NCBI RefSeq assembly: GCF_013702265.1
Contig: NZ_CP059348.1
Coordinates: 2,170,001-2,234,000 of the forward strand
Length of the DNA stretch: 64,000 bases
Source of the DNA: Providencia rettgeri
Lineage (GTDB): Bacteria; Pseudomonadota; Gammaproteobacteria; Enterobacterales; Enterobacteriaceae
Reading direction: 5' to 3'
A model generated the notes under the pieces. The model was not told where the DNA came from. It made no database searches and saw only the letters and a program-made list of their open reading frames with translations. Within the stretch, counting starts at the first letter, position 1. Each line of letters opens with the position of its first letter. Both the position numbers and the translations under genes were made by a program. Below are positions 1 to 64,000 of this stretch, in pieces.

Positions 1-107
1 CGACTGTCGGTGCTGTTGGAGGCGCAATATTAACGGATGGAAGCGCACTGGGCACAGTAGGTGGCGCGGCTATCGGCGGGATTATTGGACATCAAGTGAA
101 GAAGTAA
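1..107 (+). CDS. osmB: Osmotically inducible lipoprotein OsmB, 3' end only
   Basis: Only the last 33 codons lie in the window, in frame from base 3 to the TAA at 105-107. They encode a glycine-rich tail with the spaced Gly/Ala pattern of a glycine-zipper membrane segment (GGAILTDGS, GGAAIGGIIGH) ending QVKK. From memory, this matches the C-terminus of E. coli OsmB, a small outer-membrane lipoprotein induced by osmotic stress and stationary phase. The next genes, yciH and pyrF on the other strand, are also the neighbours of osmB in E. coli. The signal peptide and lipobox are outside the window, so lipidation cannot be checked here. Confidence 0.85.
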   Translation, partial: TVGAVGGAILTDGSALGTVGGAAIGGIIGHQVKK

Positions 108-130
108 ATTTAACACACGCTTTAATGACA

Positions 131-160
131 AATGGGGGAATAATTTCCCCCATTTTTATT
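131..160 (+). terminator. Rho-independent terminator of osmB
   Basis: A perfect 10-bp stem (131-140 with 145-154) closes a TAAT loop. It is followed by a T-rich run, 24 bases after the osmB stop. There is no matching A-run on its left side, so it should act on the plus strand only. Confidence 0.85.
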
Positions 161-188
161 AGGATGGTTATTTCTTAAATACTACTAA

Positions 189-515
189 TCAACCACCTGC
201 CAATTTAACTTGAAAACCTTTGGCTTCCAATAATTGCTTCAGCAAGTCACGCTTATCGCCTTGGATCTCGATATCACCGTCTTTTACTGCACCGCCACAA
301 CCACATTTTTTCTTCAATTCAGCGGCTAGTTTTGCCAGTTCAGCATCATCCAGATCTAAGCCTGTCACAACACAAACACCCTTGCCTTTACGACCAGATG
401 TTTCACGACGAATACGCACGATACCATCGCCTTTCGGGCGCTCGGCTTTCGGTTTTTCTTCCTCAATGCGGCCAATATCCGTGCTATAGACTAGACGGCT
501 GTTAGCGTCACTCAT
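189..515 (-). CDS. yciH: SUI1/eIF1-family translation factor YciH
   Basis: A 108-residue protein of the SUI1/eIF1 family. Residues about 30-105 form the SUI1 domain, with the CGCGG motif at 71-75 and a basic C-terminal half. Bacterial YciH can act in initiation-codon and initiator-tRNA discrimination, as eIF1 and IF3 do, although its physiological role is poorly settled. The ATG overlaps the pyrF stop by 4 bases, so the two are co-transcribed and probably translationally coupled. The order pyrF-yciH facing osmB is the same as in E. coli. Confidence 0.93.
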
Positions 516-1249
516 GCGATATCCTTAATGGACTGGTTAATTTGTTGTAAGGTCAGCGCTGGGTCTTCACTACGGGTGATCGGACGCCCAATTACCATAT
601 AATCGACACCCGCTTCAATCGCTTGTTGTGGGGTCATAATACGACGCTGGTCACCCACTTCGCTACCTACAGGACGAATACCTGGCGTGACTAACTTGAA
701 TTCTTGCCCGCATACTGCTTTTAGCGCTTTTGCTTCGTGTGCTGAGCACACGACACCATCAAGACCACACTGCTTAGTTAACAGCGCTAAACGCTCAGCA
801 TGCTCTGCCGGCGTTAAGTTAATACCAACACCCGCTAAATCTGAGGCATCCATACTGGTTAATACGGTGACAGCCGTTAATAAAGGAGCGTCTTTACCGT
901 AGCTTTCAAGAGCTTGGCGTGCAGCTTCCATCATTCGTGCACCACCGCTAGCATGAACGTTGACCATCCAAACGCCCATTTCTGCCGCTGCAGAAACAGC
1001 GCGAGCAACCGTATTTGGAATATCATGGAATTTAAGATCCAGAAAAACATCAAAACCACGGTCATGGAGTGACTTAACAAATTGAGGACCATTAAATGTG
1101 AACATTTCTTTGCCCACTTTTAATCGGCAGTCGCGCGGGTCAATCCTATCAACAAATGCGAGTGCGGCATCCGCAGTTTCATAGTCTAGAGCCACAATGA
1201 TAGGCGAGTCAGTGTTTACGCGAACGAGGTTCTCAGTTGAGGAGATCAT
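512..1249 (-). CDS. pyrF: Orotidine-5'-phosphate decarboxylase
   Basis: A 245-residue TIM-barrel enzyme that converts OMP to UMP, the last step of de novo pyrimidine synthesis, in the cytoplasm. The catalytic signature D71-x-K73-x-x-D76 lies in [11 protein letters not shown]. Substrate-contacting residues are visible as ALDYE (D22) and LKVGKEMF (K44), and the phosphate-binding end as GIRP and VIGRP. The length is typical. The start is preceded by an AAAGG-type ribosome site. It forms an operon with yciH downstream (4-base overlap). lapB begins 45 bases upstream of the start on the same strand, so lapAB-pyrF-yciH may be one transcript. Confidence 0.97.
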
Positions 1250-1294
1250 TTCATAGCCTTTATTGAGTATTGTCAGAAATTAAAAGTGACACTG

Positions 1295-2467
1295 TCACTG
1301 ACCATCCAGCCCGCGAATTGGCTTGATGGTGTCCCAAGAGCGACAAGATGGACAGTGCCAATAGAGCGAACGGGAGGTAAAACCACATTTGTGGCAACGG
1401 TAATCCGGCTTAGTACGAATTTGCTCACCCACCATTTTACGTAGCAAAATCAAGCTCTCTTTGGCTCGGCCTTCTTCTGCCTCCGCCAGATGGTAATCCA
1501 TCAAACGGTAGAATAAACGCATGGTTGGATGACGCTGAATTTGGTCATTGATATAGCTAGCAGCCGCTTCGTGATTCTGTTTTTCAACGATAATATCGGC
1601 GAGATAAAGCTCAGCAATGGCGCCTGTATTTCCATCAACACATTGACGTAAATAGGTTTCCCAGCCTTCCGCCAGCCCAGTGTGTCGATAACATTCATAC
1701 AGCATTGGCAACGTTTCAGACACCAGTTCTCTATCTTGATGATAAACCTGTACTAAGGCAGAAATCGCTTTATCATAATTGCCTTGCTCGATAAAAATAC
1801 GCCCTTTCATAATCGAAACGCGTGCGCAGTTTTTATCCGCTTGCTCGCCTTTGTTTAATAGGCTTAAGGCTTCGTCGATATCATCACTCGCCAATTCTTG
1901 AGTCGCTAACTCACAGTAGAAATGGGCGATTTGTTCCCGTAGCTCTTCCGCGCCTAATTTCACCAGCTTGGTTGCCGTTTCAATGGCTTTGCCCCAATCA
2001 CTGGTTAACTGATAAATCGATAACAAAGATTGCAGTGCACTCTGTTTAAAATCCACTTCATCGGTTAATTGCTGGAACATGTTTTCGGCGCGGTCATACA
2101 CACCCGCGGTCATATAATCACGACCAAGTTGTTGAGTGGCTAATAAACGTTGTTCAAAAGAGAGCGCCGCACTTTCCACCAGCGACTGATGAATTCGAAT
2201 CGCGCGTTCAACCTCGCCACGAGAACGGAATAAGTTACCTAGCGTTAGGTGAGCTTCAAAGGCGGAGCTGTCTTCCGTTTTGAGCATTTCGAGGAATAAA
2301 TCAACGGCTTTATCTTGTTGATTAGATAATAGGAAGTTCACGCCTGTCACGTAATCACGGGACAAGCGATTTGCATGCTGCTGCTTATCTTGCTGAGCAC
2401 TTCTGCGCCCCATGTACCAGCCGTAGGCAGCGGCAACAGGTAGCAACAGAAAAAGCAACTCGAACAT
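1295..2467 (-). CDS. lapB: Lipopolysaccharide assembly protein LapB (YciM)
   Basis: A 390-residue inner-membrane-anchored TPR protein. A hydrophobic N-terminal segment (about 1-18) anchors it. Residues about 35-350 are helical TPR-like repeats. The C-terminus has a rubredoxin-type metal site, CxxC at 358-361 and CxxC at 372-375. In E. coli LapB acts with FtsH to control degradation of LpxC and so balances LPS against phospholipid. Its four Cys residues and the TPR scaffold are needed. lapA lies 6 bases upstream on the same strand, the conserved lapAB operon. Nothing looks truncated. Confidence 0.96.
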   Translation of the reverse strand: MFELLFLLLPVAAAYGWYMGRRSAQQDKQQHANRLSRDYVTGVNFLLSNQQDKAVDLFLEMLKTEDSSAFEAHLTLGNLFRSRGEVERAIRIHQSLVESAALSFEQRLLATQQLGRDYMTAGVYDRAENMFQQLTDEVDFKQSALQSLLSIYQLTSDWGKAIETATKLVKLGAEELREQIAHFYCELATQELASDDIDEALSLLNKGEQADKNCARVSIMKGRIFIEQGNYDKAISALVQVYHQDRELVSETLPMLYECYRHTGLAEGWETYLRQCVDGNTGAIAELYLADIIVEKQNHEAAASYINDQIQRHPTMRLFYRLMDYHLAEAEEGRAKESLILLRKMVGEQIRTKPDYRCHKCGFTSRSLYWHCPSCRSWDTIKPIRGLDGQ

Positions 2468-2473
2468 TGAGGA

Positions 2474-2791
2474 TTATTCCTTGTTCTGAGCTGTCACTAA
2501 TTCGGTTGAGTCAGAAATAGTTTTCTCTCCAGCACCCAATTGTGATTCTAAACGTCTAATTTTACGACGTGCATTTTTAAGGCTAACAATGGTGCGCAAA
2601 TAGAACACCGCACACACCAGCCACCCCAGCACAAAACCGACACCAAACAAGGTTGCAAGTAAGGAAGATAAAGAAAAATCCCCTTTTGCAATCAGGTAGT
2701 TAAATGTAATAACCTGATCATTGCTTGAACCTAGCGTAATCGACACAATAAAAACGGCGACCGCTAGTAATAAAATCAGAAAGTATTTCAC
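2474..2791 (-). CDS. lapA: Lipopolysaccharide assembly protein LapA (YciS)
   Basis: A 105-residue inner-membrane protein with two hydrophobic helices (about residues 2-21 and 42-66) and a basic, coiled-coil-like tail starting near KNARRKIRRLESQL. This is the usual LapA layout (DUF1049). LapA is encoded directly before LapB and is thought to work with it in regulating LPS synthesis, but its own function is less clear. The 6-base gap to lapB implies co-translation. The tail after about residue 90 is polar and poorly conserved. Confidence 0.93.
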   Translation of the reverse strand: MKYFLILLLAVAVFIVSITLGSSNDQVITFNYLIAKGDFSLSSLLATLFGVGFVLGWLVCAVFYLRTIVSLKNARRKIRRLESQLGAGEKTISDSTELVTAQNKE

Positions 2792-2945
2792 ATTTTTTCC
2801 CGTTATCAGTTCTTATCGTTCCAAAACATATCGCTGATAAGGTAGCATTTTCAGCGCATTCAGACAAAGTAAATTATTCGCCTGCCAAGTGTATTCGCAC
2901 TAAAAACCGCCCTTTTTCATCATGATAATCCGATTAGCGTTAAAT

Positions 2946-3656
2946 TCATTTCTCTAAGAATCGAGATTGATATATCCAGTAACCTAACAGTGCGAAAAGC
3001 CCACTAATCAGCGTGGAGGCAATAATATCAATTGGCCAATGCATCCCGAGTAGCATCCGACTTAAGCCGATCCCCTGTGCCCAGCATAATATAACGAGAC
3101 CCAAGGCATATTGACGTTGTTGCCAAAACAGCATCATTAACAGCAATGCCCATCCCGCCGCAAAGAACATGTGACCAGATGGAAAAGAATAGCCCGTTTC
3201 TGCCTGCCAATGTTTACGCTGCCATTTAGGGATCAGCGAGTTCGACTTCACGGTATTTTTAATTAAATCCGCTCGCTCCCCGCGTTTTAAATCATAAAAC
3301 TCCTGATGGGAAATTTGATACGTTTTCTCCAGCCATACCACATAAGGACGCGGTTCTTGGAAGGTGCTTTTCATGAAGGATTTCACCCCTTGCGCACCGA
3401 GAATACATAACGTGATAACCACCAGCAACTTCAGCCATTGATTCCGCTTATGACGAAAAACGATTAACGTTAAAAGAGTTAAAAATACAAACGTCACATA
3501 GCTATAAGGCAATCCTGCGCTATCCGTCAGCCAAAGTAACCATTTCATCGAGGGCTGATGCTCAGGAGACCACTGCCAGCCTGTGGCTATCATAACTATC
3601 GGCGGTAATAACAAAAAAATGACACTTATTGCGATAAGGTAGGCACTCTTTCTCAT
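2946..3656 (-). CDS. pgpB: Phosphatidylglycerophosphatase B / undecaprenyl-pyrophosphate phosphatase (PAP2 family)
   Basis: A 236-residue polytopic membrane phosphatase. All three motifs of the type 2 phosphatidic acid phosphatase family are visible: a K-to-RP motif (KSTFQEPRP), PSGH (YSFPSGHMFF), and SR-x5-H-x3-D (LSRMLLGMHWPID). In E. coli PgpB dephosphorylates phosphatidylglycerophosphate and recycles undecaprenyl pyrophosphate on the periplasmic side. It is about 18 residues shorter than E. coli PgpB but keeps every catalytic block. It is divergent from ribA, as in E. coli, with about 245 bases of shared control region. Confidence 0.93.
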   Translation of the reverse strand: MRKSAYLIAISVIFLLLPPIVMIATGWQWSPEHQPSMKWLLWLTDSAGLPYSYVTFVFLTLLTLIVFRHKRNQWLKLLVVITLCILGAQGVKSFMKSTFQEPRPYVVWLEKTYQISHQEFYDLKRGERADLIKNTVKSNSLIPKWQRKHWQAETGYSFPSGHMFFAAGWALLLMMLFWQQRQYALGLVILCWAQGIGLSRMLLGMHWPIDIIASTLISGLFALLGYWIYQSRFLEK

Positions 3657-3902
3657 CTAGAATATTCCTTACGTTTTAATTATTTCCTAATTAACAATTT
3701 TTACATGGCCTGCAAATATCTCTGTTATAGTAGTATAGCGTCGGCTGTGTGCAAAGAATGCCGGACTCTATATGCAAACGTCATATAGTATCGATATATT
3801 TAACTTTAGTGACTATATGGTTTTGATGGCTATATAACTTTAGTTCCATATCGATTTACGTGTTTAATTCAGCAAGAGTTACTTTAACTAATGAAAGAAA
3901 AT

Positions 3903-4499
3903 ATGCAGCTAAAACGTATTGCCGAAGCCAAACTACCTACCCCTTTCGGTGAATTCCTAATGGTAGGCTTTGAAGAAATTGCAACAGGTCGTGACCATGT
4001 CGCACTGATTTTTGGTGATATTACAGGCGCAACGCCAGTACTCAGTCGTATTCATTCCGAATGCTTAACCGGCGATGCATTATTTAGTTTACGTTGTGAC
4101 TGTGGTTTTCAATTAGAAGCTGCGCTCAAGCAAATTAGTGAAGAAGGCCGAGGGGTACTGCTGTATCACCGTCAAGAAGGTCGTAATATTGGGTTACTGA
4201 ACAAAATCCGTGCTTATGCATTGCAAGACCAAGGATTAGATACCGTTGAAGCTAACCTAAAATTAGGGTTTAAAGCCGACGAACGTGATTTTACCCTGTG
4301 TTCTGATATGTATAAATTATTAGGCATTAATGAAGTTCGCTTACTGACTAATAACCCGAAAAAAATTGATATTATGCGTGAAGCAGGTATCAACGTTGTT
4401 GAACGTGTGCCGTTAATTGTTGGACGAAATCCTAGCAATGAACATTATTTAGATGTGAAAGCACAAAAAATGGGTCATATGTTATTTAAGCACCAATAA
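3903..4499 (+). CDS. ribA: GTP cyclohydrolase II
   Basis: The first committed enzyme of riboflavin synthesis. It opens GTP to 2,5-diamino-6-ribosylamino-pyrimidinone phosphate, formate and pyrophosphate. With the ATG at 3903 ([12 protein letters not shown]) the protein has 198 residues, and the zinc ligands fall at C54, C65 and C67 ([15 protein letters not shown]), matching E. coli numbering. The active-site stretch [10 protein letters not shown] is intact. An in-frame ATG at 3891 would add four residues, but neither start has a strong ribosome site. The protein is monofunctional, with no RibB domain. Upstream bases 3801-3844 carry a short direct repeat of TAACTTTAGT. Confidence 0.95.
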
Positions 4500-4746
4500 T
4501 TACCCTTCTCAATCAGGAAGAGCATCCCTTGCTCTTCCTATTATTCTTGCCTTAATTCCCATTTTCATCATAACAATCGAATCTATAACAATTGACGAGT
4601 GATATATTCACATTCTTTTTATAAGGTTTATACTGTTCGCAACTTAATCCCATTCATTATTAAATACATCGAAAAATAAGAGTTGAACATTCCCACATAA
4701 TAATCCGAATGGGAAATGTCTATTTTTCGTCTACCAAGGAGATAGT

Positions 4747-5724
4747 GTGAATAACCTGCATTCCATCCAGCGCATGAGAAGACTGCGTAAAAGTGAACAA
4801 TTCCGCGACCTATTCCAAGAAACCCACCTCTCCATCAATGACTTGTGTTTGCCTATTTTCGTCGAAGAAGGCTTAGATGATTACGCACCGATTGCGAGTA
4901 TGCCAGGCGTTGTGCGTATTCCAGAAAAACGCTTAGCCTATGAAATTGAGTGTATTGCAAAAGCGGGCATTAAGTCGGTCATGACCTTCGGTGTGTCTCA
5001 TCACTTAGATGAAAATGGTAGCGATGCATGGCAAGACAATGGTCTGGTAGCGCGTATGTCTCGTATCTGTAAAGAGACCGTCCCAGAAATGATTGTGATG
5101 TCAGATACCTGTTTCTGCGAATACACATCTCACGGTCACTGCGGTGTGATGCACGGTGACGTGGTTGATAACGACCAAACTATCCATAATTTAGGTCTGC
5201 AAGCCGTTGCTGCTGCACGTGCGGGTGCTGACTTTATCGCTCCTTCAGCTGCAATGGATGGGCAAGTTGCCGCAATTCGCCATGCACTTGATGAAGCCGG
5301 ATTTACCGATACGGCGATTATGTCTTACTCCACGAAGTTCGCTTCCGCGCTGTATGGCCCATTCCGTGATGCAGCAGGTTCATGTTTAAAAGGTGACCGT
5401 AAAACTTACCAAATGAACCCAATGAACCGCCGTGAAGCGTTGCACGAATCACTAATTGATATGCAAGAAGGCGCAGATGCGCTGATGGTCAAACCGGCGG
5501 GTGCATATTTAGATATTATCCGTGACCTACGTGAATGCACCCAATTACCTATTGGGGCTTATCAAGTCAGTGGTGAATACGCCATGATCAAATTTGCCGC
5601 GCAAGCAGGCGCCATTGATGAAACTCGCGTCACATTAGAAAGCTTAGGGGCCATTAAACGCGCGGGAGCCGATTTAATCTTTACTTATTTCGCCCTGCAA
5701 TTAGCTGAAAATAAGATCCTGTAA
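4747..5724 (+). CDS. hemB: Delta-aminolevulinic acid dehydratase (porphobilinogen synthase)
   Basis: Condenses two 5-aminolevulinate molecules to porphobilinogen in heme synthesis. The 325-residue protein has the zinc cysteine cluster [14 protein letters not shown] and the two active-site lysines in SYSTKFAS and [10 protein letters not shown]. The start is a GTG with a strong AAGGAG six bases upstream, and no nearby ATG fits as well. In E. coli hemB lies far from ribA/acnA, so its place here is a lineage-specific arrangement. A strong terminator follows within 20 bases, which suggests it is transcribed alone. Confidence 0.96.
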
Positions 5725-5741
5725 TCTCTCTTTAAGATAAC

Positions 5742-5782
5742 AAAACGCCAATACTGGATATAAATACAGTATTGGCGTTTTT
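5742..5782. terminator. Bidirectional terminator between hemB and the 149-residue gene
   Basis: A 15-bp stem (5742-5756 with 5767-5781) has a T-run on the plus-strand side and an A-run on the left. It can therefore end hemB on the plus strand and the convergent small gene on the minus strand. Confidence 0.9.
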
Positions 5783-5817
5783 GTTCATTTCCGCTTATTT
5801 ATTCAACGATACGAGCG

Positions 5818-6267
5818 TTAACTCGCCTTTTTTTGTTGAAATTCTAGCTGCTCGGATAGACGGTCTGCATACATTTGAGCTGTTTCTGGGGTCAGTAGCC
5901 CTGCAATCAGAAGATCTTTTTTACCATTTGCAAGGTTAGCAACGACGCCCCACGTTTCGATATCCATGGCTTCACAATCAAGTTCGTGATCAGTGACAGG
6001 CAAAATATCAAAGAAATCTTTTAGAGGTGCAATAGAAATTGCGGTGTACTCGGCATTCAAGCCTAATGGGAACTCTTTATCTGCATATAATCTTAAATCA
6101 TGGACTTCGGTTTCTGGGGTTCTCATTACAACCGAATAGAGATTCGGAATATGTTCTAAAATGTCACGAACTTCGTCATTCGCCCCCGCACAATGTGAAG
6201 TGCTTAATAGAATGTCTGCCGCCCATAATGCACCCTTGAAAAAATCAGTTTCATTGATATTTGCCAT
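5818..6267 (-). CDS. Unrecognised acidic cytoplasmic protein, 149 residues
   Basis: I do not recognise this family. The start chosen is the ATG at 6267, which has a clear AAGGAAAT ribosome site 5 bases upstream. A longer reading from 6306 lacks one. The product starts MANINETDFFKG, has no signal peptide or membrane helix, and is acidic (for example HELDCEAMDIETWG), with a short lysine-rich tail. Three cysteines are present but not as a metal motif. It stands between convergent hemB and acnA with its own terminator, so it is probably monocistronic. A clean ribosome site and full-length reading frame support a real gene. The function is unknown. Confidence 0.75.
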   Translation of the reverse strand: MANINETDFFKGALWAADILLSTSHCAGANDEVRDILEHIPNLYSVVMRTPETEVHDLRLYADKEFPLGLNAEYTAISIAPLKDFFDILPVTDHELDCEAMDIETWGVVANLANGKKDLLIAGLLTPETAQMYADRLSEQLEFQQKKAS

Positions 6268-6410
6268 ATTGATTTCCTTTACGCTATTTTCGATAAATGC
6301 GGTCACTTCATTCCATCAAACTACTGAGCTTTTTCTGAATACTGACTATCACAATAACTGAGAAACTGGCTAAAAAACTTGAGAAATAACAATATTAAGC
6401 GTTAATAAAG

Positions 6411-6459
6411 AAAAAACGCCCACAAGAGCTTTGAATATACTCAAAATTCTGCAGGCGCC
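6411..6459 (-). terminator. Probable terminator of acnA
   Basis: On the minus strand a GC-rich outer stem (CGCC/GGCG) with an inner TTTGA/TCAAA stem ends in a run of six T (6411-6416 read as A). It starts about 12 bases after the acnA stop. The stem is interrupted, so strength is uncertain. Confidence 0.55.
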
Positions 6460-6470
6460 ATAAACATAGA

Positions 6471-9143
6471 TTAATTGAGCATTTGGCGGATCACATAATG
6501 CAAGATCCCACCGTGTCGGTAATATTCCATTTCAGTTGCCGTATCGATGCGGCAACGAGTATTCACCTCTTTCACTTTACCATCACCATATGTAATTTTG
6601 ACGGTGATATTTTGACTTGGTGTCAGAGACTGCAAACCGGCAACATCAATACGCTCATCACCTTTTAAACCAAGGGTTTTGCGCGTTTCGCCACCTGTAA
6701 ATTCTAATGGAATCACCCCCATACCAATTAAGTTAGAACGGTGAATACGTTCATAGGATTCAGCGATCACCACACGAACACCCAATAAATTAGTGCCTTT
6801 TGCTGCCCAGTCGCGGCTAGAGCCTGAACCATATTCTTTACCTGCAATAATGGCTAACGGGTGTTTTTGTTGCTGATACAGCATCGCCGCATCAAAGATA
6901 GCCATCTGTTTGCCTGTTGGAATATGTAAGGTATAGCCACCTTCTACACCCGGCACCATTTCATTACGAATACGAATATTGGCAAACGTGCCACGCATCA
7001 TGACTTCATGGTTACCACGACGAGAACCGTAAGAGTTAAAATCCGCAACCGCCACACCGTGCTCTTGGAGATAACGCCCCGCTGGACTTTCCTTCTTAAT
7101 ATTCCCTGCCGGAGAAATATGGTCAGTCGTCACAGAATCTCCGAGAATAGCGAGAATGTTTGCCCCGTGAATATCAGCGACAGGCTTAGGTTGCGCAGGC
7201 ATGTTTTCAAAGAATGGTGGATGGCGAATATAGGTTGAATCCCCTTGCCAATGGTAGGTTGACGAGCTTTCAACATCCAACGCACGCCAAGCTTCATCCC
7301 CTTCAAAAACCGCGTTATATTCCTTATGGAACATATCGGTTTTGACTTTCTCAACCGCGCTGGCAATTTCCGCGCTGGATGGCCAGATATCTTTCAAGTA
7401 GACAGGCTGCCCCTGTTTATCCACACCTAAAGGGTCGGTTTTTAAATTAACGTGCATATTGCCCGCTAGTGCATAGGCAACGACGAGTGGCGGTGATGCC
7501 AGCCAGTTGGTTTTTACCAACGGATGAATGCGCCCTTCGAAGTTACGGTTACCTGAAAGCACAGCTCCAACCGTCAGATCAGATTGCTTAATCGCCTCTT
7601 CAATTGGTGCAGGTAACGGACCGGAGTTACCAATACAGGTCGTACAACCATACCCCACAAGGTTAAAGCCCAGTTGATCAAGATAAGGGGTTAATCCCGC
7701 TAGCGCGAGGTAATCAGTCACGACCTTCGAACCCGGCGCGAGAGAAGACTTAACCCATGGCTGACGAGAAAGCCCTTTTTCTATCGCTTTTTTCGCCAGT
7801 AAGCCTGCCGCCATTAATACGCTAGGGTTAGAGGTGTTGGTACAGGATGTGATAGCAGCGATCACTACCGCACCATCGGTAAGGTCGAATTCCTGCCCTT
7901 GAAAATTCACGCTAGGATGCGCGTGCTTATCTTGTTTATTCAGCTCTAAATCCACAGCACCTTGGAATGCTTTCGGAACTTGGCTCAGTTCAACGCGGTC
8001 TTGTGGACGTTTAGGCCCCGCAAGGCTCGATTCGACCGTCCCCATATCCAGTGCTAAGGTACTGGTGAAAATCGGTTCATCCCCTGGATGGCGCCATAAA
8101 CCTTGTTGCTTGCTGTACGCTTCCACCAGCGCGATTTCATCATCTTCACGCCCTGTCAGTTTCATATACGCAAGGGTAATTTCATCTATAGGGAAGAAGC
8201 CGCAGGTTGCCCCATATTCTGGTGACATATTGGCAATGGTCGCGCGATCGGCTAATGGCAGGTCGGCTAATCCATCCCCATAGAATTCAACAAATTTACC
8301 CACCACACCATGCTTACGTAGCATCTGAGTGACGGTTAATACCAAGTCTGTCGCGGTGATCCCTTCTGCTAATTTACCGGTTAGCTTGAAGCCCACCACA
8401 TCGGGGATCAGCATGGAAACAGGTTGCCCCAGCATCGCGGCTTCTGCTTCAATTCCGCCAACGCCCCAGCCTAATACCCCAAGGCCGTTGATCATGGTGG
8501 TGTGAGAGTCAGTTCCAACCAAAGTATCGGGATAAGCAACTAATTTTCCGTCAACCTCTTCATGCCAAATCGCTTTACCGAGGTATTCAAGGTTAACTTG
8601 GTGGCAAATCCCCGTTCCCGGCGGTACCACCCTAAAGCGGTTAAACGCTTTTTGTCCCCAACGTAAAAATAGGTAGCGTTCGTGGTTACGCTTCATTTCG
8701 ATTTCGACGTTGTCATCAAACGCTTGGGAATTACCAAACTCATCGACCATTACTGAGTGGTCAATAACTAAATCGACGGGAGATAACGGGTTAACTTGAT
8801 TAACGTTACCACCAAGGGATTTGACAGCTTCACGCATGGCCGCAAGGTCGACAACCGCGGGAACACCGGTAAAGTCTTGCATCAGCACCCGCGCAGGACG
8901 ATAAGCAATTTCTCTATCTGCATGGGCGTTTTTTTGCCAATCGATAATGGCTTGGAGATCGGCGTCTACGACGGATTTACCGTCGATATGACGCAGTAGG
9001 TTTTCGAGTAGAACTTTGAGGGATTTAGGAAGTCTCGCCCCGCTGCCTAATTGTTTCTCTGCAAGGGCAAGACTGAAGTAATTATACTGTTTGTTACCGA
9101 CATTCAGTGTTGCTGCACTGTTTGTTTTTAAACTCAACGACAT
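6471..9143 (-). CDS. acnA: Aconitate hydratase A
   Basis: Interconverts citrate and isocitrate in the TCA and glyoxylate cycles. The 890-residue protein has the [4Fe-4S] ligand sites [12 protein letters not shown] and [14 protein letters not shown]. The swivel-domain signatures [10 protein letters not shown] and [15 protein letters not shown] are also present. This is the AcnA/IRP-type enzyme, not AcnB. In E. coli AcnA is the stress-stable aconitase and its apo-form can bind mRNA. The ATG is preceded by AAGGAGG. cysB lies 93 bases upstream on the same strand, and the E. coli small genes between cysB and acnA are absent. Confidence 0.97.
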
Positions 9144-9236
9144 AACTCCTCCTTGGCGTTTTTATCACCTTATTTTTTTACGCAGTATTATTAATCATAG
9201 TCCTCATAATCATTTCCTCTATAGATTTTGTGCCAA

Positions 9237-10235
<999 letters not shown>

Positions 10236-10500
10236 TCATTTCTGCTATAGCTAAAAAACATTACATATAACAAAAAGTAATATTGTTTAATTTATATATA
10301 ACCAATATAACATCAAACTAATGAGAATAAACAGTATGATGATATTATTTCATCTTGCTGTGAAAAAAAGACGGCACCCAAGTAAGGTATTGCAAAGTCA
10401 GATTATTTTTTTCTTCGACTATGCTTGAATAATTAGCATACGAATTTTATTTCCATTTTTGCGGTGAGCATCCTATTTAGACTACAGAGAGGTTATCTAG

Positions 10501-12534
10501 ATGCGTATAAAAGTTTTAGCCCTGATGGTCGGTTTATCAACCCTATCCTTTGCGCCTCACTTATTAGCAAAAGAGCTATCTTACGGCCAGCAAAAAATCG
10601 TGTTATCTGACACCATCGTACCGGGTAATGATTTTTACCAGTACGTTAACCATGATTGGATTAATAAAGCGAAAATCCCAACGGGCATGCCACGAATTAA
10701 CTCTTTCGTGGATTTGTATTTAAGTACCGAAAAGCAAACTCAATCGATTATCGATGAATTAAAGCAAGCCCCTGAGAGCAGCTTGGATCATAATCAGAAA
10801 AATATTCGTAACTTATATTTGAGTTATTTAGATGAGGCCAGCATTGAAAAAGCGGGTTTAACGCCAATCAAATCCGACTTAGCGGCCATTGCTAAAGCCA
10901 AAGATCATAATGATATTAGCCGTCTGATGACGCTGCCGGGTTATACCTCCGTGCTCTCTTATTGGGTGGATTTGGACGCCAAGGCGCCAGATACGTATAT
11001 TCTGTATCTTGGTCAAGGTGGGCTGGGGTTACCTAATCGTAATTACTACCTTGACGATACCCCGCAAATGAAAGAGATCCGCAAAAACTACATTGCGTAT
11101 ATTGCGACTATCTTGAAATTAGCCGGCGAAAAAGACGTTAAGAAAAAAGCGCAGCAGATCTTCGACCTTGAAAAATCCATTGCTGAAGTACATTGGAGCC
11201 CAGAAGCTCGCCGTGACACCATCAAAAATTATCACCCTATGACCCTCGCTGAAATGAAGAAATTTACCGATGGTTTTGCGTGGGATAGCTTTATTCAGCA
11301 CTGGAAGTTAACCGATCAGCAACTGGCGAAAGTGGTGGTTGAGAATGATACGGCGGTAGAAAAAACGGCGCAGATTTTTGCCAAAACCCCGGTTTCAGTC
11401 TTGAAAGATTATCTAACGTTCCAGTACGTGAACGACCATGCCAGTTATCTGAACAAAACCTTATCTGATGCACGCTTTGATTTTTATTCGAAAAAACTCA
11501 ATGGCGTTGAAAAACAGCGGACTCGTCAAGAACGTGCACTTCAAACGGTCAATTCCCTGCAAGGTGAGCCTCTCGGACAGATTTATGTAGAGAAATATTT
11601 CAATCCACAATCTAAAGAAAAAATCCAAGATTTAGTCAGTTATGTGCGCGGTACCTTTAATGCACGCCTGAAAGATAATGATTGGATGGATGAACCCACC
11701 CGCCAAGAAGCGCTGAAAAAATTAGAGCAGTTTACGGTTAAAGTCGGCTACCCTGATAAATGGAATGATTTTAGTAGCGTTAATTTGAAACCAAATACGT
11801 TGATGGATAACTATAAGCAAATGGAAGCGTGGTCATACAACGATGCCATGAGCAAAATTGGTCAACCTGTCCGCAAATGGGAATGGGGTATGACACCGCA
11901 AACCATCAATGCGTATTTCAATCCAGTGCAAAATGAAATTGTGTTCCCTGCGGCTATTTTACAAGCACCATTCTTCGACCCAAATGTGGATCCTGCTTAT
12001 AACTACGGTGCCATCGGGGCAGTAATCGGTCATGAAATGGGCCACGGTTTTGATGACCAAGGCAGCTTATATGATGGCACAGGCCAGTTACGCAATTGGT
12101 GGAGCGACAGTGCCAAAGCCCATTTTAAAGAGAAAACGGCCAAGTTAGTGGATCAATATAATGGCTTTACCGTCGATGGCCAGAAAGTGAATGGTGAATT
12201 GACCCTCGGCGAGAATATCGGTGATTTAGGTGGCTTAAATATCGCGCTAAGCGCCTATAAGCAATTTGCTAAAGAGAACTACCCAAATGGCGAGCCTCCG
12301 ATTATTGATGGTATGACTGGCTTGCAGCGTTTCTTTATTTCCTGGGCCAGAACCTGGCAGGAGTTGTCGAATAAGGAATCTGAGCGCAACAAGATCCTCA
12401 CCGATCCACACAGTCCAAATCAGTTCCGCGCTAATGGTGTTGTCCGTAATATCGATGATTGGTACACCACCTTCGGCGTTGATAAGGATAATGCCCTATA
12501 CCTCGAGCCGGAGAAACGAATTAAGATTTGGTGA
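10501..12534 (+). CDS. M13-family (neprilysin/PepO-like) zinc metallopeptidase, exported
   Basis: A 677-residue peptidase. The N-terminal segment (about 1-23, ending LLAKE) is a signal peptide, so the enzyme is probably periplasmic. The M13 N-terminal domain starts at GNDFYQYVNHDW. The catalytic zinc motif HEMGH is at 511-515 and the third ligand is in GENIGD (E571). The C-terminus ends in KIW, close to the family's usual x-W end but without the conserved Cys. M13 enzymes cleave small peptides. It is divergent from cysB and has its own terminator. It is not a neighbour of cysB in E. coli, so it is accessory here. The native substrate is unknown. Confidence 0.93.
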   Translation: MRIKVLALMVGLSTLSFAPHLLAKELSYGQQKIVLSDTIVPGNDFYQYVNHDWINKAKIPTGMPRINSFVDLYLSTEKQTQSIIDELKQAPESSLDHNQKNIRNLYLSYLDEASIEKAGLTPIKSDLAAIAKAKDHNDISRLMTLPGYTSVLSYWVDLDAKAPDTYILYLGQGGLGLPNRNYYLDDTPQMKEIRKNYIAYIATILKLAGEKDVKKKAQQIFDLEKSIAEVHWSPEARRDTIKNYHPMTLAEMKKFTDGFAWDSFIQHWKLTDQQLAKVVVENDTAVEKTAQIFAKTPVSVLKDYLTFQYVNDHASYLNKTLSDARFDFYSKKLNGVEKQRTRQERALQTVNSLQGEPLGQIYVEKYFNPQSKEKIQDLVSYVRGTFNARLKDNDWMDEPTRQEALKKLEQFTVKVGYPDKWNDFSSVNLKPNTLMDNYKQMEAWSYNDAMSKIGQPVRKWEWGMTPQTINAYFNPVQNEIVFPAAILQAPFFDPNVDPAYNYGAIGAVIGHEMGHGFDDQGSLYDGTGQLRNWWSDSAKAHFKEKTAKLVDQYNGFTVDGQKVNGELTLGENIGDLGGLNIALSAYKQFAKENYPNGEPPIIDGMTGLQRFFISWARTWQELSNKESERNKILTDPHSPNQFRANGVVRNIDDWYTTFGVDKDNALYLEPEKRIKIW

Positions 12535-12559
12535 TTGATTAATCGGTAAGATAACGTTG

Positions 12560-12588
12560 AAAAGCCTCTTGGATAAGAGGCTTTTTCT
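12560..12588 (+). terminator. Terminator of the M13 peptidase gene
   Basis: An 11-bp stem (12560-12570 with 12575-12585) closes a GGAT loop and runs into T residues, 26 bases after the stop codon. Confidence 0.9.
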
Positions 12589-12621
12589 ATTTAAGTCTTT
12601 TTATGACCGATAACATTGCCA

Positions 12622-12748
12622 TTCATTCTAAATAATTCGTATTAGAACAAGGCGGCTAACACGGATATCTCCGGGAGCATACAAAAGTATGTGAGCCGAG
12701 TAGCCAAGTGACGCCAACGCAGTTATCACGCGAATTATACTCCAGAAA
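12622..12748 (+). repeat. ERIC element, copy 1
   Basis: A 127-base element with the hallmarks of an enterobacterial repetitive intergenic consensus. The ends are imperfect inverted repeats (ATAATTCG at 12632, CGAATTAT ending 12738). The central stem pairs CATAC with GTATG, and the right arm reads GTAGCCAAGTGACGCCAACG. By eye it differs from copy 3 at about 11 of the central 107 positions. It abuts copy 2 with one base between. Confidence 0.85.
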
Positions 12749-12749
12749 C

Positions 12750-12876
12750 TTCCTTCTAAATAATTCGTGCTGTAGCAAGGCGGCAAATGAGCTAATCCCT
12801 AGGAACATACACAAGTATGTGACTAGGGTTAGTGAGTGTAGCCAACACAGCTACGGTGCGAATTATGACGAAGGAA
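12750..12876 (+). repeat. ERIC element, copy 2, overlapping the 3' end of sodC
   Basis: 127 bases with inverted-repeat ends (TTCCTTC at the left, GAAGGAA at the right). The centre, CCCTAGGAACATACACAAGTATGTGACTAGGG when broken into its two arms, is the ERIC hairpin. It is more diverged from copies 1 and 3 than they are from each other. Its right end extends 14 bases into the sodC reading frame and includes the sodC stop codon. Confidence 0.85.
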
Positions 12877-13396
12877 TGATGCCGCAAGCCATCCTAGCCC
12901 CACCACCGCCTAAAACCTCTGGATGATCGGAATAATTATCCCCACCCGCATGCACCATCAGTGCGCGGTTTTGGACATCTTTCAAGGATTTTAATTTTGG
13001 CGCTAACACGCTGTAGGTAGCATTACCTTGGCTATCAACCACTAAGCCCGGTAAATCTCCGAGGTGGCCTGTTTTGTCATAAGGTCCTTTGTGAACCCCG
13101 GTTTTGGCTGGATCTAAATGTCCGCCCGCTTTTAATGCTGGTACGGTTTTACCGTCTTTTTCACCCGGTTCGCAACTTGGGTTTTCATGTACATGGAAAC
13201 CATGCACGCCACCCGCTTGCAAGCCTGAGAGTTTAGGCGTGAAGAGTAATCCGTATTCAGTTTCAGAAATCACCACTTCACCAATAGCTTTACCCTCACC
13301 TTTGGCTGTCGCTTCTTTCAACTCTACCGTGGTTTGTGCCGCATACGCTGCGCTAGTTGTGAATAGTGCCGCTAATAAACATAATTTGAACTTCAT
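12863..13396 (-). CDS. sodC: Periplasmic Cu/Zn superoxide dismutase
   Basis: Converts periplasmic superoxide to peroxide and oxygen. The start at 13396 has GGAGG five bases upstream and gives 177 residues with a signal peptide (MKFKLCLLAALFTTSAAYA). Copper and zinc ligands are visible in HGFHVHENPSC, GGHLDP, GHLGDLP and MVHAGGDNYSDHP, and the disulfide partner in ARMACGII. E. coli SodC, from memory, ends one residue after the equivalent of GVI. Here the tail is GIIPSS, and those last codons plus the stop come from ERIC copy 2. sodC sits elsewhere in E. coli, so this is an accessory location. A longer in-frame start at 13411 lacks a ribosome site. Confidence 0.94.
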   Translation of the reverse strand: MKFKLCLLAALFTTSAAYAAQTTVELKEATAKGEGKAIGEVVISETEYGLLFTPKLSGLQAGGVHGFHVHENPSCEPGEKDGKTVPALKAGGHLDPAKTGVHKGPYDKTGHLGDLPGLVVDSQGNATYSVLAPKLKSLKDVQNRALMVHAGGDNYSDHPEVLGGGGARMACGIIPSS

Positions 13397-13507
13397 ACTG
13401 CCTCCAGTCATTCACTGTGATTATTATCCTTAAGCTAAACGTTAGCATAATAAATGAATGAAAATGGGCGATTACTGCTTTTGTTATGTGAGAGCTATCG
13501 AATTATG

Positions 13508-13535
13508 AATAAAAAAAGAGCCCAGAGGGCTCTTC
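13508..13535 (-). terminator. Terminator in the topA-sodC gap
   Basis: On the minus strand AGAGCCC-TCT-GGGCTCT is followed by seven T residues. It lies between ERIC copy 3 and the sodC promoter region, so it would end topA transcription after reading through the ERIC and insulate sodC. The rest of the 13397-13721 gap holds ERIC copy 3 and AT-rich sequence. Confidence 0.88.
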
Positions 13536-13595
13536 TATTTGATTCCAGATTTGGCTTTGGCTTTTATTTTGAACTTCGTTACAGAATTCCAAACT

Positions 13596-13722
13596 ATTAT
13601 TCTAAATAGTTCGCGTTAGAACAAGGCGGCTAGCGCGGATATCTCGGGGAGCATACATGAGTATGTGACCCGAGTAGCCAAGTGACGCCAACGCCGTTAT
13701 CACGCGAAATATGACGAATAAT
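13596..13722 (+). repeat. ERIC element, copy 3, abutting the topA stop codon
   Basis: 127 bases, same orientation as copies 1 and 2, with ATTATTC-type inverted ends. The core is at 13606-13712. The right end coincides with the first base of the topA stop triplet. By eye it is about 90 percent identical to copy 1 over the core. Confidence 0.85.
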
Positions 13723-16340
13723 TACTCTTTGGGTTTCCATTGCCCATCCACATAAAACGCACTCCACCCCGTCGCCTTGCCATCTTTCTCGGACGAAACA
13801 TATTGCTGTTTTGTCTTGCGGCTAAAGCGAACCACTGTTGGGTTGCCTTCTTCGTCTTGTGCTGGTGCTTCCGCTAAGTACGCCATTTTTTCCGGTAGTC
13901 TGTCTTTAAATCGTTGCAGTTCTGCGACTAATGGCGCACGTGTTTCCCTTGATTTCGGGAAGGTGTTTGCAGCGAGGAATACGCCAGCTGCACCATCTCG
14001 TAACACAAAATAAGCATCCGATTTTTCACACGGTAATTCAGGTAACGGTACTGGGTCTTCTTTCGGTGGTGCAATTTCACCGCTTTTTAAGATCTTGCGG
14101 GTATTTTTACACTCTTCGTTGGTGCAACCCATGTATTTCCCAAAACGTCCCATTTTCAGGTGCATTTCAGAACCACATTTATCACACTCAATCACCGGAC
14201 CATCGTAACCTTTGATGCGGAACTCGCCTTCTTCGATTTCATAGCCTTCACATGCTGGGTTGTTACCACACACATGCAATTTACGACCATTATCAATCAG
14301 GTAGCTGTCCATCGCAGTGCCACATTTTGGACAACGACGTTTTGCTCTTAAGGCGTTAGTTTCTGCATCGTCGCCTTCGAGGATGTTTAATACTTCATCT
14401 TCAGGGATAAGATTGATGGTTTTCTTGCAGCGCTCTTTTGGTGGCAATGCATAGCCAGAGCAGCCTAAGAATACCCCTGTGGATGCGGTACGAATTCCCA
14501 TATGACGTTCACAGTCAGGACAGATAATCGAAGTGATCACCATTGGGTTGGTACGCATGCCGCCTTCTTCTGGATCTTTTTCTGCGACATCAAGCTGCTT
14601 GCTGAAGTCAGAGAAAAATTCATCCAACACCGCTTTCCACTCTGCTTCATGATTCGCAACGTGATCTAGCTGGTTTTCCATGCGAGCGGTAAAGTCGTAG
14701 TTCATCAGGTCGTTGAAGTTTTCTTCTAAACGGTCTGTAACGATTTCACCCATTTTTTCCGCATAGAAACGGCGGTTTTCCACTTTTACGTAGCCACGAT
14801 CTTGGATCGTTGAAATGATTGCCGCATACGTCGATGGGCGACCAATACCACGTTTTTCTAATTCTTTAACCAAAGAAGCTTCACTAAAACGCGCTGGTGG
14901 CTTAGTAAAGTGCTGGCTTGGTAGTAATTCCAGCAATGATAATTCAGCACCCACTTGAATCGCAGGTAATGTTTTATCTTCGTCATTTTTACGTAGTGCT
15001 GGCATGACTCTTGTCCAACCATCAAAACGTAACGTACGGCCTTTGGCTTTTAATTCGAAATCTCCCGCTTTCACCGTTAATGTGGTGGAGTCGTATTTTG
15101 CTGGGGTCATTTGACATGCAACAAATTGATTCCAAATTAACTGGTAGAGGCGCTTCGCATCATTTTCCATGTCTTTCAGTGAATCAGGTAATACATCAAC
15201 ACTGGATGGGCGGATAGCTTCGTGCGCTTCTTGGGAGTTATCTTTACTGGTGTAAACGTTGGCGTCTTTTGGCAAATACTGAGCGCCAAAGTTATCGGAA
15301 ATATAACCACGTACCATGTTCACTGCATCTTGGCTCAAGTTCGTTGAGTCCGTACGCATATAAGTGATGTAACCCGCTTCATATAAGCGCTGAGCCATCA
15401 TCATAGTTTTCTTCACACCAAAGCTTAAGCGAGTGCTCGCCGCTTGTTGGAGTGTCGACGTGATAAACGGTGCACTTGGTTTACTGGACGTTGGTTTATC
15501 TTCACGATCAATTACTTGATAACGTGCTTTTTCCAGTAATTTAACCGCTGCTTCCGTTTGGACTTTATTAACAGGTTTAAAGGCTTTCCCCGCTTGGGAA
15601 GTCACTTCTAAACGTAAGTTAACGGCGTTTTTATCCGCTAAATCCGCATGGAGCTCCCAATATTCTTCAGGAACAAACGCTTTAATTTCACGTTCACGCT
15701 CAACAATAAGTCTTACTGCGACGGACTGTACGCGTCCAGCAGATAATCCGCGCGCCACTTTTTTCCATAATAATGGAGAGACCATATACCCAACAACACG
15801 GTCCATAAAGCGACGAGCTTGCTGAGCATTAACACGGTCGATATTCAATTCGCCCGGACTTTCAAATGCTTGAGTAATTGCATTTTTAGTGATTTCGTTA
15901 AACACCACTCGGCTAAAACGAGAATCATCACCACCGATCACTTCGCGTAAGTGCCACGCAATAGCTTCCCCTTCGCGGTCAAGGTCCGTCGCGAGGTAGA
16001 CGTGGTCAGCATCTTCGGCTAACGCTTTTAATTCAGAAACCACTTTTTCCTTGCCCGGCAGAATTTGATAATTCGCTTTCCAACCATGATAAGGGTCGAT
16101 CCCCATGCGTTTAACTAACGCTTCTTGCGGATCCTTTTTAACTTTCTTTGTTTTGTCGGTCTTTGCTTTATCGGTAGATGAGCCTGTACTCTTTGGTGAG
16201 CCGGATTGTGAACCAGAGCCGCTTTTCGGCAGATCACGAATGTGGCCAACGCTGCTTTTTACAACGTAGCCACTGCCAAGATACTTATTGATCGTTTTGG
16301 CTTTTGCCGGGGACTCCACTATAACAAGAGCTTTACCCAT
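13722..16340 (-). CDS. topA: DNA topoisomerase I
   Basis: A type IA topoisomerase that relaxes negative supercoils. The 872-residue protein opens with a TOPRIM domain ([32 protein letters not shown]). The active-site tyrosine is Y327 in [10 protein letters not shown]. Three four-cysteine zinc fingers lie in the C-terminal third (CPDC...C...C, CPKC...C...C, CDKC...CTNEEC), followed by a zinc-ribbon-like tail. It is about seven residues longer than E. coli TopA, with a Ser/Lys-rich insert near residues 42-70. ERIC copy 3 starts directly at its stop codon. Confidence 0.98.
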
Positions 16341-16627
16341 ATTTACCTTTACCTACTATCAACGAAGGCGCATTTTTCTATTCAAATGCGCAAAATGAGA
16401 ATCTCTTTTTTATATTGCGACAGAATCACAATATATCAATATTTTTTCGCACAATAATTTGTAACGAAACGAATTTTATCCATCAGTCACATTATTTTGT
16501 AAAGCATACAAATTGCTCTAGTTGACTGATTTTAACCACATAATGCAGTTTAGCCGCATTGAAAAACACACACTGTACCTGATAAAATGCTAGAAGCAAC
16601 CAATTATTTTTTCAAGAGAGGCATTCT

Positions 16628-16885
16628 ATGAACAATGAGATTCAAACTATTTCAAAGCAAGAACTGCTTGAAAAAGCCAACGAAATCATCAAAAACCACG
16701 ATGAGTACCTTGATGGCATGTTCGTGGATAATGTCGAGCAACATCGCGATGTTTTAGTTTTCAAAGGCGAATTCTTCCTTGATGAAAACGGGATCCCATC
16801 CCTAAAAAGTCCAGCAGCTTTTAATATGTATAAGCATTTGGCGCACCTATTTTCTGATAAGTACCGACTGCAAGAATCAGAATAG
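16628..16885 (+). CDS. yciN: YciN family protein
   Basis: An 85-residue cytoplasmic protein matching E. coli YciN (DUF2498) in length and in its signature LVFKGEFFLDENGIPS followed by FNMYKHLAHLFSDKYRL. It lies between topA and sohB as in E. coli. No biochemical function is established for the family. The start is preceded by AAGAGAGG. A strong terminator follows directly, so it is monocistronic. Confidence 0.93.
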   Translation: MNNEIQTISKQELLEKANEIIKNHDEYLDGMFVDNVEQHRDVLVFKGEFFLDENGIPSLKSPAAFNMYKHLAHLFSDKYRLQESE

Positions 16886-16892
16886 TCATAAA

Positions 16893-16923
16893 AAAATACC
16901 GGCTTTTATAGCCGGTATTTTTA
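16893..16923. terminator. Bidirectional terminator between yciN and sohB
   Basis: The perfect stem AAATACCGGCT/AGCCGGTATTT has T residues to the right and a run of A to the left. It can end yciN and the convergent sohB. Confidence 0.9.
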
Positions 16924-16979
16924 AGGGTAGTTCAACATAAATATTGTGTCATGAATATTCAGTGAACATTATGGCTTTT

Positions 16980-18026
16980 TTATAAAAGCGGCTTTTGCCC
17001 ACGCTGCCACCAGCGTAATAATAGCTTATCCGCACTCTCTGCAGCGCTACTGGTAAAGCGCTCTACCATTTTCTTGCTCATCACAAAACGGATGCTGATA
17101 ATTTCTTTGGTTTCGATTGCATTGATGATCAAATCATCACTAACACCAATTTGGTCAACGAGCCCTTTCTCTAGCGCTTGCGTTCCATACCAATATTCGC
17201 CTGTTGCCACCGCTGCAATATCAAGAGATGGACGATTTTGATGAACAAAGTCTTTAAACAGTTCGTGAGTTGAATTCAGATCTTCAACAAATTTCTTACG
17301 CCCCTGCTCTGTATTTTCGCCAAGCATCGTCAGAGTACGTTTATATTCCCCTGCTGTGTGCAATTCCACATCCACATCGTGTTTTTTCAATAATCGGTGA
17401 ATATTTGGAACCTGAGCGACAACACCAATAGAGCCTATAATAGAAAACGGTGCCGCAACGATTTTATTCGCGATACACGCCATCATATAGCCACCACTTG
17501 CCGCAACTTTATCAACTGCAATTGTTAGCGGGATATTTTTTTCTTTCAATCGCATCAACTGAGAAGCTGCTAAGCCATAGCCATGGACTAAACCACCTGG
17601 GCTTTCTAAACGTAGTAAAACTTCATCTTGTTGATCCGCAACTGCCAGAATTGCACTGATTTCTTCACGTAAAGAGCTAACTTCACGTGCATCCATACTG
17701 CCTTTAAAGTCTAAGACATATAAGCAAGGCTTTTTGACGGCTGTTTGCCCCATTTTCGCCCCGGCTTTCTCATTTTTAGACTTGGCTTTTTCCTGCTTTT
17801 TAAATGCCTTTGACCACGCTTTTTGCTCAGAATCATTCATTTTGATCTGCTGCATTTGACGTTGGCGTTCACGGTAACTTTCACCTAGGTCAGTAATTTT
17901 TAACGTGCCTTTACTTCCTTGACGTCTCATACCTACGCCAAATACAAATACTGCAATCACAGCAATGGCGACCACAATAGTGACCACTTTTGCTAAAAAC
18001 AGTCCGTACAAAGAAAAATACTCCAC
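16980..18026 (-). CDS. sohB: S49-family peptidase SohB
   Basis: A 348-residue inner-membrane serine peptidase related to SppA. An N-terminal membrane helix (about 8-30) is followed by a basic, Lys-rich linker (60-100). The ClpP-like S49 domain contains the nucleophile S177 in VAASGGYMMAC and a conserved lysine region in GEYKRTLTMLGENT. It was found in E. coli as a multicopy suppressor of the htrA (degP) defect, and its natural substrates are not known. The C-terminal LLLRWWQRGQKPLL is nearly identical to the E. coli tail. Confidence 0.96.
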   Translation of the reverse strand: MEYFSLYGLFLAKVVTIVVAIAVIAVFVFGVGMRRQGSKGTLKITDLGESYRERQRQMQQIKMNDSEQKAWSKAFKKQEKAKSKNEKAGAKMGQTAVKKPCLYVLDFKGSMDAREVSSLREEISAILAVADQQDEVLLRLESPGGLVHGYGLAASQLMRLKEKNIPLTIAVDKVAASGGYMMACIANKIVAAPFSIIGSIGVVAQVPNIHRLLKKHDVDVELHTAGEYKRTLTMLGENTEQGRKKFVEDLNSTHELFKDFVHQNRPSLDIAAVATGEYWYGTQALEKGLVDQIGVSDDLIINAIETKEIISIRFVMSKKMVERFTSSAAESADKLLLRWWQRGQKPLL

Positions 18027-18204
18027 AAGTTGATCCTTCTAATATTTAACGCTAATAAAAAAATGATCGCATGATTGTTCATAAACAACCAGTAAAAAAA
18101 CTGTTATCAATAACCACAGACATGAAACAAATGTGGTAAATTGCCCTCCCGTGCAATCTACGCGATGATAACCTTCAACGCGACTCATGACGATAGGAAA
18201 AATT

Positions 18205-18966
18205 ATGCTTCATTATCAGCCTAGACAAGATCTTTTAAATGGTAAAACTATCTTAATTACTGGCGCTACCGACGGGATTGGTCAAGAAGCAGCATTAACG
18301 TATGCACGCTTTGGCGCCTCTGTCATTTTATTAGGCCGTAACCCGCAAAAATTAGACGCGGTTAAACAGCAAATTATTGACTCTACCGGCGCATCCGTAG
18401 AAACCTATGTGATTGATTTACTGACTGCAACTGACGAAACTTGCCAAGTTATCGCTGACGATGTTGCCAAACAACACCCTTATTTAGATGGTGTATTACA
18501 TAGCGCTGGCTTGCTAGGAAATATCGCACCAATCAGCGAGCAACCCACTCAACTCTGGCATGACGTCATGCAAGTTAACGTCAATGCGGGCTTTATGCTC
18601 ACACAAGCATTACTTCCTTTACTAGAAAAAGCTCCTCGCGCATCGTTGATTTTCACCAGTTCAAGTGTCGGTAAACAAGGGCGCGCTAATTGGGGCGTTT
18701 ATGCCGTTTCAAAATTTGCAACTGAGGGTTTAATGCAAGTCTTAGCCGATGAGTACCAAGGCTCTGGATTACGCATTAACTGCATTAATCCTGGGCGCAC
18801 CCGTACCGCTATGCGTGCAGGCGCTGCACCCGGTGAAGATCCAATGACCTTAAAAACACCTGCCGATATTATGCCGACTTATCTATACTTAATGGGTGAT
18901 GATAGCGCCGAGCAAACAGGAACCAGCGTGGACGCTCAGCCCAATTTAAAACCGATTAAAGCTTAA
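18205..18966 (+). CDS. yciK: Short-chain dehydrogenase/reductase YciK
   Basis: A classical SDR oxidoreductase. The nucleotide-binding TGATDGIG is at residues 19-26, the catalytic Ser is in FTSSSVGKQG, and YxxxK is at Y166-K170. The start at 18205 (MLHYQPRQDL) is preferred because it matches the family N-terminus and has TAGGAAAAATT upstream. An ATG at 18187 would add six residues. The substrate is unknown. It forms an operon with btuR 23 bases downstream, as in E. coli, where the link to cobalamin metabolism is also only positional. Confidence 0.93.
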   Translation: MLHYQPRQDLLNGKTILITGATDGIGQEAALTYARFGASVILLGRNPQKLDAVKQQIIDSTGASVETYVIDLLTATDETCQVIADDVAKQHPYLDGVLHSAGLLGNIAPISEQPTQLWHDVMQVNVNAGFMLTQALLPLLEKAPRASLIFTSSSVGKQGRANWGVYAVSKFATEGLMQVLADEYQGSGLRINCINPGRTRTAMRAGAAPGEDPMTLKTPADIMPTYLYLMGDDSAEQTGTSVDAQPNLKPIKA

Positions 18967-18989
18967 AATCGACTGAAACGGAGCAAACC

Positions 18990-19580
18990 ATGAGCCAAGA
19001 CCGACACGAAGAACGCCAACAACGTTTAAAGCAAAAAGTGGATGAGCGAATTGAAGCCGCCCAGTTGGAGCGCGGGATCCTGATTGTCTTCACTGGCAAT
19101 GGAAAAGGAAAAACGACGGCAGCATTTGGCACCGCTTGTCGCGCTGTCGGTCATGGCAAAAAAGTGGCAGTTGTCCAGTTTATTAAAGGGGGTTGGGACA
19201 ATGGCGAACGCAATCTTTTAGAGCCTCACGGCGTCCCCTTTTATGTGATGTCCACAGGGTTTACTTGGGAAACGCAAAACAAGCAGACTGACACACAAGC
19301 TTGCCTTGAAACTTGGCAGCATGCAGTGGAATTATTGCAAGACCCTCAATATGACTTGGTGATCCTAGACGAGCTAACCTACATGGTCAGTTACCATTAT
19401 CTTCCTCTTGCTGAAGTAATGAATGCATTAAGTTGCCGCCCTGAAAATCAATCCGTCATTATTACGGGTCGAGGATGCCACCGTGATCTATTAGATTTTG
19501 CCGATACGGTGACAGAAATGCGCCCTGTTAAACATGCCTTTGATGCGGGGATCAAAGCGCAAAAAGGGATTGATTGGTAG
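18990..19580 (+). CDS. btuR: Cob(I)alamin / cob(I)yrinic acid a,c-diamide adenosyltransferase
   Basis: A CobA/BtuR-type corrinoid adenosyltransferase of 196 residues. It has an unusual P-loop GNGKGKTT at 36-43 and the conserved acidic stretch VILDELTYMV. It attaches the adenosyl group of ATP to reduced corrinoid, either in salvage of exogenous cobalamin or in biosynthesis. The GGAG ribosome site is seven bases upstream. It is the second gene of the yciK-btuR operon. The stop TAG is part of a hairpin shared with the convergent lipoprotein gene. Confidence 0.95.
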   Translation: MSQDRHEERQQRLKQKVDERIEAAQLERGILIVFTGNGKGKTTAAFGTACRAVGHGKKVAVVQFIKGGWDNGERNLLEPHGVPFYVMSTGFTWETQNKQTDTQACLETWQHAVELLQDPQYDLVILDELTYMVSYHYLPLAEVMNALSCRPENQSVIITGRGCHRDLLDFADTVTEMRPVKHAFDAGIKAQKGIDW

Positions 19581-19615
19581 CCACTGGCAACATACTCGTT
19601 AGCTGCCACAGGCTA
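19578..19615. terminator. Possible bidirectional hairpin between btuR and the lipoprotein gene
   Basis: TAGCC-x2-TGGCA pairs with TGCCA-x2-GGCTA. The hairpin runs from the btuR stop codon to the stop codon of the convergent gene, so both TAG codons form its base. The T-runs are weak (TATTT), so termination is likely but not certain. Confidence 0.5.
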
Positions 19616-20533
19616 TTTCGGTGCTACATCCAGTTTTAAAACCCCAGCACTAAAAATAGCGGCGGTTTGCGACAAGAATTGCAAATATTTTTGTCGCTCT
19701 TCAAGACAATTATCTCCAGTTTCCCATTGGCTATAGAGCTCAGCCATATTCGATACGGCTACATGATATTGATTATAAAAGTTCTGTTTTTTTTCTGGGT
19801 CAGAGGATGCTCGGTAATCTTGAATCAGTGTGTTCACTTTCATCGCGTACTGCTGGATTTGCTGATCTTCAAAAACAGGAAGTGTGACAAGATAGTCAAA
19901 TGTTAAACTCACCGTATTGTTTTGTACGGGTTCATTTTGACGCACAACCAGTTGCGTCATTTGCTTATCATCCGAAGAAATCGCCGTAATTAATTCTGAA
20001 TAAGAGAAACACTTTGTTTTTATTTTACTAACTGTCGTTAGCGAATTTAATTCATCAGGGATCCGTGTTCCGATCGGGTAATCACAGTTGAATACGTTAT
20101 TATCAATAATGAAATCATCACTACTCTCAACTCTCCCTTTTACTCGATAATCACCCACAGTTAATTCCTGTATGATTTTATTATGAATAGAGGGAATTCC
20201 ATTATTACCGTATACAAAGCCATAAGAATAATAAAGATGCTTTTGGGGATTTAATATCCCCCCTTTATTACCAGGGTAAACCATAAAATAAATGTGCTGG
20301 CCTTCTCCGGTTGTCATGGAATGTAAGCCTTGCTTTAAATACAAGCTACCCACTGACGCTTTCGGGATCACCATCAGTTTATTATCAATAAAAAAAGAAT
20401 AATTTTCCGACGAGTCATTACTAAAAAAGAAGCGCCCACTCTCTGAAGTATGTGGTTGATAAACATCACAACTTGTTATGCCAAAACTCAATAGTGCTGC
20501 ATATTTCGCCGACTTTGCACATAACATAAACAT
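19613..20533 (-). CDS. Unrecognised lipoprotein, 306 residues
   Basis: I do not recognise the family. The N-terminus is a short lipoprotein signal with lipobox ITSC and lipidated C22. The next residue is Asp (CDVYQ), which in enterobacteria favours retention in the inner membrane. The mature part has a beta-rich look (FFFSNDSSENYSFFIDN, YYSYGFVYGNNG) and a helical last third (from about residue 235) rich in Gln and Tyr. It is convergent with btuR and has no operon partners. It interrupts the E. coli order between btuR and rluB, so it is accessory. The start could also be the ATG two codons later. Confidence 0.78.
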   Translation of the reverse strand: MFMLCAKSAKYAALLSFGITSCDVYQPHTSESGRFFFSNDSSENYSFFIDNKLMVIPKASVGSLYLKQGLHSMTTGEGQHIYFMVYPGNKGGILNPQKHLYYSYGFVYGNNGIPSIHNKIIQELTVGDYRVKGRVESSDDFIIDNNVFNCDYPIGTRIPDELNSLTTVSKIKTKCFSYSELITAISSDDKQMTQLVVRQNEPVQNNTVSLTFDYLVTLPVFEDQQIQQYAMKVNTLIQDYRASSDPEKKQNFYNQYHVAVSNMAELYSQWETGDNCLEERQKYLQFLSQTAAIFSAGVLKLDVAPK

Positions 20534-20920
20534 TAAAACCTTTTATTGTTTCATTATGATAAAAATAGATTAGATGGACGAGTTGTACAATATAAAAGCC
20601 TCATAATGTGACAGATACCTTATAAACTCTTGATTGGCGTATTTTAAGTTTTAAATATCAAAATAACAAAGAAGTAAAAGTAATAAGTGGAATAACCCAG
20701 CCTGTTTTTACTTTATCACTTTCTAGTCAAAAAAAGACAACCAATAAATAATAATTTAAGATTAGGATAGTTTATTTATATTATCGGAAATGATTGTTTG
20801 ATTTTAAGTCAATTTTTCCATAACAAACCAATTGCTAGATAAATGAAAACTGAATGAATTAATAATTGAAGTATTCAAAAAGAGTAGCAGATTATTTCGC
20901 TATTCTATTTAACTGAAACA
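20534..20920. other. AT-rich intergenic region, no gene seen
   Basis: About 390 bases between the unknown lipoprotein gene and the rluB terminator. It is very AT-rich with several A-tracts. It should hold the lipoprotein promoter (minus strand). I see no open reading frame with a ribosome site and no strong hairpin. Confidence 0.6.
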
Positions 20921-20960
20921 AAAATAAAAAAGGCTATGGCAAATACCATAACCTTTATTT
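20921..20960 (-). terminator. Terminator of rluB
   Basis: On the minus strand AAAGGTTATGG pairs with CCATAGCCTTT (one G-U pair), followed by a T-rich tail, 26 bases after the rluB stop. Confidence 0.88.
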
Positions 20961-20986
20961 TTAACCATTCGAATAACGTTATACGA

Positions 20987-21904
20987 TTAGATTCGAGTAC
21001 GACGTTTAGCCGTTGGGCGTGAAGTTTGGCGCTTCGCAGCTGGACGAGATGCCACTTGAGTGTGACGTTTCACAGCACGGCGAATTTGGTTAGCTTTGAT
21101 GCGGCGCTGATCACGCTCAACAGACACTTTACTTTCTGTTTCAACATCCAGTTCAACTAACTCTCTTAAATAGTTAGTTTGCTCTAAACCTAATTCAGTC
21201 CAACCACCACGTGGTAAACCTTTCGGTAAATCAATATCTCCGTAACGAACACGGATCAGGCGGCTCACTTGCACACCAACAGATTCCCATAGACGACGAA
21301 CTTCACGGTTACGACCTTCAGTTAAGGTGACGTTATACCATTGGTTCATTCCTTCACCACCGCGATACGACACAGTTTTAAAGGATGCCGGACCATCTTC
21401 TAATTGCACGCCAGTGGTTAACTGACGAATTTTTGCATCCGTGATTTCACCAAATACACGTACTGCGTATTCGCGTTCCACTTCACGGCTTGGGTGCATT
21501 AAGCGGTTAGCTAATTCACCATCGGTTGTAAATAACAATAAACCACTGGTGTTCACATCTAGACGCCCTACAGCAATCCAACGAGCCCCAGTCAGTTTTG
21601 GTAAACGGTTAAATACCGTTGGGCGACCTTCAGGATCATGGCGCGTGCACAATTCCCCTTCCGGTTTGTAGTACGCCATCACGCGGCAAATTTCTTTTTC
21701 TGGCTCTTTTATCGCTAAGACTCGACCATCAAGACGAATTTTTGTGGAGGCTTTGACTTCAACACGGTCACCCAATGTTGCCATTTTGCCATCAACACTA
21801 ATGCGGCCTTCTTTCAATAGACCTTCGATTTCTCGGCGGGAGCCATGCCCTGAACGGGCAAGAATTTTTTGTAACTTTTCAGTTTGTTGCGGTTTAGAAC
21901 TCAT
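20987..21904 (-). CDS. rluB: 23S rRNA pseudouridine-2605 synthase
   Basis: An RsuA-family pseudouridine synthase that modifies U2605 of 23S rRNA. An N-terminal S4 RNA-binding domain ([20 protein letters not shown]) precedes the catalytic domain, with the aspartate motif [13 protein letters not shown]. The tail is highly basic (after residue about 255, rich in R and K), as in E. coli. The start at 21904 ([10 protein letters not shown]) has AGGA five bases upstream and fits the family N-terminus. The open frame extends to 21973 but those extra codons have no family support. Length 305 residues. Confidence 0.95.
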
Positions 21905-22100
21905 GAGATCCTCAGCTGTCGCCTTCACAGGCGTCAAATAGCTTTTTGCACGATTAAAACACGTCTCACTCAATTAACAAGTCTTGCGTCATCGGCAAAA
22001 AGTGATGAATTTGAAAACCTGCGCATTATACACAGGTTTATTGTGATCCCCTATGACTAATCGTCTTTCCTGAAAGAATGCACCTTCAAGGAAGACTGGC

Positions 22101-22721
22101 TTATTCAAATGGGGTTGGGTCGCCAGTTCCGACACGGGCGACAACTGGTGTGTCGTCGGTAAAATCAATTACCGTGGTTGGTTTTTGCCCGATGTAACCA
22201 CCGTGGATCACTAAATCCACTTGTTTATCCAGTAAGTCGCGGATCTCTTCTGGATCAGATTGGGTAAAATCATCTCCCGGTAAAATCAAGCTAGTGGACA
22301 TTAATGGCTCACCCACCGCTTCTAACAGGTCGCGGGCAATAGGGTTTGATGGTACGCGTAACCCAATGGTTTTACGCTTTTCGTTCATCAAGCGACGAGG
22401 CACTTCTTTGGTGGCTTTTAAAATAAAGGTGTAATTACCCGGTGTATTGTTTTTGATTAAACGAAATACGGTGTTATCCACATGGGCATAATTAGAGATT
22501 TCGGATAGATCACGGCACATCAAGGTAAAGTTATGGTTTGAATCCAATTTACGGATACGGCAAATACGTTCTAGGGCATTTTTTTCTTCTAAACGACAAC
22601 CAATGGCATAGCCTGAATCTGTCGGGTAGACGACAACACCGCCTTTATTCAGGATCTCAACGCTTTGGCTTATCAGCCTTGCCTGAGGGTTGTCCGGATG
22701 GATATAAAAAAACTGGCTCAT
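22101..22721 (-). CDS. yciO: YciO, Sua5/YrdC/YciO family protein
   Basis: A 206-residue YrdC-like domain protein. It carries the family signatures VVYPTDSGYAIGC, NFTLMCRDLSE and LRVPSNPIA. Relatives TsaC and Sua5 make threonylcarbamoyl-AMP for tRNA t6A. YciO itself is a paralogue whose role is not settled. Start and length match E. coli almost exactly, and its place between rluB and rnm is conserved. Confidence 0.94.
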   Translation of the reverse strand: MSQFFYIHPDNPQARLISQSVEILNKGGVVVYPTDSGYAIGCRLEEKNALERICRIRKLDSNHNFTLMCRDLSEISNYAHVDNTVFRLIKNNTPGNYTFILKATKEVPRRLMNEKRKTIGLRVPSNPIARDLLEAVGEPLMSTSLILPGDDFTQSDPEEIRDLLDKQVDLVIHGGYIGQKPTTVIDFTDDTPVVARVGTGDPTPFE

Positions 22722-22971
22722 AGTGACCTCTATAGTTGAGTATCGACAGCATCATCCGGTGAACGACCTAAAAATGGCACTATCTATCTGTTCTTGCAAA
22801 ACAAAACGGTTCTTACAAAACACAATGGTCACAATAATATCTTTATCAAATAATATTGTGACTCAATAAAATAATTCATATACAGACTATTTTACACCCA
22901 AACCGTGATCCATCAACGAATTAGGTAATATTCTTACAAACTAGGGGGTTTTAGCTGCCCGTCAATTCACT

Positions 22972-23844
22972 TTATCCCTCATTCACTTTATCCCAGAGGG
23001 TCCAAACGGCTTGGTCATCATCAGGGAGCCATAAATTCCGCCCTAACTCAATCCACGAACAAGGGCGATGGAAGTCTGATCCAACAGAGGTTTTCAAGTT
23101 TGCCTCTTGTGCCAACTCTCCTAAAAATCGCTTCTCATTTGCTGGTTGCTGGCAATGAGAAATTTCCATCGCATCCCCTTGGCAGGCTTTAAAGTGATCG
23201 ATCAGGCGTCTCAACCATTTATTCGATAATTGATATTTTGATGGATGCGCCAGAACCGCGACACCGCCAGATTGATGAATGGCATCCACGGCTTCTTGAA
23301 TGCTGCACCACTGAGCAGGTACATAGCCAGTTTTTCCTTTCGCCAGATAGCGCTTAAACACATTATTGATGGTTTTCTCTTTGCCAATTTTGACAATATA
23401 CTGCGCAAAATGCGCACGTGTGACCTGTCCGCCACCTGAAATCGCTTGGGCATTTTCCCACGCATCCTCAATCCCCGCCTTTTGCAAGCGACGACCTATC
23501 TCAATCCCGCGTTCTAGACGGCGTTGTGATTGCTGCGTGAGTAACGTTTCCATTGCTGGATGACTCGGTGAAAAATTCAATCCAACAATATGAATTTCAA
23601 TATTTTCCCACAAGGTGGATATTTCAACCCCGTTAACTAATGTTAATGGACGTGAATTATCAGCAAGATACGCTTTGGCAGCAATTAAGCCATCACAAGT
23701 ATCATGATCCGTAATTGATAAAATATTCACACCCATTGCTATCGCACGTTCGACTAACTCAGCGGGAGGCAATTCTCCATCTGATGCATTCGTATGGCTA
23801 TGTAAGTCATAGCGAGTCATTATTGGCGTCGAATCTTGCGACAT
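22972..23844 (-). CDS. rnm: PHP-domain 5'-3' exoribonuclease (RNase AM, formerly YciV/TrpH)
   Basis: A 290-residue PHP-family phosphoesterase. Metal-binding motifs are visible as DLHSHTNASDG at the N-terminus, SITDHDTCDG near residue 42, VLAHPSKY and VGSDFHRP. The E. coli protein is reported to trim 5' ends of rRNAs (5S, 16S, 23S) and to act on 3',5'-bisphosphates and short oligonucleotides. It is divergent from the trp operon, so the roughly 160 bases upstream of its start also carry the trp promoter and leader start. The AAGG ribosome site is well spaced. Confidence 0.93.
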   Translation of the reverse strand: MSQDSTPIMTRYDLHSHTNASDGELPPAELVERAIAMGVNILSITDHDTCDGLIAAKAYLADNSRPLTLVNGVEISTLWENIEIHIVGLNFSPSHPAMETLLTQQSQRRLERGIEIGRRLQKAGIEDAWENAQAISGGGQVTRAHFAQYIVKIGKEKTINNVFKRYLAKGKTGYVPAQWCSIQEAVDAIHQSGGVAVLAHPSKYQLSNKWLRRLIDHFKACQGDAMEISHCQQPANEKRFLGELAQEANLKTSVGSDFHRPCSWIELGRNLWLPDDDQAVWTLWDKVNEG

Positions 23845-23900
23845 AGTGTTACCTTCTCCCTTTCGACTTAACGAAAATTAAAAATAAATACAAACTGCTA

Positions 23901-23935
23901 TTGACACAAATCACGCGATCTAGTTTACTAGTACG
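23901..23935 (+). promoter_or_regulatory. trp promoter with TrpR operator
   Basis: TTGACA at 23901-23906, a 17-base spacer and TTTACT at 23924-23929 form a good sigma-70 promoter. The operator CGATCTAGTTTACTAGTACG (23916-23935) overlaps the -10 box and has the paired CTAG half-sites of the E. coli TrpR operator. TrpR bound to tryptophan would block RNA polymerase here. Confidence 0.92.
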
Positions 23936-24010
23936 CAAGATTGCTTGTATTCAAAAGAATTAGTATTCAAAAGCATTTAAAACTTAATTTGTTTATCCAG
24001 TGAGGCATGT

Positions 24011-24082
24011 ATGACTATTTTCAATTTATCAAATCGTTGGTGGCGCGACTTCCCAAATTGGGCGGAAGCCGCACGCGCATAA
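24011..24082 (+). CDS. trpL: trp operon leader peptide
   Basis: A 23-codon reading frame ending at TAA 24080-24082. It has tandem Trp codons at 24038-24043 (residues 10-11) and a third at 24059-24061 (residue 17), in the context NRWWRDFPNWAEAARA. GAGG lies five bases upstream of the ATG. When charged tRNA-Trp is scarce, ribosomes stall here and prevent formation of the terminator downstream. The E. coli leader has 14 residues with one WW pair, so this one is longer and has an extra Trp codon. Confidence 0.92.
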   Translation: MTIFNLSNRWWRDFPNWAEAARA

Positions 24083-24103
24083 ATTGTTAATGCCTCAGTG
24101 CCG

Positions 24104-24131
24104 AACCCGCCCTCAACCAGCGGGTTTTTTT
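24104..24131 (+). terminator. trp attenuator
   Basis: AACCCGC (24104-24110) pairs with GCGGGTT (24120-24126), then a run of T, 22 bases after the leader stop. This is the terminator arm of a trp attenuation system. The competing antiterminator would use sequence around 24085-24103, which I did not fold in detail. Confidence 0.9.
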
Positions 24132-24159
24132 ACGTCTAAAATTAGCTTAAGGCAGCAAA

Positions 24160-25734
24160 ATGAACAAACAAAACACCACATTAGCACATTTTAATCATCT
24201 GGATAGCCCAATTAACTATCAACCGGATCCTACGTTGTTATTTAATCACCTGTGCCAGAATAAAGCCGCTACCATGCTGTTAGAGTCGGCTGAAGTCAAC
24301 AACAAAGCCAATTTACAAAGCCTGTTAATCATCGACAGCGCATTACGCATCCGTGCATTTGGTCAACGGGTTGAAATTGAAGCGTTAACTGAAAATGGCC
24401 AAGCCCTATTGCCTTTAATTAATGTGCAATTAGCCGAGAAAGCAATTTCTCGCGATTTAACCACAAACCATCTGACCGTCATCTTTGCTCAACCAGAAAG
24501 CCAATTAGATGAAGATAGCCGCTTAAAAAGCGCATCATGTTTGGATGTATTACGCGCATTGCCTGCAGTGGCGCAAGCCCACTTCCCGAAACCAGAAATC
24601 CTGTTTATGGGCGGATTATTTGCCTATGACTTAGTGGCAAATTTTGAAGCATTACCAGAAGTCGCAGCCACAAACCAATGCCCAGATTTCTGCTTTTTTG
24701 TCGCTGAACACTATTTAGTGATCGACCATCAGAACCAAGCTGCGCGCTTAAAAAGCCTGTTATTTACCGCAGACACCCACATCGTCGAACAAGTAAAACA
24801 ACGCCACAGCGACATTATCGTTGCGTGCCGCCCTTACTTACCCGCATTACCTCTGGGTGAACAAGACAACTTCAGCGTCACTATCAATAAAAACGATGAA
24901 GAATATGGGCGTGTAGTTAATACATTAAAAGAAGCCATCTACCGCGGTGATATTTTCCAAGTCGTCCCATCACGCAAATTCAGTATGCCATGTGCACAAC
25001 CGTTGATTGCCTATCAAAAACTTAAGGCGCAAAACCCAAGCCCGTACATGTTCTATATGCAAGACAACGATTTCACCCTGTTCGGTGCTTCCCCAGAAAG
25101 CGCGTTGAAATACAGCAAACAAACTCGCATGGTGGAAATCTACCCAATTGCAGGTACTCGTCCTCGTGGACGTAATGCGCAAGGAAACATCGACTTAGAT
25201 TTAGACAGCCGTATTGAATTAGCCATGCGTACCGATGAAAAAGAGCTGGCCGAACACATTATGTTAGTGGACTTAGCCCGTAATGATTTAGCACGAATTT
25301 GTGAAGCGGGTAGCCGCTATGTTGCCAACCTGACCAAAGTTGACCGCTACTCTTTTGTCATGCACTTAGTTTCCCATGTTGTTGGCACGTTACGCAGCGA
25401 TTTAGATGTTTTCCATGCTTATCAAGCCTGTATGAATATGGGGACATTAACCGGCGCGCCGAAAGTTAAAGCGATGCAACTGATCGCAGAATGTGAAAAA
25501 GAGCGCAGAGGCTCTTACGGCGGCGCTGTGGGTTACTTTAATGGTAAAGGCGACTTTGATACTTGCATCGTTATTCGTTCCGCGTATGTCGAAAACGGCA
25601 TTGCCACCGTTCAAGCTGGCGGAGGCGTTGTCCTCGACTCGTCTCCACAAGGTGAAGCCGACGAAACTCGTAATAAAGCCCGCGCGGTGATCCGCGCCAT
25701 TGCCCAAGCCCACCAAGTTGAGGAGTTATTTTAA
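24160..25734 (+). CDS. trpE: Anthranilate synthase component I
   Basis: Makes anthranilate from chorismate with ammonia supplied by TrpG. The 524-residue protein has the tryptophan feedback-site motif LLES (40-43) and the chorismate-binding C-terminal domain ([47 protein letters not shown]). It is the first structural gene after the attenuator. The TAA overlaps the trpG ATG as TAATG, which indicates translational coupling that keeps the two subunits in balance. Confidence 0.98.
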
Positions 25735-26342
25735 TGGCTAATATCTTACTACTCGATAATGTCGACTCCTTCACCTACAACTTGGTCGACCAATTACGCT
25801 CTGGTGGTCATCACGTGGTGATCTACCGCAACACCGTTAATGCGGCACATGTTTTATCTGTATTGAATCAGCTCGATGATGCGATTTTAGTCCTTTCACC
25901 GGGCCCTGGAAAACCCAGTGACGCGGGCTGTATGCCGGAAGTACTTAAATCAGTAATAGGCACCATTCCTGTCATTGGCATCTGCTTAGGGCATCAAGCC
26001 ATTGTTGAAGCTTATGGCGGAACAGTCTCCCCTGCAGGTGAAATTTTACACGGCAAAGCATCAATGGCGACCCACGATGAACAAGCCATGTTTACCGGCT
26101 TAGAAAACCCTATTTCAGTGGCTCGCTATCACTCTTTAGTGGGTAGCCAAATCCCTGAATCATTAACTATTTGCGCACAATCCAATGGCATGGTCATGGC
26201 GGTGCGCAATGATGAACAGCGAGTGTGTGGATTCCAGTTTCACCCCGAATCCATCTTAACCACCCAAGGAAAATTGTTGTTAGAAAATACGGTGGTATGG
26301 GCGCTTTCTTCCCCCAACAAAACAACATCACATTCGCACTAA
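25734..26342 (+). CDS. trpG: Anthranilate synthase component II (glutamine amidotransferase)
   Basis: A 202-residue class I glutamine amidotransferase that delivers ammonia to TrpE. The nucleophile is C84 in GICLGHQAI, and the His/Glu partners are in FHPESIL (about H170 and E172). It is a free-standing gene, whereas in E. coli and Salmonella trpG is fused to trpD. It is coupled to trpE by a one-base TAATG overlap. Confidence 0.97.
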
Positions 26343-26362
26343 TGGGACACAGAGAGCCAATC

Positions 26363-27364
26363 ATGCAAAACATTTACGATAAATTATTTAAGGCGCAAGC
26401 GTTAACTCAACAAGAGAGCCAATATTTATTTAACGCAATTATTCAAGGTGAACTCACTGAGCCCCAACTTGCTGCCGTCTTGATCAGCATGAAAATGCGT
26501 GGCGAACAACCACAAGAAATTGCCGGTGCTGCATTGGCATGCTTAGAAAACGCCCAACCTTTCCCACGCCCTGACTATCAATTCAGTGATATTGTCGGCA
26601 CAGGAGGAGACGGCGCCAACAGTATTAATATTTCCACCGCCAGCGCATTTGTGGCGGCAGAATGTGGGATCAAAGTCGCGAAACACGGCAACCGCAGCGT
26701 TTCCAGTCGTTCAGGTTCATCGGATCTACTCGCCGCCTTTGGCATTGCCTTAGATCTAAGCGCTCAAAGCGCCCGTGATGCGTTAGACGAGTTAGGCTTA
26801 TGTTTCTTATTTGCGCCGCAATATCACAGTGGATTCCGCCATGCCGCGCCTGTGCGTAGCCAATTAAAAACCCGTACTTTATTTAATGTTCTGGGCCCAT
26901 TAATTAACCCAGCTCGCCCACCGTTAGCTTTAGTGGGCGTCTATCAAGATTCATTGGTTGAACCGGTAGCAAAAACCATGCAAATGCTTGGGTTTACCCG
27001 CGCTGCTGTGGTACATAGTGGAGGGATGGATGAAGTTTCACTTCATGCACCAACCCATGTCGCCGAGTTAAAAAATGGTGAGGTTCAGCAATATACTCTG
27101 ACAGCTGAAGATTTTGGCTTAGCCCCTTATCAGCTGAAAGATTTGGAAGGCGGTACCCCAGATGAAAACCGTTTTCTACTGACACAATTATTACAAGGTC
27201 ATGGTCAAGCTGCTCATGAAGCTGCTGTCGCCGCAAATGTCGCCATGTTGTTACGTATTAATGGCTACGAAGATTTAAAAGAAAACAGCGAACACGCACT
27301 CAATATTATTCGTAGCGGTAAAGCATTTGACCGCGTTCTGGCACTAGCTGCAAGGGAGCACTAA
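26363..27364 (+). CDS. trpD: Anthranilate phosphoribosyltransferase
   Basis: Transfers phosphoribosyl from PRPP to anthranilate. The 333-residue form starting [12 protein letters not shown] agrees with family N-termini. It has the PRPP-binding loop [30 protein letters not shown], and [11 protein letters not shown] second possible start is the ATG at 26342, which overlaps the trpG stop as TAATG and would add seven residues. The matching overlaps at trpE/trpG and trpB/trpA make that alternative plausible. The open frame reaching further upstream into trpG is not coding in this frame. Confidence 0.95.
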
Positions 27365-27365
27365 G

Positions 27366-28742
27366 ATGAAAGGCACTGTATTACAAAAGATTGTGGATGA
27401 TAAATTTGCCTATTTAATAGAGCGCAAACAGCGTCAACCGCTGGCAAGTTTTCAATCTGAAGTGCAACCTGCTCAACGAAATTTCTACTCAGCCTTACAA
27501 GCGAAGCGCCCTGTGTTTATTTTAGAGTGCAAAAAAGCGTCTCCATCCAAGGGGCTTATCCGTGAAGATTTCGATCCTGCAGTGATTGCGGGCATGTATG
27601 CCCCTTATGCTTCTGCAATTTCAGTTTTGACTGACGAAAAATATTTTCAAGGCAAAATGGATTATTTGACCATCGTCAGCAATACCGTGAAACAACCCGT
27701 TCTGTGCAAAGATTTCATCGTTGACCCTTATCAGATATACCTTGCTCGCTATTACCAAGCGGATGCCATTTTATTAATGCTGTCCGTATTAAATGATGAA
27801 CAATACCTTGCCCTTGCCGATGTTGCACACCAACTGAATATGGGCGTACTCACCGAAGTGAGCAACGACGAAGAGCTGGAACGTGCGATAACATTGAAAG
27901 CCAAGGTGGTTGGGATCAACAACCGCGATCTGCGCGATATGTCTATCGATTTAAATCGTACACGTCATCTCGCTCCGCGTTTACCGGCTGGAACCGTGGT
28001 GATCAGCGAGTCAGGTATTCTTCAACATCAACATATTCAAAGCCTTGCGGATGTCGCGAACGGCTTCTTAATTGGTAGTGCTCTGATGGAGCAAGCGGAC
28101 TTACCTCAAGCACTGCGTAACCTGCTGATTGGTGAGCATAAAGTGTGTGGATTAACCCGTGAACAAGATGCTAAAGCCGCATTTGCTGCAGGCGCTAACT
28201 TTGGTGGACTGATTTTTGCTGAAAAATCCCCCCGTAAAGTGACACTGTCACAGGCAAGGCAAATTATTCATGCTGCACCACTTAAATTTGTGGGCGTTTT
28301 CCGTAATCAATCCGCAGATTTTGTGGCGCATATTGCCCAACAATTGGCGTTGCATGCGGTTCAGCTACACGGTGATGAAGATAATACCTACATGGCACAA
28401 TTACGTGAAATGTTGCCAACTCACTGCCATATTTGGAAAGCGCTGAATATGGCTGATAGCCAAATCGTCGATTATGACCCTGCGTTAATTGATTTACTGC
28501 TATTAGATAACGGCGCGGGTGGTACAGGAAAAACCTTTGATTGGTCATCAATACCAACAAATAGTGGCCACAAACTGATGGTGGCTGGCGGACTTAGCCC
28601 TGAAAACTGCCAGCAAGCCGCCCAACTCGTCTGCAATGGGCTTGATTTTAACTCCGGCATTGAAATCGAACCGGGTATTAAATCCGAACAAAAATTAAAC
28701 CAAGTCTTTGATGCATTGAAATCAGCCCGTATGGCGATTTAG
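27366..28742 (+). CDS. trpCF: Bifunctional indole-3-glycerol phosphate synthase / phosphoribosylanthranilate isomerase
   Basis: A 458-residue fusion of two TIM barrels. Residues about 1-255 are the IGPS domain (FILECKKASPSKGLIR, VLCKDFIVDPYQI, VISESGI). Residues about 257-458 are the PRAI domain (VCGLTREQDAKAA, VGVFRN, VQLHGDED, LMVAGGLSPEN). It performs the isomerisation and ring closure steps of tryptophan synthesis. It begins one base after the trpD stop. The same fusion occurs in E. coli. Confidence 0.97.
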   Translation: MKGTVLQKIVDDKFAYLIERKQRQPLASFQSEVQPAQRNFYSALQAKRPVFILECKKASPSKGLIREDFDPAVIAGMYAPYASAISVLTDEKYFQGKMDYLTIVSNTVKQPVLCKDFIVDPYQIYLARYYQADAILLMLSVLNDEQYLALADVAHQLNMGVLTEVSNDEELERAITLKAKVVGINNRDLRDMSIDLNRTRHLAPRLPAGTVVISESGILQHQHIQSLADVANGFLIGSALMEQADLPQALRNLLIGEHKVCGLTREQDAKAAFAAGANFGGLIFAEKSPRKVTLSQARQIIHAAPLKFVGVFRNQSADFVAHIAQQLALHAVQLHGDEDNTYMAQLREMLPTHCHIWKALNMADSQIVDYDPALIDLLLLDNGAGGTGKTFDWSSIPTNSGHKLMVAGGLSPENCQQAAQLVCNGLDFNSGIEIEPGIKSEQKLNQVFDALKSARMAI

Positions 28743-28796
28743 CACAAAGCCATATTAATCATACTGAACATATAAACTTAAAATGGATAATAAATA

Positions 28797-29987
28797 ATGA
28801 GCAAATTAGATCCCTATTTCGGTGAGTTTGGTGGGCAATATGTCCCAGAAATTTTGATCCCAGCATTGAACCAACTAGAAGATGCCTTTATTGACGCACA
28901 AAATGACCCTGCGTTCCTAACCGAATTCCATGACCTACTTAAAAACTATGCGGGTCGTCCAACTGCATTAACTCTGTGCCGCAACCTGACAGCAGGAACC
29001 AAAACTAAACTTTATTTAAAGCGCGAAGATTTACTTCACGGTGGCGCGCACAAAACCAACCAGGTGTTGGGTCAAGCATTACTCGCCAAACGTATGGGTA
29101 AAAATGAAATTATCGCTGAAACGGGTGCGGGTCAGCACGGTGTCGCTACCGCCCTTGCTTGCGCCTTATTAAATATGAAGTGCCGTATCTACATGGGTGC
29201 AAAGGACGTTGAACGCCAATCTCCGAACGTGTTTCGCATGAAGCTCATGGGCGCCGAAGTGATCCCTGTACATAGCGGCTCTGCAACCCTAAAAGATGCT
29301 TGTAATGAAGCGCTAAGAGACTGGTCTGGCAGTTATGAAACCGCACACTATTTATTAGGCACGGCGGCGGGTCCTCACCCATATCCGACCATTGTGCGTG
29401 AATTTCAGCGCATGATCGGTGATGAAGCCAAACAGCAAATTTTAGATAAGGAAGGTCGCCTACCGGATGCGGTGATCGCCTGTATCGGCGGCGGTTCCAA
29501 TGCTATCGGTATGTTCGCGTCATTTATTCCTGAAGAAAGCGTCGGATTAATTGGTGTTGAGCCTGCCGGTCACGGTATTGAATCAGGGCAACACGGTGCT
29601 CCGTTAAAACATGGTCGTGTTGGGATTTATTTCGGTATGAAATCCCCAATGATGCAAACCTCTGAGGGGCAGATTGAAGAATCTTACTCCATTTCAGCGG
29701 GGTTAGATTTCCCATCAGTGGGGCCTCAACATGCACACTTAAACAGTATTGGTCGTGCTGAATATGTTTCGATTACCGATGATGAAGCGCTAAACGCCTT
29801 TAAATTACTGTCACGCAAAGAAGGGATTATTCCTGCATTAGAGTCATCTCATGCATTGGCGTATGCCCTCAAAATGGCAGAGCAAAATCCAAATAAAGAG
29901 CAGTTGTTAATTGTCAATTTATCCGGTCGTGGTGATAAAGACATTTTTACGGTACATGATATTTTGACCAGCAAAGGGGAAATCTAA
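28797..29987 (+). CDS. trpB: Tryptophan synthase beta chain
   Basis: A 396-residue PLP enzyme that joins indole and serine. K86 in GGAHKTNQV forms the Schiff base with PLP. The phosphate loop is [12 protein letters not shown] and the catalytic-region motif [12 protein letters not shown] is intact. The TAA overlaps the trpA ATG as TAATG, so the two subunits are coupled. Length and start ([18 protein letters not shown]) match enterobacterial TrpB. Confidence 0.98.
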
Positions 29988-30793
29988 TGACGCGTTATAC
30001 TCAACTTTTTCAGCGTTTAAACCAACAAAATCAAGGCGCTTTTGTTCCCTTTGTCACGTTAGGCGACCCTGATGCTGAGCTTTCTTTAAAAATTGTCGAT
30101 GCGTTAATTGCCGGTGGTGCAGATGCCTTAGAGATAGGCATCCCCTTCTCTGACCCTTTAGCGGATGGCCCGACAATTCAAAATGCCAATTTACGTGCCT
30201 TTAAAAGCGATATCACACCGACGTTATGCTTTGAATTATTAGCGCGTATTCGAGCCAAACACCCTGATATGCCGATAGGCTTATTGGTGTACGCTAACTT
30301 AGTTTTCACCAATGGGATCGACCATTTTTATCAGCGTTGCCAACAGGCTGGCGTAGATTCCGTTTTAGTTGCCGATGTACCAATGCGTGAATCAAAGCCA
30401 TTTCGTGAATCAGCCATCGCCCACGGCATCGCCCCTATCTTTATTTGTCCACCAAATGGGGATGACGCACTGCTAAAAGAGATTGGAGAACATAGCCAAG
30501 GTTATACGTATTTACTCTCTCGCGCAGGCGTCACTGGCACAGAGCAGCGAGCGCAAATGCCATTAACCCATTTAGTGAGCAAATTAACCCAATATGGCGC
30601 AGCGCCAGCGCTTCAAGGATTTGGTATTTCAGAGCCAGCTCAAGTGACTGAAGCCATTCGTAATGGCGCTGCGGGGGCAATATCGGGGTCTGCTGTGGTA
30701 AAAATCATTGAAAATAACCTACAGCAACCACAAGAGATGCTCAGTAAATTAACGGAGTTTGTGGCAAATATGAAAGCCGCCACGCAGAAATAG
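29987..30793 (+). CDS. trpA: Tryptophan synthase alpha chain
   Basis: A 268-residue TIM barrel that cleaves indole-3-glycerol phosphate and channels indole to TrpB. The catalytic acids are E49 and D60 ([17 protein letters not shown]). The phosphate-binding end is [10 protein letters not shown] and ISGSAVVK. It is the last gene of the trp operon and is followed by a terminator about 30 bases downstream. Confidence 0.98.
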
Positions 30794-30824
30794 TCGCCTT
30801 AATTTATTTTCTTCATTGTGTCAG

Positions 30825-30855
30825 AAAGCCATCCATATTTTGATGGCTTTTTTAT
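30825..30855 (+). terminator. Terminator of the trp operon
   Basis: AAAGCCATC pairs with GATGGCTTT and is followed by a run of T, 32 bases after the trpA stop. Confidence 0.9.
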
Positions 30856-31026
30856 TTCAAATAGCCGTTAATGTATTCAATTGCTTTTGTCAAATTTCTA
30901 CTTCGAGGATAATATTTAAAATATATTAGGTAAAGTCACTCAGTCTAATTTAGTTTAAATATCTATCTTGGTATTTAATTATAGAATTAAATTTCCACTC
31001 TGATTATTGGTCTTTCTTGAAGTTGT

Positions 31027-31070
31027 GAACTCAATGTTAAATAAAATATACATAATTTAACATTGAGTTC
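31027..31070. repeat. Perfect 16-bp inverted repeat in the trpA-ompW gap
   Basis: Bases 31027-31042 and 31055-31070 are exact reverse complements separated by 12 AT-only or near-AT bases. There is no T-run on either side, so it is not a standard terminator. The rest of the 30856-31103 gap is AT-rich and shows no gene. Confidence 0.8.
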
Positions 31071-31103
31071 TCTACTCATTATATTCTTTATTCTCTAAAA
31101 ACG

Positions 31104-31131
31104 AAAAATCCGGGAATATATTCCCGGATTT
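31104..31131 (-). terminator. Terminator of ompW
   Basis: AAATCCGGGAA (31107-31117) pairs with TTCCCGGATTT (31121-31131). On the minus strand it leads into a T-run. It lies about 60 bases after the ompW stop and may also act on the plus strand. Confidence 0.88.
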
Positions 31132-31190
31132 CTTTACTGCTTTCTAATCCATTAGCGAGCAAGAATAAACTTGCTTAAGTCCTTAAAAAA

Positions 31191-31838
31191 TTAGAAGCGG
31201 TAACCCACGCCAAACATAAATACAAATGGGTCTAAACGAGTATCAACTTTAACGCGGTCTTCACCTGCTTTGAATTTAACGTCAGTGTCAATATTCATCC
31301 ACCAAACAGAGGCGTTTAACATCCAGTTTTCATCAAGCATGTAGTCCATACCTGCTTGCGCTGCAAAGCCCCAAGAGCTTGACAGGTCTAGGTCAGACAG
31401 ACCTGCTTCTTTACCAGTGCTATTAAATTTCTCATCAAAGAAGAAGGTATAGTTCAAACCTGCACCTAAATAAGGACGCAGTTTATCTTCTTTGCCACCG
31501 AAGTAATATTGAGCCATCAGAGTTGGTGGTAAGTGTTTAACTGTTGCGATATTTCCTGTCGGGCCTGTACCAACTTTATGCTCAAAAGGAGTCGCTGCTA
31601 ATAATTCCACACCAATATTATCGGTGATCATATAACCGAAAGTTAAACCTAATTGGGTATTATTATTTGCATCAAAATGACCTAAATTTGCATTGCCTAA
31701 TTTAACGTCATCGCCACCAACATTTGGTCTTACCGTAGCCGTACCTGCACGGAATAAAAAGTCGCCAGCTTCATGAGCAAATGAAGCCGCTGGAGCTAAA
31801 GTTGCAGCAGCCAATACAAGCGCAGTGAGTTTTTTCAT
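31191..31838 (-). CDS. ompW: Outer membrane protein OmpW
   Basis: An eight-stranded beta-barrel porin-like protein of 215 residues. The start at 31838 (MKKLTALVLAAATLAPAASFA) gives a proper signal peptide. The upstream in-frame ATG at 31850 sits directly on the AGGA and is unlikely. Mature OmpW features include alternating hydrophobic strands, GLTFGYMITDNIGVELLA near the front, LRPYLGAGLNYTFFF, and a C-terminal FMFGVGYRF ending in Phe, the outer-membrane assembly signal. OmpW forms a hydrophobic channel for small molecules. An FNR-type site upstream suggests induction without oxygen, as reported in E. coli. Confidence 0.95.
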   Translation of the reverse strand: MKKLTALVLAAATLAPAASFAHEAGDFLFRAGTATVRPNVGGDDVKLGNANLGHFDANNNTQLGLTFGYMITDNIGVELLAATPFEHKVGTGPTGNIATVKHLPPTLMAQYYFGGKEDKLRPYLGAGLNYTFFFDEKFNSTGKEAGLSDLDLSSSWGFAAQAGMDYMLDENWMLNASVWWMNIDTDVKFKAGEDRVKVDTRLDPFVFMFGVGYRF

Positions 31839-32245
31839 TGTCAATCCCATTCCTATGTTTATTATTTAGCAAAAATATAGCCTATTCTTAAATTTAATAT
31901 TCAAATCAAGATCACATCTTTTGCTAATTTATATATTTCGTAATAAAGCTGAGTTTATTATTCCATTACTGGTTTTTTCTATTTTGATTTGAATCAATTT
32001 TCATGAAATAACTATTAAAATAAGAAATGATTTTATATTAATGGCTAATTAAACTGCGATTTAAATATATATTTAAAATACACCTTTAGGATTATTCTTT
32101 ATTAATAGAGATGCACTCATTTATTGAGTAGCGCACCTATTTAGGCTAACTCCCAGACTTTTCTTATCTTTCTCTACCTATACGTCCGATACTCAGTTAC
32201 AATCACCGTCAAATTTTTATTCCGTTTGTAGATAGGAGCAGTTAC
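31839..32245. other. Divergent ompW/yciC control region
   Basis: About 400 bases of AT-rich sequence containing the FNR-type site, an 18-base AT palindrome at 32060-32077, and presumably the yciC promoter near its right end. No gene is visible. Confidence 0.6.
31984..31997. promoter_or_regulatory. FNR-type binding site upstream of ompW
   Basis: TTGATTTGAATCAA is a perfect TTGAT-N4-ATCAA palindrome, the FNR consensus. It lies 146 bases before the ompW start codon on the divergent strand. The first gene on the other side, yciC, starts about 250 bases away. FNR control of ompW is known in E. coli. Confidence 0.75.
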
Positions 32246-33001
32246 ATGTCCATTTCGGCCAACTCACTCTTTCGTGACAGCATCAACTTTTTTAAAAACC
32301 AGTTGAATGGCCTCTTCACCATTGTGTTAATCGCCACCGCAATCAGCGTGATTGTCTACGCAATGTTAATTCCTAATGAACGGATGATTGGCGTGTTACT
32401 TGAAGCGCAGAACCAGCTACTTGAAGCGGGTAATGCTGGGTTACAAAATTGGGTACTGAACTTACCTGAAGACGAGAAAAACAGCATTCTGCGTGTGTCT
32501 ATGGGCTTGATTTTATCCGTAGCATTGGGAAGTTTGGTACTGATGTGCGGCGTGCTTTCTTATATCGCCAATTTATCTCGCGGTGAAGCCGTGAACGGGA
32601 CTCAAGCATTGGTTTCATCATTACCTAAAGCCCCTGCGATGTTCCTGCTGCTGATTATCTGTTCCTTATTAATTCAGCTGGGTATCACCTTGATGGTACT
32701 TCCTGGTCTGATTTTGGCGATTGGCTTTTCTCTTGCTCCTGCCATTTTAATGAATGAAAAAGTGAATCCATTTAATGCCATGGGCAGAAGCTGGAAGCTG
32801 GCGTTTGCCAATTGGCGTATCGCTGCCCCAATGATTTTAATTTGGATGGCAACGCAAATGTTAGTGAGTATGCTGTTAAGCAGCCTGCAACTGAATCATA
32901 TTGTGGTCAATGGCATTTCATTCCTAATCAACAACATGATTGCCGCTTTTGCCTTAATTTACTTTTTCCGTTTATATATGCTGAGCAGCAAAAACGCATA
33001 A
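32246..33001 (+). CDS. yciC: UPF0259 inner-membrane protein YciC
   Basis: A 251-residue polytopic membrane protein with about six hydrophobic segments (for example 20-42, 88-110, 130-160, 190-210, 220-245). The start MSISANSLFRDSINFFKNQL is typical of the family and has AGGAG upstream. The function is unknown. In E. coli it heads the yciCBA cluster. Here a SulP transporter on the opposite strand separates it from yciB. Its stop codon lies in a run of three 7-base repeats (ACGCATA, 32994-33014). Confidence 0.92.
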   Translation: MSISANSLFRDSINFFKNQLNGLFTIVLIATAISVIVYAMLIPNERMIGVLLEAQNQLLEAGNAGLQNWVLNLPEDEKNSILRVSMGLILSVALGSLVLMCGVLSYIANLSRGEAVNGTQALVSSLPKAPAMFLLLIICSLLIQLGITLMVLPGLILAIGFSLAPAILMNEKVNPFNAMGRSWKLAFANWRIAAPMILIWMATQMLVSMLLSSLQLNHIVVNGISFLINNMIAAFALIYFFRLYMLSSKNA

Positions 33002-33036
33002 CGCATAACGCATAAATAGAAACAGATTTAATGATC

Positions 33037-33076
33037 AAAAAGGGCGTCTCTTCAAAGTGACGCCCTTTTGTTTTTC
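33037..33076. terminator. Bidirectional terminator between yciC and the SulP transporter
   Basis: AAAAGGGCGTC (33037-33047) pairs with GACGCCCTTTT (33059-33069). There are T residues to the right and A residues to the left. It serves two convergent genes. Confidence 0.92.
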
Positions 33077-33091
33077 ATCCTATCGATACCA

Positions 33092-34846
33092 TTACTCTGA
33101 CAACTTACTATCGACGCTTCCTTCCTCGCTCTCCTTGCGCTCTTCAACGCTTTTTTGCTGAATATGCTGTTTACTCTGGATCAAGCGGATAGCGAAATAG
33201 ATATCTGGCACTACCAGTAAATCATCATCAGAACGACTAATTTTATTTTGTGATAACCAACGGTTTAGGGATGTTCTTCGCCCAGCCAACACCAGCGTTA
33301 CCCCTTTCGCTTTTAATGACGTCACGAGCTCATTAAGTGCAGAGAAAACGCTCACGTCGTTATGGGTGAAGCTAACGGCAGCGTCCACAATGACCCACGC
33401 CGGACGTTTACGCTGGCTATCGATATGCTTATTTAAACGATCTTTAAAATAGTTAACATTGAAATAGGTCAACGGTGAGTTAAAGCGATAAATCAGCACC
33501 CCTTCAACCGCCTGAATATCATTATCAGGGTTCATAGAGTGCAACATGCCCTGTTCATCGACCCCTAATAATTGATCTGTTGGGCGGAATATCACCCGCA
33601 AAAATTGCAGCAAACCTAACAACACGGCAAAACCCACGCCGCTGATCAAGCCGACCACTAGCACTGCGCATAAAGTAAAAACGCATAAGAAAAAGGCTTG
33701 TCGGTTACGTTTACGCATAGAATAAATGCTGCGAAAGCTAATCAGTGAAAACGTGGATACTACCAGCACCATCCCTAATGCAGGCATCGGAATATAACCC
33801 AACAAATCCATCGAAAACAGCAACACCACCAAAATAGTAAGCGCGGCAATGACCGATACCATCTGCGTTTTACCGCCCATCATATCGTTTACAGCAGTTC
33901 GGCTACTGGCCGCACTCACCGCAAATCCTTGAGATAATGCAGACGCGATATTCGCCATGCCTAAGGCGCGCAACTCTTGGTCTGCATCCACGGTATAACC
34001 ATTTTTGCTGGCAAAGCTTCGCGCCGTCATCATAAAGCTCACAAAGCTGATGACTGCCAAGTTTAAGGATGGCGTCACCAAGTCCCGCAATAAGCCGGGA
34101 TTAAAATCCGGTGCCGCTATCGAGGGTAATCCATTACCCAGATTACCGACGGTACTAATGCCATATTGCTCAAGATTGAAAACAATGCTGGCGCTGGTTG
34201 CCAAGACCATCGCAATTAACAATGAAGGCCATTTACTGCGTACCCGTTTGATGACCATCGTCACCGTTAGCGTTAATACCGCCACCGTTAATGTCGGAAT
34301 ATGGGTTTCCGATAGCGCGAGCGGTAGCGCCACTAAACGCTCGATAAACCCAGAAGGCAGGGAATCAATACCAAAAATTTTGCCTAACTGGCTGACAATA
34401 ATGGTCAGTGCGACCCCATTTAATAACCCTTGTAAAATCGGTCCGGATAAGAAATCGGCAAACATCCCCAGACGAAAACGTGCCGCAATCAGGCACCATA
34501 TTCCCGTCATTAAGCTCATCACAATAATTAATTGCCAACGGGTGTTTTCATCCCCCATCGCCAAGGGCGCAACGGCAGCGGCGATCACCGCACAGGTTGC
34601 CGCATCCGGCCCAATGATTAATTGTTTAGAGGTTCCAAACAATGCATACATCAACATCGGTAAAATACAGGCATATAGCCCGACAATGGCATTGATCCCC
34701 ATGAGTTCAGCATAAGCAATTGCCACAGGCAGCGCCACGGCGGCGACCGACAGCCCCGCTTTCACATCCGGTCCCAAGTTCGCCAACTGATATTGGCTAA
34801 AGGTTTGTAAACCGGGCATCAGATTAAATAATCGCGCCTTTATCAT
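33092..34846 (-). CDS. SulP-family anion transporter with STAS domain
   Basis: A 584-residue inner-membrane transporter of the SulP/SLC26 type. A hydrophobic core (about residues 25-420) carries motifs such as GLSVAAVALPVAIAYAELMG and a GPDAATCAVIAA segment that fits the substrate region. A cytoplasmic STAS domain follows (about 440-560, with WVIVDAAVSFTHNDVSVF), and the tail is charged. Members move sulfate, bicarbonate or dicarboxylates, and the substrate cannot be told here. It is not the orthologue of E. coli DauA by sequence. It lies inverted between yciC and yciB, which are adjacent in E. coli, so it is an insertion in this lineage. Confidence 0.9.
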   Translation of the reverse strand: MIKARLFNLMPGLQTFSQYQLANLGPDVKAGLSVAAVALPVAIAYAELMGINAIVGLYACILPMLMYALFGTSKQLIIGPDAATCAVIAAAVAPLAMGDENTRWQLIIVMSLMTGIWCLIAARFRLGMFADFLSGPILQGLLNGVALTIIVSQLGKIFGIDSLPSGFIERLVALPLALSETHIPTLTVAVLTLTVTMVIKRVRSKWPSLLIAMVLATSASIVFNLEQYGISTVGNLGNGLPSIAAPDFNPGLLRDLVTPSLNLAVISFVSFMMTARSFASKNGYTVDADQELRALGMANIASALSQGFAVSAASSRTAVNDMMGGKTQMVSVIAALTILVVLLFSMDLLGYIPMPALGMVLVVSTFSLISFRSIYSMRKRNRQAFFLCVFTLCAVLVVGLISGVGFAVLLGLLQFLRVIFRPTDQLLGVDEQGMLHSMNPDNDIQAVEGVLIYRFNSPLTYFNVNYFKDRLNKHIDSQRKRPAWVIVDAAVSFTHNDVSVFSALNELVTSLKAKGVTLVLAGRRTSLNRWLSQNKISRSDDDLLVVPDIYFAIRLIQSKQHIQQKSVEERKESEEGSVDSKLSE

Positions 34847-35045
34847 GGAAAAATCTCTAAAAATTAATCAGTTAATTTCTTGTGTAGACTATTTATATCC
34901 GAACTATTAAAGTTTATCTAGGACTAAGTCAAATAAGGGTAAAATAGTGCAAATTTGATTGGTTTACAGGCTTAATTCTTGGTAAAAGAGAGCAAACTTT
35001 TAACAATCTGCGCAAAATCAGTTAAACTACGCCACTACGTTTAAG

Positions 35046-35090
35046 TTGACTCTGTTTGAATTGACTCTATTTAAGCTGATTATGTTCACG
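35046..35090 (+). repeat. Degenerate 15-base tandem repeat upstream of yciB
   Basis: Three 15-base units (35046-35060, 35061-35075, 35076-35090) share the pattern TTGACTCTRTTTRA, the third being most diverged. A weaker fourth unit may precede them. They end about 20 bases before the yciB start, so they lie in the promoter or leader. Confidence 0.65.
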
Positions 35091-35112
35091 TTAAGGATCT
35101 GAATCCACCGTT

Positions 35113-35673
35113 ATGAAACAACTTATTGATTTTATTCCTTTGGTTATCTTTTTTCTCTTTTATAAGCAATACGATATTTATGTTGCTAGCCAATCATTAC
35201 TGATAACCACCCCGATTTCCTTATTGGTCACTTACTTTATTTATAAAAAAGTGGAAAGAGTGGCAAAAATCACCTGTGCGATTGTGATGGTATTTGCAGG
35301 GTTAACGGTGTTATTTCATAGCGCTGACTTTATCAAATGGAAAGTCACCATCATTTATGCTCTGTTTGGTATTGCTCTGTTTGCGAGCCAATGGTTTACA
35401 GAAAAACCACTCATTCAAAGAATGCTGGGTAGCAACCAAGAAATTAAATTAGCAGACAGCTATTGGTTAAAATTAAATACCGCTTGGGGTATTTTCTTTA
35501 TTGCTTGCGCTGTTATTAATATTTACGTGGCTTATTGGATGGCTGAGAGTGTCTGGGTCAATTTTAAAGTGTTTGGACTGACGGCTGGCACCTTAATTTT
35601 CACAATCCTTAGTGTGGTGTATATTTTCAAACACATGACTAAAGAGCCTCAGGCAGAAAAGCCAGAAGAGTAA
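35113..35673 (+). CDS. yciB: Inner-membrane-spanning protein YciB (intracellular septation protein A family)
   Basis: A 186-residue membrane protein with about five helices and the family start MKQLIDFIPLVIFFLFYK. The charged loop ADSYWLKLNTAWG is diagnostic. YciB/IspA is linked to cell envelope integrity and septation in enterobacteria. It is followed by a terminator and then yciA, so the two may be transcribed separately here. Confidence 0.94.
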   Translation: MKQLIDFIPLVIFFLFYKQYDIYVASQSLLITTPISLLVTYFIYKKVERVAKITCAIVMVFAGLTVLFHSADFIKWKVTIIYALFGIALFASQWFTEKPLIQRMLGSNQEIKLADSYWLKLNTAWGIFFIACAVINIYVAYWMAESVWVNFKVFGLTAGTLIFTILSVVYIFKHMTKEPQAEKPEE

Positions 35674-35704
35674 TTTATTTCTTCGAATTATTATGATGAT
35701 AAAT

Positions 35705-35730
35705 AAGCTGCGCACTTTCGCAGCTTTTTT
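35705..35730 (+). terminator. Terminator of yciB
   Basis: AAGCTGCG (35705-35712) pairs with CGCAGCTT (35719-35726) and is followed by T residues, 31 bases after the stop. Confidence 0.88.
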
Positions 35731-35862
35731 ATGCCTATCACAGTGATTTGTTACAATTATCTGTGACTGGATGTACTCTAGCGGTTTACTATACTTATGT
35801 TTGTTTGCTATAAATGAGCAACAAAATCATAGTGTTTAATTCCTTTTAATAAAGAGTTTGAT

Positions 35863-36288
35863 ATGCAATTACCTAACGGTGAACTCGTTTTACGTACTTT
35901 GGCAATGCCTTCAGATACCAATGCGAATGGCGATATTTTTGGTGGCTGGCTAATGTCTCAAATGGATATTGGCGGCGCGATTTTAGCAAAAGAAATTGCT
36001 CTGGGTCGCGTAGTAACAGTGGCAGTCAATGGCATTAAATTTCAAAAACCAGTTGCTGTTGGTGATGTTGTTTGTTGTTATGCTCGCTGCTTAAAAACAG
36101 GGAAAAGTTCCGTCACTATCAATATTGAAGTGTGGGTGAAAAAAGTGGCAACCCACCCTGTAGGTCAGCGTTATCAAGCTACTGATGCGGTATTTACTTA
36201 TGTGGCGGTCAATGATGACAATACGCCTCGTGCATTACCTGAAGATAAGCAACATTTCGAGTTAGAAAGTTCACTACCTCAAACTTAA
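35863..36288 (+). CDS. yciA: Acyl-CoA thioester hydrolase YciA
   Basis: A 141-residue hot-dog-fold thioesterase. The signature LRTLAMPSDTNANGDIFGGWLMSQMD contains the catalytic Asp, and the second motif is KPVAVGDVVCCYA. YciA hydrolyses a wide range of acyl-CoA esters in the cytoplasm. The length is that of the E. coli orthologue and the order yciB-yciA-(tonB) is conserved. A ribosome site GAG lies 8-9 bases upstream of the ATG. Confidence 0.95.
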   Translation: MQLPNGELVLRTLAMPSDTNANGDIFGGWLMSQMDIGGAILAKEIALGRVVTVAVNGIKFQKPVAVGDVVCCYARCLKTGKSSVTINIEVWVKKVATHPVGQRYQATDAVFTYVAVNDDNTPRALPEDKQHFELESSLPQT

Positions 36289-36303
36289 TTATTCAGATAC
36301 AGT

Positions 36304-36330
36304 AAGGGCGCTTCATAAGCGCCCTTTTTT
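36304..36330 (+). terminator. Terminator of yciA
   Basis: AAGGGCGCTT pairs with AAGCGCCCTT around a CAT loop, then four or more T. It lies 15 bases after yciA and just beyond the tonB stop, which may also use it weakly. Confidence 0.9.
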
Positions 36331-36351
36331 GATCCCGATATTTCCTAGCAT

Positions 36352-37089
36352 TTAAGCTTGGCTTACTGTGCCATCCACTTTGAAGTAAATTTCAGTGGTA
36401 TAGCCTTTCGCTGGCAGCTTTTCATATTTCCAACGGTTCATTGCACGCTTCACATCACGCTCAAACATCCCTTTCGGTGACGCTTCGACAAACTCAATGT
36501 TCTGCACTCGCCCATCTTCATCGATGTCATAGCGTACTTTCACATAACCATTTTTTCCTAGGCGACGAGCGCGGTCTGGGTATTCTGGCGCTTGTTTACT
36601 TAATGCTTTTGGACCACGTTGCCCCGTAGATTGGTTAGATGCTGTTGCATTATTTTTGACGTTAGTATCAGTTCCGCGCGTGTTGGTGACTTCTTTTGGC
36701 GTAGTATCTGTATTTGTGGATGGCGTTTTGTTCATCGCCAGTTGTTTTTCAACGGGTTTAACTGGCTCTTGAACTTTTTTCGGTTCTTTTTTAGGTTCTT
36801 TCTTCGGTTCAGGTTTCTTTTTTACTTCTGGTTTTTTCTGCGGTAAGACTATCGCCGGTTCAACAATAGGCTCGGGTTCAATGATAGGTTCAGGTTCAAC
36901 GACCGGCTCTGGCTCTGCCTGTGTTTCGGCTGGTGGAGTGGCGGCTGGTTCAGCAAACGAAAGCATTGCTATCGAGATTGGCTCCTCAGGTTGAGGAAAT
37001 TTCGGTTGATTAAAAATCCACGCCATAGCCAAGCCCGCATGAATTGATAATGAAACAGCAATGATGACTAACAGTCTGATACCACGCAT
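36352..37089 (-). CDS. tonB: TonB energy-transducing protein
   Basis: Couples the proton-motive force from ExbB/ExbD to outer-membrane receptors for iron-siderophores and cobalamin. The start used is the ATG at 37089 (MRGIRLLVIIAVSLSIH), giving 245 residues. The extra two codons in a longer reading begin with TTG. It has an N-terminal membrane helix, a Pro/Glu/Lys-rich periplasmic spacer with EPEP and KKEPK repeats (about 50-115), and a C-terminal receptor-binding domain (about 160-245, with QAPEYPDRARRLGKNGYV). The upstream region carries a Fur-like site and an inverted repeat. Confidence 0.96.
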   Translation of the reverse strand: MRGIRLLVIIAVSLSIHAGLAMAWIFNQPKFPQPEEPISIAMLSFAEPAATPPAETQAEPEPVVEPEPIIEPEPIVEPAIVLPQKKPEVKKKPEPKKEPKKEPKKVQEPVKPVEKQLAMNKTPSTNTDTTPKEVTNTRGTDTNVKNNATASNQSTGQRGPKALSKQAPEYPDRARRLGKNGYVKVRYDIDEDGRVQNIEFVEASPKGMFERDVKRAMNRWKYEKLPAKGYTTEIYFKVDGTVSQA

Positions 37090-37115
37090 ATGCAATTTTT
37101 ACCCTACACCGTTTA

Positions 37116-37168
37116 CTTATTGAATATGGCTAATAGTTTAAATGCAAATAGCAATCATATTCAATAAG
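37116..37168. promoter_or_regulatory. Inverted repeat and Fur-like box upstream of tonB
   Basis: CTTATTGAATATG (37116-37128) is exactly repeated in inverse at 37156-37168, 27 bases apart. Overlapping the right arm, 37144-37162 matches the 19-base Fur consensus at about 12 positions by eye. tonB is Fur-repressed in E. coli. The repeat may be an operator pair or a 5' leader hairpin. Neither is proven. Confidence 0.5.
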
Positions 37169-37213
37169 GTTTAGCGAACAAAGTTAAAAATGTGAGTATA
37201 AACGTGAATACCC

Positions 37214-37387
37214 TTACTCAATCCACTGTGTAAATAACAGGGAATGACGACGTTTATAGATGTCCATTTTGCGGAGCGAATAAATGTGCATATTGCGGCG
37301 AGAGTGTCTTTCTAACCAACGGCGACGGCGGCGAACGACTTGTCTTAGCATTCTCCAGCGACCCACTTCTTGCCTACTGCGTCTCAT
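37214..37387 (-). CDS. yciY: Small basic protein YciY, 57 residues
   Basis: A short frame below common length cut-offs. It runs from ATG 37385-37387 to TAA 37214-37216 with an AAGGAT ribosome site. The product starts MRRSRQEVGRWRML, is strongly Arg-rich in its first half, and contains LERHSRRNMHIYSLRK. From memory it aligns with E. coli YciY (MKRSRTEVGRWRMQ...NMRIHSIRK), including length and the end near HSLLF. It is next to cls, as in E. coli. Its function is unknown. It is read from the minus strand, opposite to cls. Confidence 0.88.
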   Translation of the reverse strand: MRRSRQEVGRWRMLRQVVRRRRRWLERHSRRNMHIYSLRKMDIYKRRHSLLFTQWIE

Positions 37388-37668
37388 CTTTTTAATCCTT
37401 ATCAGGTGTGTGTTCGTAACAGCGAAATATTATATGCCTTTACTCACGAGAACCAAGAGGAAGTTATCAAGGAAAAAACAAAATCATCACGCAAAAAATG
37501 GAGTTGAACCAATTAATTTATCATTAATTGCACTTTTATCTATTTAACTCAGTTTTTATTCAGAACTTTTACTAAATTCTGGTATGTTTATTCTTAGTCT
37601 ATATTTAATAAGACATATTTTCTTTTTTCGACTCTTTTTCTCTCTGTCAGTGAGGCTTGTTATCCATT

Positions 37669-39129
37669 ATGGCAACCGTCTACACCTTAATGAGTTGGTT
37701 ACTATTTTTTCTGTATTGGTTAATTGTGGCTGGGGTTACTGTTCGTATCCTCGTCACACGTCGCCCCGTCACCTCAGCGATGACATGGTTGCTGATCATT
37801 TATATCCTGCCACTGGTGGGGATCATCGCGTATGCTGCATTTGGTGAACTTCATTTAGGTCGACGTCGTATCGATAAAGCCCATCAAATGTGGCCTTCAG
37901 TTGCCACTTGGCTGGAAAATCTACGCCTCTCCAAACACATTTTTGCTAATGATAACAGCCCCGTTGCGGAGCCATTATTCCAACTGTGTGAGAAACGCCA
38001 AGGTATTGCAGGCGTCAAAGGCAACCGCATTCAATTACTGACCACCAGCGAAGACTCACTAAAAGCCATTGCCAATGATATTAATAATGCTAAGAACTCT
38101 ATCGAAATGGTGTTCTATATTTGGCAACCAGGTGGGCTAGTCGATGAAGTCACTGAAGCCCTTCTCAATGCGGCAAAACGTGGTGTTAAATGCCGCATTA
38201 TGGTGGACTCCGCAGGAAGCTGGCATTTTTTCCGCAGTGATTATCCCGATAAAATGCGTGCCGCAGGGATTGAGTTTGTCGAATCTCTAAAAGTCAACCT
38301 TATGCGTTTTTTCCTGCGCCGTATGGATTTACGCCAGCATCGTAAAATCGTTGTGATTGATAACTATATCTCCTACACCGGCAGTATGAACATGGTGGAT
38401 CCGCGCTACTTTAAACAAGATGCGGGTGTCGGTGAATGGGTAGATATTTTAGTTCGTATGGAAGGCCCAGTGAGCACCACATTAGGAATTGTCTACGCCT
38501 TTGACTGGGAAATGGAAACAGGACAACGCATTTTACCGCCACCACCAGATAGCAATATCATGCCGTTCGAGCAAGATAACGGACATACTACCCAAATGAT
38601 TGCTTCAGGCCCGGGTTTCCCTGAAGAACTTATCCAGCAATCATTAATGACGGCGATGTTCTCCGCTCGTAAGCAGCTGATCATGACCACCCCATACTTT
38701 GTACCAAGTGATGATTTGCTGCATGCAATTTGTACCGCAGCGATGCGCGGTGTTGATGTCAGTATCATCATGCCTCGCCATAATGACTCTTTCTTAGTTC
38801 GTTGGGCAAGCCGCTCTTTCTATACAGAATTATTGGAAGCTGGCGTGAAAATTTACCAGTTTGAAGATGGGTTGCTGCATACCAAGAGTGTCTGTGTTGA
38901 TGGGGAATTAAGCTTAGTCGGTTCAGTAAACTTAGATATGCGCAGTTTATGGCTGAACTTTGAAATTACAGTCGTGATTGACGATAAAAGTTTTGGTAGC
39001 GATCTGACGCTGGTTCAGTATGATTATATGGCTCGCTCCACACGCTTAGATATTGAAGAATGGGAACAACGCCCGTTCTGGAACCGTGTAATTGAGCGCC
39101 TGTGCTACTTCTTTAGCCCATTATTGTAA
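37669..39129 (+). CDS. cls: Cardiolipin synthase A
   Basis: Makes cardiolipin from two phosphatidylglycerol molecules in the inner membrane. The start at 37669 ([11 protein letters not shown]) matches ClsA of E. coli and gives 486 residues. The upstream in-frame TTG has no proper ribosome site. Two N-terminal membrane helices (about 5-30 and 38-58) precede the phospholipase D domains, each with an HKD-type motif ([11 protein letters not shown] and [12 protein letters not shown]). The order yciY-cls-yciU is conserved. Confidence 0.96.
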
Positions 39130-39174
39130 TTATAATAACTATCATCACCATTGCTTAACTGTTAGGAAAACGTC

Positions 39175-39507
39175 ATGAGCCAGAACCCAAGTATTAACCT
39201 AATCGATGAAGATGAAATCATTGAAATTGCCTATGACCTTTTCCTTGAAGGTGCGATGGAGAACTTAGAGCCTGCCGACCAAGTGATTTTCGCTTTGCAG
39301 TTCGAAGAGTGTGGCGCGGCTGAAATTGTGCCATTCAGTCAAGATTGGCATATTCTCGCCACTCAAGGATTACCTTTAGCGCAAATGAGTGAAGTGGTGA
39401 TCGGACTTGCTAAAAGCCCAGAGGATGAGATTGACGATATCTTTGCACGAATTCTTATCAGCCGGAACCCTAAGCACCCTTTCCAACATATCGAATGGAA
39501 ACAGTAA
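39175..39507 (+). CDS. yciU: YciU (UPF0263/DUF440 family)
   Basis: A 110-residue acidic cytoplasmic protein of the UPF0263 family. Family marks are EIAYDLFLEGAMENLEPADQVIF, EVVIGLA and DIFARILI. It starts 46 bases after cls, so the two are likely co-transcribed. It is a possible double-stranded DNA mimic by structure in relatives, but no function is established. A strong terminator follows. Confidence 0.93.
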   Translation: MSQNPSINLIDEDEIIEIAYDLFLEGAMENLEPADQVIFALQFEECGAAEIVPFSQDWHILATQGLPLAQMSEVVIGLAKSPEDEIDDIFARILISRNPKHPFQHIEWKQ

Positions 39508-39512
39508 GTAGA

Positions 39513-39550
39513 AATAAAAGATGGGGGAAATATTCCCTCATCTTTTATTA
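39513..39550. terminator. Bidirectional terminator between yciU and the SUKH-like gene
   Basis: AATAAAAGATGGGGGAA pairs with TTCCCTCATCTTTTATT with one mismatch. There are A-rich and T-rich ends on both sides, serving the two convergent genes. Confidence 0.88.
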
Positions 39551-39554
39551 AACT

Positions 39555-40922
39555 TTATTCTGCTAAATCCAACGGCAAATAATGCTTCTTAATATAGAGA
39601 CGCAGATTATTGCGAATATAATCACTCTTATCTAATGGGTATTTTTCCCACGCCGCCGCAATATACGGTTCCACCCCATCAGCAAATTCAGGTGAACGCG
39701 CGACAGCTTGGATAGCGGTTAATGCAACTTCACTCTTATCCGCAATCATATATTCAAAGTAATTAGCGACCTTTTGGCTAAAATTGACATCATGGGAAGC
39801 CGCATACAACGCACTGACGGCAATCTGACTATCAGCATGATTAAATAAGTGTTGGAAATCTTCCACTTTGATCGCTTGCAATTCCTTGAGGATATATCCC
39901 GCAAAGCTCACCGTATCTGCATGTTCGCACTGTGCTAATTTGGCTAAAATAGCCGATTGAAACTTCGCTAAATCCGCTTTTTGATACCAATAAATCAGCT
40001 GCAATCCACGATTAATTTGCGCAATATTTTGGCTCTCAAGCGTTTGGGCTAAATAGTCCGATGAAGCAGCAACGGAATATTTTGCTAATACTTCCAGTGC
40101 CTTCACATGGTAAACGTTGAGTATTTCGTTATCTAATATACGAGCGAGTTGCTCAATGCCCTTTTCCGATAATGACGGTAACTTTTTCAGTCCTTCTAGC
40201 GCCGCCAGCTTCGTTTTTTCATTATCTTCATGATGAAATAGGTTGAATAACGTAGTTTCATCACCGCCCATCCGATGTCCAAACCAACCAGTATCATATT
40301 GCTGAATAATTTCATCTAGCCAGCGTTCATACCAATCCAAGAAATGACTTTCATAAGCAAACTGATACGGTGTTGGCGAGTCACACCATTCGTGGGTATA
40401 AACCAGTCGCCCGGCATGTTTGCCCGTCACCACCAGCAGGATGTCATACGTACAGCCGCAAGTGCCAAGGTAAAACAGCCCTTGGTGAAGCAAACTTTCC
40501 CGTGAGTCGTACTCTTCATCACTGCAATCTTCCGCTAAGTGACTGAGTGTTTGCCACTCTTCATTGCTCATGGTTGGGCTAAGCACGCAAGGTAATGCCA
40601 CCGCATCATAACGATTTTCACTGTCTTCAAAGCGCTCTATACCGTAGTAAGGGCCTGCGCCTCCATTACCCAATTGCGTCATAAATTGCACATATTCTTG
40701 GGGTAATTGCACACCAGTACGTCGCTGCCACTGTGCTATCTGTGCCATATCCAAAGGTGGATTGAGCTGGTAATGGTGGCTGTCCGCTCCGAACAACGCT
40801 TCATCGCTGTCCATTTGCTTAGCAAGGGGGAGTTTTTGTTGAATACGTTGGATTTGGTCATCTGCATAGCGCTGGTTGATGGCTTGCCATGCTTGATGGA
40901 TCTGCTGCAAATGGTCACTCAT
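39555..40922 (-). CDS. SUKH-like (SMI1/KNR4) protein with C-terminal HEAT-like helical repeats
   Basis: A 455-residue cytoplasmic protein. Residues about 65-215 look like a SUKH/SMI1-KNR4 domain: LPQEYVQFMTQLGNGGAGPYYG, then FLYLGTCGCTYDILLVVTG-type strands and a W/Y-rich end (FLDWYERWLDEII). Residues about 230-445 are helical repeats in a HEAT-like pattern (LAALEGLKKLPSL, VKALEVLAKYS, VALTAIQAVARS). SUKH proteins are often immunity partners of polymorphic toxins, but no toxin gene lies near, so its role is open. It is an insertion relative to the E. coli yciU-opp order. There is no operon partner. Confidence 0.75.
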   Translation of the reverse strand: MSDHLQQIHQAWQAINQRYADDQIQRIQQKLPLAKQMDSDEALFGADSHHYQLNPPLDMAQIAQWQRRTGVQLPQEYVQFMTQLGNGGAGPYYGIERFEDSENRYDAVALPCVLSPTMSNEEWQTLSHLAEDCSDEEYDSRESLLHQGLFYLGTCGCTYDILLVVTGKHAGRLVYTHEWCDSPTPYQFAYESHFLDWYERWLDEIIQQYDTGWFGHRMGGDETTLFNLFHHEDNEKTKLAALEGLKKLPSLSEKGIEQLARILDNEILNVYHVKALEVLAKYSVAASSDYLAQTLESQNIAQINRGLQLIYWYQKADLAKFQSAILAKLAQCEHADTVSFAGYILKELQAIKVEDFQHLFNHADSQIAVSALYAASHDVNFSQKVANYFEYMIADKSEVALTAIQAVARSPEFADGVEPYIAAAWEKYPLDKSDYIRNNLRLYIKKHYLPLDLAE

Positions 40923-41058
40923 TAATGGTTACTGCCCTATAAGTTTTAATTATTTATTTTTAATATTATCGTCTTTAATATCATTGCCTTTAATATCATA
41001 GCTAACTGATTATTTTAAGTAGCAATTAGGTTTGAATTCTCTGAAAATTGTTTAGCAT

Positions 41059-41096
41059 AAAAAAGGCTCCGCTTTATAAATGATAAAGGGAGCCTT
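41059..41096 (-). terminator. Terminator of the opp operon
   Basis: On the minus strand AAGGCTCCCTTTAT pairs with GTAAAGCGGAGCCTT-like sequence (41063-41077 with 41083-41096), then a T-run. It lies 30 bases after oppF. Confidence 0.9.
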
Positions 41097-41126
41097 AATA
41101 CAACAATAAAACGCAAATCTTATCGA

Positions 41127-42125
41127 TTACAGTGGGTCAATTTTCAAACAAGACACTGCATGCTTGAAACTTCCTTCTAGTAATGGGCGGGTTTTAGCGC
41201 ATTCAGCATCCGCACTTGGGCAGCGGGTTCTGAATACACAACCTGAAGGCGGGTTAATTGGTGATGGCAATTCCCCCTCAAGCAGCTCAATTTGCTTATT
41301 TTTTTCCTTATCTGGATCCGGTACTGGCACCGCAGACATCAATGCGCGCGTATAAGGGTGCAGCGGGTTGTTATACACTTCGTCGTAAGTTCCCAGCTCC
41401 ACCGCATGTCCTAAATACATGACGAGTACGCGGTCTGAAATGTGTTTGACCACCGCGAGATCGTGGGCAATAAAGATTAAAGAAAGCTTCATTTCCCGCT
41501 GAAGTTCTTGCAGTAAGTTCACCACTTGCGCTTGAATGGAGACGTCCAGCGCAGACACTGGCTCATCACAAATCACCAATTTCGGCTCTAAAATCAGCGC
41601 CCGTGCAATCCCAATGCGTTGACATTGGCCACCAGAGAATTCATGAGGATAGCGGTTGATCAGATTGGGTAGTAACCCGACTCGCATCATCATTTTTTTC
41701 ACTTTTTCAGTGATTTCTTTTTGTGGCATCTTCGGATGATAAGTTTTTAGTGGCTCCGCGATAATATCTCCAATCGTCATCCGTGGGTTTAAGGATGCTA
41801 GTGGATCTTGGAAAATCATTTGGATATCGCTACGCACATTACGCCACTGTTTGTCGTTCATGGTGAGCAAGTTTTGCCCTAGCCACGTCACCGTGCCACT
41901 GGTAGATTTCACCAAACCAATTAATGCACGTGCAAATGTGGATTTACCGCAGCCAGATTCCCCCACCACACCCAAGGTTTCCCCTTCGTATAAACGTAGT
42001 GTCACCCCATCGACGGCTTTTAAACTTTTATCCGGCTGCCAGAACCATTGTTGTTTATCTCTGATGGAAAAATGCACTTTTAAGTCATTGACTTCCAGCA
42101 GTACCTGCCTATTTTCTTGGCTCAT
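41127..42125 (-). CDS. oppF: Oligopeptide ABC transporter ATP-binding protein OppF
   Basis: One of two ATPases of the oligopeptide importer. 332 residues with Walker A GESGCGKST, ABC signature SGGQCQRIGIARAL and Walker B LVICDEPVSALD. The C-terminal oligopeptide/dipeptide domain carries cysteines in GCVFRTRCPSADAECAKTRP, possibly an Fe-S site as in related importers. It is the last gene of oppABCDF. The start overlaps the oppD stop by 4 bases. Confidence 0.97.
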   Translation of the reverse strand: MSQENRQVLLEVNDLKVHFSIRDKQQWFWQPDKSLKAVDGVTLRLYEGETLGVVGESGCGKSTFARALIGLVKSTSGTVTWLGQNLLTMNDKQWRNVRSDIQMIFQDPLASLNPRMTIGDIIAEPLKTYHPKMPQKEITEKVKKMMMRVGLLPNLINRYPHEFSGGQCQRIGIARALILEPKLVICDEPVSALDVSIQAQVVNLLQELQREMKLSLIFIAHDLAVVKHISDRVLVMYLGHAVELGTYDEVYNNPLHPYTRALMSAVPVPDPDKEKNKQIELLEGELPSPINPPSGCVFRTRCPSADAECAKTRPLLEGSFKHAVSCLKIDPL

Positions 42126-43111
42126 ACTAATTCCTCCACAGGCTTAAAGCAGGCACGTAAACGTGATTGTGCAAAACTGGCTAATTGAGGTTCTTGCTCT
42201 ACACAGTGCTGGTTTGCATATTGGCAACGCGGTGAGAACGGACACCCTTTTGGTAAGCGTAATAAGTTTGGCGGGTTGCCTGGGATCGTGGCTAAGTTAT
42301 CGTCATCACCATCTAAGCGCGGCACTGCCGCTAATAAACCCAGCGAATATGGATGAGATGGCTGATAGAAAATATCTCGTGCGCTGCCATACTCCATCGT
42401 GCGCCCCGCATACATTACGAGTACCTTGTCACACACACCAGCGACAACCCCTAAGTCGTGGGTAATTAAGATGATCGCGGTATCAAATTCCTGCTTCAGT
42501 TCATTCAGCAAGGTCATGATCTGCGCTTGTACCGTGACGTCCAAGGCGGTTGTCGGTTCATCGGCGATCAGCAATTTTGGTTGGCACAGTAGCGCCATCG
42601 CAATCATCACACGCTGGCGCATCCCACCAGAAAACTCATGCGGATACATATTCATGCGTTTACGAGCTTCTGGCATTTTTACCGCATCCAACATACGTAC
42701 GGATTCTTCAAAGGCCTCTTTCTTACTCATCCCTTTGTGCAGCATCAACACTTCAGATAACTGCGTACCAATTTTCAGGTATGGGTTGAGGGAGGTCATG
42801 GGGTCTTGGAAAATCATGGAGATCTCTTCCGCGCGCATGCGGTTAAGCTCTTTCTCCTTGAGGTTTAAAATCTCACGGCCATTAAACATGGCGGAGCCAC
42901 CTACTCGGCCATTTTTTGCCAGCAATCCCATCAAGGCAAAAGCGGTTTGGGATTTCCCCGAGCCGGATTCCCCCACAATTCCCAGAGTTTCCCCAGCACT
43001 CAATTCAAAATTGAGTTTATTCACCGCCGTCACATCCCCATCTTGGGTAGCAAATGTGACGTTTAAATCTTGCACCGATAATAAAGGGCTTTTGCGTGTT
43101 GAATGTTCCAT
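42122..43111 (-). CDS. oppD: Oligopeptide ABC transporter ATP-binding protein OppD
   Basis: The partner ATPase to OppF. 329 residues with Walker A GESGSGKSQ, signature SGGMRQRVMIAMAL and Walker B LLIADEPTTALD. The C-terminal Cys cluster is in GCPFSPRCQYANQHCVEQEP. It pairs with OppF under the OppBC permease. It lies 11 bases after oppC and overlaps oppF by 4 bases. Confidence 0.97.
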   Translation of the reverse strand: MEHSTRKSPLLSVQDLNVTFATQDGDVTAVNKLNFELSAGETLGIVGESGSGKSQTAFALMGLLAKNGRVGGSAMFNGREILNLKEKELNRMRAEEISMIFQDPMTSLNPYLKIGTQLSEVLMLHKGMSKKEAFEESVRMLDAVKMPEARKRMNMYPHEFSGGMRQRVMIAMALLCQPKLLIADEPTTALDVTVQAQIMTLLNELKQEFDTAIILITHDLGVVAGVCDKVLVMYAGRTMEYGSARDIFYQPSHPYSLGLLAAVPRLDGDDDNLATIPGNPPNLLRLPKGCPFSPRCQYANQHCVEQEPQLASFAQSRLRACFKPVEELV

Positions 43112-43122
43112 AAATTAGCCCC

Positions 43123-44031
43123 TTAGCGATCTTTCGGGTCGAGGGCATCACGTAAGCCATCGCCGATAAAGTTAAAACAGAACAACGTGATAACTAAGAA
43201 CCCAGCGGGGATCAGCAGTAACCACGGCGTGACTTCCATAGAGTTAGCGCCATCACTGAGTAAAGCACCCCAGCTACTGAGTGGCTCTTGCGTTCCTAAG
43301 CCAAGGAAGCTTAAGAATGACTCAAACAGGATCATACTTGGGACTAATAATGATGCGTAAACCACGACCACACCCAGTACGTTCGGTACGATATGACGCA
43401 GGATAATGTGGCGCGTGCTAACACCGCAGACTAACGCCGCTTCAATAAACTCTTTGCGTTTTAACCCTAATGTTTGCCCACGCACGATACGCGCCATATC
43501 CAGCCATGACACCATCCCAATGGCCACGAAGATCAATAGGATATTGGTACCGAATAACGTCACTAACAAAATAACGAAGAACATAAATGGGAAGGAGTTT
43601 AAAATCTCCAGTAAGCGCATCATGATGGAGTCGACTTTACCACCCACATAACCTGCCAGTGAGCCATATAAGGTGCCAACCACCACCGCGACTAATGCCG
43701 CCGCTACGCCGACCATTAACGAAATTCGTCCACCAATTGCCACGCGCACAAGTAGATCACGCCCTGAAGCATCGGTTCCAAAATAGTGTCCCGTCGCCCA
43801 ATCAGGTGGCGTCGACATCATTTCCCAGTCGGTATCATCATATAAAAACGGCGATAACATCGGGGCAAAAATCACAAACAGCGTGATAAAAAATAGCACG
43901 CATAGGCTAACAATTGCCGCACGGTTATGCATAAAGCGTCGTCTTGCATCTTGCCAAAGACTGCGCCCTTCAATATCCAATTGCTCAGAAAAATTTTCCA
44001 GAGCTTCACTATTTTTGTTGTTTAATAACAT
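43123..44031 (-). CDS. oppC: Oligopeptide ABC transporter permease OppC
   Basis: A 302-residue inner-membrane permease of the DppC/OppC type. It has an N-terminal helix (about 39-62), five further helices, and the EAA-loop KRKEFIEAALVCGVSTRHIILRHI region that contacts the ATPases. It carries peptides across the membrane with OppB. It lies 15 bases after oppB. Confidence 0.97.
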   Translation of the reverse strand: MLLNNKNSEALENFSEQLDIEGRSLWQDARRRFMHNRAAIVSLCVLFFITLFVIFAPMLSPFLYDDTDWEMMSTPPDWATGHYFGTDASGRDLLVRVAIGGRISLMVGVAAALVAVVVGTLYGSLAGYVGGKVDSIMMRLLEILNSFPFMFFVILLVTLFGTNILLIFVAIGMVSWLDMARIVRGQTLGLKRKEFIEAALVCGVSTRHIILRHIVPNVLGVVVVYASLLVPSMILFESFLSFLGLGTQEPLSSWGALLSDGANSMEVTPWLLLIPAGFLVITLFCFNFIGDGLRDALDPKDR

Positions 44032-44046
44032 AGTGTTTCTCCGGTT

Positions 44047-44967
44047 CTAGTAACGAATTTTCGGGTCGATGACGGCATATAGCACATCGACAATAGCATT
44101 AAAGGCAATGGTCAATACCCCAACTAAAATCGTTAAGCTGAGCACTAACGAGTAATCGCGGTTCAGTGCGCCATTGACGAACAACTGCCCAATTCCCGGT
44201 AAGCCGAAAATGGTTTCAATCACCATTGAGCCCGTGATGATCCCAACAAATGCAGGCCCCATATAAGAGAGCACTGGCAGTAATGCAGGTTTTAACGCAT
44301 GGCGGAAAATAATGGTACGCAGCGGTAATCCTTTTGCTCGTGCAGTACGAATAAAGTTTGAGTGCATGATCTCAATCATCGAGCCACGGGTAATACGCGA
44401 AATACTGGCGATATACGCCAAAGAGAGCGCCACCATCGGCAAAATCATGTGCGTGACATTACCACCATCCCAGCCTCCACCGGGGAGCCATTTCAAGTGA
44501 ATGGCAAAAATTAGCACCAAAAGTGGTGCCACAACAAAGCTTGGGATGACAACCCCCGTCATGGCGAATCCCATGACTGTAAAGTCCCATTTGGTATTTT
44601 GATTTAATGCGGCAATCACCCCCGCAGTAACACCAAATAACACCGCAACCACAAAGGCTGTGGCGCCTAATTTTGCAGACACAGGAAAGGCTTTCGCAAC
44701 TAAGTCGTTGACACTGTAGTCTTTATATTTGAAAGAAGGACCGAAATCCCCTTGAGAAAGTTGGAATAAGTAGTTGAAATACTGCTTATACATAGGGTCA
44801 TTAAGGTGATACTTCGCCTCAATGTTGGCCATAACTTCGGGTGGAAGTTTACGTTCGCCGGTAAACGGGCTACCCGGCGCGAGTCTCATCATGAAAAATG
44901 AGATGGTGATAAGAATCAGTAAAGTCGGAATTGCTTCAAGCAAACGACGCAAAATAAATTTAAACAT
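44047..44967 (-). CDS. oppB: Oligopeptide ABC transporter permease OppB
   Basis: A 306-residue permease with about six helices and the EAA motif in FIRTARAKGLPLRTIIFRHALK. Together with OppC it forms the membrane channel of the importer. Its start is 82 bases after the oppA stop, the usual longer gap after the abundant binding-protein gene. Terminal IDPKIRY is typical. Confidence 0.97.
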   Translation of the reverse strand: MFKFILRRLLEAIPTLLILITISFFMMRLAPGSPFTGERKLPPEVMANIEAKYHLNDPMYKQYFNYLFQLSQGDFGPSFKYKDYSVNDLVAKAFPVSAKLGATAFVVAVLFGVTAGVIAALNQNTKWDFTVMGFAMTGVVIPSFVVAPLLVLIFAIHLKWLPGGGWDGGNVTHMILPMVALSLAYIASISRITRGSMIEIMHSNFIRTARAKGLPLRTIIFRHALKPALLPVLSYMGPAFVGIITGSMVIETIFGLPGIGQLFVNGALNRDYSLVLSLTILVGVLTIAFNAIVDVLYAVIDPKIRY

Positions 44968-45049
44968 TGCCCTTTCCTACTTCTATTGCCATTTAGGTAA
45001 TATTGCCATTAGGCTTATAGCTGGCTCACAAGGAGCCAGCCTGTTGTGA

Positions 45050-46690
45050 TTAGTGCTTGATGATATACAGATCTTTAGTATGTAAGTTATCTAATGGATC
45101 TTTACCCGTATATCCACCCACGTATGGCTTCACTAAGCGGGTGTTCACATAGTAGTAGAGAGGCACGATACCAGAGTCTTTATCTAACAGTTTTTCAGCT
45201 TGTTGGTACAACTCAGCACGCTCTTCATCCGTTTTCACCTGAAGTGTTTTCTTCATGATGGCATCGAAATCTTTGTTTTTATAATGCACGGTATTGTTAC
45301 TGCTATAAGAAAGCAGCATGTTTAAGAAGGATGACGGTTCGTTATAATCCGCACACCAGCCCGCACGCGCTACGTCATAGTTACCTTGGTGACGGCTATC
45401 TAAGAAGGTTTTCCACTCTTGGTTTTCCAGTTTCACATCAGCGCCAATGTTTTTCTTCCACATGGATGATGCGGCTATCGCGATACGTTTATGTAAATCT
45501 GACGTGTTATACAGTAAGTTGAATTTCAATGGATTTGATTTGTTGTAACCCGCTTCTTCCAGCAGCTGTTTGGCTTTTTCGTTACGCTGCTCTTGAGTCA
45601 TGTTCGCATACCAGTCTGGTTTTTCTGTTTTCATGCCACTGGTAAACGGTGGTGTGAAGCCATAAGCAGGAATATCACCTTGCGCTTTCACTTTGTAAGT
45701 AATGACATCTCTGTCCATTGAAAGCTTTAACGCTTCACGAACACGCGGGTCATTAAACGGCGGTTTTTCATTATTAATTTCGTAATAATAGATACAGAGA
45801 TACGGGTTTACACGCAGCTCTTTTGGCATGTTTTCTTGCAGTGACTTGAATTGTTCGATTGGTAAATTGCTATAGGTCATATCAATTTCACCACTGCGGT
45901 AACGGTTAACATCAGTGACTTCAGAGGAGATAGGCAGGAAAGTCACTTGGTCAATCACTGTGTTCGCGTTATCCCAATAGGTTGGACTACGTTCTAAAAC
46001 AATACGTTCGTTAACTGTCCAATCTTTTAATTTATAGGCGCCATTACCCACAAAATTGGCTGGTTGAGTCCACTTAGCACCATATTTTTCGATTGTTTTT
46101 TTATTCACTGGTGACATCGAGGAGTGTGCCAATAATTTGGGAATATAAGGGACGGCTTCACTCAAGCTAATCACTAAAGTTTTATCATCCAGCGCTTTAA
46201 TGCCCAGCTCTTCTGGTTTTTTCTTACCGGCAATAACATCATCAATATTTTTGATATGTGCATACTGCAAATAACTCGCGTATGGGGATGCGGTATCAGG
46301 ATCTGCGAGTCTGCGCCAGCTATAAACAAAGTCTTCCGCCGTGACAGGGTCACCATTTGACCACTTGGCGCCATCGCGAATTTTAAACGTCCACTCGGTA
46401 AAATCTTTATTTTCCCAGCTTGTAGCAGAGCCCGGTAAAATTTCACCATCAGGACCGACAATCGTAATCCCTTCAAAAAGGTCTCTTGCTAAAGCCGACT
46501 CTGGAACACCTTCAATTTTATGCGGGTCAAGGGATTGAGGTTCAGAACCATTGTTGCGAACCATATTTTGTTTTTCAGCCAGTTCGACACCTGCTGGCAC
46601 CACTGCACCATAACTTGTCGCCATCGTCCCTGCCATTAACCCAGCAGCAACGCTTAAAGCAACAAATGTCTTATTCAGTAATTTGCTCAT
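45050..46690 (-). CDS. oppA: Periplasmic oligopeptide-binding protein OppA
   Basis: The substrate-binding protein of the opp importer, 546 residues from the ATG at 46690. The N-terminus (MSKLLNKTFVALSVAAGLMAG, cleaved near SYGA) is a signal peptide. SBP family 5 marks include NNGSEPQSLDPHKIEGVPES, DAKWSNGDPVTAEDFVYSWRR-like text (here GAKWSNGDPVTAEDF) and the tail GGYTGKDPLDNLHTKDLYIIKH. It is close to E. coli OppA. The open frame extends 16 codons further upstream but that part is not signal-like. The ribosome site GGGAG is a little distant (11 bases). Confidence 0.96.
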   Translation of the reverse strand: MSKLLNKTFVALSVAAGLMAGTMATSYGAVVPAGVELAEKQNMVRNNGSEPQSLDPHKIEGVPESALARDLFEGITIVGPDGEILPGSATSWENKDFTEWTFKIRDGAKWSNGDPVTAEDFVYSWRRLADPDTASPYASYLQYAHIKNIDDVIAGKKKPEELGIKALDDKTLVISLSEAVPYIPKLLAHSSMSPVNKKTIEKYGAKWTQPANFVGNGAYKLKDWTVNERIVLERSPTYWDNANTVIDQVTFLPISSEVTDVNRYRSGEIDMTYSNLPIEQFKSLQENMPKELRVNPYLCIYYYEINNEKPPFNDPRVREALKLSMDRDVITYKVKAQGDIPAYGFTPPFTSGMKTEKPDWYANMTQEQRNEKAKQLLEEAGYNKSNPLKFNLLYNTSDLHKRIAIAASSMWKKNIGADVKLENQEWKTFLDSRHQGNYDVARAGWCADYNEPSSFLNMLLSYSSNNTVHYKNKDFDAIMKKTLQVKTDEERAELYQQAEKLLDKDSGIVPLYYYVNTRLVKPYVGGYTGKDPLDNLHTKDLYIIKH

Positions 46691-46738
46691 TATTTTGGTT
46701 ACTCCCATACTATTGTTTTGGTTGTGTTGTTGATGCAT

Positions 46739-46761
46739 CTGCCTACTGAGTCAGTAAGCAG
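46739..46761 (-). other. Hairpin between the second oppA-like gene and oppA
   Basis: CTGCCTACTGA and TCAGTAAGCAG form an 11-bp stem around one base, with one G-U pair on the transcribed strand. It lies 24 bases after the stop of the upstream oppA-like gene and about 50 before oppA. There is no T-run on the minus strand, so it is more likely an mRNA-processing or stability element than a full terminator. Confidence 0.55.
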
Positions 46762-46784
46762 TTATTTTGTTTATTACAAAATTA

Positions 46785-48416
46785 TTAATTAGTAGAATTA
46801 ATATATAACCGCTTAATATCCATGTGATCAAGAGGGTCTTCACCTTTAAATCCTCCGATTGTGGGCTTGATCATCCTTGCACTCACACGGTAATAAACGG
46901 GAACTAGCGCAGAGTCCTTATCCAGCAAGGTTTCTGCCTGTTGGTAAATCTGTTGACGAGCTTGGTCATTCGGTGCAGTTAAAGCCTCTAAAAGGAGTTG
47001 GTCATAAGCTTTATTTTTATAGGCAGCGGTATTGTTGCTGTTTTCTGACAGTAATGAATTCAAGAATGCAGACGGTTCATTGTAATCGGCGCACCATGTT
47101 GCTCTTGCAACCTGATAATTCCCTTCATGGCGATTTTGCAGTGTGGTTTTCCACTCTTGGTTTTGCAGCGTTACCTCTGCGCCAATATTTTTCTGCCACA
47201 TGGATGCGGCCACAATTGCCTGCTGTTTATTTTGGTCTGAGGTGTTATATAGCAAGGTAAACTTAAGCGGATTTTTGGCGCTATATCCTGCCTCCGCAAG
47301 CAACGCTTTCGCACGTTGATAACGCTGTTCTGGCGTGAGCTTTGCCCATTCAGGCTCTGCAAAATTACCATTATGGATAAACGTTGGTGTAAAACCGTAA
47401 GCTACCGTCTGTCCTTGATCGATAATTTTATTGGTGATGGTTTCTCTGTCTAAACCTAATTTAATGGCTTCGCGTACCCGAGGGTCAGTGAATGGGGCTT
47501 TTTGGTTATTAATTTCATAATAAAACGTACACAGAAACGGACGTACATACAGTTCGTTCGGCTTTTCCGCTTTCATCTTTTTGAACAATGTTGGGGGAAT
47601 AGCCGAATTACTAATATCAATTTCTCCACTGCGATAACGGTTGTTATCACTGACTTCAGAGGTAATGGCTAAAAAAGTCGCTTGATCGATCTGCGTTTTT
47701 GCGTCATTCCAATATAGCGGATTACGCTTGATGATAATTCGCTCGTTGACCGTCCACTCATCCAACACATAGGCACCATTGCCCACAAAAGATCCCGGTT
47801 GAGTCCACTTATCACCATATTTTTCAATGGCTTTACGGTTAACTGGTTTCATTGATGTATGGGAAAGCATATCGATAAAATACGGGACTGGATGGCTTAG
47901 GGTGACTTGCAAATGTTTGTCATCAAGGGCTTTGACACCCAACGATTCTTTGGGTTTTTGACCTTTTAAAATAGCGTCTGCATTTTCAATATAAGCATTT
48001 TGTAAATAACTGGAATAAGGCGAGCCTGTTTTAGGATCCGCTAAACGCTGCCAACTATATACAAAATCCTCTGCGACAACGGGGGTGCCATCGCTCCACT
48101 TGGCATCATCTCGCAAGGTAAATGTCCATGTGGTGTAGTTCTCATTCTGCCAGCTCGTTGCCATCCCGGGCACGGCCACACCATTAATATCGTCGTAAAC
48201 CAGCCCTTCCAATAAATTTAAAATAATATTGCCTTCAGGCACCCCTTCGACCTTATGAGGATCGAGTGAAGTGACTTCTGAACCGTTATTGACCACTATT
48301 TTATTTATGGAAGTTTTATTTGATGAGGATTTATCGGGGATTGATGAGGCTTGAGCTGAAATTGCTAATGAGAAAATGAGACAGGAAAGTAAACTGTGCT
48401 TAGTAGTAAGTTTCAT
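46785..48416 (-). CDS. Second OppA-like periplasmic peptide-binding protein
   Basis: A 543-residue family-5 solute-binding protein with a signal peptide (MKLTTKHSLLSCLIFSLAISAQA) and the same domain plan as OppA: NNGSEVTSLDPHKVEGVPEG, DDAKWSDGTPVVAEDFVYSW, and GGFKGEDPLDHMDIKRLYINS at the end. It is clearly paralogous to oppA, which follows on the same strand 94 bases later, so it is a tandem duplication that has diverged. It may widen peptide range or supply murein peptides (MppA-like role), but I cannot tell which. The long 48417-49034 region upstream should hold its promoter. Confidence 0.92.
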   Translation of the reverse strand: MKLTTKHSLLSCLIFSLAISAQASSIPDKSSSNKTSINKIVVNNGSEVTSLDPHKVEGVPEGNIILNLLEGLVYDDINGVAVPGMATSWQNENYTTWTFTLRDDAKWSDGTPVVAEDFVYSWQRLADPKTGSPYSSYLQNAYIENADAILKGQKPKESLGVKALDDKHLQVTLSHPVPYFIDMLSHTSMKPVNRKAIEKYGDKWTQPGSFVGNGAYVLDEWTVNERIIIKRNPLYWNDAKTQIDQATFLAITSEVSDNNRYRSGEIDISNSAIPPTLFKKMKAEKPNELYVRPFLCTFYYEINNQKAPFTDPRVREAIKLGLDRETITNKIIDQGQTVAYGFTPTFIHNGNFAEPEWAKLTPEQRYQRAKALLAEAGYSAKNPLKFTLLYNTSDQNKQQAIVAASMWQKNIGAEVTLQNQEWKTTLQNRHEGNYQVARATWCADYNEPSAFLNSLLSENSNNTAAYKNKAYDQLLLEALTAPNDQARQQIYQQAETLLDKDSALVPVYYRVSARMIKPTIGGFKGEDPLDHMDIKRLYINSTN

Positions 48417-49034
48417 CGTTGCGCCTTCTCCATTTCATAGTTACGGTTTTACAGTTAACGTTTCAACGTATGTTGAACGACGTTTGGCACGCCTCCACAT
48501 TGTTGACTTACTGCTGCTCTAGTCACTGTTTCCTAAGTTGTTTTCTAATTTAACCGCCAAAAGCTTTCCTTAAAGGTGCAATTTTGCTCAGAAAGCTTAT
48601 AAAAAAAAGCTATAAAAAATTACATTTAGTTAACATTTCAAATTAAAGAGTCTATTTAAAAGGGGTAACACACTATCTCAACTTTTAAATACTCAAATAA
48701 AAACAACTAGATAATAAAAAACCTTAAGTAACTCTTAAAATCTTTATCAACAATAATCCAAACATATCATTAACAATCTCTGATGAGAATAGTGAATAAA
48801 TTTACGCAGCTCACATTTCCTTACTTTTTATGCCTAATTTTGCAAAAAGTGCGACACATAATCACATTTCAAATTTATCGCGTAGAGGAATTATTTTGGT
48901 TGTAAAGGACAGCTTGGTTGCACAGAACACGCCAAAATAATTGAGTGAGTATTTTGAACTCGAAAGGAATAATGGAATGACGGGAAAAGCGGATGAGAAT
49001 AGCCGTCTAGTAAGACGGCTAAATAATGCTCAAA
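48417..49034. other. Long AT-rich region upstream of the oppA-like gene
   Basis: 618 bases with no convincing gene. Near its right end, AATTATTTTGG (48889-48899) is exactly repeated in inverse at 48932-48942, 32 bases apart, with TTGGTTG repeated directly between the arms. It may be an operator, an RNA hairpin or an unannotated small RNA. The rest probably includes the opp promoter and a long leader. Confidence 0.55.
49001..49020 (-). terminator. Weak terminator after ychE
   Basis: AGCCGTCT pairs with AGACGGCT around AGTA or TACT, 15 bases after the ychE stop. The following sequence on the minus strand (TATTCTC) is only partly T-rich, so this is a weak or partial terminator. Confidence 0.55.
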
Positions 49035-49679
49035 CTATAAAAGCCCTGGAAATATGGCTTTAACACCGGTTACAGCGATTTCGATGCCTAATGACATAAG
49101 TAGCAGGCCCATGATACGGGTGACAACGTTGATGCCCGTTTGCCCTAAGTAACGAACCAGTAAAGATGCAGAACGGAACAACAGCCAACAGCAAAAAGCG
49201 AACAAAATACTGGTTAACGCTAAACCAATAAAGTTCTGCCAGCCAGTCCAACGTGATGACCAGACAATACACGAACTGATTGCCCCGGGACCCGCCATTA
49301 ACGGAAGCGCTAACGGCACCACCCCAATACTATCTCGCACTGCGGTTTCTGTTTTTTCTTGTTTGTTCTGTTTGTCCTCACCAATTTTACCGCTGATCAT
49401 CGATAACGCGATGGTGACAATCAGAATTCCCCCCGCAATACGGAATGAGTCAATTGAAATACCAAACAGCTGTAATATCGAGTCCCCCACCAACAGTGAT
49501 GTGCAGAGAATAATTGCGACTGATGAGTTGGCTATCGTATTAGTTCTATTGCGGCTCGCAACGGTTTGATAGTTTGTCATACTAATAAACACAGGCAGGA
49601 TACCAACCGGGTTTACTAACGCAAATAGACCAATAAAAAATTTAATATAGCCTGATAAATCAAGTAATGTTGCGCTCAC
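49035..49679 (-). CDS. ychE: MarC-family membrane protein YchE
   Basis: A 214-residue inner-membrane protein of the MarC/UPF0056 family with about six helices. The start is a GTG at 49679; the family alignment with E. coli YchE begins at the same residue, and the reading matches IKFFIGLFALVNPVGILPVFISM. Transport function is unproven. ychE sits between opp and adhE, as in E. coli. The conserved block GEDKQNKQEKTETAVRDSIG is present. Confidence 0.93.
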   Translation of the reverse strand: MSATLLDLSGYIKFFIGLFALVNPVGILPVFISMTNYQTVASRNRTNTIANSSVAIILCTSLLVGDSILQLFGISIDSFRIAGGILIVTIALSMISGKIGEDKQNKQEKTETAVRDSIGVVPLALPLMAGPGAISSCIVWSSRWTGWQNFIGLALTSILFAFCCWLLFRSASLLVRYLGQTGINVVTRIMGLLLMSLGIEIAVTGVKAIFPGLL

Positions 49680-50202
49680 CCATTAATACCCTCATAAAAT
49701 TCTTAAACAAGAAACGCTTACCTGAACTAATTTTATCACTGAAATCGCTAAAATCCTTAGTTAAAGAACAATTTTGTGCATCTTAATAGAATTATTTATT
49801 GCAGCTTATCTTAATGACTAAAAAAGGATGATTTATTCACCTCTTTTTAGCGATAAATTAATCATTTATTTGCAAATCAAGGAATCCCGTAAAAACGGCA
49901 TGCTGAATGGAGTCAGCTTGCATATTTTGTGATTTAGATCACTTTATTAAATTCCCTTTTTGTTAATCTAGTCTCAACTGATAAACGCAGTGATCAATCA
50001 GTTAATTTTTACTTTTTGAGCTATTTATCTGAGATTTATAAGCCAATTAGCATGGGTGAAAAGCATTATTATTAAGTTTATCTATACTGTTGTTTTAGGT
50101 ACTTATTTAGAATGGCCACTTTGGACGCTCTAGCCACAACAGCTTTTTTTAGATGCTTTGCTCATTGGCTTAAAAATTTTAACTTTATCAGGAGTAATCT
50201 AT
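49680..50202. other. adhE control region
   Basis: About 520 bases upstream of adhE with no gene. It contains the CRP/FNR-like site listed separately and an inverted repeat AACTGAT/ATCAGTT (49976-50003). adhE in E. coli also has a long regulated leader. Confidence 0.6.
49928..49943. promoter_or_regulatory. CRP/FNR-like palindrome upstream of adhE
   Basis: TGTGATTTAGATCACT is a near-perfect CRP site (TGTGA-N6-TCACA with one end mismatch). It also resembles an FNR site (TTGAT-N4-ATCAA) with the outer base changed on each side. It lies 260 bases before the adhE start. Confidence 0.6.
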
Positions 50203-52863
50203 ATGTCCGTAACAAACGTTACTGAACTCAATGAACTTGTTGCTCGTGTCAAAAAAGCTCAACGTGAATTTGCCAGCTTCTCTCAAGAGAAAGTTGATCG
50301 TATTTTCCGCGCCGCTGCCCTTGCTGCTGCTGATGCACGAATTCCATTAGCAAAACTCGCGGTTGAAGAGTCAGGCATGGGAATTGTTGAAGATAAAGTG
50401 ATTAAAAACCACTTCGCTTCTGAGTATATCTACAACGCCTATAAAGATGAAAAAACCTGTGGTGTTCTATCTGAAGACCCAACTTTTGGTACCATCACCA
50501 TTGCTGAGCCGATTGGTATTATCTGCGGTATCGTTCCAACTACTAACCCAACCTCTACCGCAATTTTTAAATCATTAATTAGTTTAAAAACCCGTAACGC
50601 AATTATTTTCTCTCCACACCCACGCGCTAAAATTGCGACCAACCGTGCAGCTGAAATTGTATTGAATGCGGCCATTGAAGCTGGCGCACCGAAAGATATT
50701 ATTGGCTGGATTGACTCCCCTTCTGTTGAGCTATCCAATGCCCTGATGCACCACCCTGACATTAACCTGATCTTAGCGACAGGTGGCCCAGGCATGGTGA
50801 AAGCAGCTTACAGTTCCGGTAAACCTGCGATTGGTGTTGGTGCGGGTAACACGCCAGTTGTTATCGATGAAACTGCAGACATCAAACGTGCCGTTGCCTC
50901 TATCTTAATGTCAAAAACGTTTGATAACGGCGTGATTTGCGCATCTGAACAATCTGTTGTGGTAGTTGATGCGGTTTATGACCAAGTCCGTGAGCGTTTC
51001 TCTACCCACGGTGGCTACCTGCTGCAAGGTAAAGAGCTCAAAGCGGTACAAAATATTATTTTGAAAGATGGCAACTTAAATGCGGCTATCGTGGGTCAAC
51101 CTGCATTTAAAATTGCAGAAATGGCTGGGGTTGTTGTTCCTGAAACGACTAAGATTTTAATCGGTGAAGTCAAACTTGTTGATGAGTCAGAACCATTCGC
51201 TCATGAAAAACTGTCCCCACTCTTAGCGATGTATCGCGCTAAAAACTTTGAAGATGCGGTAGAGAAAGCTGAACAGTTAGTGGAAATGGGTGGTATCGGT
51301 CACACATCTTGTCTCTATACTGACCAAGATAACCAGCATGACCGTGTCAGCTATTTTGGCGAAAAAATGAAAACGGCGCGTATTTTGATTAATACCCCTG
51401 CGTCTCAAGGCGGTATCGGTGACCTGTATAACTTTAAACTGGCGCCATCTTTAACCTTGGGTTGTGGTTCTTGGGGTGGTAACTCTATCTCTGAAAACGT
51501 AGGACCAAAACATTTAATCAATAAGAAAACCGTGGCAAAAAGAGCTGAAAATATGTTGTGGCATAAACTTCCTAGTTCAATCTATTTCCGCCGTGGATGT
51601 CTTCCAATCGCTTTAGAAGAGATAGCCACTGATGGTGCAAAACGCGTCTTTATCGTGACCGATAGCTACTTATTTAATAATGGCTATGTTGATGAAATTG
51701 TCGATGTTCTGAAAAAACACCATATTGAGACCGATGTTTTCTTTGAAGTTGAAGCTGATCCAACATTATCCGTTGTGCGTAAAGGTGCTGCGCAAATGCA
51801 AGCCTTCCAACCGGATGTAATCATTGCCTTAGGTGGTGGTTCCCCAATGGATGCCGCGAAAATCATGTGGGTGATGTACGAACATCCAGAAACACACTTT
51901 GAAGAATTAGCGTTACGTTTTATGGATATCCGTAAACGTATTCATAAGTTCCCGAAAATGGGAGTGAAAGCAAAACTGGTCGCTATCACCACCACTTCAG
52001 GTACAGGTTCAGAAGTGACACCATTTGCCGTTGTGACTGATGATAAAACAGGTCAAAAATACCCATTAGCGGACTACGCATTAACACCAAACATGGCGAT
52101 TGTTGATGCTAACCTTGTGATGAATATGCCTAAATCCTTAACCGCGTTTGGTGGTTTGGATGCGGTGACTCACGCATTAGAATCTTATGTTTCTGTTCTG
52201 GCAAATGAGTTCTCTGATGGTCAAGCACTCAAAGCACTGACCCTGTTAAAAGATTATCTGCCAGCAAGCTACCATGAAGGGGCAAAAAACCCAGTAGCAA
52301 GAGAGCGCGTTCATAATGCGGCAACATTAGCGGGTATTGCTTTTGCTAACGCCTTCTTAGGGGTTTGTCACTCAATGGCACACAAACTAGGATCGGAATT
52401 CCATATTCCACACGGTTTAGCTAACGCCCTGTTGATTTGTAACGTAATTCGTTTCAACGCAAATGATAACCCAACTAAGCAAACAGCATTCAGCCAATAT
52501 GACCGCCCTCAAGCACGTCGCCAATATGCTGAAATTGCAGACCACTTAGGGTTAACTAAAGCAGGCGACCGCACTGGTGCGAAAATTGAACGCTTACTGG
52601 CTTGGTTAGAAGAAATGAAAGCTGATTTAGGCATTCCTAAGTCTATCCGTGAAGCTGGCGTTGCAGAAGCAGACTTCTTAGCTCACTTAGATAAACTGTC
52701 TGAAGATGCATTTGATGACCAATGTACTGGCGCTAACCCACGTTATCCGCTGATTTCTGAAATTAAACAACTGTTACTGGATTCTTACTACGGTCGTGAA
52801 TTTACTGAACAAAGTGCAGAGCCAGCGGCACCAAAAGCTGAAAAGAAAAGTAGCAAAAAATAG
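50203..52863 (+). CDS. adhE: Bifunctional acetaldehyde-CoA/alcohol dehydrogenase AdhE
   Basis: Converts acetyl-CoA to ethanol in two NADH steps during anaerobic growth; forms spirosomes. 886 residues. The N-terminal aldehyde dehydrogenase half (about 1-440) has its nucleophile in NGVICASEQS. The C-terminal iron alcohol dehydrogenase half (about 450-870) has GGGSPMDAAK and metal ligands in DAVTHALESY and CHSMAHKLGSEFHIPHG. The start at 50203 has AGGAG eight bases upstream and matches the family; 15 upstream codons in frame are not coding. The Lys-rich tail after residue 870 is usual. ychE-adhE order is conserved, but tdk is separated by a fimbrial cluster. Confidence 0.97.
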   Translation: MSVTNVTELNELVARVKKAQREFASFSQEKVDRIFRAAALAAADARIPLAKLAVEESGMGIVEDKVIKNHFASEYIYNAYKDEKTCGVLSEDPTFGTITIAEPIGIICGIVPTTNPTSTAIFKSLISLKTRNAIIFSPHPRAKIATNRAAEIVLNAAIEAGAPKDIIGWIDSPSVELSNALMHHPDINLILATGGPGMVKAAYSSGKPAIGVGAGNTPVVIDETADIKRAVASILMSKTFDNGVICASEQSVVVVDAVYDQVRERFSTHGGYLLQGKELKAVQNIILKDGNLNAAIVGQPAFKIAEMAGVVVPETTKILIGEVKLVDESEPFAHEKLSPLLAMYRAKNFEDAVEKAEQLVEMGGIGHTSCLYTDQDNQHDRVSYFGEKMKTARILINTPASQGGIGDLYNFKLAPSLTLGCGSWGGNSISENVGPKHLINKKTVAKRAENMLWHKLPSSIYFRRGCLPIALEEIATDGAKRVFIVTDSYLFNNGYVDEIVDVLKKHHIETDVFFEVEADPTLSVVRKGAAQMQAFQPDVIIALGGGSPMDAAKIMWVMYEHPETHFEELALRFMDIRKRIHKFPKMGVKAKLVAITTTSGTGSEVTPFAVVTDDKTGQKYPLADYALTPNMAIVDANLVMNMPKSLTAFGGLDAVTHALESYVSVLANEFSDGQALKALTLLKDYLPASYHEGAKNPVARERVHNAATLAGIAFANAFLGVCHSMAHKLGSEFHIPHGLANALLICNVIRFNANDNPTKQTAFSQYDRPQARRQYAEIADHLGLTKAGDRTGAKIERLLAWLEEMKADLGIPKSIREAGVAEADFLAHLDKLSEDAFDDQCTGANPRYPLISEIKQLLLDSYYGREFTEQSAEPAAPKAEKKSSKK

Positions 52864-52897
52864 TTAACATACTGATGGCTTAGCCATTAATAGATAA

Positions 52898-52945
52898 AAA
52901 AGGCTTCAAAAGATTTAGGGTCTCCCTAACGCTTTTGGAGCCTTT
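52898..52945 (+). terminator. Terminator of adhE
   Basis: AAAGGCTTCAAAAG pairs with CTTTTGGAGCCTTT with a short loop and one G-U pair, then a T-run. It lies 35 bases after the stop. Confidence 0.9.
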
Positions 52946-53252
52946 CTCGTTATTGCACCATCATAAACCGATGAGAATATGTCAAAATATTTCCTCGTCA
53001 AAAGAGTAAATTATTGATTTGAAATATATTCACCTCACCATCACTCTTATGCAGTGTAAATTACTAACACTTTCACCCTGATTTGATACACAGTTCACAT
53101 TTATTCCCTTCATTACCTCTTGTATTCTTATTTCATCGAAGCAAGGCGGGCAGTTAATTATCTTGCATTAATTCATTTTCATTAATGGCTCTCACTCACT
53201 GATTTTTATAAATACAAGAGTCACCACATTTAAACTTATTAAGAGAATAATT
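52946..53252. other. Upstream region of the fimbrial cluster
   Basis: About 300 bases, AT-rich, expected to hold the fimbrial promoter. I looked for a fim/mrp-type invertible switch (paired inverted repeats with a recombinase gene) and found neither. The ribosome site AAGAGAA precedes the first pilin gene. Confidence 0.6.
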
Positions 53253-53831
53253 ATGTCATTATTAAATAAAGCTACACCAGCAATCTTATTAGCCTCTGTT
53301 TTAGCAACACCAGCCGCATTTGCGGAAGAAAATACACCACAGGGTAATCACGCGGCCACGGTCACTTTTGAAGCCCACGTTCGTACTGCTAGCTGTAACG
53401 TCTCTTCTACCACTGAAGGCGGCATGGTTAATTGGGGCGTATTTACCTCTCAAAGTGTGAAAGATATTGAGAAAAATACAGCGATTGGCGAAACCAAAAA
53501 CTTTAATTTAGTACTAACCGAGTGCTCTCAACCTCAAAAGGATGACAGTACCGTATTAGTTCATGCATCGGGTTCAGCATCACAATACAACCCAAATTTA
53601 TTTGCAAACTCTGCTGCTAAATCCCTAGCGGTAGAATTAAAAGCCATCAGTGAAAATAGTGGAAAAGTCAGTGTATTACCAAATAAAGAATCAACTGTCG
53701 CGCTGGCAAATAATCTTTCAACGAGTGGCTTTGCTAATATTCCGATGGAAGCACGCTTAATAAAAATCAATGATACAAATGAAGGTGATAGCTTAAAAGT
53801 CCCTGTCACATTTACTGTTTCTTATAATTAA
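53253..53831 (+). CDS. Fimbrial major subunit (pilin)
   Basis: A 192-residue chaperone-usher pilin. The signal peptide ends AAFAEE. The N-terminal donor strand (about 30-48) precedes the first Cys in TASCNVSS, which pairs with the Cys in LTECSQP. The C-terminus FTVSYN has the penultimate Tyr and alternating hydrophobic end-strand of fimbrial subunits. It is the first and most completely pilin-like gene in the cluster, so probably the major shaft subunit. It is followed by a hairpin (53870-53910), then a chaperone gene. Confidence 0.88.
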   Translation: MSLLNKATPAILLASVLATPAAFAEENTPQGNHAATVTFEAHVRTASCNVSSTTEGGMVNWGVFTSQSVKDIEKNTAIGETKNFNLVLTECSQPQKDDSTVLVHASGSASQYNPNLFANSAAKSLAVELKAISENSGKVSVLPNKESTVALANNLSTSGFANIPMEARLIKINDTNEGDSLKVPVTFTVSYN

Positions 53832-53869
53832 TTCCCCATATCAAAATACAATCAATAAGTGTACATTAT

Positions 53870-53910
53870 GGGCAGAGGTCGTTGTTTGTTTCTCTATTGG
53901 GACTCTGCTC
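53870..53910 (+). other. Hairpin between the major pilin and first chaperone genes
   Basis: GCAGA-x-GTC pairs with GAC-TCTGC across 23 bases of loop sequence, with one bulged base. No T-run follows, so transcription is not fully stopped. Such hairpins can raise the level of the major pilin over downstream genes. Confidence 0.45.
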
Positions 53911-53924
53911 ATTAAGGTAACTCG

Positions 53925-54632
53925 ATGAAACTACGTATTAGCAACCTATCTAGTCTATTTTGCAGCTTATTATTTGTTTTTTCTGCCAATGCTACCGCCA
54001 AAGGCGTCAGCTTAGATGCAACTCGTATTGTGTATGTGCAAGGCGAGAAAAGCGTCGCAATATCGGTTGTTAATAGTGAAGCAAAAACCACTTATTTAAC
54101 TCGTGCATTTATTACCACTGAAAATAATGACCGTAATACGCCATTTGAAGTGACGCCCCCTGTATTTAAAGTTGCCCCAAATAGCCAACAAGAAGTCAGA
54201 ATTTTAGCAAAAAATAATACACTCCCCACAGATCGGGAATCACTGTTTTTATTTCATGCAATGATGATTGCAGGTCAATCTGAAAAAGTCGATGGGGATG
54301 GTTTAAATATCGGTTATGACCATGTCATTAAACTATTCTATCGCCCAAAAAATCTGCCATTGACGTCTGATGACGCCCAAAAAAAATTAAAATTTACGGT
54401 TAAAGGTTCCCAATTAATCGCAACCAACGATACACCTTATTACATTAACCTAGCGCAAGTTAAAATTAATCAGCAGCGTCTTGATGTAAGTTTAGAAAAG
54501 AAAAATACCACCATCCCCCCATTTTCGTCATTGAGTTACCCTATTTCACCTAGCATGAACAAAGGTGCCATTATTTGGCGCACCATTACTGACTTAGGGG
54601 GTACCCATGAATTCAATGCGCAACTTCCTTAA
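53925..54632 (+). CDS. Periplasmic fimbrial chaperone 1
   Basis: A 235-residue PapD-like chaperone with a signal peptide (cleaved near NATAKG). Family marks are the G1-strand-type text PVFKVAPNSQQEVRIL, the TDRESLFLFHAM stretch, and the domain-2 core KLFYRPKNLP. It holds pilin subunits in the periplasm by donor-strand complementation. The start has AAGG upstream. A run of eight A (54379-54386) lies in the gene. The next pilin gene starts 26 bases before this stop. Confidence 0.9.
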   Translation: MKLRISNLSSLFCSLLFVFSANATAKGVSLDATRIVYVQGEKSVAISVVNSEAKTTYLTRAFITTENNDRNTPFEVTPPVFKVAPNSQQEVRILAKNNTLPTDRESLFLFHAMMIAGQSEKVDGDGLNIGYDHVIKLFYRPKNLPLTSDDAQKKLKFTVKGSQLIATNDTPYYINLAQVKINQQRLDVSLEKKNTTIPPFSSLSYPISPSMNKGAIIWRTITDLGGTHEFNAQLP

Positions 54633-55179
54633 CGTTACCATTTGTTTTCTCAGCGCATTCTCTTTTTGCCCGACTGCACTTGCTCAATCAAACCAAGATG
54701 CAAGTGTCGACTTAGTGGTAAAAGGTCATGTATCTAAAGGCAGTTGCTCTTTTTCTTTTTCCAATAAAACGGTGACATTCTCGCAGCCTATTATTGCGCG
54801 AAATATACAACAAGATCTTAATGGTGATGCTGCGACAGAGCCTTTCTCTCTTGAATATGTTTGCCAAGATTATAATGGCGAAGAGCTACCTGATTTACAG
54901 GTTTCATTGGCTGCAGATAGTCAGTCATCTATTACGAATGGCAAGCTAGCACCGAAAGAAAACATCACTCATGCTGCATTTTCATTGCGCCAATGTAATA
55001 GCGTGAAAGGAAATTGCCAATCCATTGATTTTACAGGAGACACCTCAACCATTGCATTTCCTGTCACTAATGGCGATAACGAAAAACATTTCGAGGCAAA
55101 AGTGGTGAAATTAGATAATACGCCAGTTAGCGCAGGAAAACTTAGCGCGGCTGTGGTGTTCACGTTTTTGCAACCATGA
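54607..55179 (+). CDS. Fimbrial minor subunit 1
   Basis: A 190-residue pilin-like protein with signal peptide (ending TALAQS). Two Cys pairs are visible (GSCSFSF with YVCQDY, and LRQCNSVKGNC), more than in a shaft pilin. It lacks the penultimate Tyr (end VVFTFLQP). It is likely a minor or tip-linked subunit. It overlaps chaperone 1 by 26 bases. An ATG three codons in (54616) is an alternative start. Confidence 0.8.
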   Translation: MNSMRNFLNVTICFLSAFSFCPTALAQSNQDASVDLVVKGHVSKGSCSFSFSNKTVTFSQPIIARNIQQDLNGDAATEPFSLEYVCQDYNGEELPDLQVSLAADSQSSITNGKLAPKENITHAAFSLRQCNSVKGNCQSIDFTGDTSTIAFPVTNGDNEKHFEAKVVKLDNTPVSAGKLSAAVVFTFLQP

Positions 55180-55221
55180 TCGTGTGTAGATATGACCGTT
55201 GCTAAATATGAGAAGAAAGCC

Positions 55222-55749
55222 ATGAAATTATTATTCAGCACTGCATTATTATCTCTTTTATCCAATCTAGGATGGAGTGCGAATAACGCTGAATTCGATT
55301 TTAATGTCAAAGTTATCGAACAAATGTGTCGAATTTCAATTGAGGGCACTTCCCTGAATGAAGTGGATTTTGGCAATATTACTGTTTCAAATATTGAGAC
55401 CAATCAAGTCCAACCTATTCCAATTACAGTTACGCTCTCTGATTGCACCACCAATAATTTTCACAATGCTGTCGTCAAAGTATCCCCAAAAAACTATATT
55501 GACCCGATTACCTTTATTGATGAGCCAAGCAAAAATTTTGGTGTCAGTTTTTCTGAAAGTAATAACGTTGCAGCTTCTGCAAACTTTAGCGATTTTATTG
55601 AAAAAGGCAGTAATGCTTGGCAAAACATCAGCCAGGATCAACTGCATAAAACCCTTTATACTTATATTCGGTGTCCGTCTGGAAAAACTTGTGATCCGCA
55701 AATTGGCCCTTTCCAATCGACAATTACTTTTTCCTTTATCGTGGATTAA
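55222..55749 (+). CDS. Fimbrial minor subunit 2
   Basis: A 175-residue pilin-like protein. The start at 55222 gives a clean signal peptide (MKLLFSTALLSLLSNLGWSA); the longer frame from 55192 adds ten polar residues and lacks support. Cysteines in QMCRISIEG and LSDCTTNN fit the pilin disulfide, with a second pair near IRCPSGKTCDP. The end is ITFSFIVD, without a penultimate Tyr. It is probably a minor subunit or adaptor. Confidence 0.78.
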   Translation: MKLLFSTALLSLLSNLGWSANNAEFDFNVKVIEQMCRISIEGTSLNEVDFGNITVSNIETNQVQPIPITVTLSDCTTNNFHNAVVKVSPKNYIDPITFIDEPSKNFGVSFSESNNVAASANFSDFIEKGSNAWQNISQDQLHKTLYTYIRCPSGKTCDPQIGPFQSTITFSFIVD

Positions 55750-55759
55750 ATAAGCTGAT

Positions 55760-56461
55760 ATGAAAAAACTGGCTGGCGTTACCTACATAATTTTATTCAT
55801 GATGAGCTTTCTTGCTTACAGCGCTGGCTTGCGTTTAGAACAAACGCGATTAATCTTAAATAGTACCAAACCCAATGCGACATTTACCGTTGTAAATGAT
55901 GATTTGAATCCCTATTTAATTCAAACCGCCGTAACTGAACAATTTGAAGGTGCCAAATCCCCTTATTTTGTGGTGACGCCGCCGCTATTCAGATTAGATG
56001 CAAACAGTAAATTTAGCGCTCGTATATTATTAAAAAATAAAAGCGAACTACCAACAGATAGAGAATCTCTGTTCTTTTTAAATACACGGGCTATTCCAGC
56101 GGAAAAGCATCCTAATGAACAGACAAATGATGCTAAACTCACATTTGTGACAAATATCGTGATTAAAGTCTTTTATCGCCCGAGTCAACTGACCGTACCT
56201 AATAACGCTGTATTCCAGCAAGTAAGCCTAAAGCAACAGGGAAAACAGTGGATGCTAAATAACCCTACACCGTATTATCTGACGGTGGTGAATCTTAAAT
56301 ATAACCAGCAAAGCTACAAGAAAAGCCTGATCCTCCCGCCATTTAGTGATACGGAAATAGCTGATTTACAAGGTCATATTTCCCAAGCCCGTTGGCAGAT
56401 GATTAATGATTTTGGTGGTCTTTCAGACGTTATTATTTATCCACCAGCTAAGAATAAATAA
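55760..56461 (+). CDS. Periplasmic fimbrial chaperone 2
   Basis: A 233-residue PapD-like chaperone with signal peptide (cleaved near AYSAG). It shares TDRESLFFLNTRAIP and IKVFYRPSQLT with the family and with chaperones 1 and 3. It follows minor subunit 2 by 10 bases. Three chaperones in one cluster suggests each serves a different subunit or the adhesin. Confidence 0.88.
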   Translation: MKKLAGVTYIILFMMSFLAYSAGLRLEQTRLILNSTKPNATFTVVNDDLNPYLIQTAVTEQFEGAKSPYFVVTPPLFRLDANSKFSARILLKNKSELPTDRESLFFLNTRAIPAEKHPNEQTNDAKLTFVTNIVIKVFYRPSQLTVPNNAVFQQVSLKQQGKQWMLNNPTPYYLTVVNLKYNQQSYKKSLILPPFSDTEIADLQGHISQARWQMINDFGGLSDVIIYPPAKNK

Positions 56462-56474
56462 GGCAATAAATTCC

Positions 56475-57215
56475 ATGAGACTGATGCGCTTTTCTCTGTT
56501 TTTGTTTTTATTGACGATGTTAGGATTTCCCGTAATCACACAAGCTATTGATGATAGTTTGAAATTCTCATTGCAGCGGCTCACATATATTGCTGGCGAT
56601 AACAGCGTGTCGATGAGTTTGCGTAACACTAGTCAATCGCCGTATCTTATTCAAGCTAATATGTTGTGGCTTGATGAATCCACGGGCTTGAATACTCTTG
56701 ATAAATCAGAAAAAATTCCGTTTACCGTGACGCCGCCATTATACAAATTATCTAGCGATGAGTATTACAGCTGGCGAGTGTTATTTACTGGGAAAACACC
56801 CAGTTTGCCCACAGATCGGGAAAGTGTATTTTTACTCCAATTAAAAGCCATTCCCTCTACAGAGCCACAGCATGATGAATCAATGCAATTTACGGTGACG
56901 CGTTCTCTGCTATTTAAAGTTTATTATCGTCCAGCCAATTTAAAGGGAATGACATTAGAACAAGTGTCCAATCAATTATCCTTTCGACGCGAAAACAATT
57001 ATCTTGTTGTGAAAAACAACAGTCCTATTTATGCGACTTTCGATAATCTTTCAATCAATGGCATTCCCGCAGATAGCGACATACTATTTATGTCAGTCGC
57101 TCCTTATTCTGAACAGCGTTACCCTTTTAAGCAGTTAATCGCTGGAACCATTAGTTGGGCGTTAATGGATGAATATCTCCTACCCACAAAACAAAAAAAC
57201 AGCCTCGTGCAATAA
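56475..57215 (+). CDS. Periplasmic fimbrial chaperone 3
   Basis: A 246-residue PapD-like chaperone from the ATG at 56475 (MRLMRFSLFLFLLTMLGFPV), which gives a signal peptide. The longer frame from 56406 overlaps chaperone 2 and has no signal. Family marks are LYKLSSDEYYSWRVLF, TDRESVFLLQLKAIP and LFKVYYRPANLK. It starts 13 bases after chaperone 2, so the two are co-translated. Confidence 0.86.
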   Translation: MRLMRFSLFLFLLTMLGFPVITQAIDDSLKFSLQRLTYIAGDNSVSMSLRNTSQSPYLIQANMLWLDESTGLNTLDKSEKIPFTVTPPLYKLSSDEYYSWRVLFTGKTPSLPTDRESVFLLQLKAIPSTEPQHDESMQFTVTRSLLFKVYYRPANLKGMTLEQVSNQLSFRRENNYLVVKNNSPIYATFDNLSINGIPADSDILFMSVAPYSEQRYPFKQLIAGTISWALMDEYLLPTKQKNSLVQ

Positions 57216-57258
57216 CTAAAATAGTCTAAAAATACACACAACAGGCAGGCAGCAGCAC

Positions 57259-59826
57259 GTGATAAAGTTACCGAGTTTTAAAATAAGTCTGTTATCTTCT
57301 TTGATTTTGTTTCCGTTTATTGGATACAGCGAAGATTACTTTGACCCTAATTTATTGGATGAGCACCTAGGATTAGATCCTGCACAGGTAGATCTCAGTC
57401 AATTCTCCCAAGAAAATTCCTTACCTCTGGGTCAATATACCTTGTGGGTGACAGTCAATCAGGAACCTCAAGGTGAATACTCCCTGAATTTTGTGAAGAA
57501 TGACAATAACCAAGTTGTTCCTGAGCTATCCATAAAACAATTAGCTACATTCGGAATTGATGTAGATAAAATAAAATCGCTGCGTGATCTTCCCCCTGAC
57601 ACATTAATTACCGACCTTCCTCATTATATTGATGATGCCAAAGTGACTGTAGATCTTTCCAAGCTACGAGTGAATATTAGCGCTCCTCAAATCGCGATGA
57701 ATAACCAGGTTGCCGGGTATATTCCCAAAGAATTATTGGATGACGGTATCCCTGCATTTACCACTAACTATATGATTTCGGGTAACCGCTCTAATAATAA
57801 GCTCTCTACGGGTAAGCAATCTTCCGACAATTTATTTATTAATTTAAACGGCGGATTAAATGCTGGTGCATGGCGGCTCAGAACAAATATGTCTTATGCC
57901 TACAACCGCTATTCCGGTATGGGCAATAACCGCACAAAATCCAGTACCGATTTTGCGAACACCGCAGTATCTCGCCATCTTTATGATATGGGTTCTGACC
58001 TTTTAATTGGTGAAAGTAGCACCCGCGGCGAACTGTTTGATTCGATCCCTTTTAAAGGGGTTCAATTAGCATCCAACGACCAAATGTTACCCAGTAGTTT
58101 ACGCAGTTTTGCACCCAATGTGACGGGAATTGCTCAATCCAATGCCCAGATTACAATCCGGCAAAATGGCTATGTGGTTTATCAAAATTATGTACCGCCG
58201 GGCCCATTTAGTATTGACGATCTGGCTATCGGAAGTAACTCTGGCGCATTAGATGTCACCATCAAGGAAGAGGACGGAACAGAGAGAACATTCACCGTTG
58301 CCTTTGCCTCCCTGCCTATTATGCAGCGCCCTGGTGGATGGAAATATGAATTAACCGCGGGTCGTTACAATGGCGGGGTCACGGTCGGATCGAAAGAAGC
58401 CGACTTTGTCTTAGCTAACGCTATTTATGGACTTCCTTATGACATTACTCTGTATGGGGGCGGTATTGGCGCACAAGATTATTGGTCTGGCATTGCAGGT
58501 TTAGGGCTTTCAATGGGAAATCTTGGCGCTATTTCTACTGATGTGACTCACGCACAAGCGACTCTAGATAATCTTCCAACCCAGAAGGGTCAAGCTTACC
58601 GAGTGCGTTACGCTAAGAATTTCGTAACAACCAATACTTCAGTCGATATCTCAGGCACTCACTATTCATCACAAGATTATTACACCTTTAATAATTTCAA
58701 TAACCATAATTATCGATATATTGATGATATCGCGCCATGGACAGGACTTCCTGAAAAACGTCAATATTCAATCTCAGTTTCACAACCACTCAATAATTTC
58801 GGTTCACTCTATTTTTCAGGAAGCCGTTATGAGTATTGGGATAATCAGCAAAATATTACCCAAGTTTCCGCAGGTTACAATAATAGTTATAAAGGTATTT
58901 CCTACGGGGTTAACTACAGTATTGACCGGACTAAAAATAGCGATCAATGGCCTGAAAACCGTCAAATAAGCTTTAATGTCAGTGTGCCTTTTAGCCTTTT
59001 CTCAAATGACCCTATGCTAACTAATATGAGTAGTACCTATTCGATTAGCCATGATAATAACGGTCGAACAACCCAGCAAGCAGGCCTAAATGGTAATTTA
59101 TTAAATTCAAAACTCACTTATGGTATTTCACAGAGTTGGGGTAATCAGAATCAACGAAACTCGGGGAGCCTCTACACCAACTATGCTGGTAATAGAGGGA
59201 CAGTTTCCGCCGGTTATAGCTATTCTCAAAATTATAATGCATTTAATGGTAGCTTAAATGGTGGTGCCATTATTTATTCTGGTGGATTATTACTTGGTAA
59301 AACCATGGGAAATAGTATGGCTATCATTGAAGCCGAAGGCGCTGAAGGTACGCGCTTAACAATTGCGAATACGCAAATAAACGCCCAAGGTCAGGCTATT
59401 TATCCCTATTTATCTGACTACAGTAAAAATACCGTTGGCTTAGATGTAAATACCTTACCTGAAAATGTCACCTTAAAGCAGACATCGAAAAATGTTTACC
59501 CAACCTCTGGTGCTATCGTCAAAGTTAAATTTGATACTCGAATGGGTTATCAGGCACTTATCAATTTAATTCATCACAATGGTGTCGTTCCATTTGGTGC
59601 TGTTGCGACATTATTGGATGATAATCAAGATGATGAAAATACGGGATTGGTCGGTGATGATGGTCAACTGTATATGAGTGGGCTGCCCAATCAAGGGACA
59701 TTACGCATTCAATGGGGAGCCAGTAAACCACAATCCTGTTTGGCACATTTTACGGGTTTAGATGTGATAACCCCGACGGAAGACCATCCTATTCGGGGTA
59801 TATCAGCAATATGTGTGAGTGAATAA
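57259..59826 (+). CDS. Outer-membrane fimbrial usher
   Basis: An 855-residue usher that receives chaperone-subunit complexes and extrudes the fimbria. GTG start with signal peptide (to about SED). The N-terminal chaperone-binding domain (about 25-140) is followed by the barrel, a plug region, and the C-terminal domains with the Cys pair SCLAHFTGLD and ISAICVSE. It follows chaperone 3 by 43 bases and is the last gene of the plus-strand operon. No adhesin gene follows on this strand; the candidate is the convergent gene 11 bases away. Confidence 0.9.
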   Translation: MIKLPSFKISLLSSLILFPFIGYSEDYFDPNLLDEHLGLDPAQVDLSQFSQENSLPLGQYTLWVTVNQEPQGEYSLNFVKNDNNQVVPELSIKQLATFGIDVDKIKSLRDLPPDTLITDLPHYIDDAKVTVDLSKLRVNISAPQIAMNNQVAGYIPKELLDDGIPAFTTNYMISGNRSNNKLSTGKQSSDNLFINLNGGLNAGAWRLRTNMSYAYNRYSGMGNNRTKSSTDFANTAVSRHLYDMGSDLLIGESSTRGELFDSIPFKGVQLASNDQMLPSSLRSFAPNVTGIAQSNAQITIRQNGYVVYQNYVPPGPFSIDDLAIGSNSGALDVTIKEEDGTERTFTVAFASLPIMQRPGGWKYELTAGRYNGGVTVGSKEADFVLANAIYGLPYDITLYGGGIGAQDYWSGIAGLGLSMGNLGAISTDVTHAQATLDNLPTQKGQAYRVRYAKNFVTTNTSVDISGTHYSSQDYYTFNNFNNHNYRYIDDIAPWTGLPEKRQYSISVSQPLNNFGSLYFSGSRYEYWDNQQNITQVSAGYNNSYKGISYGVNYSIDRTKNSDQWPENRQISFNVSVPFSLFSNDPMLTNMSSTYSISHDNNGRTTQQAGLNGNLLNSKLTYGISQSWGNQNQRNSGSLYTNYAGNRGTVSAGYSYSQNYNAFNGSLNGGAIIYSGGLLLGKTMGNSMAIIEAEGAEGTRLTIANTQINAQGQAIYPYLSDYSKNTVGLDVNTLPENVTLKQTSKNVYPTSGAIVKVKFDTRMGYQALINLIHHNGVVPFGAVATLLDDNQDDENTGLVGDDGQLYMSGLPNQGTLRIQWGASKPQSCLAHFTGLDVITPTEDHPIRGISAICVSE

Positions 59827-59837
59827 CCCCACCACGA

Positions 59838-61013
59838 CTAGCTTTTAATAAAGAAAGCGAGATCCGCTTTTCCTTGATATTCGCCACCTTTCACCTCTGG
59901 GGTTCGGCATAATGCCCATGTCACGTTAAGTAATATGGGTTTTTGAGTATTCTTAATACCTAAATCGACCTCTTCGCCATTAAAACTCATTAATTGTGAA
60001 TTTTTATCATCATTACAGTTTAATTTCAGCGATTTACCCAACTCACTCACGCCGCCTAATACCCACGGTAGTTTTCCAACTTTCATCCCTTCATCAACGG
60101 GTTTTAATAAAAGTTTTTTCGGGTTACTTGGGTCGAAATCGGTCTCTTTCGCTTTAGCCACCATACGAATGGTATCTTGCTTCGTTCCATTACAGCTAAG
60201 AGTAATGGATGAGTTGTACTGCGCTTCCATATCATCCACAAAAGTATGCTGGATATGATTATTGGTTACAGCAGTGACTTCACAAAATCGTAAAATAGTT
60301 AAATCTGCTTCAATGTTCAATAAAATGGTATCTCTTGCTTCAAGATCAAACCCACCCGTCATTAAGTAAAAGGGTTTAGTGCTATTAAATGCAATTTTTC
60401 CTGAAACCAAATCTTGGCTTAAATAAATAGTTTGTGGTTGATTAACTGAGAATCTCAATTGTTTACGCCCTTTCGAGGGAATATCACGGTAATTATCTTG
60501 AGGGTAAAGACAAACACCATTAACTCGTACTTGTGGAATTTCTATCAACTTACTACTAAAGTTTCGCGTAAAAAATGTCCCAGCATAAACGGGTTCTAAA
60601 TTTGTTCCGTGATCCATTATATTGATTTGATAATCAATATTCGGAATCAAATACCCATCAACCTCACCAGAATCACGGTTAGTGAGTGGCACGCCATTTA
60701 AATGATAGAAATAGGGAATTTGGTGCAACCCTGACATATCACAGGAATTCTTAGCTTGGCTGAACCCGACTATGGGAATGGTAAAATTCCAGGATTTTTT
60801 CACTGTGTTTGAATAAACGGGAGTTACATCCAGAAAAACATCGCCCGTCAGCGTTGCTGGTATTTCTCTTGGCACTCGCTCAGCGATGGTAAGATCAACA
60901 ACACCTTGTAATTTCAATGTTGCTGTTTTTGCTAACGCTGTGGACGTATTCCACAGTAAAGAAAACAATAATAAAAGCGTGCCATTTTTAAATGCTGAAA
61001 TACTAAATTTCAT
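59838..61013 (-). CDS. Putative fimbrial tip adhesin, convergent to the usher
   Basis: A 391-residue exported protein (signal peptide ends ALAKT). It looks two-domain: residues about 29-235, without family match from memory, could be a receptor-binding part. Residues about 240-391 end in GKADLAFFIKS, a pilin-like last strand, with Cys in LRFCEV, LSCNGT, LNCNDD and WALCRT. This layout suits a tip adhesin, but it is on the strand opposite to the other fimbrial genes and needs its own promoter. I did not identify a homologue, so adhesin is an inference from context and shape. Confidence 0.6.
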   Translation of the reverse strand: MKFSISAFKNGTLLLLFSLLWNTSTALAKTATLKLQGVVDLTIAERVPREIPATLTGDVFLDVTPVYSNTVKKSWNFTIPIVGFSQAKNSCDMSGLHQIPYFYHLNGVPLTNRDSGEVDGYLIPNIDYQINIMDHGTNLEPVYAGTFFTRNFSSKLIEIPQVRVNGVCLYPQDNYRDIPSKGRKQLRFSVNQPQTIYLSQDLVSGKIAFNSTKPFYLMTGGFDLEARDTILLNIEADLTILRFCEVTAVTNNHIQHTFVDDMEAQYNSSITLSCNGTKQDTIRMVAKAKETDFDPSNPKKLLLKPVDEGMKVGKLPWVLGGVSELGKSLKLNCNDDKNSQLMSFNGEEVDLGIKNTQKPILLNVTWALCRTPEVKGGEYQGKADLAFFIKS

Positions 61014-61090
61014 TACACCCTACCGTTTCGAGCAGATTTGCATTTTTTGATTATATGATAATGTACCAAAGTGTGAAATTAAACTGCCAT

Positions 61091-61124
61091 AAAAAGAAAG
61101 CCCCATGTTAAAAATATGAGGCTT
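61091..61124 (-). terminator. Terminator downstream of tdk
   Basis: On the minus strand AAGCCTCAT pairs with ATGGGGCTT (one G-U), then a T-run. It lies about 180 bases after the tdk stop and before the promoter region of the adhesin-like gene. Confidence 0.75.
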
Positions 61125-61304
61125 ATCAAATCTTATTCAATCCGTTTTTATTCTATGAGCGCTGAAAACTTATCTTCCATGCATCCTTTTTAAGAACTAG
61201 CAAACTGAGTATTTCATTAATTCATTTACTTTATTTGACAAAAATATCTTAATAATCTGATATTCCTATTTGTAACTATATGACCCTCTAATCTTAATTA
61301 ATGC

Positions 61305-61934
61305 TTATTTGAAGTTAAACGGTATTTTTTCAATTGCACCACTATTCATTAATTGAGCTTGCTTAATGGCTTCAGAGTAATGCTTTCGGCAAACAGAGAT
61401 ATACTTTTCATTCCCACCAATATCCACTTGAGCCCCTTCATATACAGGGATGCCATCACCACCAATCCGTAAAACTTTATTTGCCTTACGTCCACAGTAA
61501 CAAACGGTTTTTAACTCAACTAACTTATCTGCCCATGCTAATAAATACTGACTTCCAGCAAACAATTCTCCAGAAAAATCCGTTCGTAAACCATAACAGA
61601 GTACCGGAATGTCTAAATTATCGACAACATCACATAATTGCTCTACTTGCTGTTTTGTCAGAAATTGGCATTCATCAATAAGTACGCAATGTACTTTTTG
61701 TGCATCATTCTCGTTCTTGATAATTTCTGCCATATTCGTTATAGGCGAAAATAATAACGCATCCGCAGATAAACCTATCCGCGAAGATACCTTACCCTGA
61801 CTGAAGCGGTTATCGATTTCAGCGGTAAAAATCAACGTACGCATCCCACGTTCGTGATAGTTATAAGAAGATTGTAATAATGAAGTCGATTTACCCGCGT
61901 TCATCGCAGAATAATAAAAATATAGCTGTGCCAT
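61305..61934 (-). CDS. tdk: Thymidine kinase
   Basis: Phosphorylates thymidine to dTMP in nucleoside salvage. 209 residues of the type II (zinc) family. The P-loop is SAMNAGKST near residue 10, the catalytic Glu is in IDECQFL, and the zinc Cys residues are in VCYCGRKA and VCRKHY. The lasso region carries [10 protein letters not shown]. It is next to hns as in E. coli; the fimbrial cluster replaces the E. coli neighbours on its other side. Confidence 0.96.
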
Positions 61935-62458
61935 TGGGCGGTTCCCTAAAAAATAATATTCGCAAATACTTTAGCATAAAGGCTTTTTAAGATTAACTTA
62001 AACCTATGTAGATAACTAAGTGTATGAATTTCCATCTATCACTATGTTAAATTAGTTCCTTTAGATCACACATCATCTGTGTTGTAGACAATTAATCTCA
62101 AACTGATATTAACTTTATCTGGTATAGCCATTGGCACATATTGCCAAATTGATTCTGTCAAAAAAAGAAAATTTACGTTAAAACATCCATTGATACATCG
62201 ACAAACAAAAGGTAATGGTTATCACTAGGCTATTAATATAAAATTTAGTGGCATTTTCTAATTACCTTTTTTCATTAGTACTGTTATTGATAATAGAGCA
62301 ATTTATAGCAACGAAAATTTTTATAATTCTTTTGTAAAAAAATTGCATTCGTTAAAGATAACTTTTAAACTACCAAAGTAATTTAGCTATTGCAGAATTT
62401 AAAATAGCACTCTATTATTACTGTACACATGCCAACATATAAAATTGAGACCAGGAAA
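61935..62458. other. Upstream region of hns
   Basis: 524 AT-rich bases between divergent tdk and hns with no gene above about 40 codons. It contains the nested hairpin at 62207-62272 and probably the hns promoter near its right end. hns is controlled by a similarly large AT-rich region in E. coli. Confidence 0.6.
62207..62272 (+). other. Nested hairpin ending in a T-run upstream of hns
   Basis: AAAAGGTAAT (62207-62216) pairs with ATTACCTTTT (62261-62270), and inside it CACTA (62223-62227) pairs with TAGTG (62246-62250). A T-run follows. It resembles the terminator of a short transcript, which would mean a small RNA or a truncated leader upstream of hns. The loop is large, so folding is uncertain. 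Confidence 0.4.
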
Positions 62459-62869
62459 ATGAGCGAATCATTAAAAGCATTAAATAACATCCGTACGCTT
62501 CGTGCTCAAGCACGAGAAGTTACTTTAGAATCTTTAGAAGAAATGCTGGAAAAATTAACTGTCGTTGTTGATGAACGTCGTGAAGAAGAAAGCCAAGCTC
62601 GCGCTGAAGTCGAAGAACGTAATCGCAAACTGGAAAAAGTTCGCGAAATGATTTTAGAGCAAGGCGTAGATTTAAATGACCTTCTGCAAACTATGGATTC
62701 TGGTAAAAGCACCAGCACTCGCGCTAAGCGCGCTGCTCGCCCAGCAAAATATAAATATGTTGATGAGAACGGCGAAACTAAAACTTGGACAGGCCAAGGT
62801 CGTACTCCAGCAGTAATTAAAGTTGCAATCGAAGAACAAGGCAAATCTTTAGACGATTTCTTAATCTAA
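62459..62869 (+). CDS. hns: Nucleoid-associated protein H-NS
   Basis: A 136-residue global repressor of AT-rich and horizontally acquired DNA. The start at 62459 ([17 protein letters not shown]) has CCAGGAAA upstream and matches E. coli; ten extra in-frame codons from 62429 are not used. An N-terminal coiled-coil oligomerisation domain (about 1-80) is followed by a linker and the DNA-binding domain with [12 protein letters not shown]. It is a likely silencer of the nearby AT-rich fimbrial cluster. It lies between tdk and galU as in E. coli. Confidence 0.98.
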
Positions 62870-62891
62870 TATTGATACCCCTTCAAATTCT

Positions 62892-62920
62892 AAACACCCT
62901 TTTTATAAGGGTGTTTTTAT
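62892..62920 (+). terminator. Terminator of hns
   Basis: AAACACCCTT pairs with AAGGGTGTTT around TTTAT, then T residues, 22 bases after the stop. Confidence 0.9.
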
Positions 62921-63192
62921 TTATAGCAGCCTTATTAATATCCACTTATCATCCCCTATGCTCCACTCCCTTCACCTATTTTTAATCAAAAAGAATGATA
63001 CAAAATAAAATATACGTTAAAGTAAAGTTACGTAATTTAATCCAGTGATATTCTTTAAGTTCCCTCTAAGCACCCTACACTAATTATTTTACGCGCCATG
63101 CGGGTTATATTGATTTATATTATATAACTGACATTTAATGACACTTAAAATCTGAGTACTCCCTTTTACATATTCCCATATAAAGCATCTAT
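62921..63192. other. AT-rich gap between hns and galU
   Basis: About 270 bases between two convergent genes' terminators. No gene, promoter or strong repeat is evident. Confidence 0.6.
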
Positions 63193-63220
63193 AAAAAAAG
63201 CCAACCATAAAGGTTAGCTT
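63193..63220 (-). terminator. Terminator of galU
   Basis: On the minus strand AAGCTAACC pairs with GGTTGGCTT (one G-U), followed by a run of T, 26 bases after the galU stop. Confidence 0.88.
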
Positions 63221-63246
63221 TTATCTGTACAACAAAGATTAGTAAT

Positions 63247-64000
63247 TTAATTAGATTTCGATGATGAATCTAAATTAGCCGCTAACTCTTTAATCCACAC
63301 GGAAAAATCATTTCCTAGCGTATCGTGTTGCATGCCATATTCGACAAAGGCTTTCATGTAACCTAATTTATTTCCGCAGTCATGACTTTTACCACATAAG
63401 TGGTATGCTTCAACGGGTTCCTTATTTTCCATCATTAATGCGATTGCATCCGTTAATTGGATTTCATCGCCAGCACCCGGTGCTGTTTTCGCTAATGCAT
63501 CCCAAATTTTTTCGGATAATACATAACGTCCTACGATAGATAAATTGGATGGCGCTTCATCACGTTTCGGTTTTTCAACCATACGAGAAATAGGTTTACT
63601 ATCACCTGGGTGTAAAGTCACACCGTTGCAATCCACAATTCCGTAGTTAGAAACATCTTCTTCTGGTACTGGCTCAACTAAAATTTGGCTAGCCCCAGTA
63701 GTTTCGTAGTGTTCTAACATCTCTTTAAGGTTGAATTTCGTTAAATCGGTGCTGTAGCGGTCTAAAATAACATCCGGAAGGATCACGGCAAAAGGCTCAT
63801 CACCGACTAATGGCTTAGCACACAGAATGGCGTGACCTAAGCCTTTAGCAATGCCTTGGCGTGTTTGCATGATAGTCACATGACTTGGGCAAATGGATTT
63901 AACTTCATCCAATAATTGGCGCTTAACTCGCGCCTCTAAAATGGCTTCAAGTTCAAAACTGGTATCAAAGTGGTTTTCAATAGAATTTTTAGATGAATGT
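63247..64000 (-). CDS. galU: UTP-glucose-1-phosphate uridylyltransferase, 5' end outside window
   Basis: Makes UDP-glucose for LPS core, capsule and trehalose synthesis. The last 251 codons are present; the frame is open to the window edge, where [19 protein letters not shown] continues into [15 protein letters not shown]. The visible part includes [35 protein letters not shown] and [16 protein letters not shown], all GalU marks. The first 40-50 residues, with the nucleotide-binding GLGTRMLP motif, lie outside. An ATG at 63912 is internal, not the start. Confidence 0.96.

What the first reader, a model, noticed from the sequence alone, without database searches (positions are those of the whole stretch)
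53253..61013. Chaperone-usher fimbrial cluster inserted between adhE and tdk, with three chaperones and a convergent adhesin-like gene
The sequence shows three pilin-like genes, three PapD-type chaperones and one usher in a single plus-strand run, then a 391-residue exported protein 11 bases away on the opposite strand. From established knowledge, typical fim/pap clusters have one chaperone and keep the adhesin in the same operon. Three chaperones suggest subunit-specific pairing. The E. coli adhE-tdk region has no such cluster, so this is a lineage insertion. The adhesin role is inference. This is the best candidate in the window for an undescribed variant of a known system.
Basis: partly seen in the sequence, partly recalled or inferred. 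Interest (0 to 1): 0.7.

Follow-up and report, generated by a model that had tools for sequence, protein, structure and literature searches.

The report
Three-chaperone fimbria with flipped adhesin gene
This is a gene set for a hair-like adhesive fibre that uses three helper chaperones, a layout that turns out to be common in related bacteria; what is unusual here is that the gene for the likely sticky tip has been turned round and separated from the rest.

Summary
In detail: three pilins, three full-length PapD-type chaperones and a FimD/LpfC-like usher on the plus strand, then a 391-aa protein 11 bases away on the minus strand. The interpretation changes in three ways. (1) Three chaperones are the rule in this usher family: 53 of 59 related loci have at least three, 46 in A-B-C order; 987P-type fimbriae are a published precedent. 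(2) The 391-aa protein belongs to the tip-like family that follows the usher; 46 of 48 such genes lie on the usher's strand. Only the window and its sister cluster in another Providencia are convergent, so one old inversion. (3) It is not simply a lineage insertion: six of the 23 other congeneric genomes examined keep remnants at adhE-tdk, five with a short stretch of the reversed tip start, three with an intact orphan chaperone B. Chaperone A co-varies with the major pilin and chaperone C with the tip, suggesting a shaft module and a tip module; strong in 11 close loci, weaker in 31. No structure could be predicted. A new variant of a known kind, of moderate interest.

The parts
53253..53831 (+). 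pilA1, probable major pilin (192 aa)
   Evidence: co-varies with chaperone A
53925..54632 (+). chaperone A (235 aa, PapD_N + PapD_C)
   Evidence: A lineage is one clade in 11 loci
54607..55179 (+). pil2, minor pilin/adaptor (190 aa), overlaps chaperone A by 26 bases
55192..55749 (+). pil3, minor pilin/adaptor (185 aa)
55760..56461 (+). chaperone B (233 aa)
   Evidence: an intact orphan gene at this site in three relatives
56406..57215 (+). chaperone C (269 aa as called; likelier start 56475, 246 aa)
   Evidence: co-varies with the tip
57259..59826 (+). outer-membrane usher (855 aa, PapC_N/Usher/PapC_C), FimD/LpfC-like
59838..61013 (-). convergent tip-adhesin-like protein (391 aa): signal-like N-terminus by eye, N-terminal half of unknown structure, C-terminal half probably pilin-like
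61050..61077 (-). promoter-like site TTCACA-16-TATAAT, 36 bases before the tip start
   Evidence: 11 of 12 matches; consensus match only, number of sites not above shuffles
59853..59871 (.). hairpin near the 3' end of the tip gene, terminator-like on both strands
   Evidence: weak
52899..52945 (.). hairpin after adhE; homology with relatives' decayed sites runs to 52954-52966 on this side
60996..61304 (.). tip 5' end and upstream DNA shared with relatives whose cluster is decayed; in three of them the homology ends at 60996

Best explanation
A classical chaperone-usher fimbria of an Enterobacterales-wide three-chaperone family. By inference, chaperone A folds the major pilin that forms the shaft, chaperone C folds the tip adhesin, and chaperone B serves one or both minor (adaptor) pilins; all deliver to one usher, which exports tip first and shaft last by donor-strand exchange (general mechanism recalled from the field). 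In the window's lineage the tip gene, normally directly behind the usher on the same strand, was once inverted, so it is probably transcribed from its own promoter and the adhesin dose is uncoupled from the shaft operon. Shown by sequence: the parts, the separate lineages of A, B and C, the tip's family, the single origin of the inversion on the usher tree, and decay at this site in relatives. Inferred: chaperone pairing, adhesion, order of assembly, promoter use.
For: Domains. Same layout in Providencia relatives and on plasmids of Morganella, P. rettgeri, Pectobacterium (first chaperone split), Enterobacter and Rahnella; at least three chaperones in 53 of 59 loci, 46 in A-B-C order by best profile. 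A, B and C each form one clade over 11 loci, support 99/97, 97/93 and 100/100. 48 post-usher proteins form one BLAST cluster; the window's tip profile aligns over most of its length to the wider set (hhalign 97.4%, E 1.4e-11; 96.6%), and two wider members hit Pfam Fimbrial in their C-terminal half at 2.5e-4 and 8e-4, below cut-off. Tree: window + L051 are sisters, SH-aLRT 100, the only two convergent ones. Co-variation: pilA1-chA r 0.94 and chC-tip r 0.97 in 11 loci; partial given usher 0.72 and 0.89 in 9 loci. chC lies next to the tip where the order differs (L055-L059, L062). Promoter-like site 11/12 before the tip.
Against: In the wider set (31 loci) co-variation is weaker: chC is the tip's best partner in 78 of 100 resamplings (66 after correcting for the usher), and pilA1's best partner is split, chA 49 and chC 51 (70 and 30 after correction). 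pil2 and pil3 also co-vary with chC and the tip, so the signal may follow blocks of recombination. Chaperone B has no clear partner. The window's tip itself hits no Pfam, NCBIfam or PDB entry, and direct profile comparison with this cluster's own pilins gave 1-3% probability, so the pilin-like half rests on the wider family; three further Fimbrial hits there (E 0.02-0.05) are no better than chance hits to unrelated families in the same scan. The number of promoter-like sites near the tip is not above shuffles (2 found, 2.7 expected), and no promoter-like site was found on the plus strand before pilA1. No expression data; no structure.
Confidence: 0.7

Rival explanations
1. The inverted tip gene is a relic: the cluster makes tip-less or alternative-tip fibres and the convergent gene is no longer coordinated with it.
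For: The cluster is decayed at this site in six of 23 other congeneric genomes, including one of the same species; a tip fragment is all that was found at the second site in G156.
Against: Both convergent tip genes (window and L051) are full length after 31% usher divergence, with the family's cysteines intact, and a good promoter-like site precedes the window's.
Confidence: 0.15
2. The three chaperones are redundant duplicates with overlapping clients rather than dedicated ones.
For: All three keep both PapD domains and the Arg and Lys positions thought to anchor subunits (alignment; the roles of these residues are recalled). In the wide set pilA1 co-varies about equally with A and C.
Against: A, B and C are separate lineages (11 loci) and at least three chaperones are kept in 53 of 59 loci. 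chC-tip and chA-pilA1 co-variation in close loci.
Confidence: 0.25
3. The cluster was newly brought into this site in this strain (insertion or regain by recombination) rather than inherited there.
For: G090, of the same species, and G150 and G151 share nearly the same scar edges (52954-52966 and 60996), so the decayed allele looks older than the split of G000 and G090.
Against: Relatives G158 and G149 keep remnants of the same cluster, with the reversed tip start, at the same site, so the site itself is ancestral for it. Regain by homologous recombination and retention cannot be told apart here.
Confidence: 0.35

Closest known systems
987P (F6), CS18 and CS30 fimbriae of E. coli (gamma-2 clade)
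   Same: One usher, three chaperone genes, a large last subunit (396 aa in CS30) as adhesin; subunit-specific chaperones are credited to 987P (passages of PMC5624918, and PMC3373541).
   Different: In CS30 two of three chaperones hold only the N-terminal PapD domain (143 and 136 aa) and the chaperones stand on both sides of the usher. Here all three are full length and, in the window, all precede the usher.
Type 1 / Lpf fimbriae (gamma-1 type)
   Same: The usher's best NCBIfam models are LpfC, PRK15193 and FimD; the best solved relatives are annotated FimD or fimbrial usher.
   Different: All below NCBIfam cut-offs (598.7 against 1271, 595.9 against 995, 540.8 against 975 bits); those systems have one chaperone (recalled).
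CupD fimbriae of Pseudomonas aeruginosa
   Same: A second chaperone beside a separate putative adhesin gene (CupD4, CupD5; passages of PMC2696094).
   Different: Two chaperones, not three; no sequence link was tested.
The unnamed three-chaperone clusters found here (for example Morganella plasmid NZ_CP135145.1, P. rettgeri plasmid NZ_CP082352.1)
   Same: Same gene types and order, usher identity 43-49% for the five plasmid loci.
   Different: Tip-like gene on the usher's strand, from 56 bases of overlap to 153 bases of gap in the loci scored.

Membership tests
Classical chaperone-usher fimbria | Usher with PapC_N, barrel and PapC_C domains | tested here: met
Classical chaperone-usher fimbria | PapD-type two-domain chaperone | tested here: met
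   three of three
Classical chaperone-usher fimbria | Pilin subunits | tested here: met
   Pfam Fimbrial 27.9 and 24.4 bits for two of three (cut-off 25.6); for the third only NCBIfam pilin models below cut-off
Classical chaperone-usher fimbria | Two-domain tip adhesin | tested here: inconclusive
   Pilin-like C-terminal half supported only through the wider family, not directly or by structure; adhesion not tested
987P/CS18/CS30 (gamma-2) fimbriae | Three chaperones | tested here: met
987P/CS18/CS30 (gamma-2) fimbriae | Two of the chaperones hold only the N-terminal domain | tested here: not met
   all three have both domains; feature taken from PMC5624918 on CS30
987P/CS18/CS30 (gamma-2) fimbriae | Usher groups with the gamma-2 ushers | tested here: inconclusive
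   Only a proxy: this genome's own 987P-like cluster (L150) has an usher 33% identical that falls just outside the three-chaperone family on a long branch whose place the tool calls unsure (SH-aLRT 92-93). No gamma-2 reference was fetched.
Type 1 (FimD) or Lpf equivalogs | NCBIfam curated cut-off of the usher | tested here: not met
Three-chaperone usher family as met here | chA..chB..chC, usher, post-usher tip-like gene | tested here: met
   the tip's strand deviates

The most novel reading that the evidence does not exclude
A modular fimbria in which shaft (major pilin + chaperone A) and tip (minor pilins + chaperone C + adhesin) evolve as two separate units sharing one usher, and in one Providencia lineage the adhesin has been flipped onto its own promoter, so the cell sets tip and shaft independently; after cluster decay the remaining chaperone B is kept to serve other fimbriae in trans.
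Probability: 0.25. Interest if true: 0.6.

Novelty: new variant of a known kind. Interest (0 to 1): 0.4.

Why it matters
It makes an old question testable in many natural replicates: why some fimbriae keep several chaperones for one usher. The three chaperone lineages are separable by sequence, a subunit partner can be predicted for two of them, and the same genus offers same-strand, convergent and chC-after-tip arrangements as well as orphan chaperone genes. For the tip family no Pfam or NCBIfam entry above cut-off and no solved relative was found among the members scanned.

Tried and rejected
Invertible switch: no convincing inverted repeats flank the tip gene (the longest pair is 26 nt at 77%) or lie before pilA1, and the remnants seen have the same orientation, so phase inversion of the tip gene was set aside. 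Direct profile comparison of the tip with this cluster's pilins failed (1-3%). PDB profile searches gave nothing meaningful. Genome-contig scans gave none and three loci; the plasmid scan with the tip gave none. In 149 genomes sampled about one per genus, only this genome has a BLAST-level tip relative. L148's opposite-strand ORF behind the usher has no BLAST or profile link to the tips; its start looks like a purine-synthesis enzyme (recalled).

Rows dropped: the 11-locus co-variation used 11 of 14 close loci; L056 (near copy of L055), L062 and L063 (broken genes) were left out, and L054's usher was used in its longer piece. The wide run kept 40 of 59 loci (19 dropped: missing chaperones, tip or pilin, short usher, or a post gene that I judged not tip-like at its C-terminus) and 31 after removing near-duplicates. 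The 59 loci are not a random sample: 20 are 20 of the 23 places listed, 20 I picked from the further matches, five are plasmid hits I picked from 40 listed.

Paper searches. I saw no paper in these listings that names this cluster. I read passages only, of PMC5624918, PMC5560535, PMC4654587, PMC3373541, PMC2696094, PMC3521468 and PMC3542290. PMC3542290 reports many usher genes in Providencia but, in the passages seen, no such layout. The library is partial.

Full report
Observation. The window lies in a 4.02-Mb one-contig genome with 18 usher matches and 24 PapD matches; by position, 14 clusters have one PapD-type gene, two have two (near 569.8 kb and 1580.9 kb) and two have three (the window and one at 924-930 kb). 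The genus is Providencia: contig lengths of congeneric genomes G169, G170 and G153 equal those of the named records NZ_JAGSPI010000001.1 and NZ_CP048796.1 (both P. vermicola) and NZ_CP053896.1 (P. rettgeri). The species was not identified.

The layout is a family trait. In the genus, 11 of 24 genomes have a tip relative, 12 places in all, one of them a fragment. The gene map of 14 fetched loci shows the set pilA1-chA-pil2-pil3-chB-chC-usher-tip in L051-L054 (L054's usher is in two pieces); in L055-L059 and L062 chC comes after the tip; L060, L061 and L063 have the set with a more distant tip; L064 has no intact cluster. A wider set of 59 loci (the window; L051-L063; five plasmid loci; 20 places from the one-per-genus search; 20 picked congeneric places) was scored with profiles built from the window's relatives. 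53 of 59 have at least three chaperone calls near the usher, 46 of 59 in A-B-C order by best profile, 40 of 59 with all three before the usher (L107 counts a 55-bit fragment; in L106, L132, L139 and L141 the third chaperone scores slightly better with another profile). The six with fewer are L111, L112 (contig edge), L113, L115, L124 (same usher as L114) and L144. Some loci are near-copies and the set is chosen by usher similarity, so these are counts of loci, not of independent events. In 11 close loci chaperones A, B and C each form one clade.

The tip. Behind the usher stands a gene of about 290-440 aa in most of these loci. 48 such proteins, 46 on the usher's strand plus the two convergent ones, join in one BLAST cluster; three other post-usher ORFs did not (two carry Sel1 and SPOR domains; one is the end of a broken usher gene). 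The 11 close tips share six invariant cysteines. The window's tip profile aligns with 23 distant members from about residue 78 to the end (97.4%, E 1.4e-11) and with L060/L061/L063 (96.6%). The same comparison with the cluster's own pilins gave 1-3%, which does not support a pilin domain directly. Five of ten distant members reach the Pfam Fimbrial model in their C-terminal half, all below the cut-off: two at 2.5e-4 and 8e-4, three at 0.02-0.05, the level of chance hits in that scan. I read the protein as a two-domain tip adhesin from its family, its place and its C-terminal pattern; adhesion itself is inference. No Pfam, NCBIfam or PDB relative was found for the window's tip.

The inversion. 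Opposite-strand ORFs of tip size within 700 bases behind the usher occur in three of 59 loci; the one in L148 is unrelated. The two real cases, the window and L051, are sister ushers (SH-aLRT 100, quick tree) at 69% identity, so one inversion, old and kept. They sit at different sites: adhE-tdk here; in L051 before an excinuclease-like gene (name recalled), and a tip fragment lies in the corresponding gap in G156 (L064). A promoter-like site (11 of 12) precedes the window's tip, but the count of such sites there is not above shuffles. No flanking inverted repeats speak for a switch.

The site. Of 24 congeneric genomes, adhE-tdk holds the intact cluster in one (the window's); recognisable remnants in six (G090, G149, G150, G151, G158, G163); a long gap without window genes at E 1e-3 in three (G152, G159, G167); and about 200-420 bases in 14. 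G158 keeps the end of pil3, an intact chB, the start of chC and the first 11 codons of the tip in reverse orientation; G149 keeps pil3 pieces, an intact chB, usher pieces and a tip start; G163 only an intact chB (55%); G150 and G151 keep chC pieces, and G090, of the same species as the window, a weak chC piece (E 2e-4). In these last three the tip start is only about 17 bases of homology beyond the start codon's place, so it is weaker evidence than in G158 and G149. The cluster with its reversed tip was thus at this site in an ancestor of at least the window's genome, G158 and G149. As G090, G150 and G151 share nearly the same scar edges, the window's copy may have been regained by recombination rather than kept.

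Orphan chaperone B. It is intact in G158, G149 and G163, keeps both PapD domains in the two scanned, and dN/dS against the window is 0.16, 0.18 and 0.19. In G149 neighbouring pil3 pieces show 0.33-0.36 with stops and frame breaks while chB has none (a rough Poisson chance of 0.012). Against this: in G158 the contrast is weak (chC piece 0.20), and short decayed pieces elsewhere range from 0.05 to 0.47 (usher in G149, chC in G150 and G151), so a low ratio alone proves little. Retention by selection is suggested, not shown.

Pairing. In 11 close loci distance matrices give r = 0.94 for pilA1-chA and 0.97 for chC-tip; given the usher, over 9 loci, 0.72 and 0.89, whereas pilA1-chC is -0.19 and chA-tip -0.12. 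pil2 and pil3 go with chC and the tip although pil2 overlaps chA, which argues against linkage alone. chB has no clear partner. In 31 wider loci the tip still prefers chC (78 of 100 resamplings; 66 after correction), but pilA1 is split (49 chA, 51 chC; 70 and 30 after correction).

Known systems. CS30, related to CS18 and 987P, has three chaperones and a 396-aa adhesin, but two chaperones are half-size; subunit-specific chaperones are credited to 987P in PMC3373541; CupD has two chaperones. I found no description of the present layout in the searches listed. It is therefore a new variant of a known kind, and its broad family seems to lack a name in what I could search.

Noticed in passing
L150 4363-9862 (window genome, about 1579.9-1585.4 kb): A second multi-chaperone cluster of 987P/CS18 look: half-size chaperone, usher, half-size chaperone, pilin, 408-aa protein, tyrosine recombinase; no major pilin or full chaperone among ORFs of 110 aa or more in the stretch; two phage-type integrases upstream.
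   Followed up: partly
L090 3256-3957, L091 3164-3868, L092 (adhE-tdk gap): Intact orphan chaperone B genes between adhE and tdk in three relatives whose cluster is decayed.
   Followed up: partly
L055 15268-16341, L057 16054-17145, L058 3687-4769: A type 2 asparaginase gene directly after the fimbrial cluster.
   Followed up: no
L106 11901-13550, L111 10545-11756, L113 3744-4886: Proteins with Sel1 repeats and a SPOR domain after the fimbrial genes; SPOR suggests septal localisation (recalled).
   Followed up: no
L052 5477-6040 and 6939-7502: Two near-identical copies of the major pilin gene in front of the cluster of G162.
   Followed up: no
L118 (window genome, 919.5-934 kb): A second cluster of the same three-chaperone family, with the tip-like gene on the usher's strand.
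   Followed up: partly
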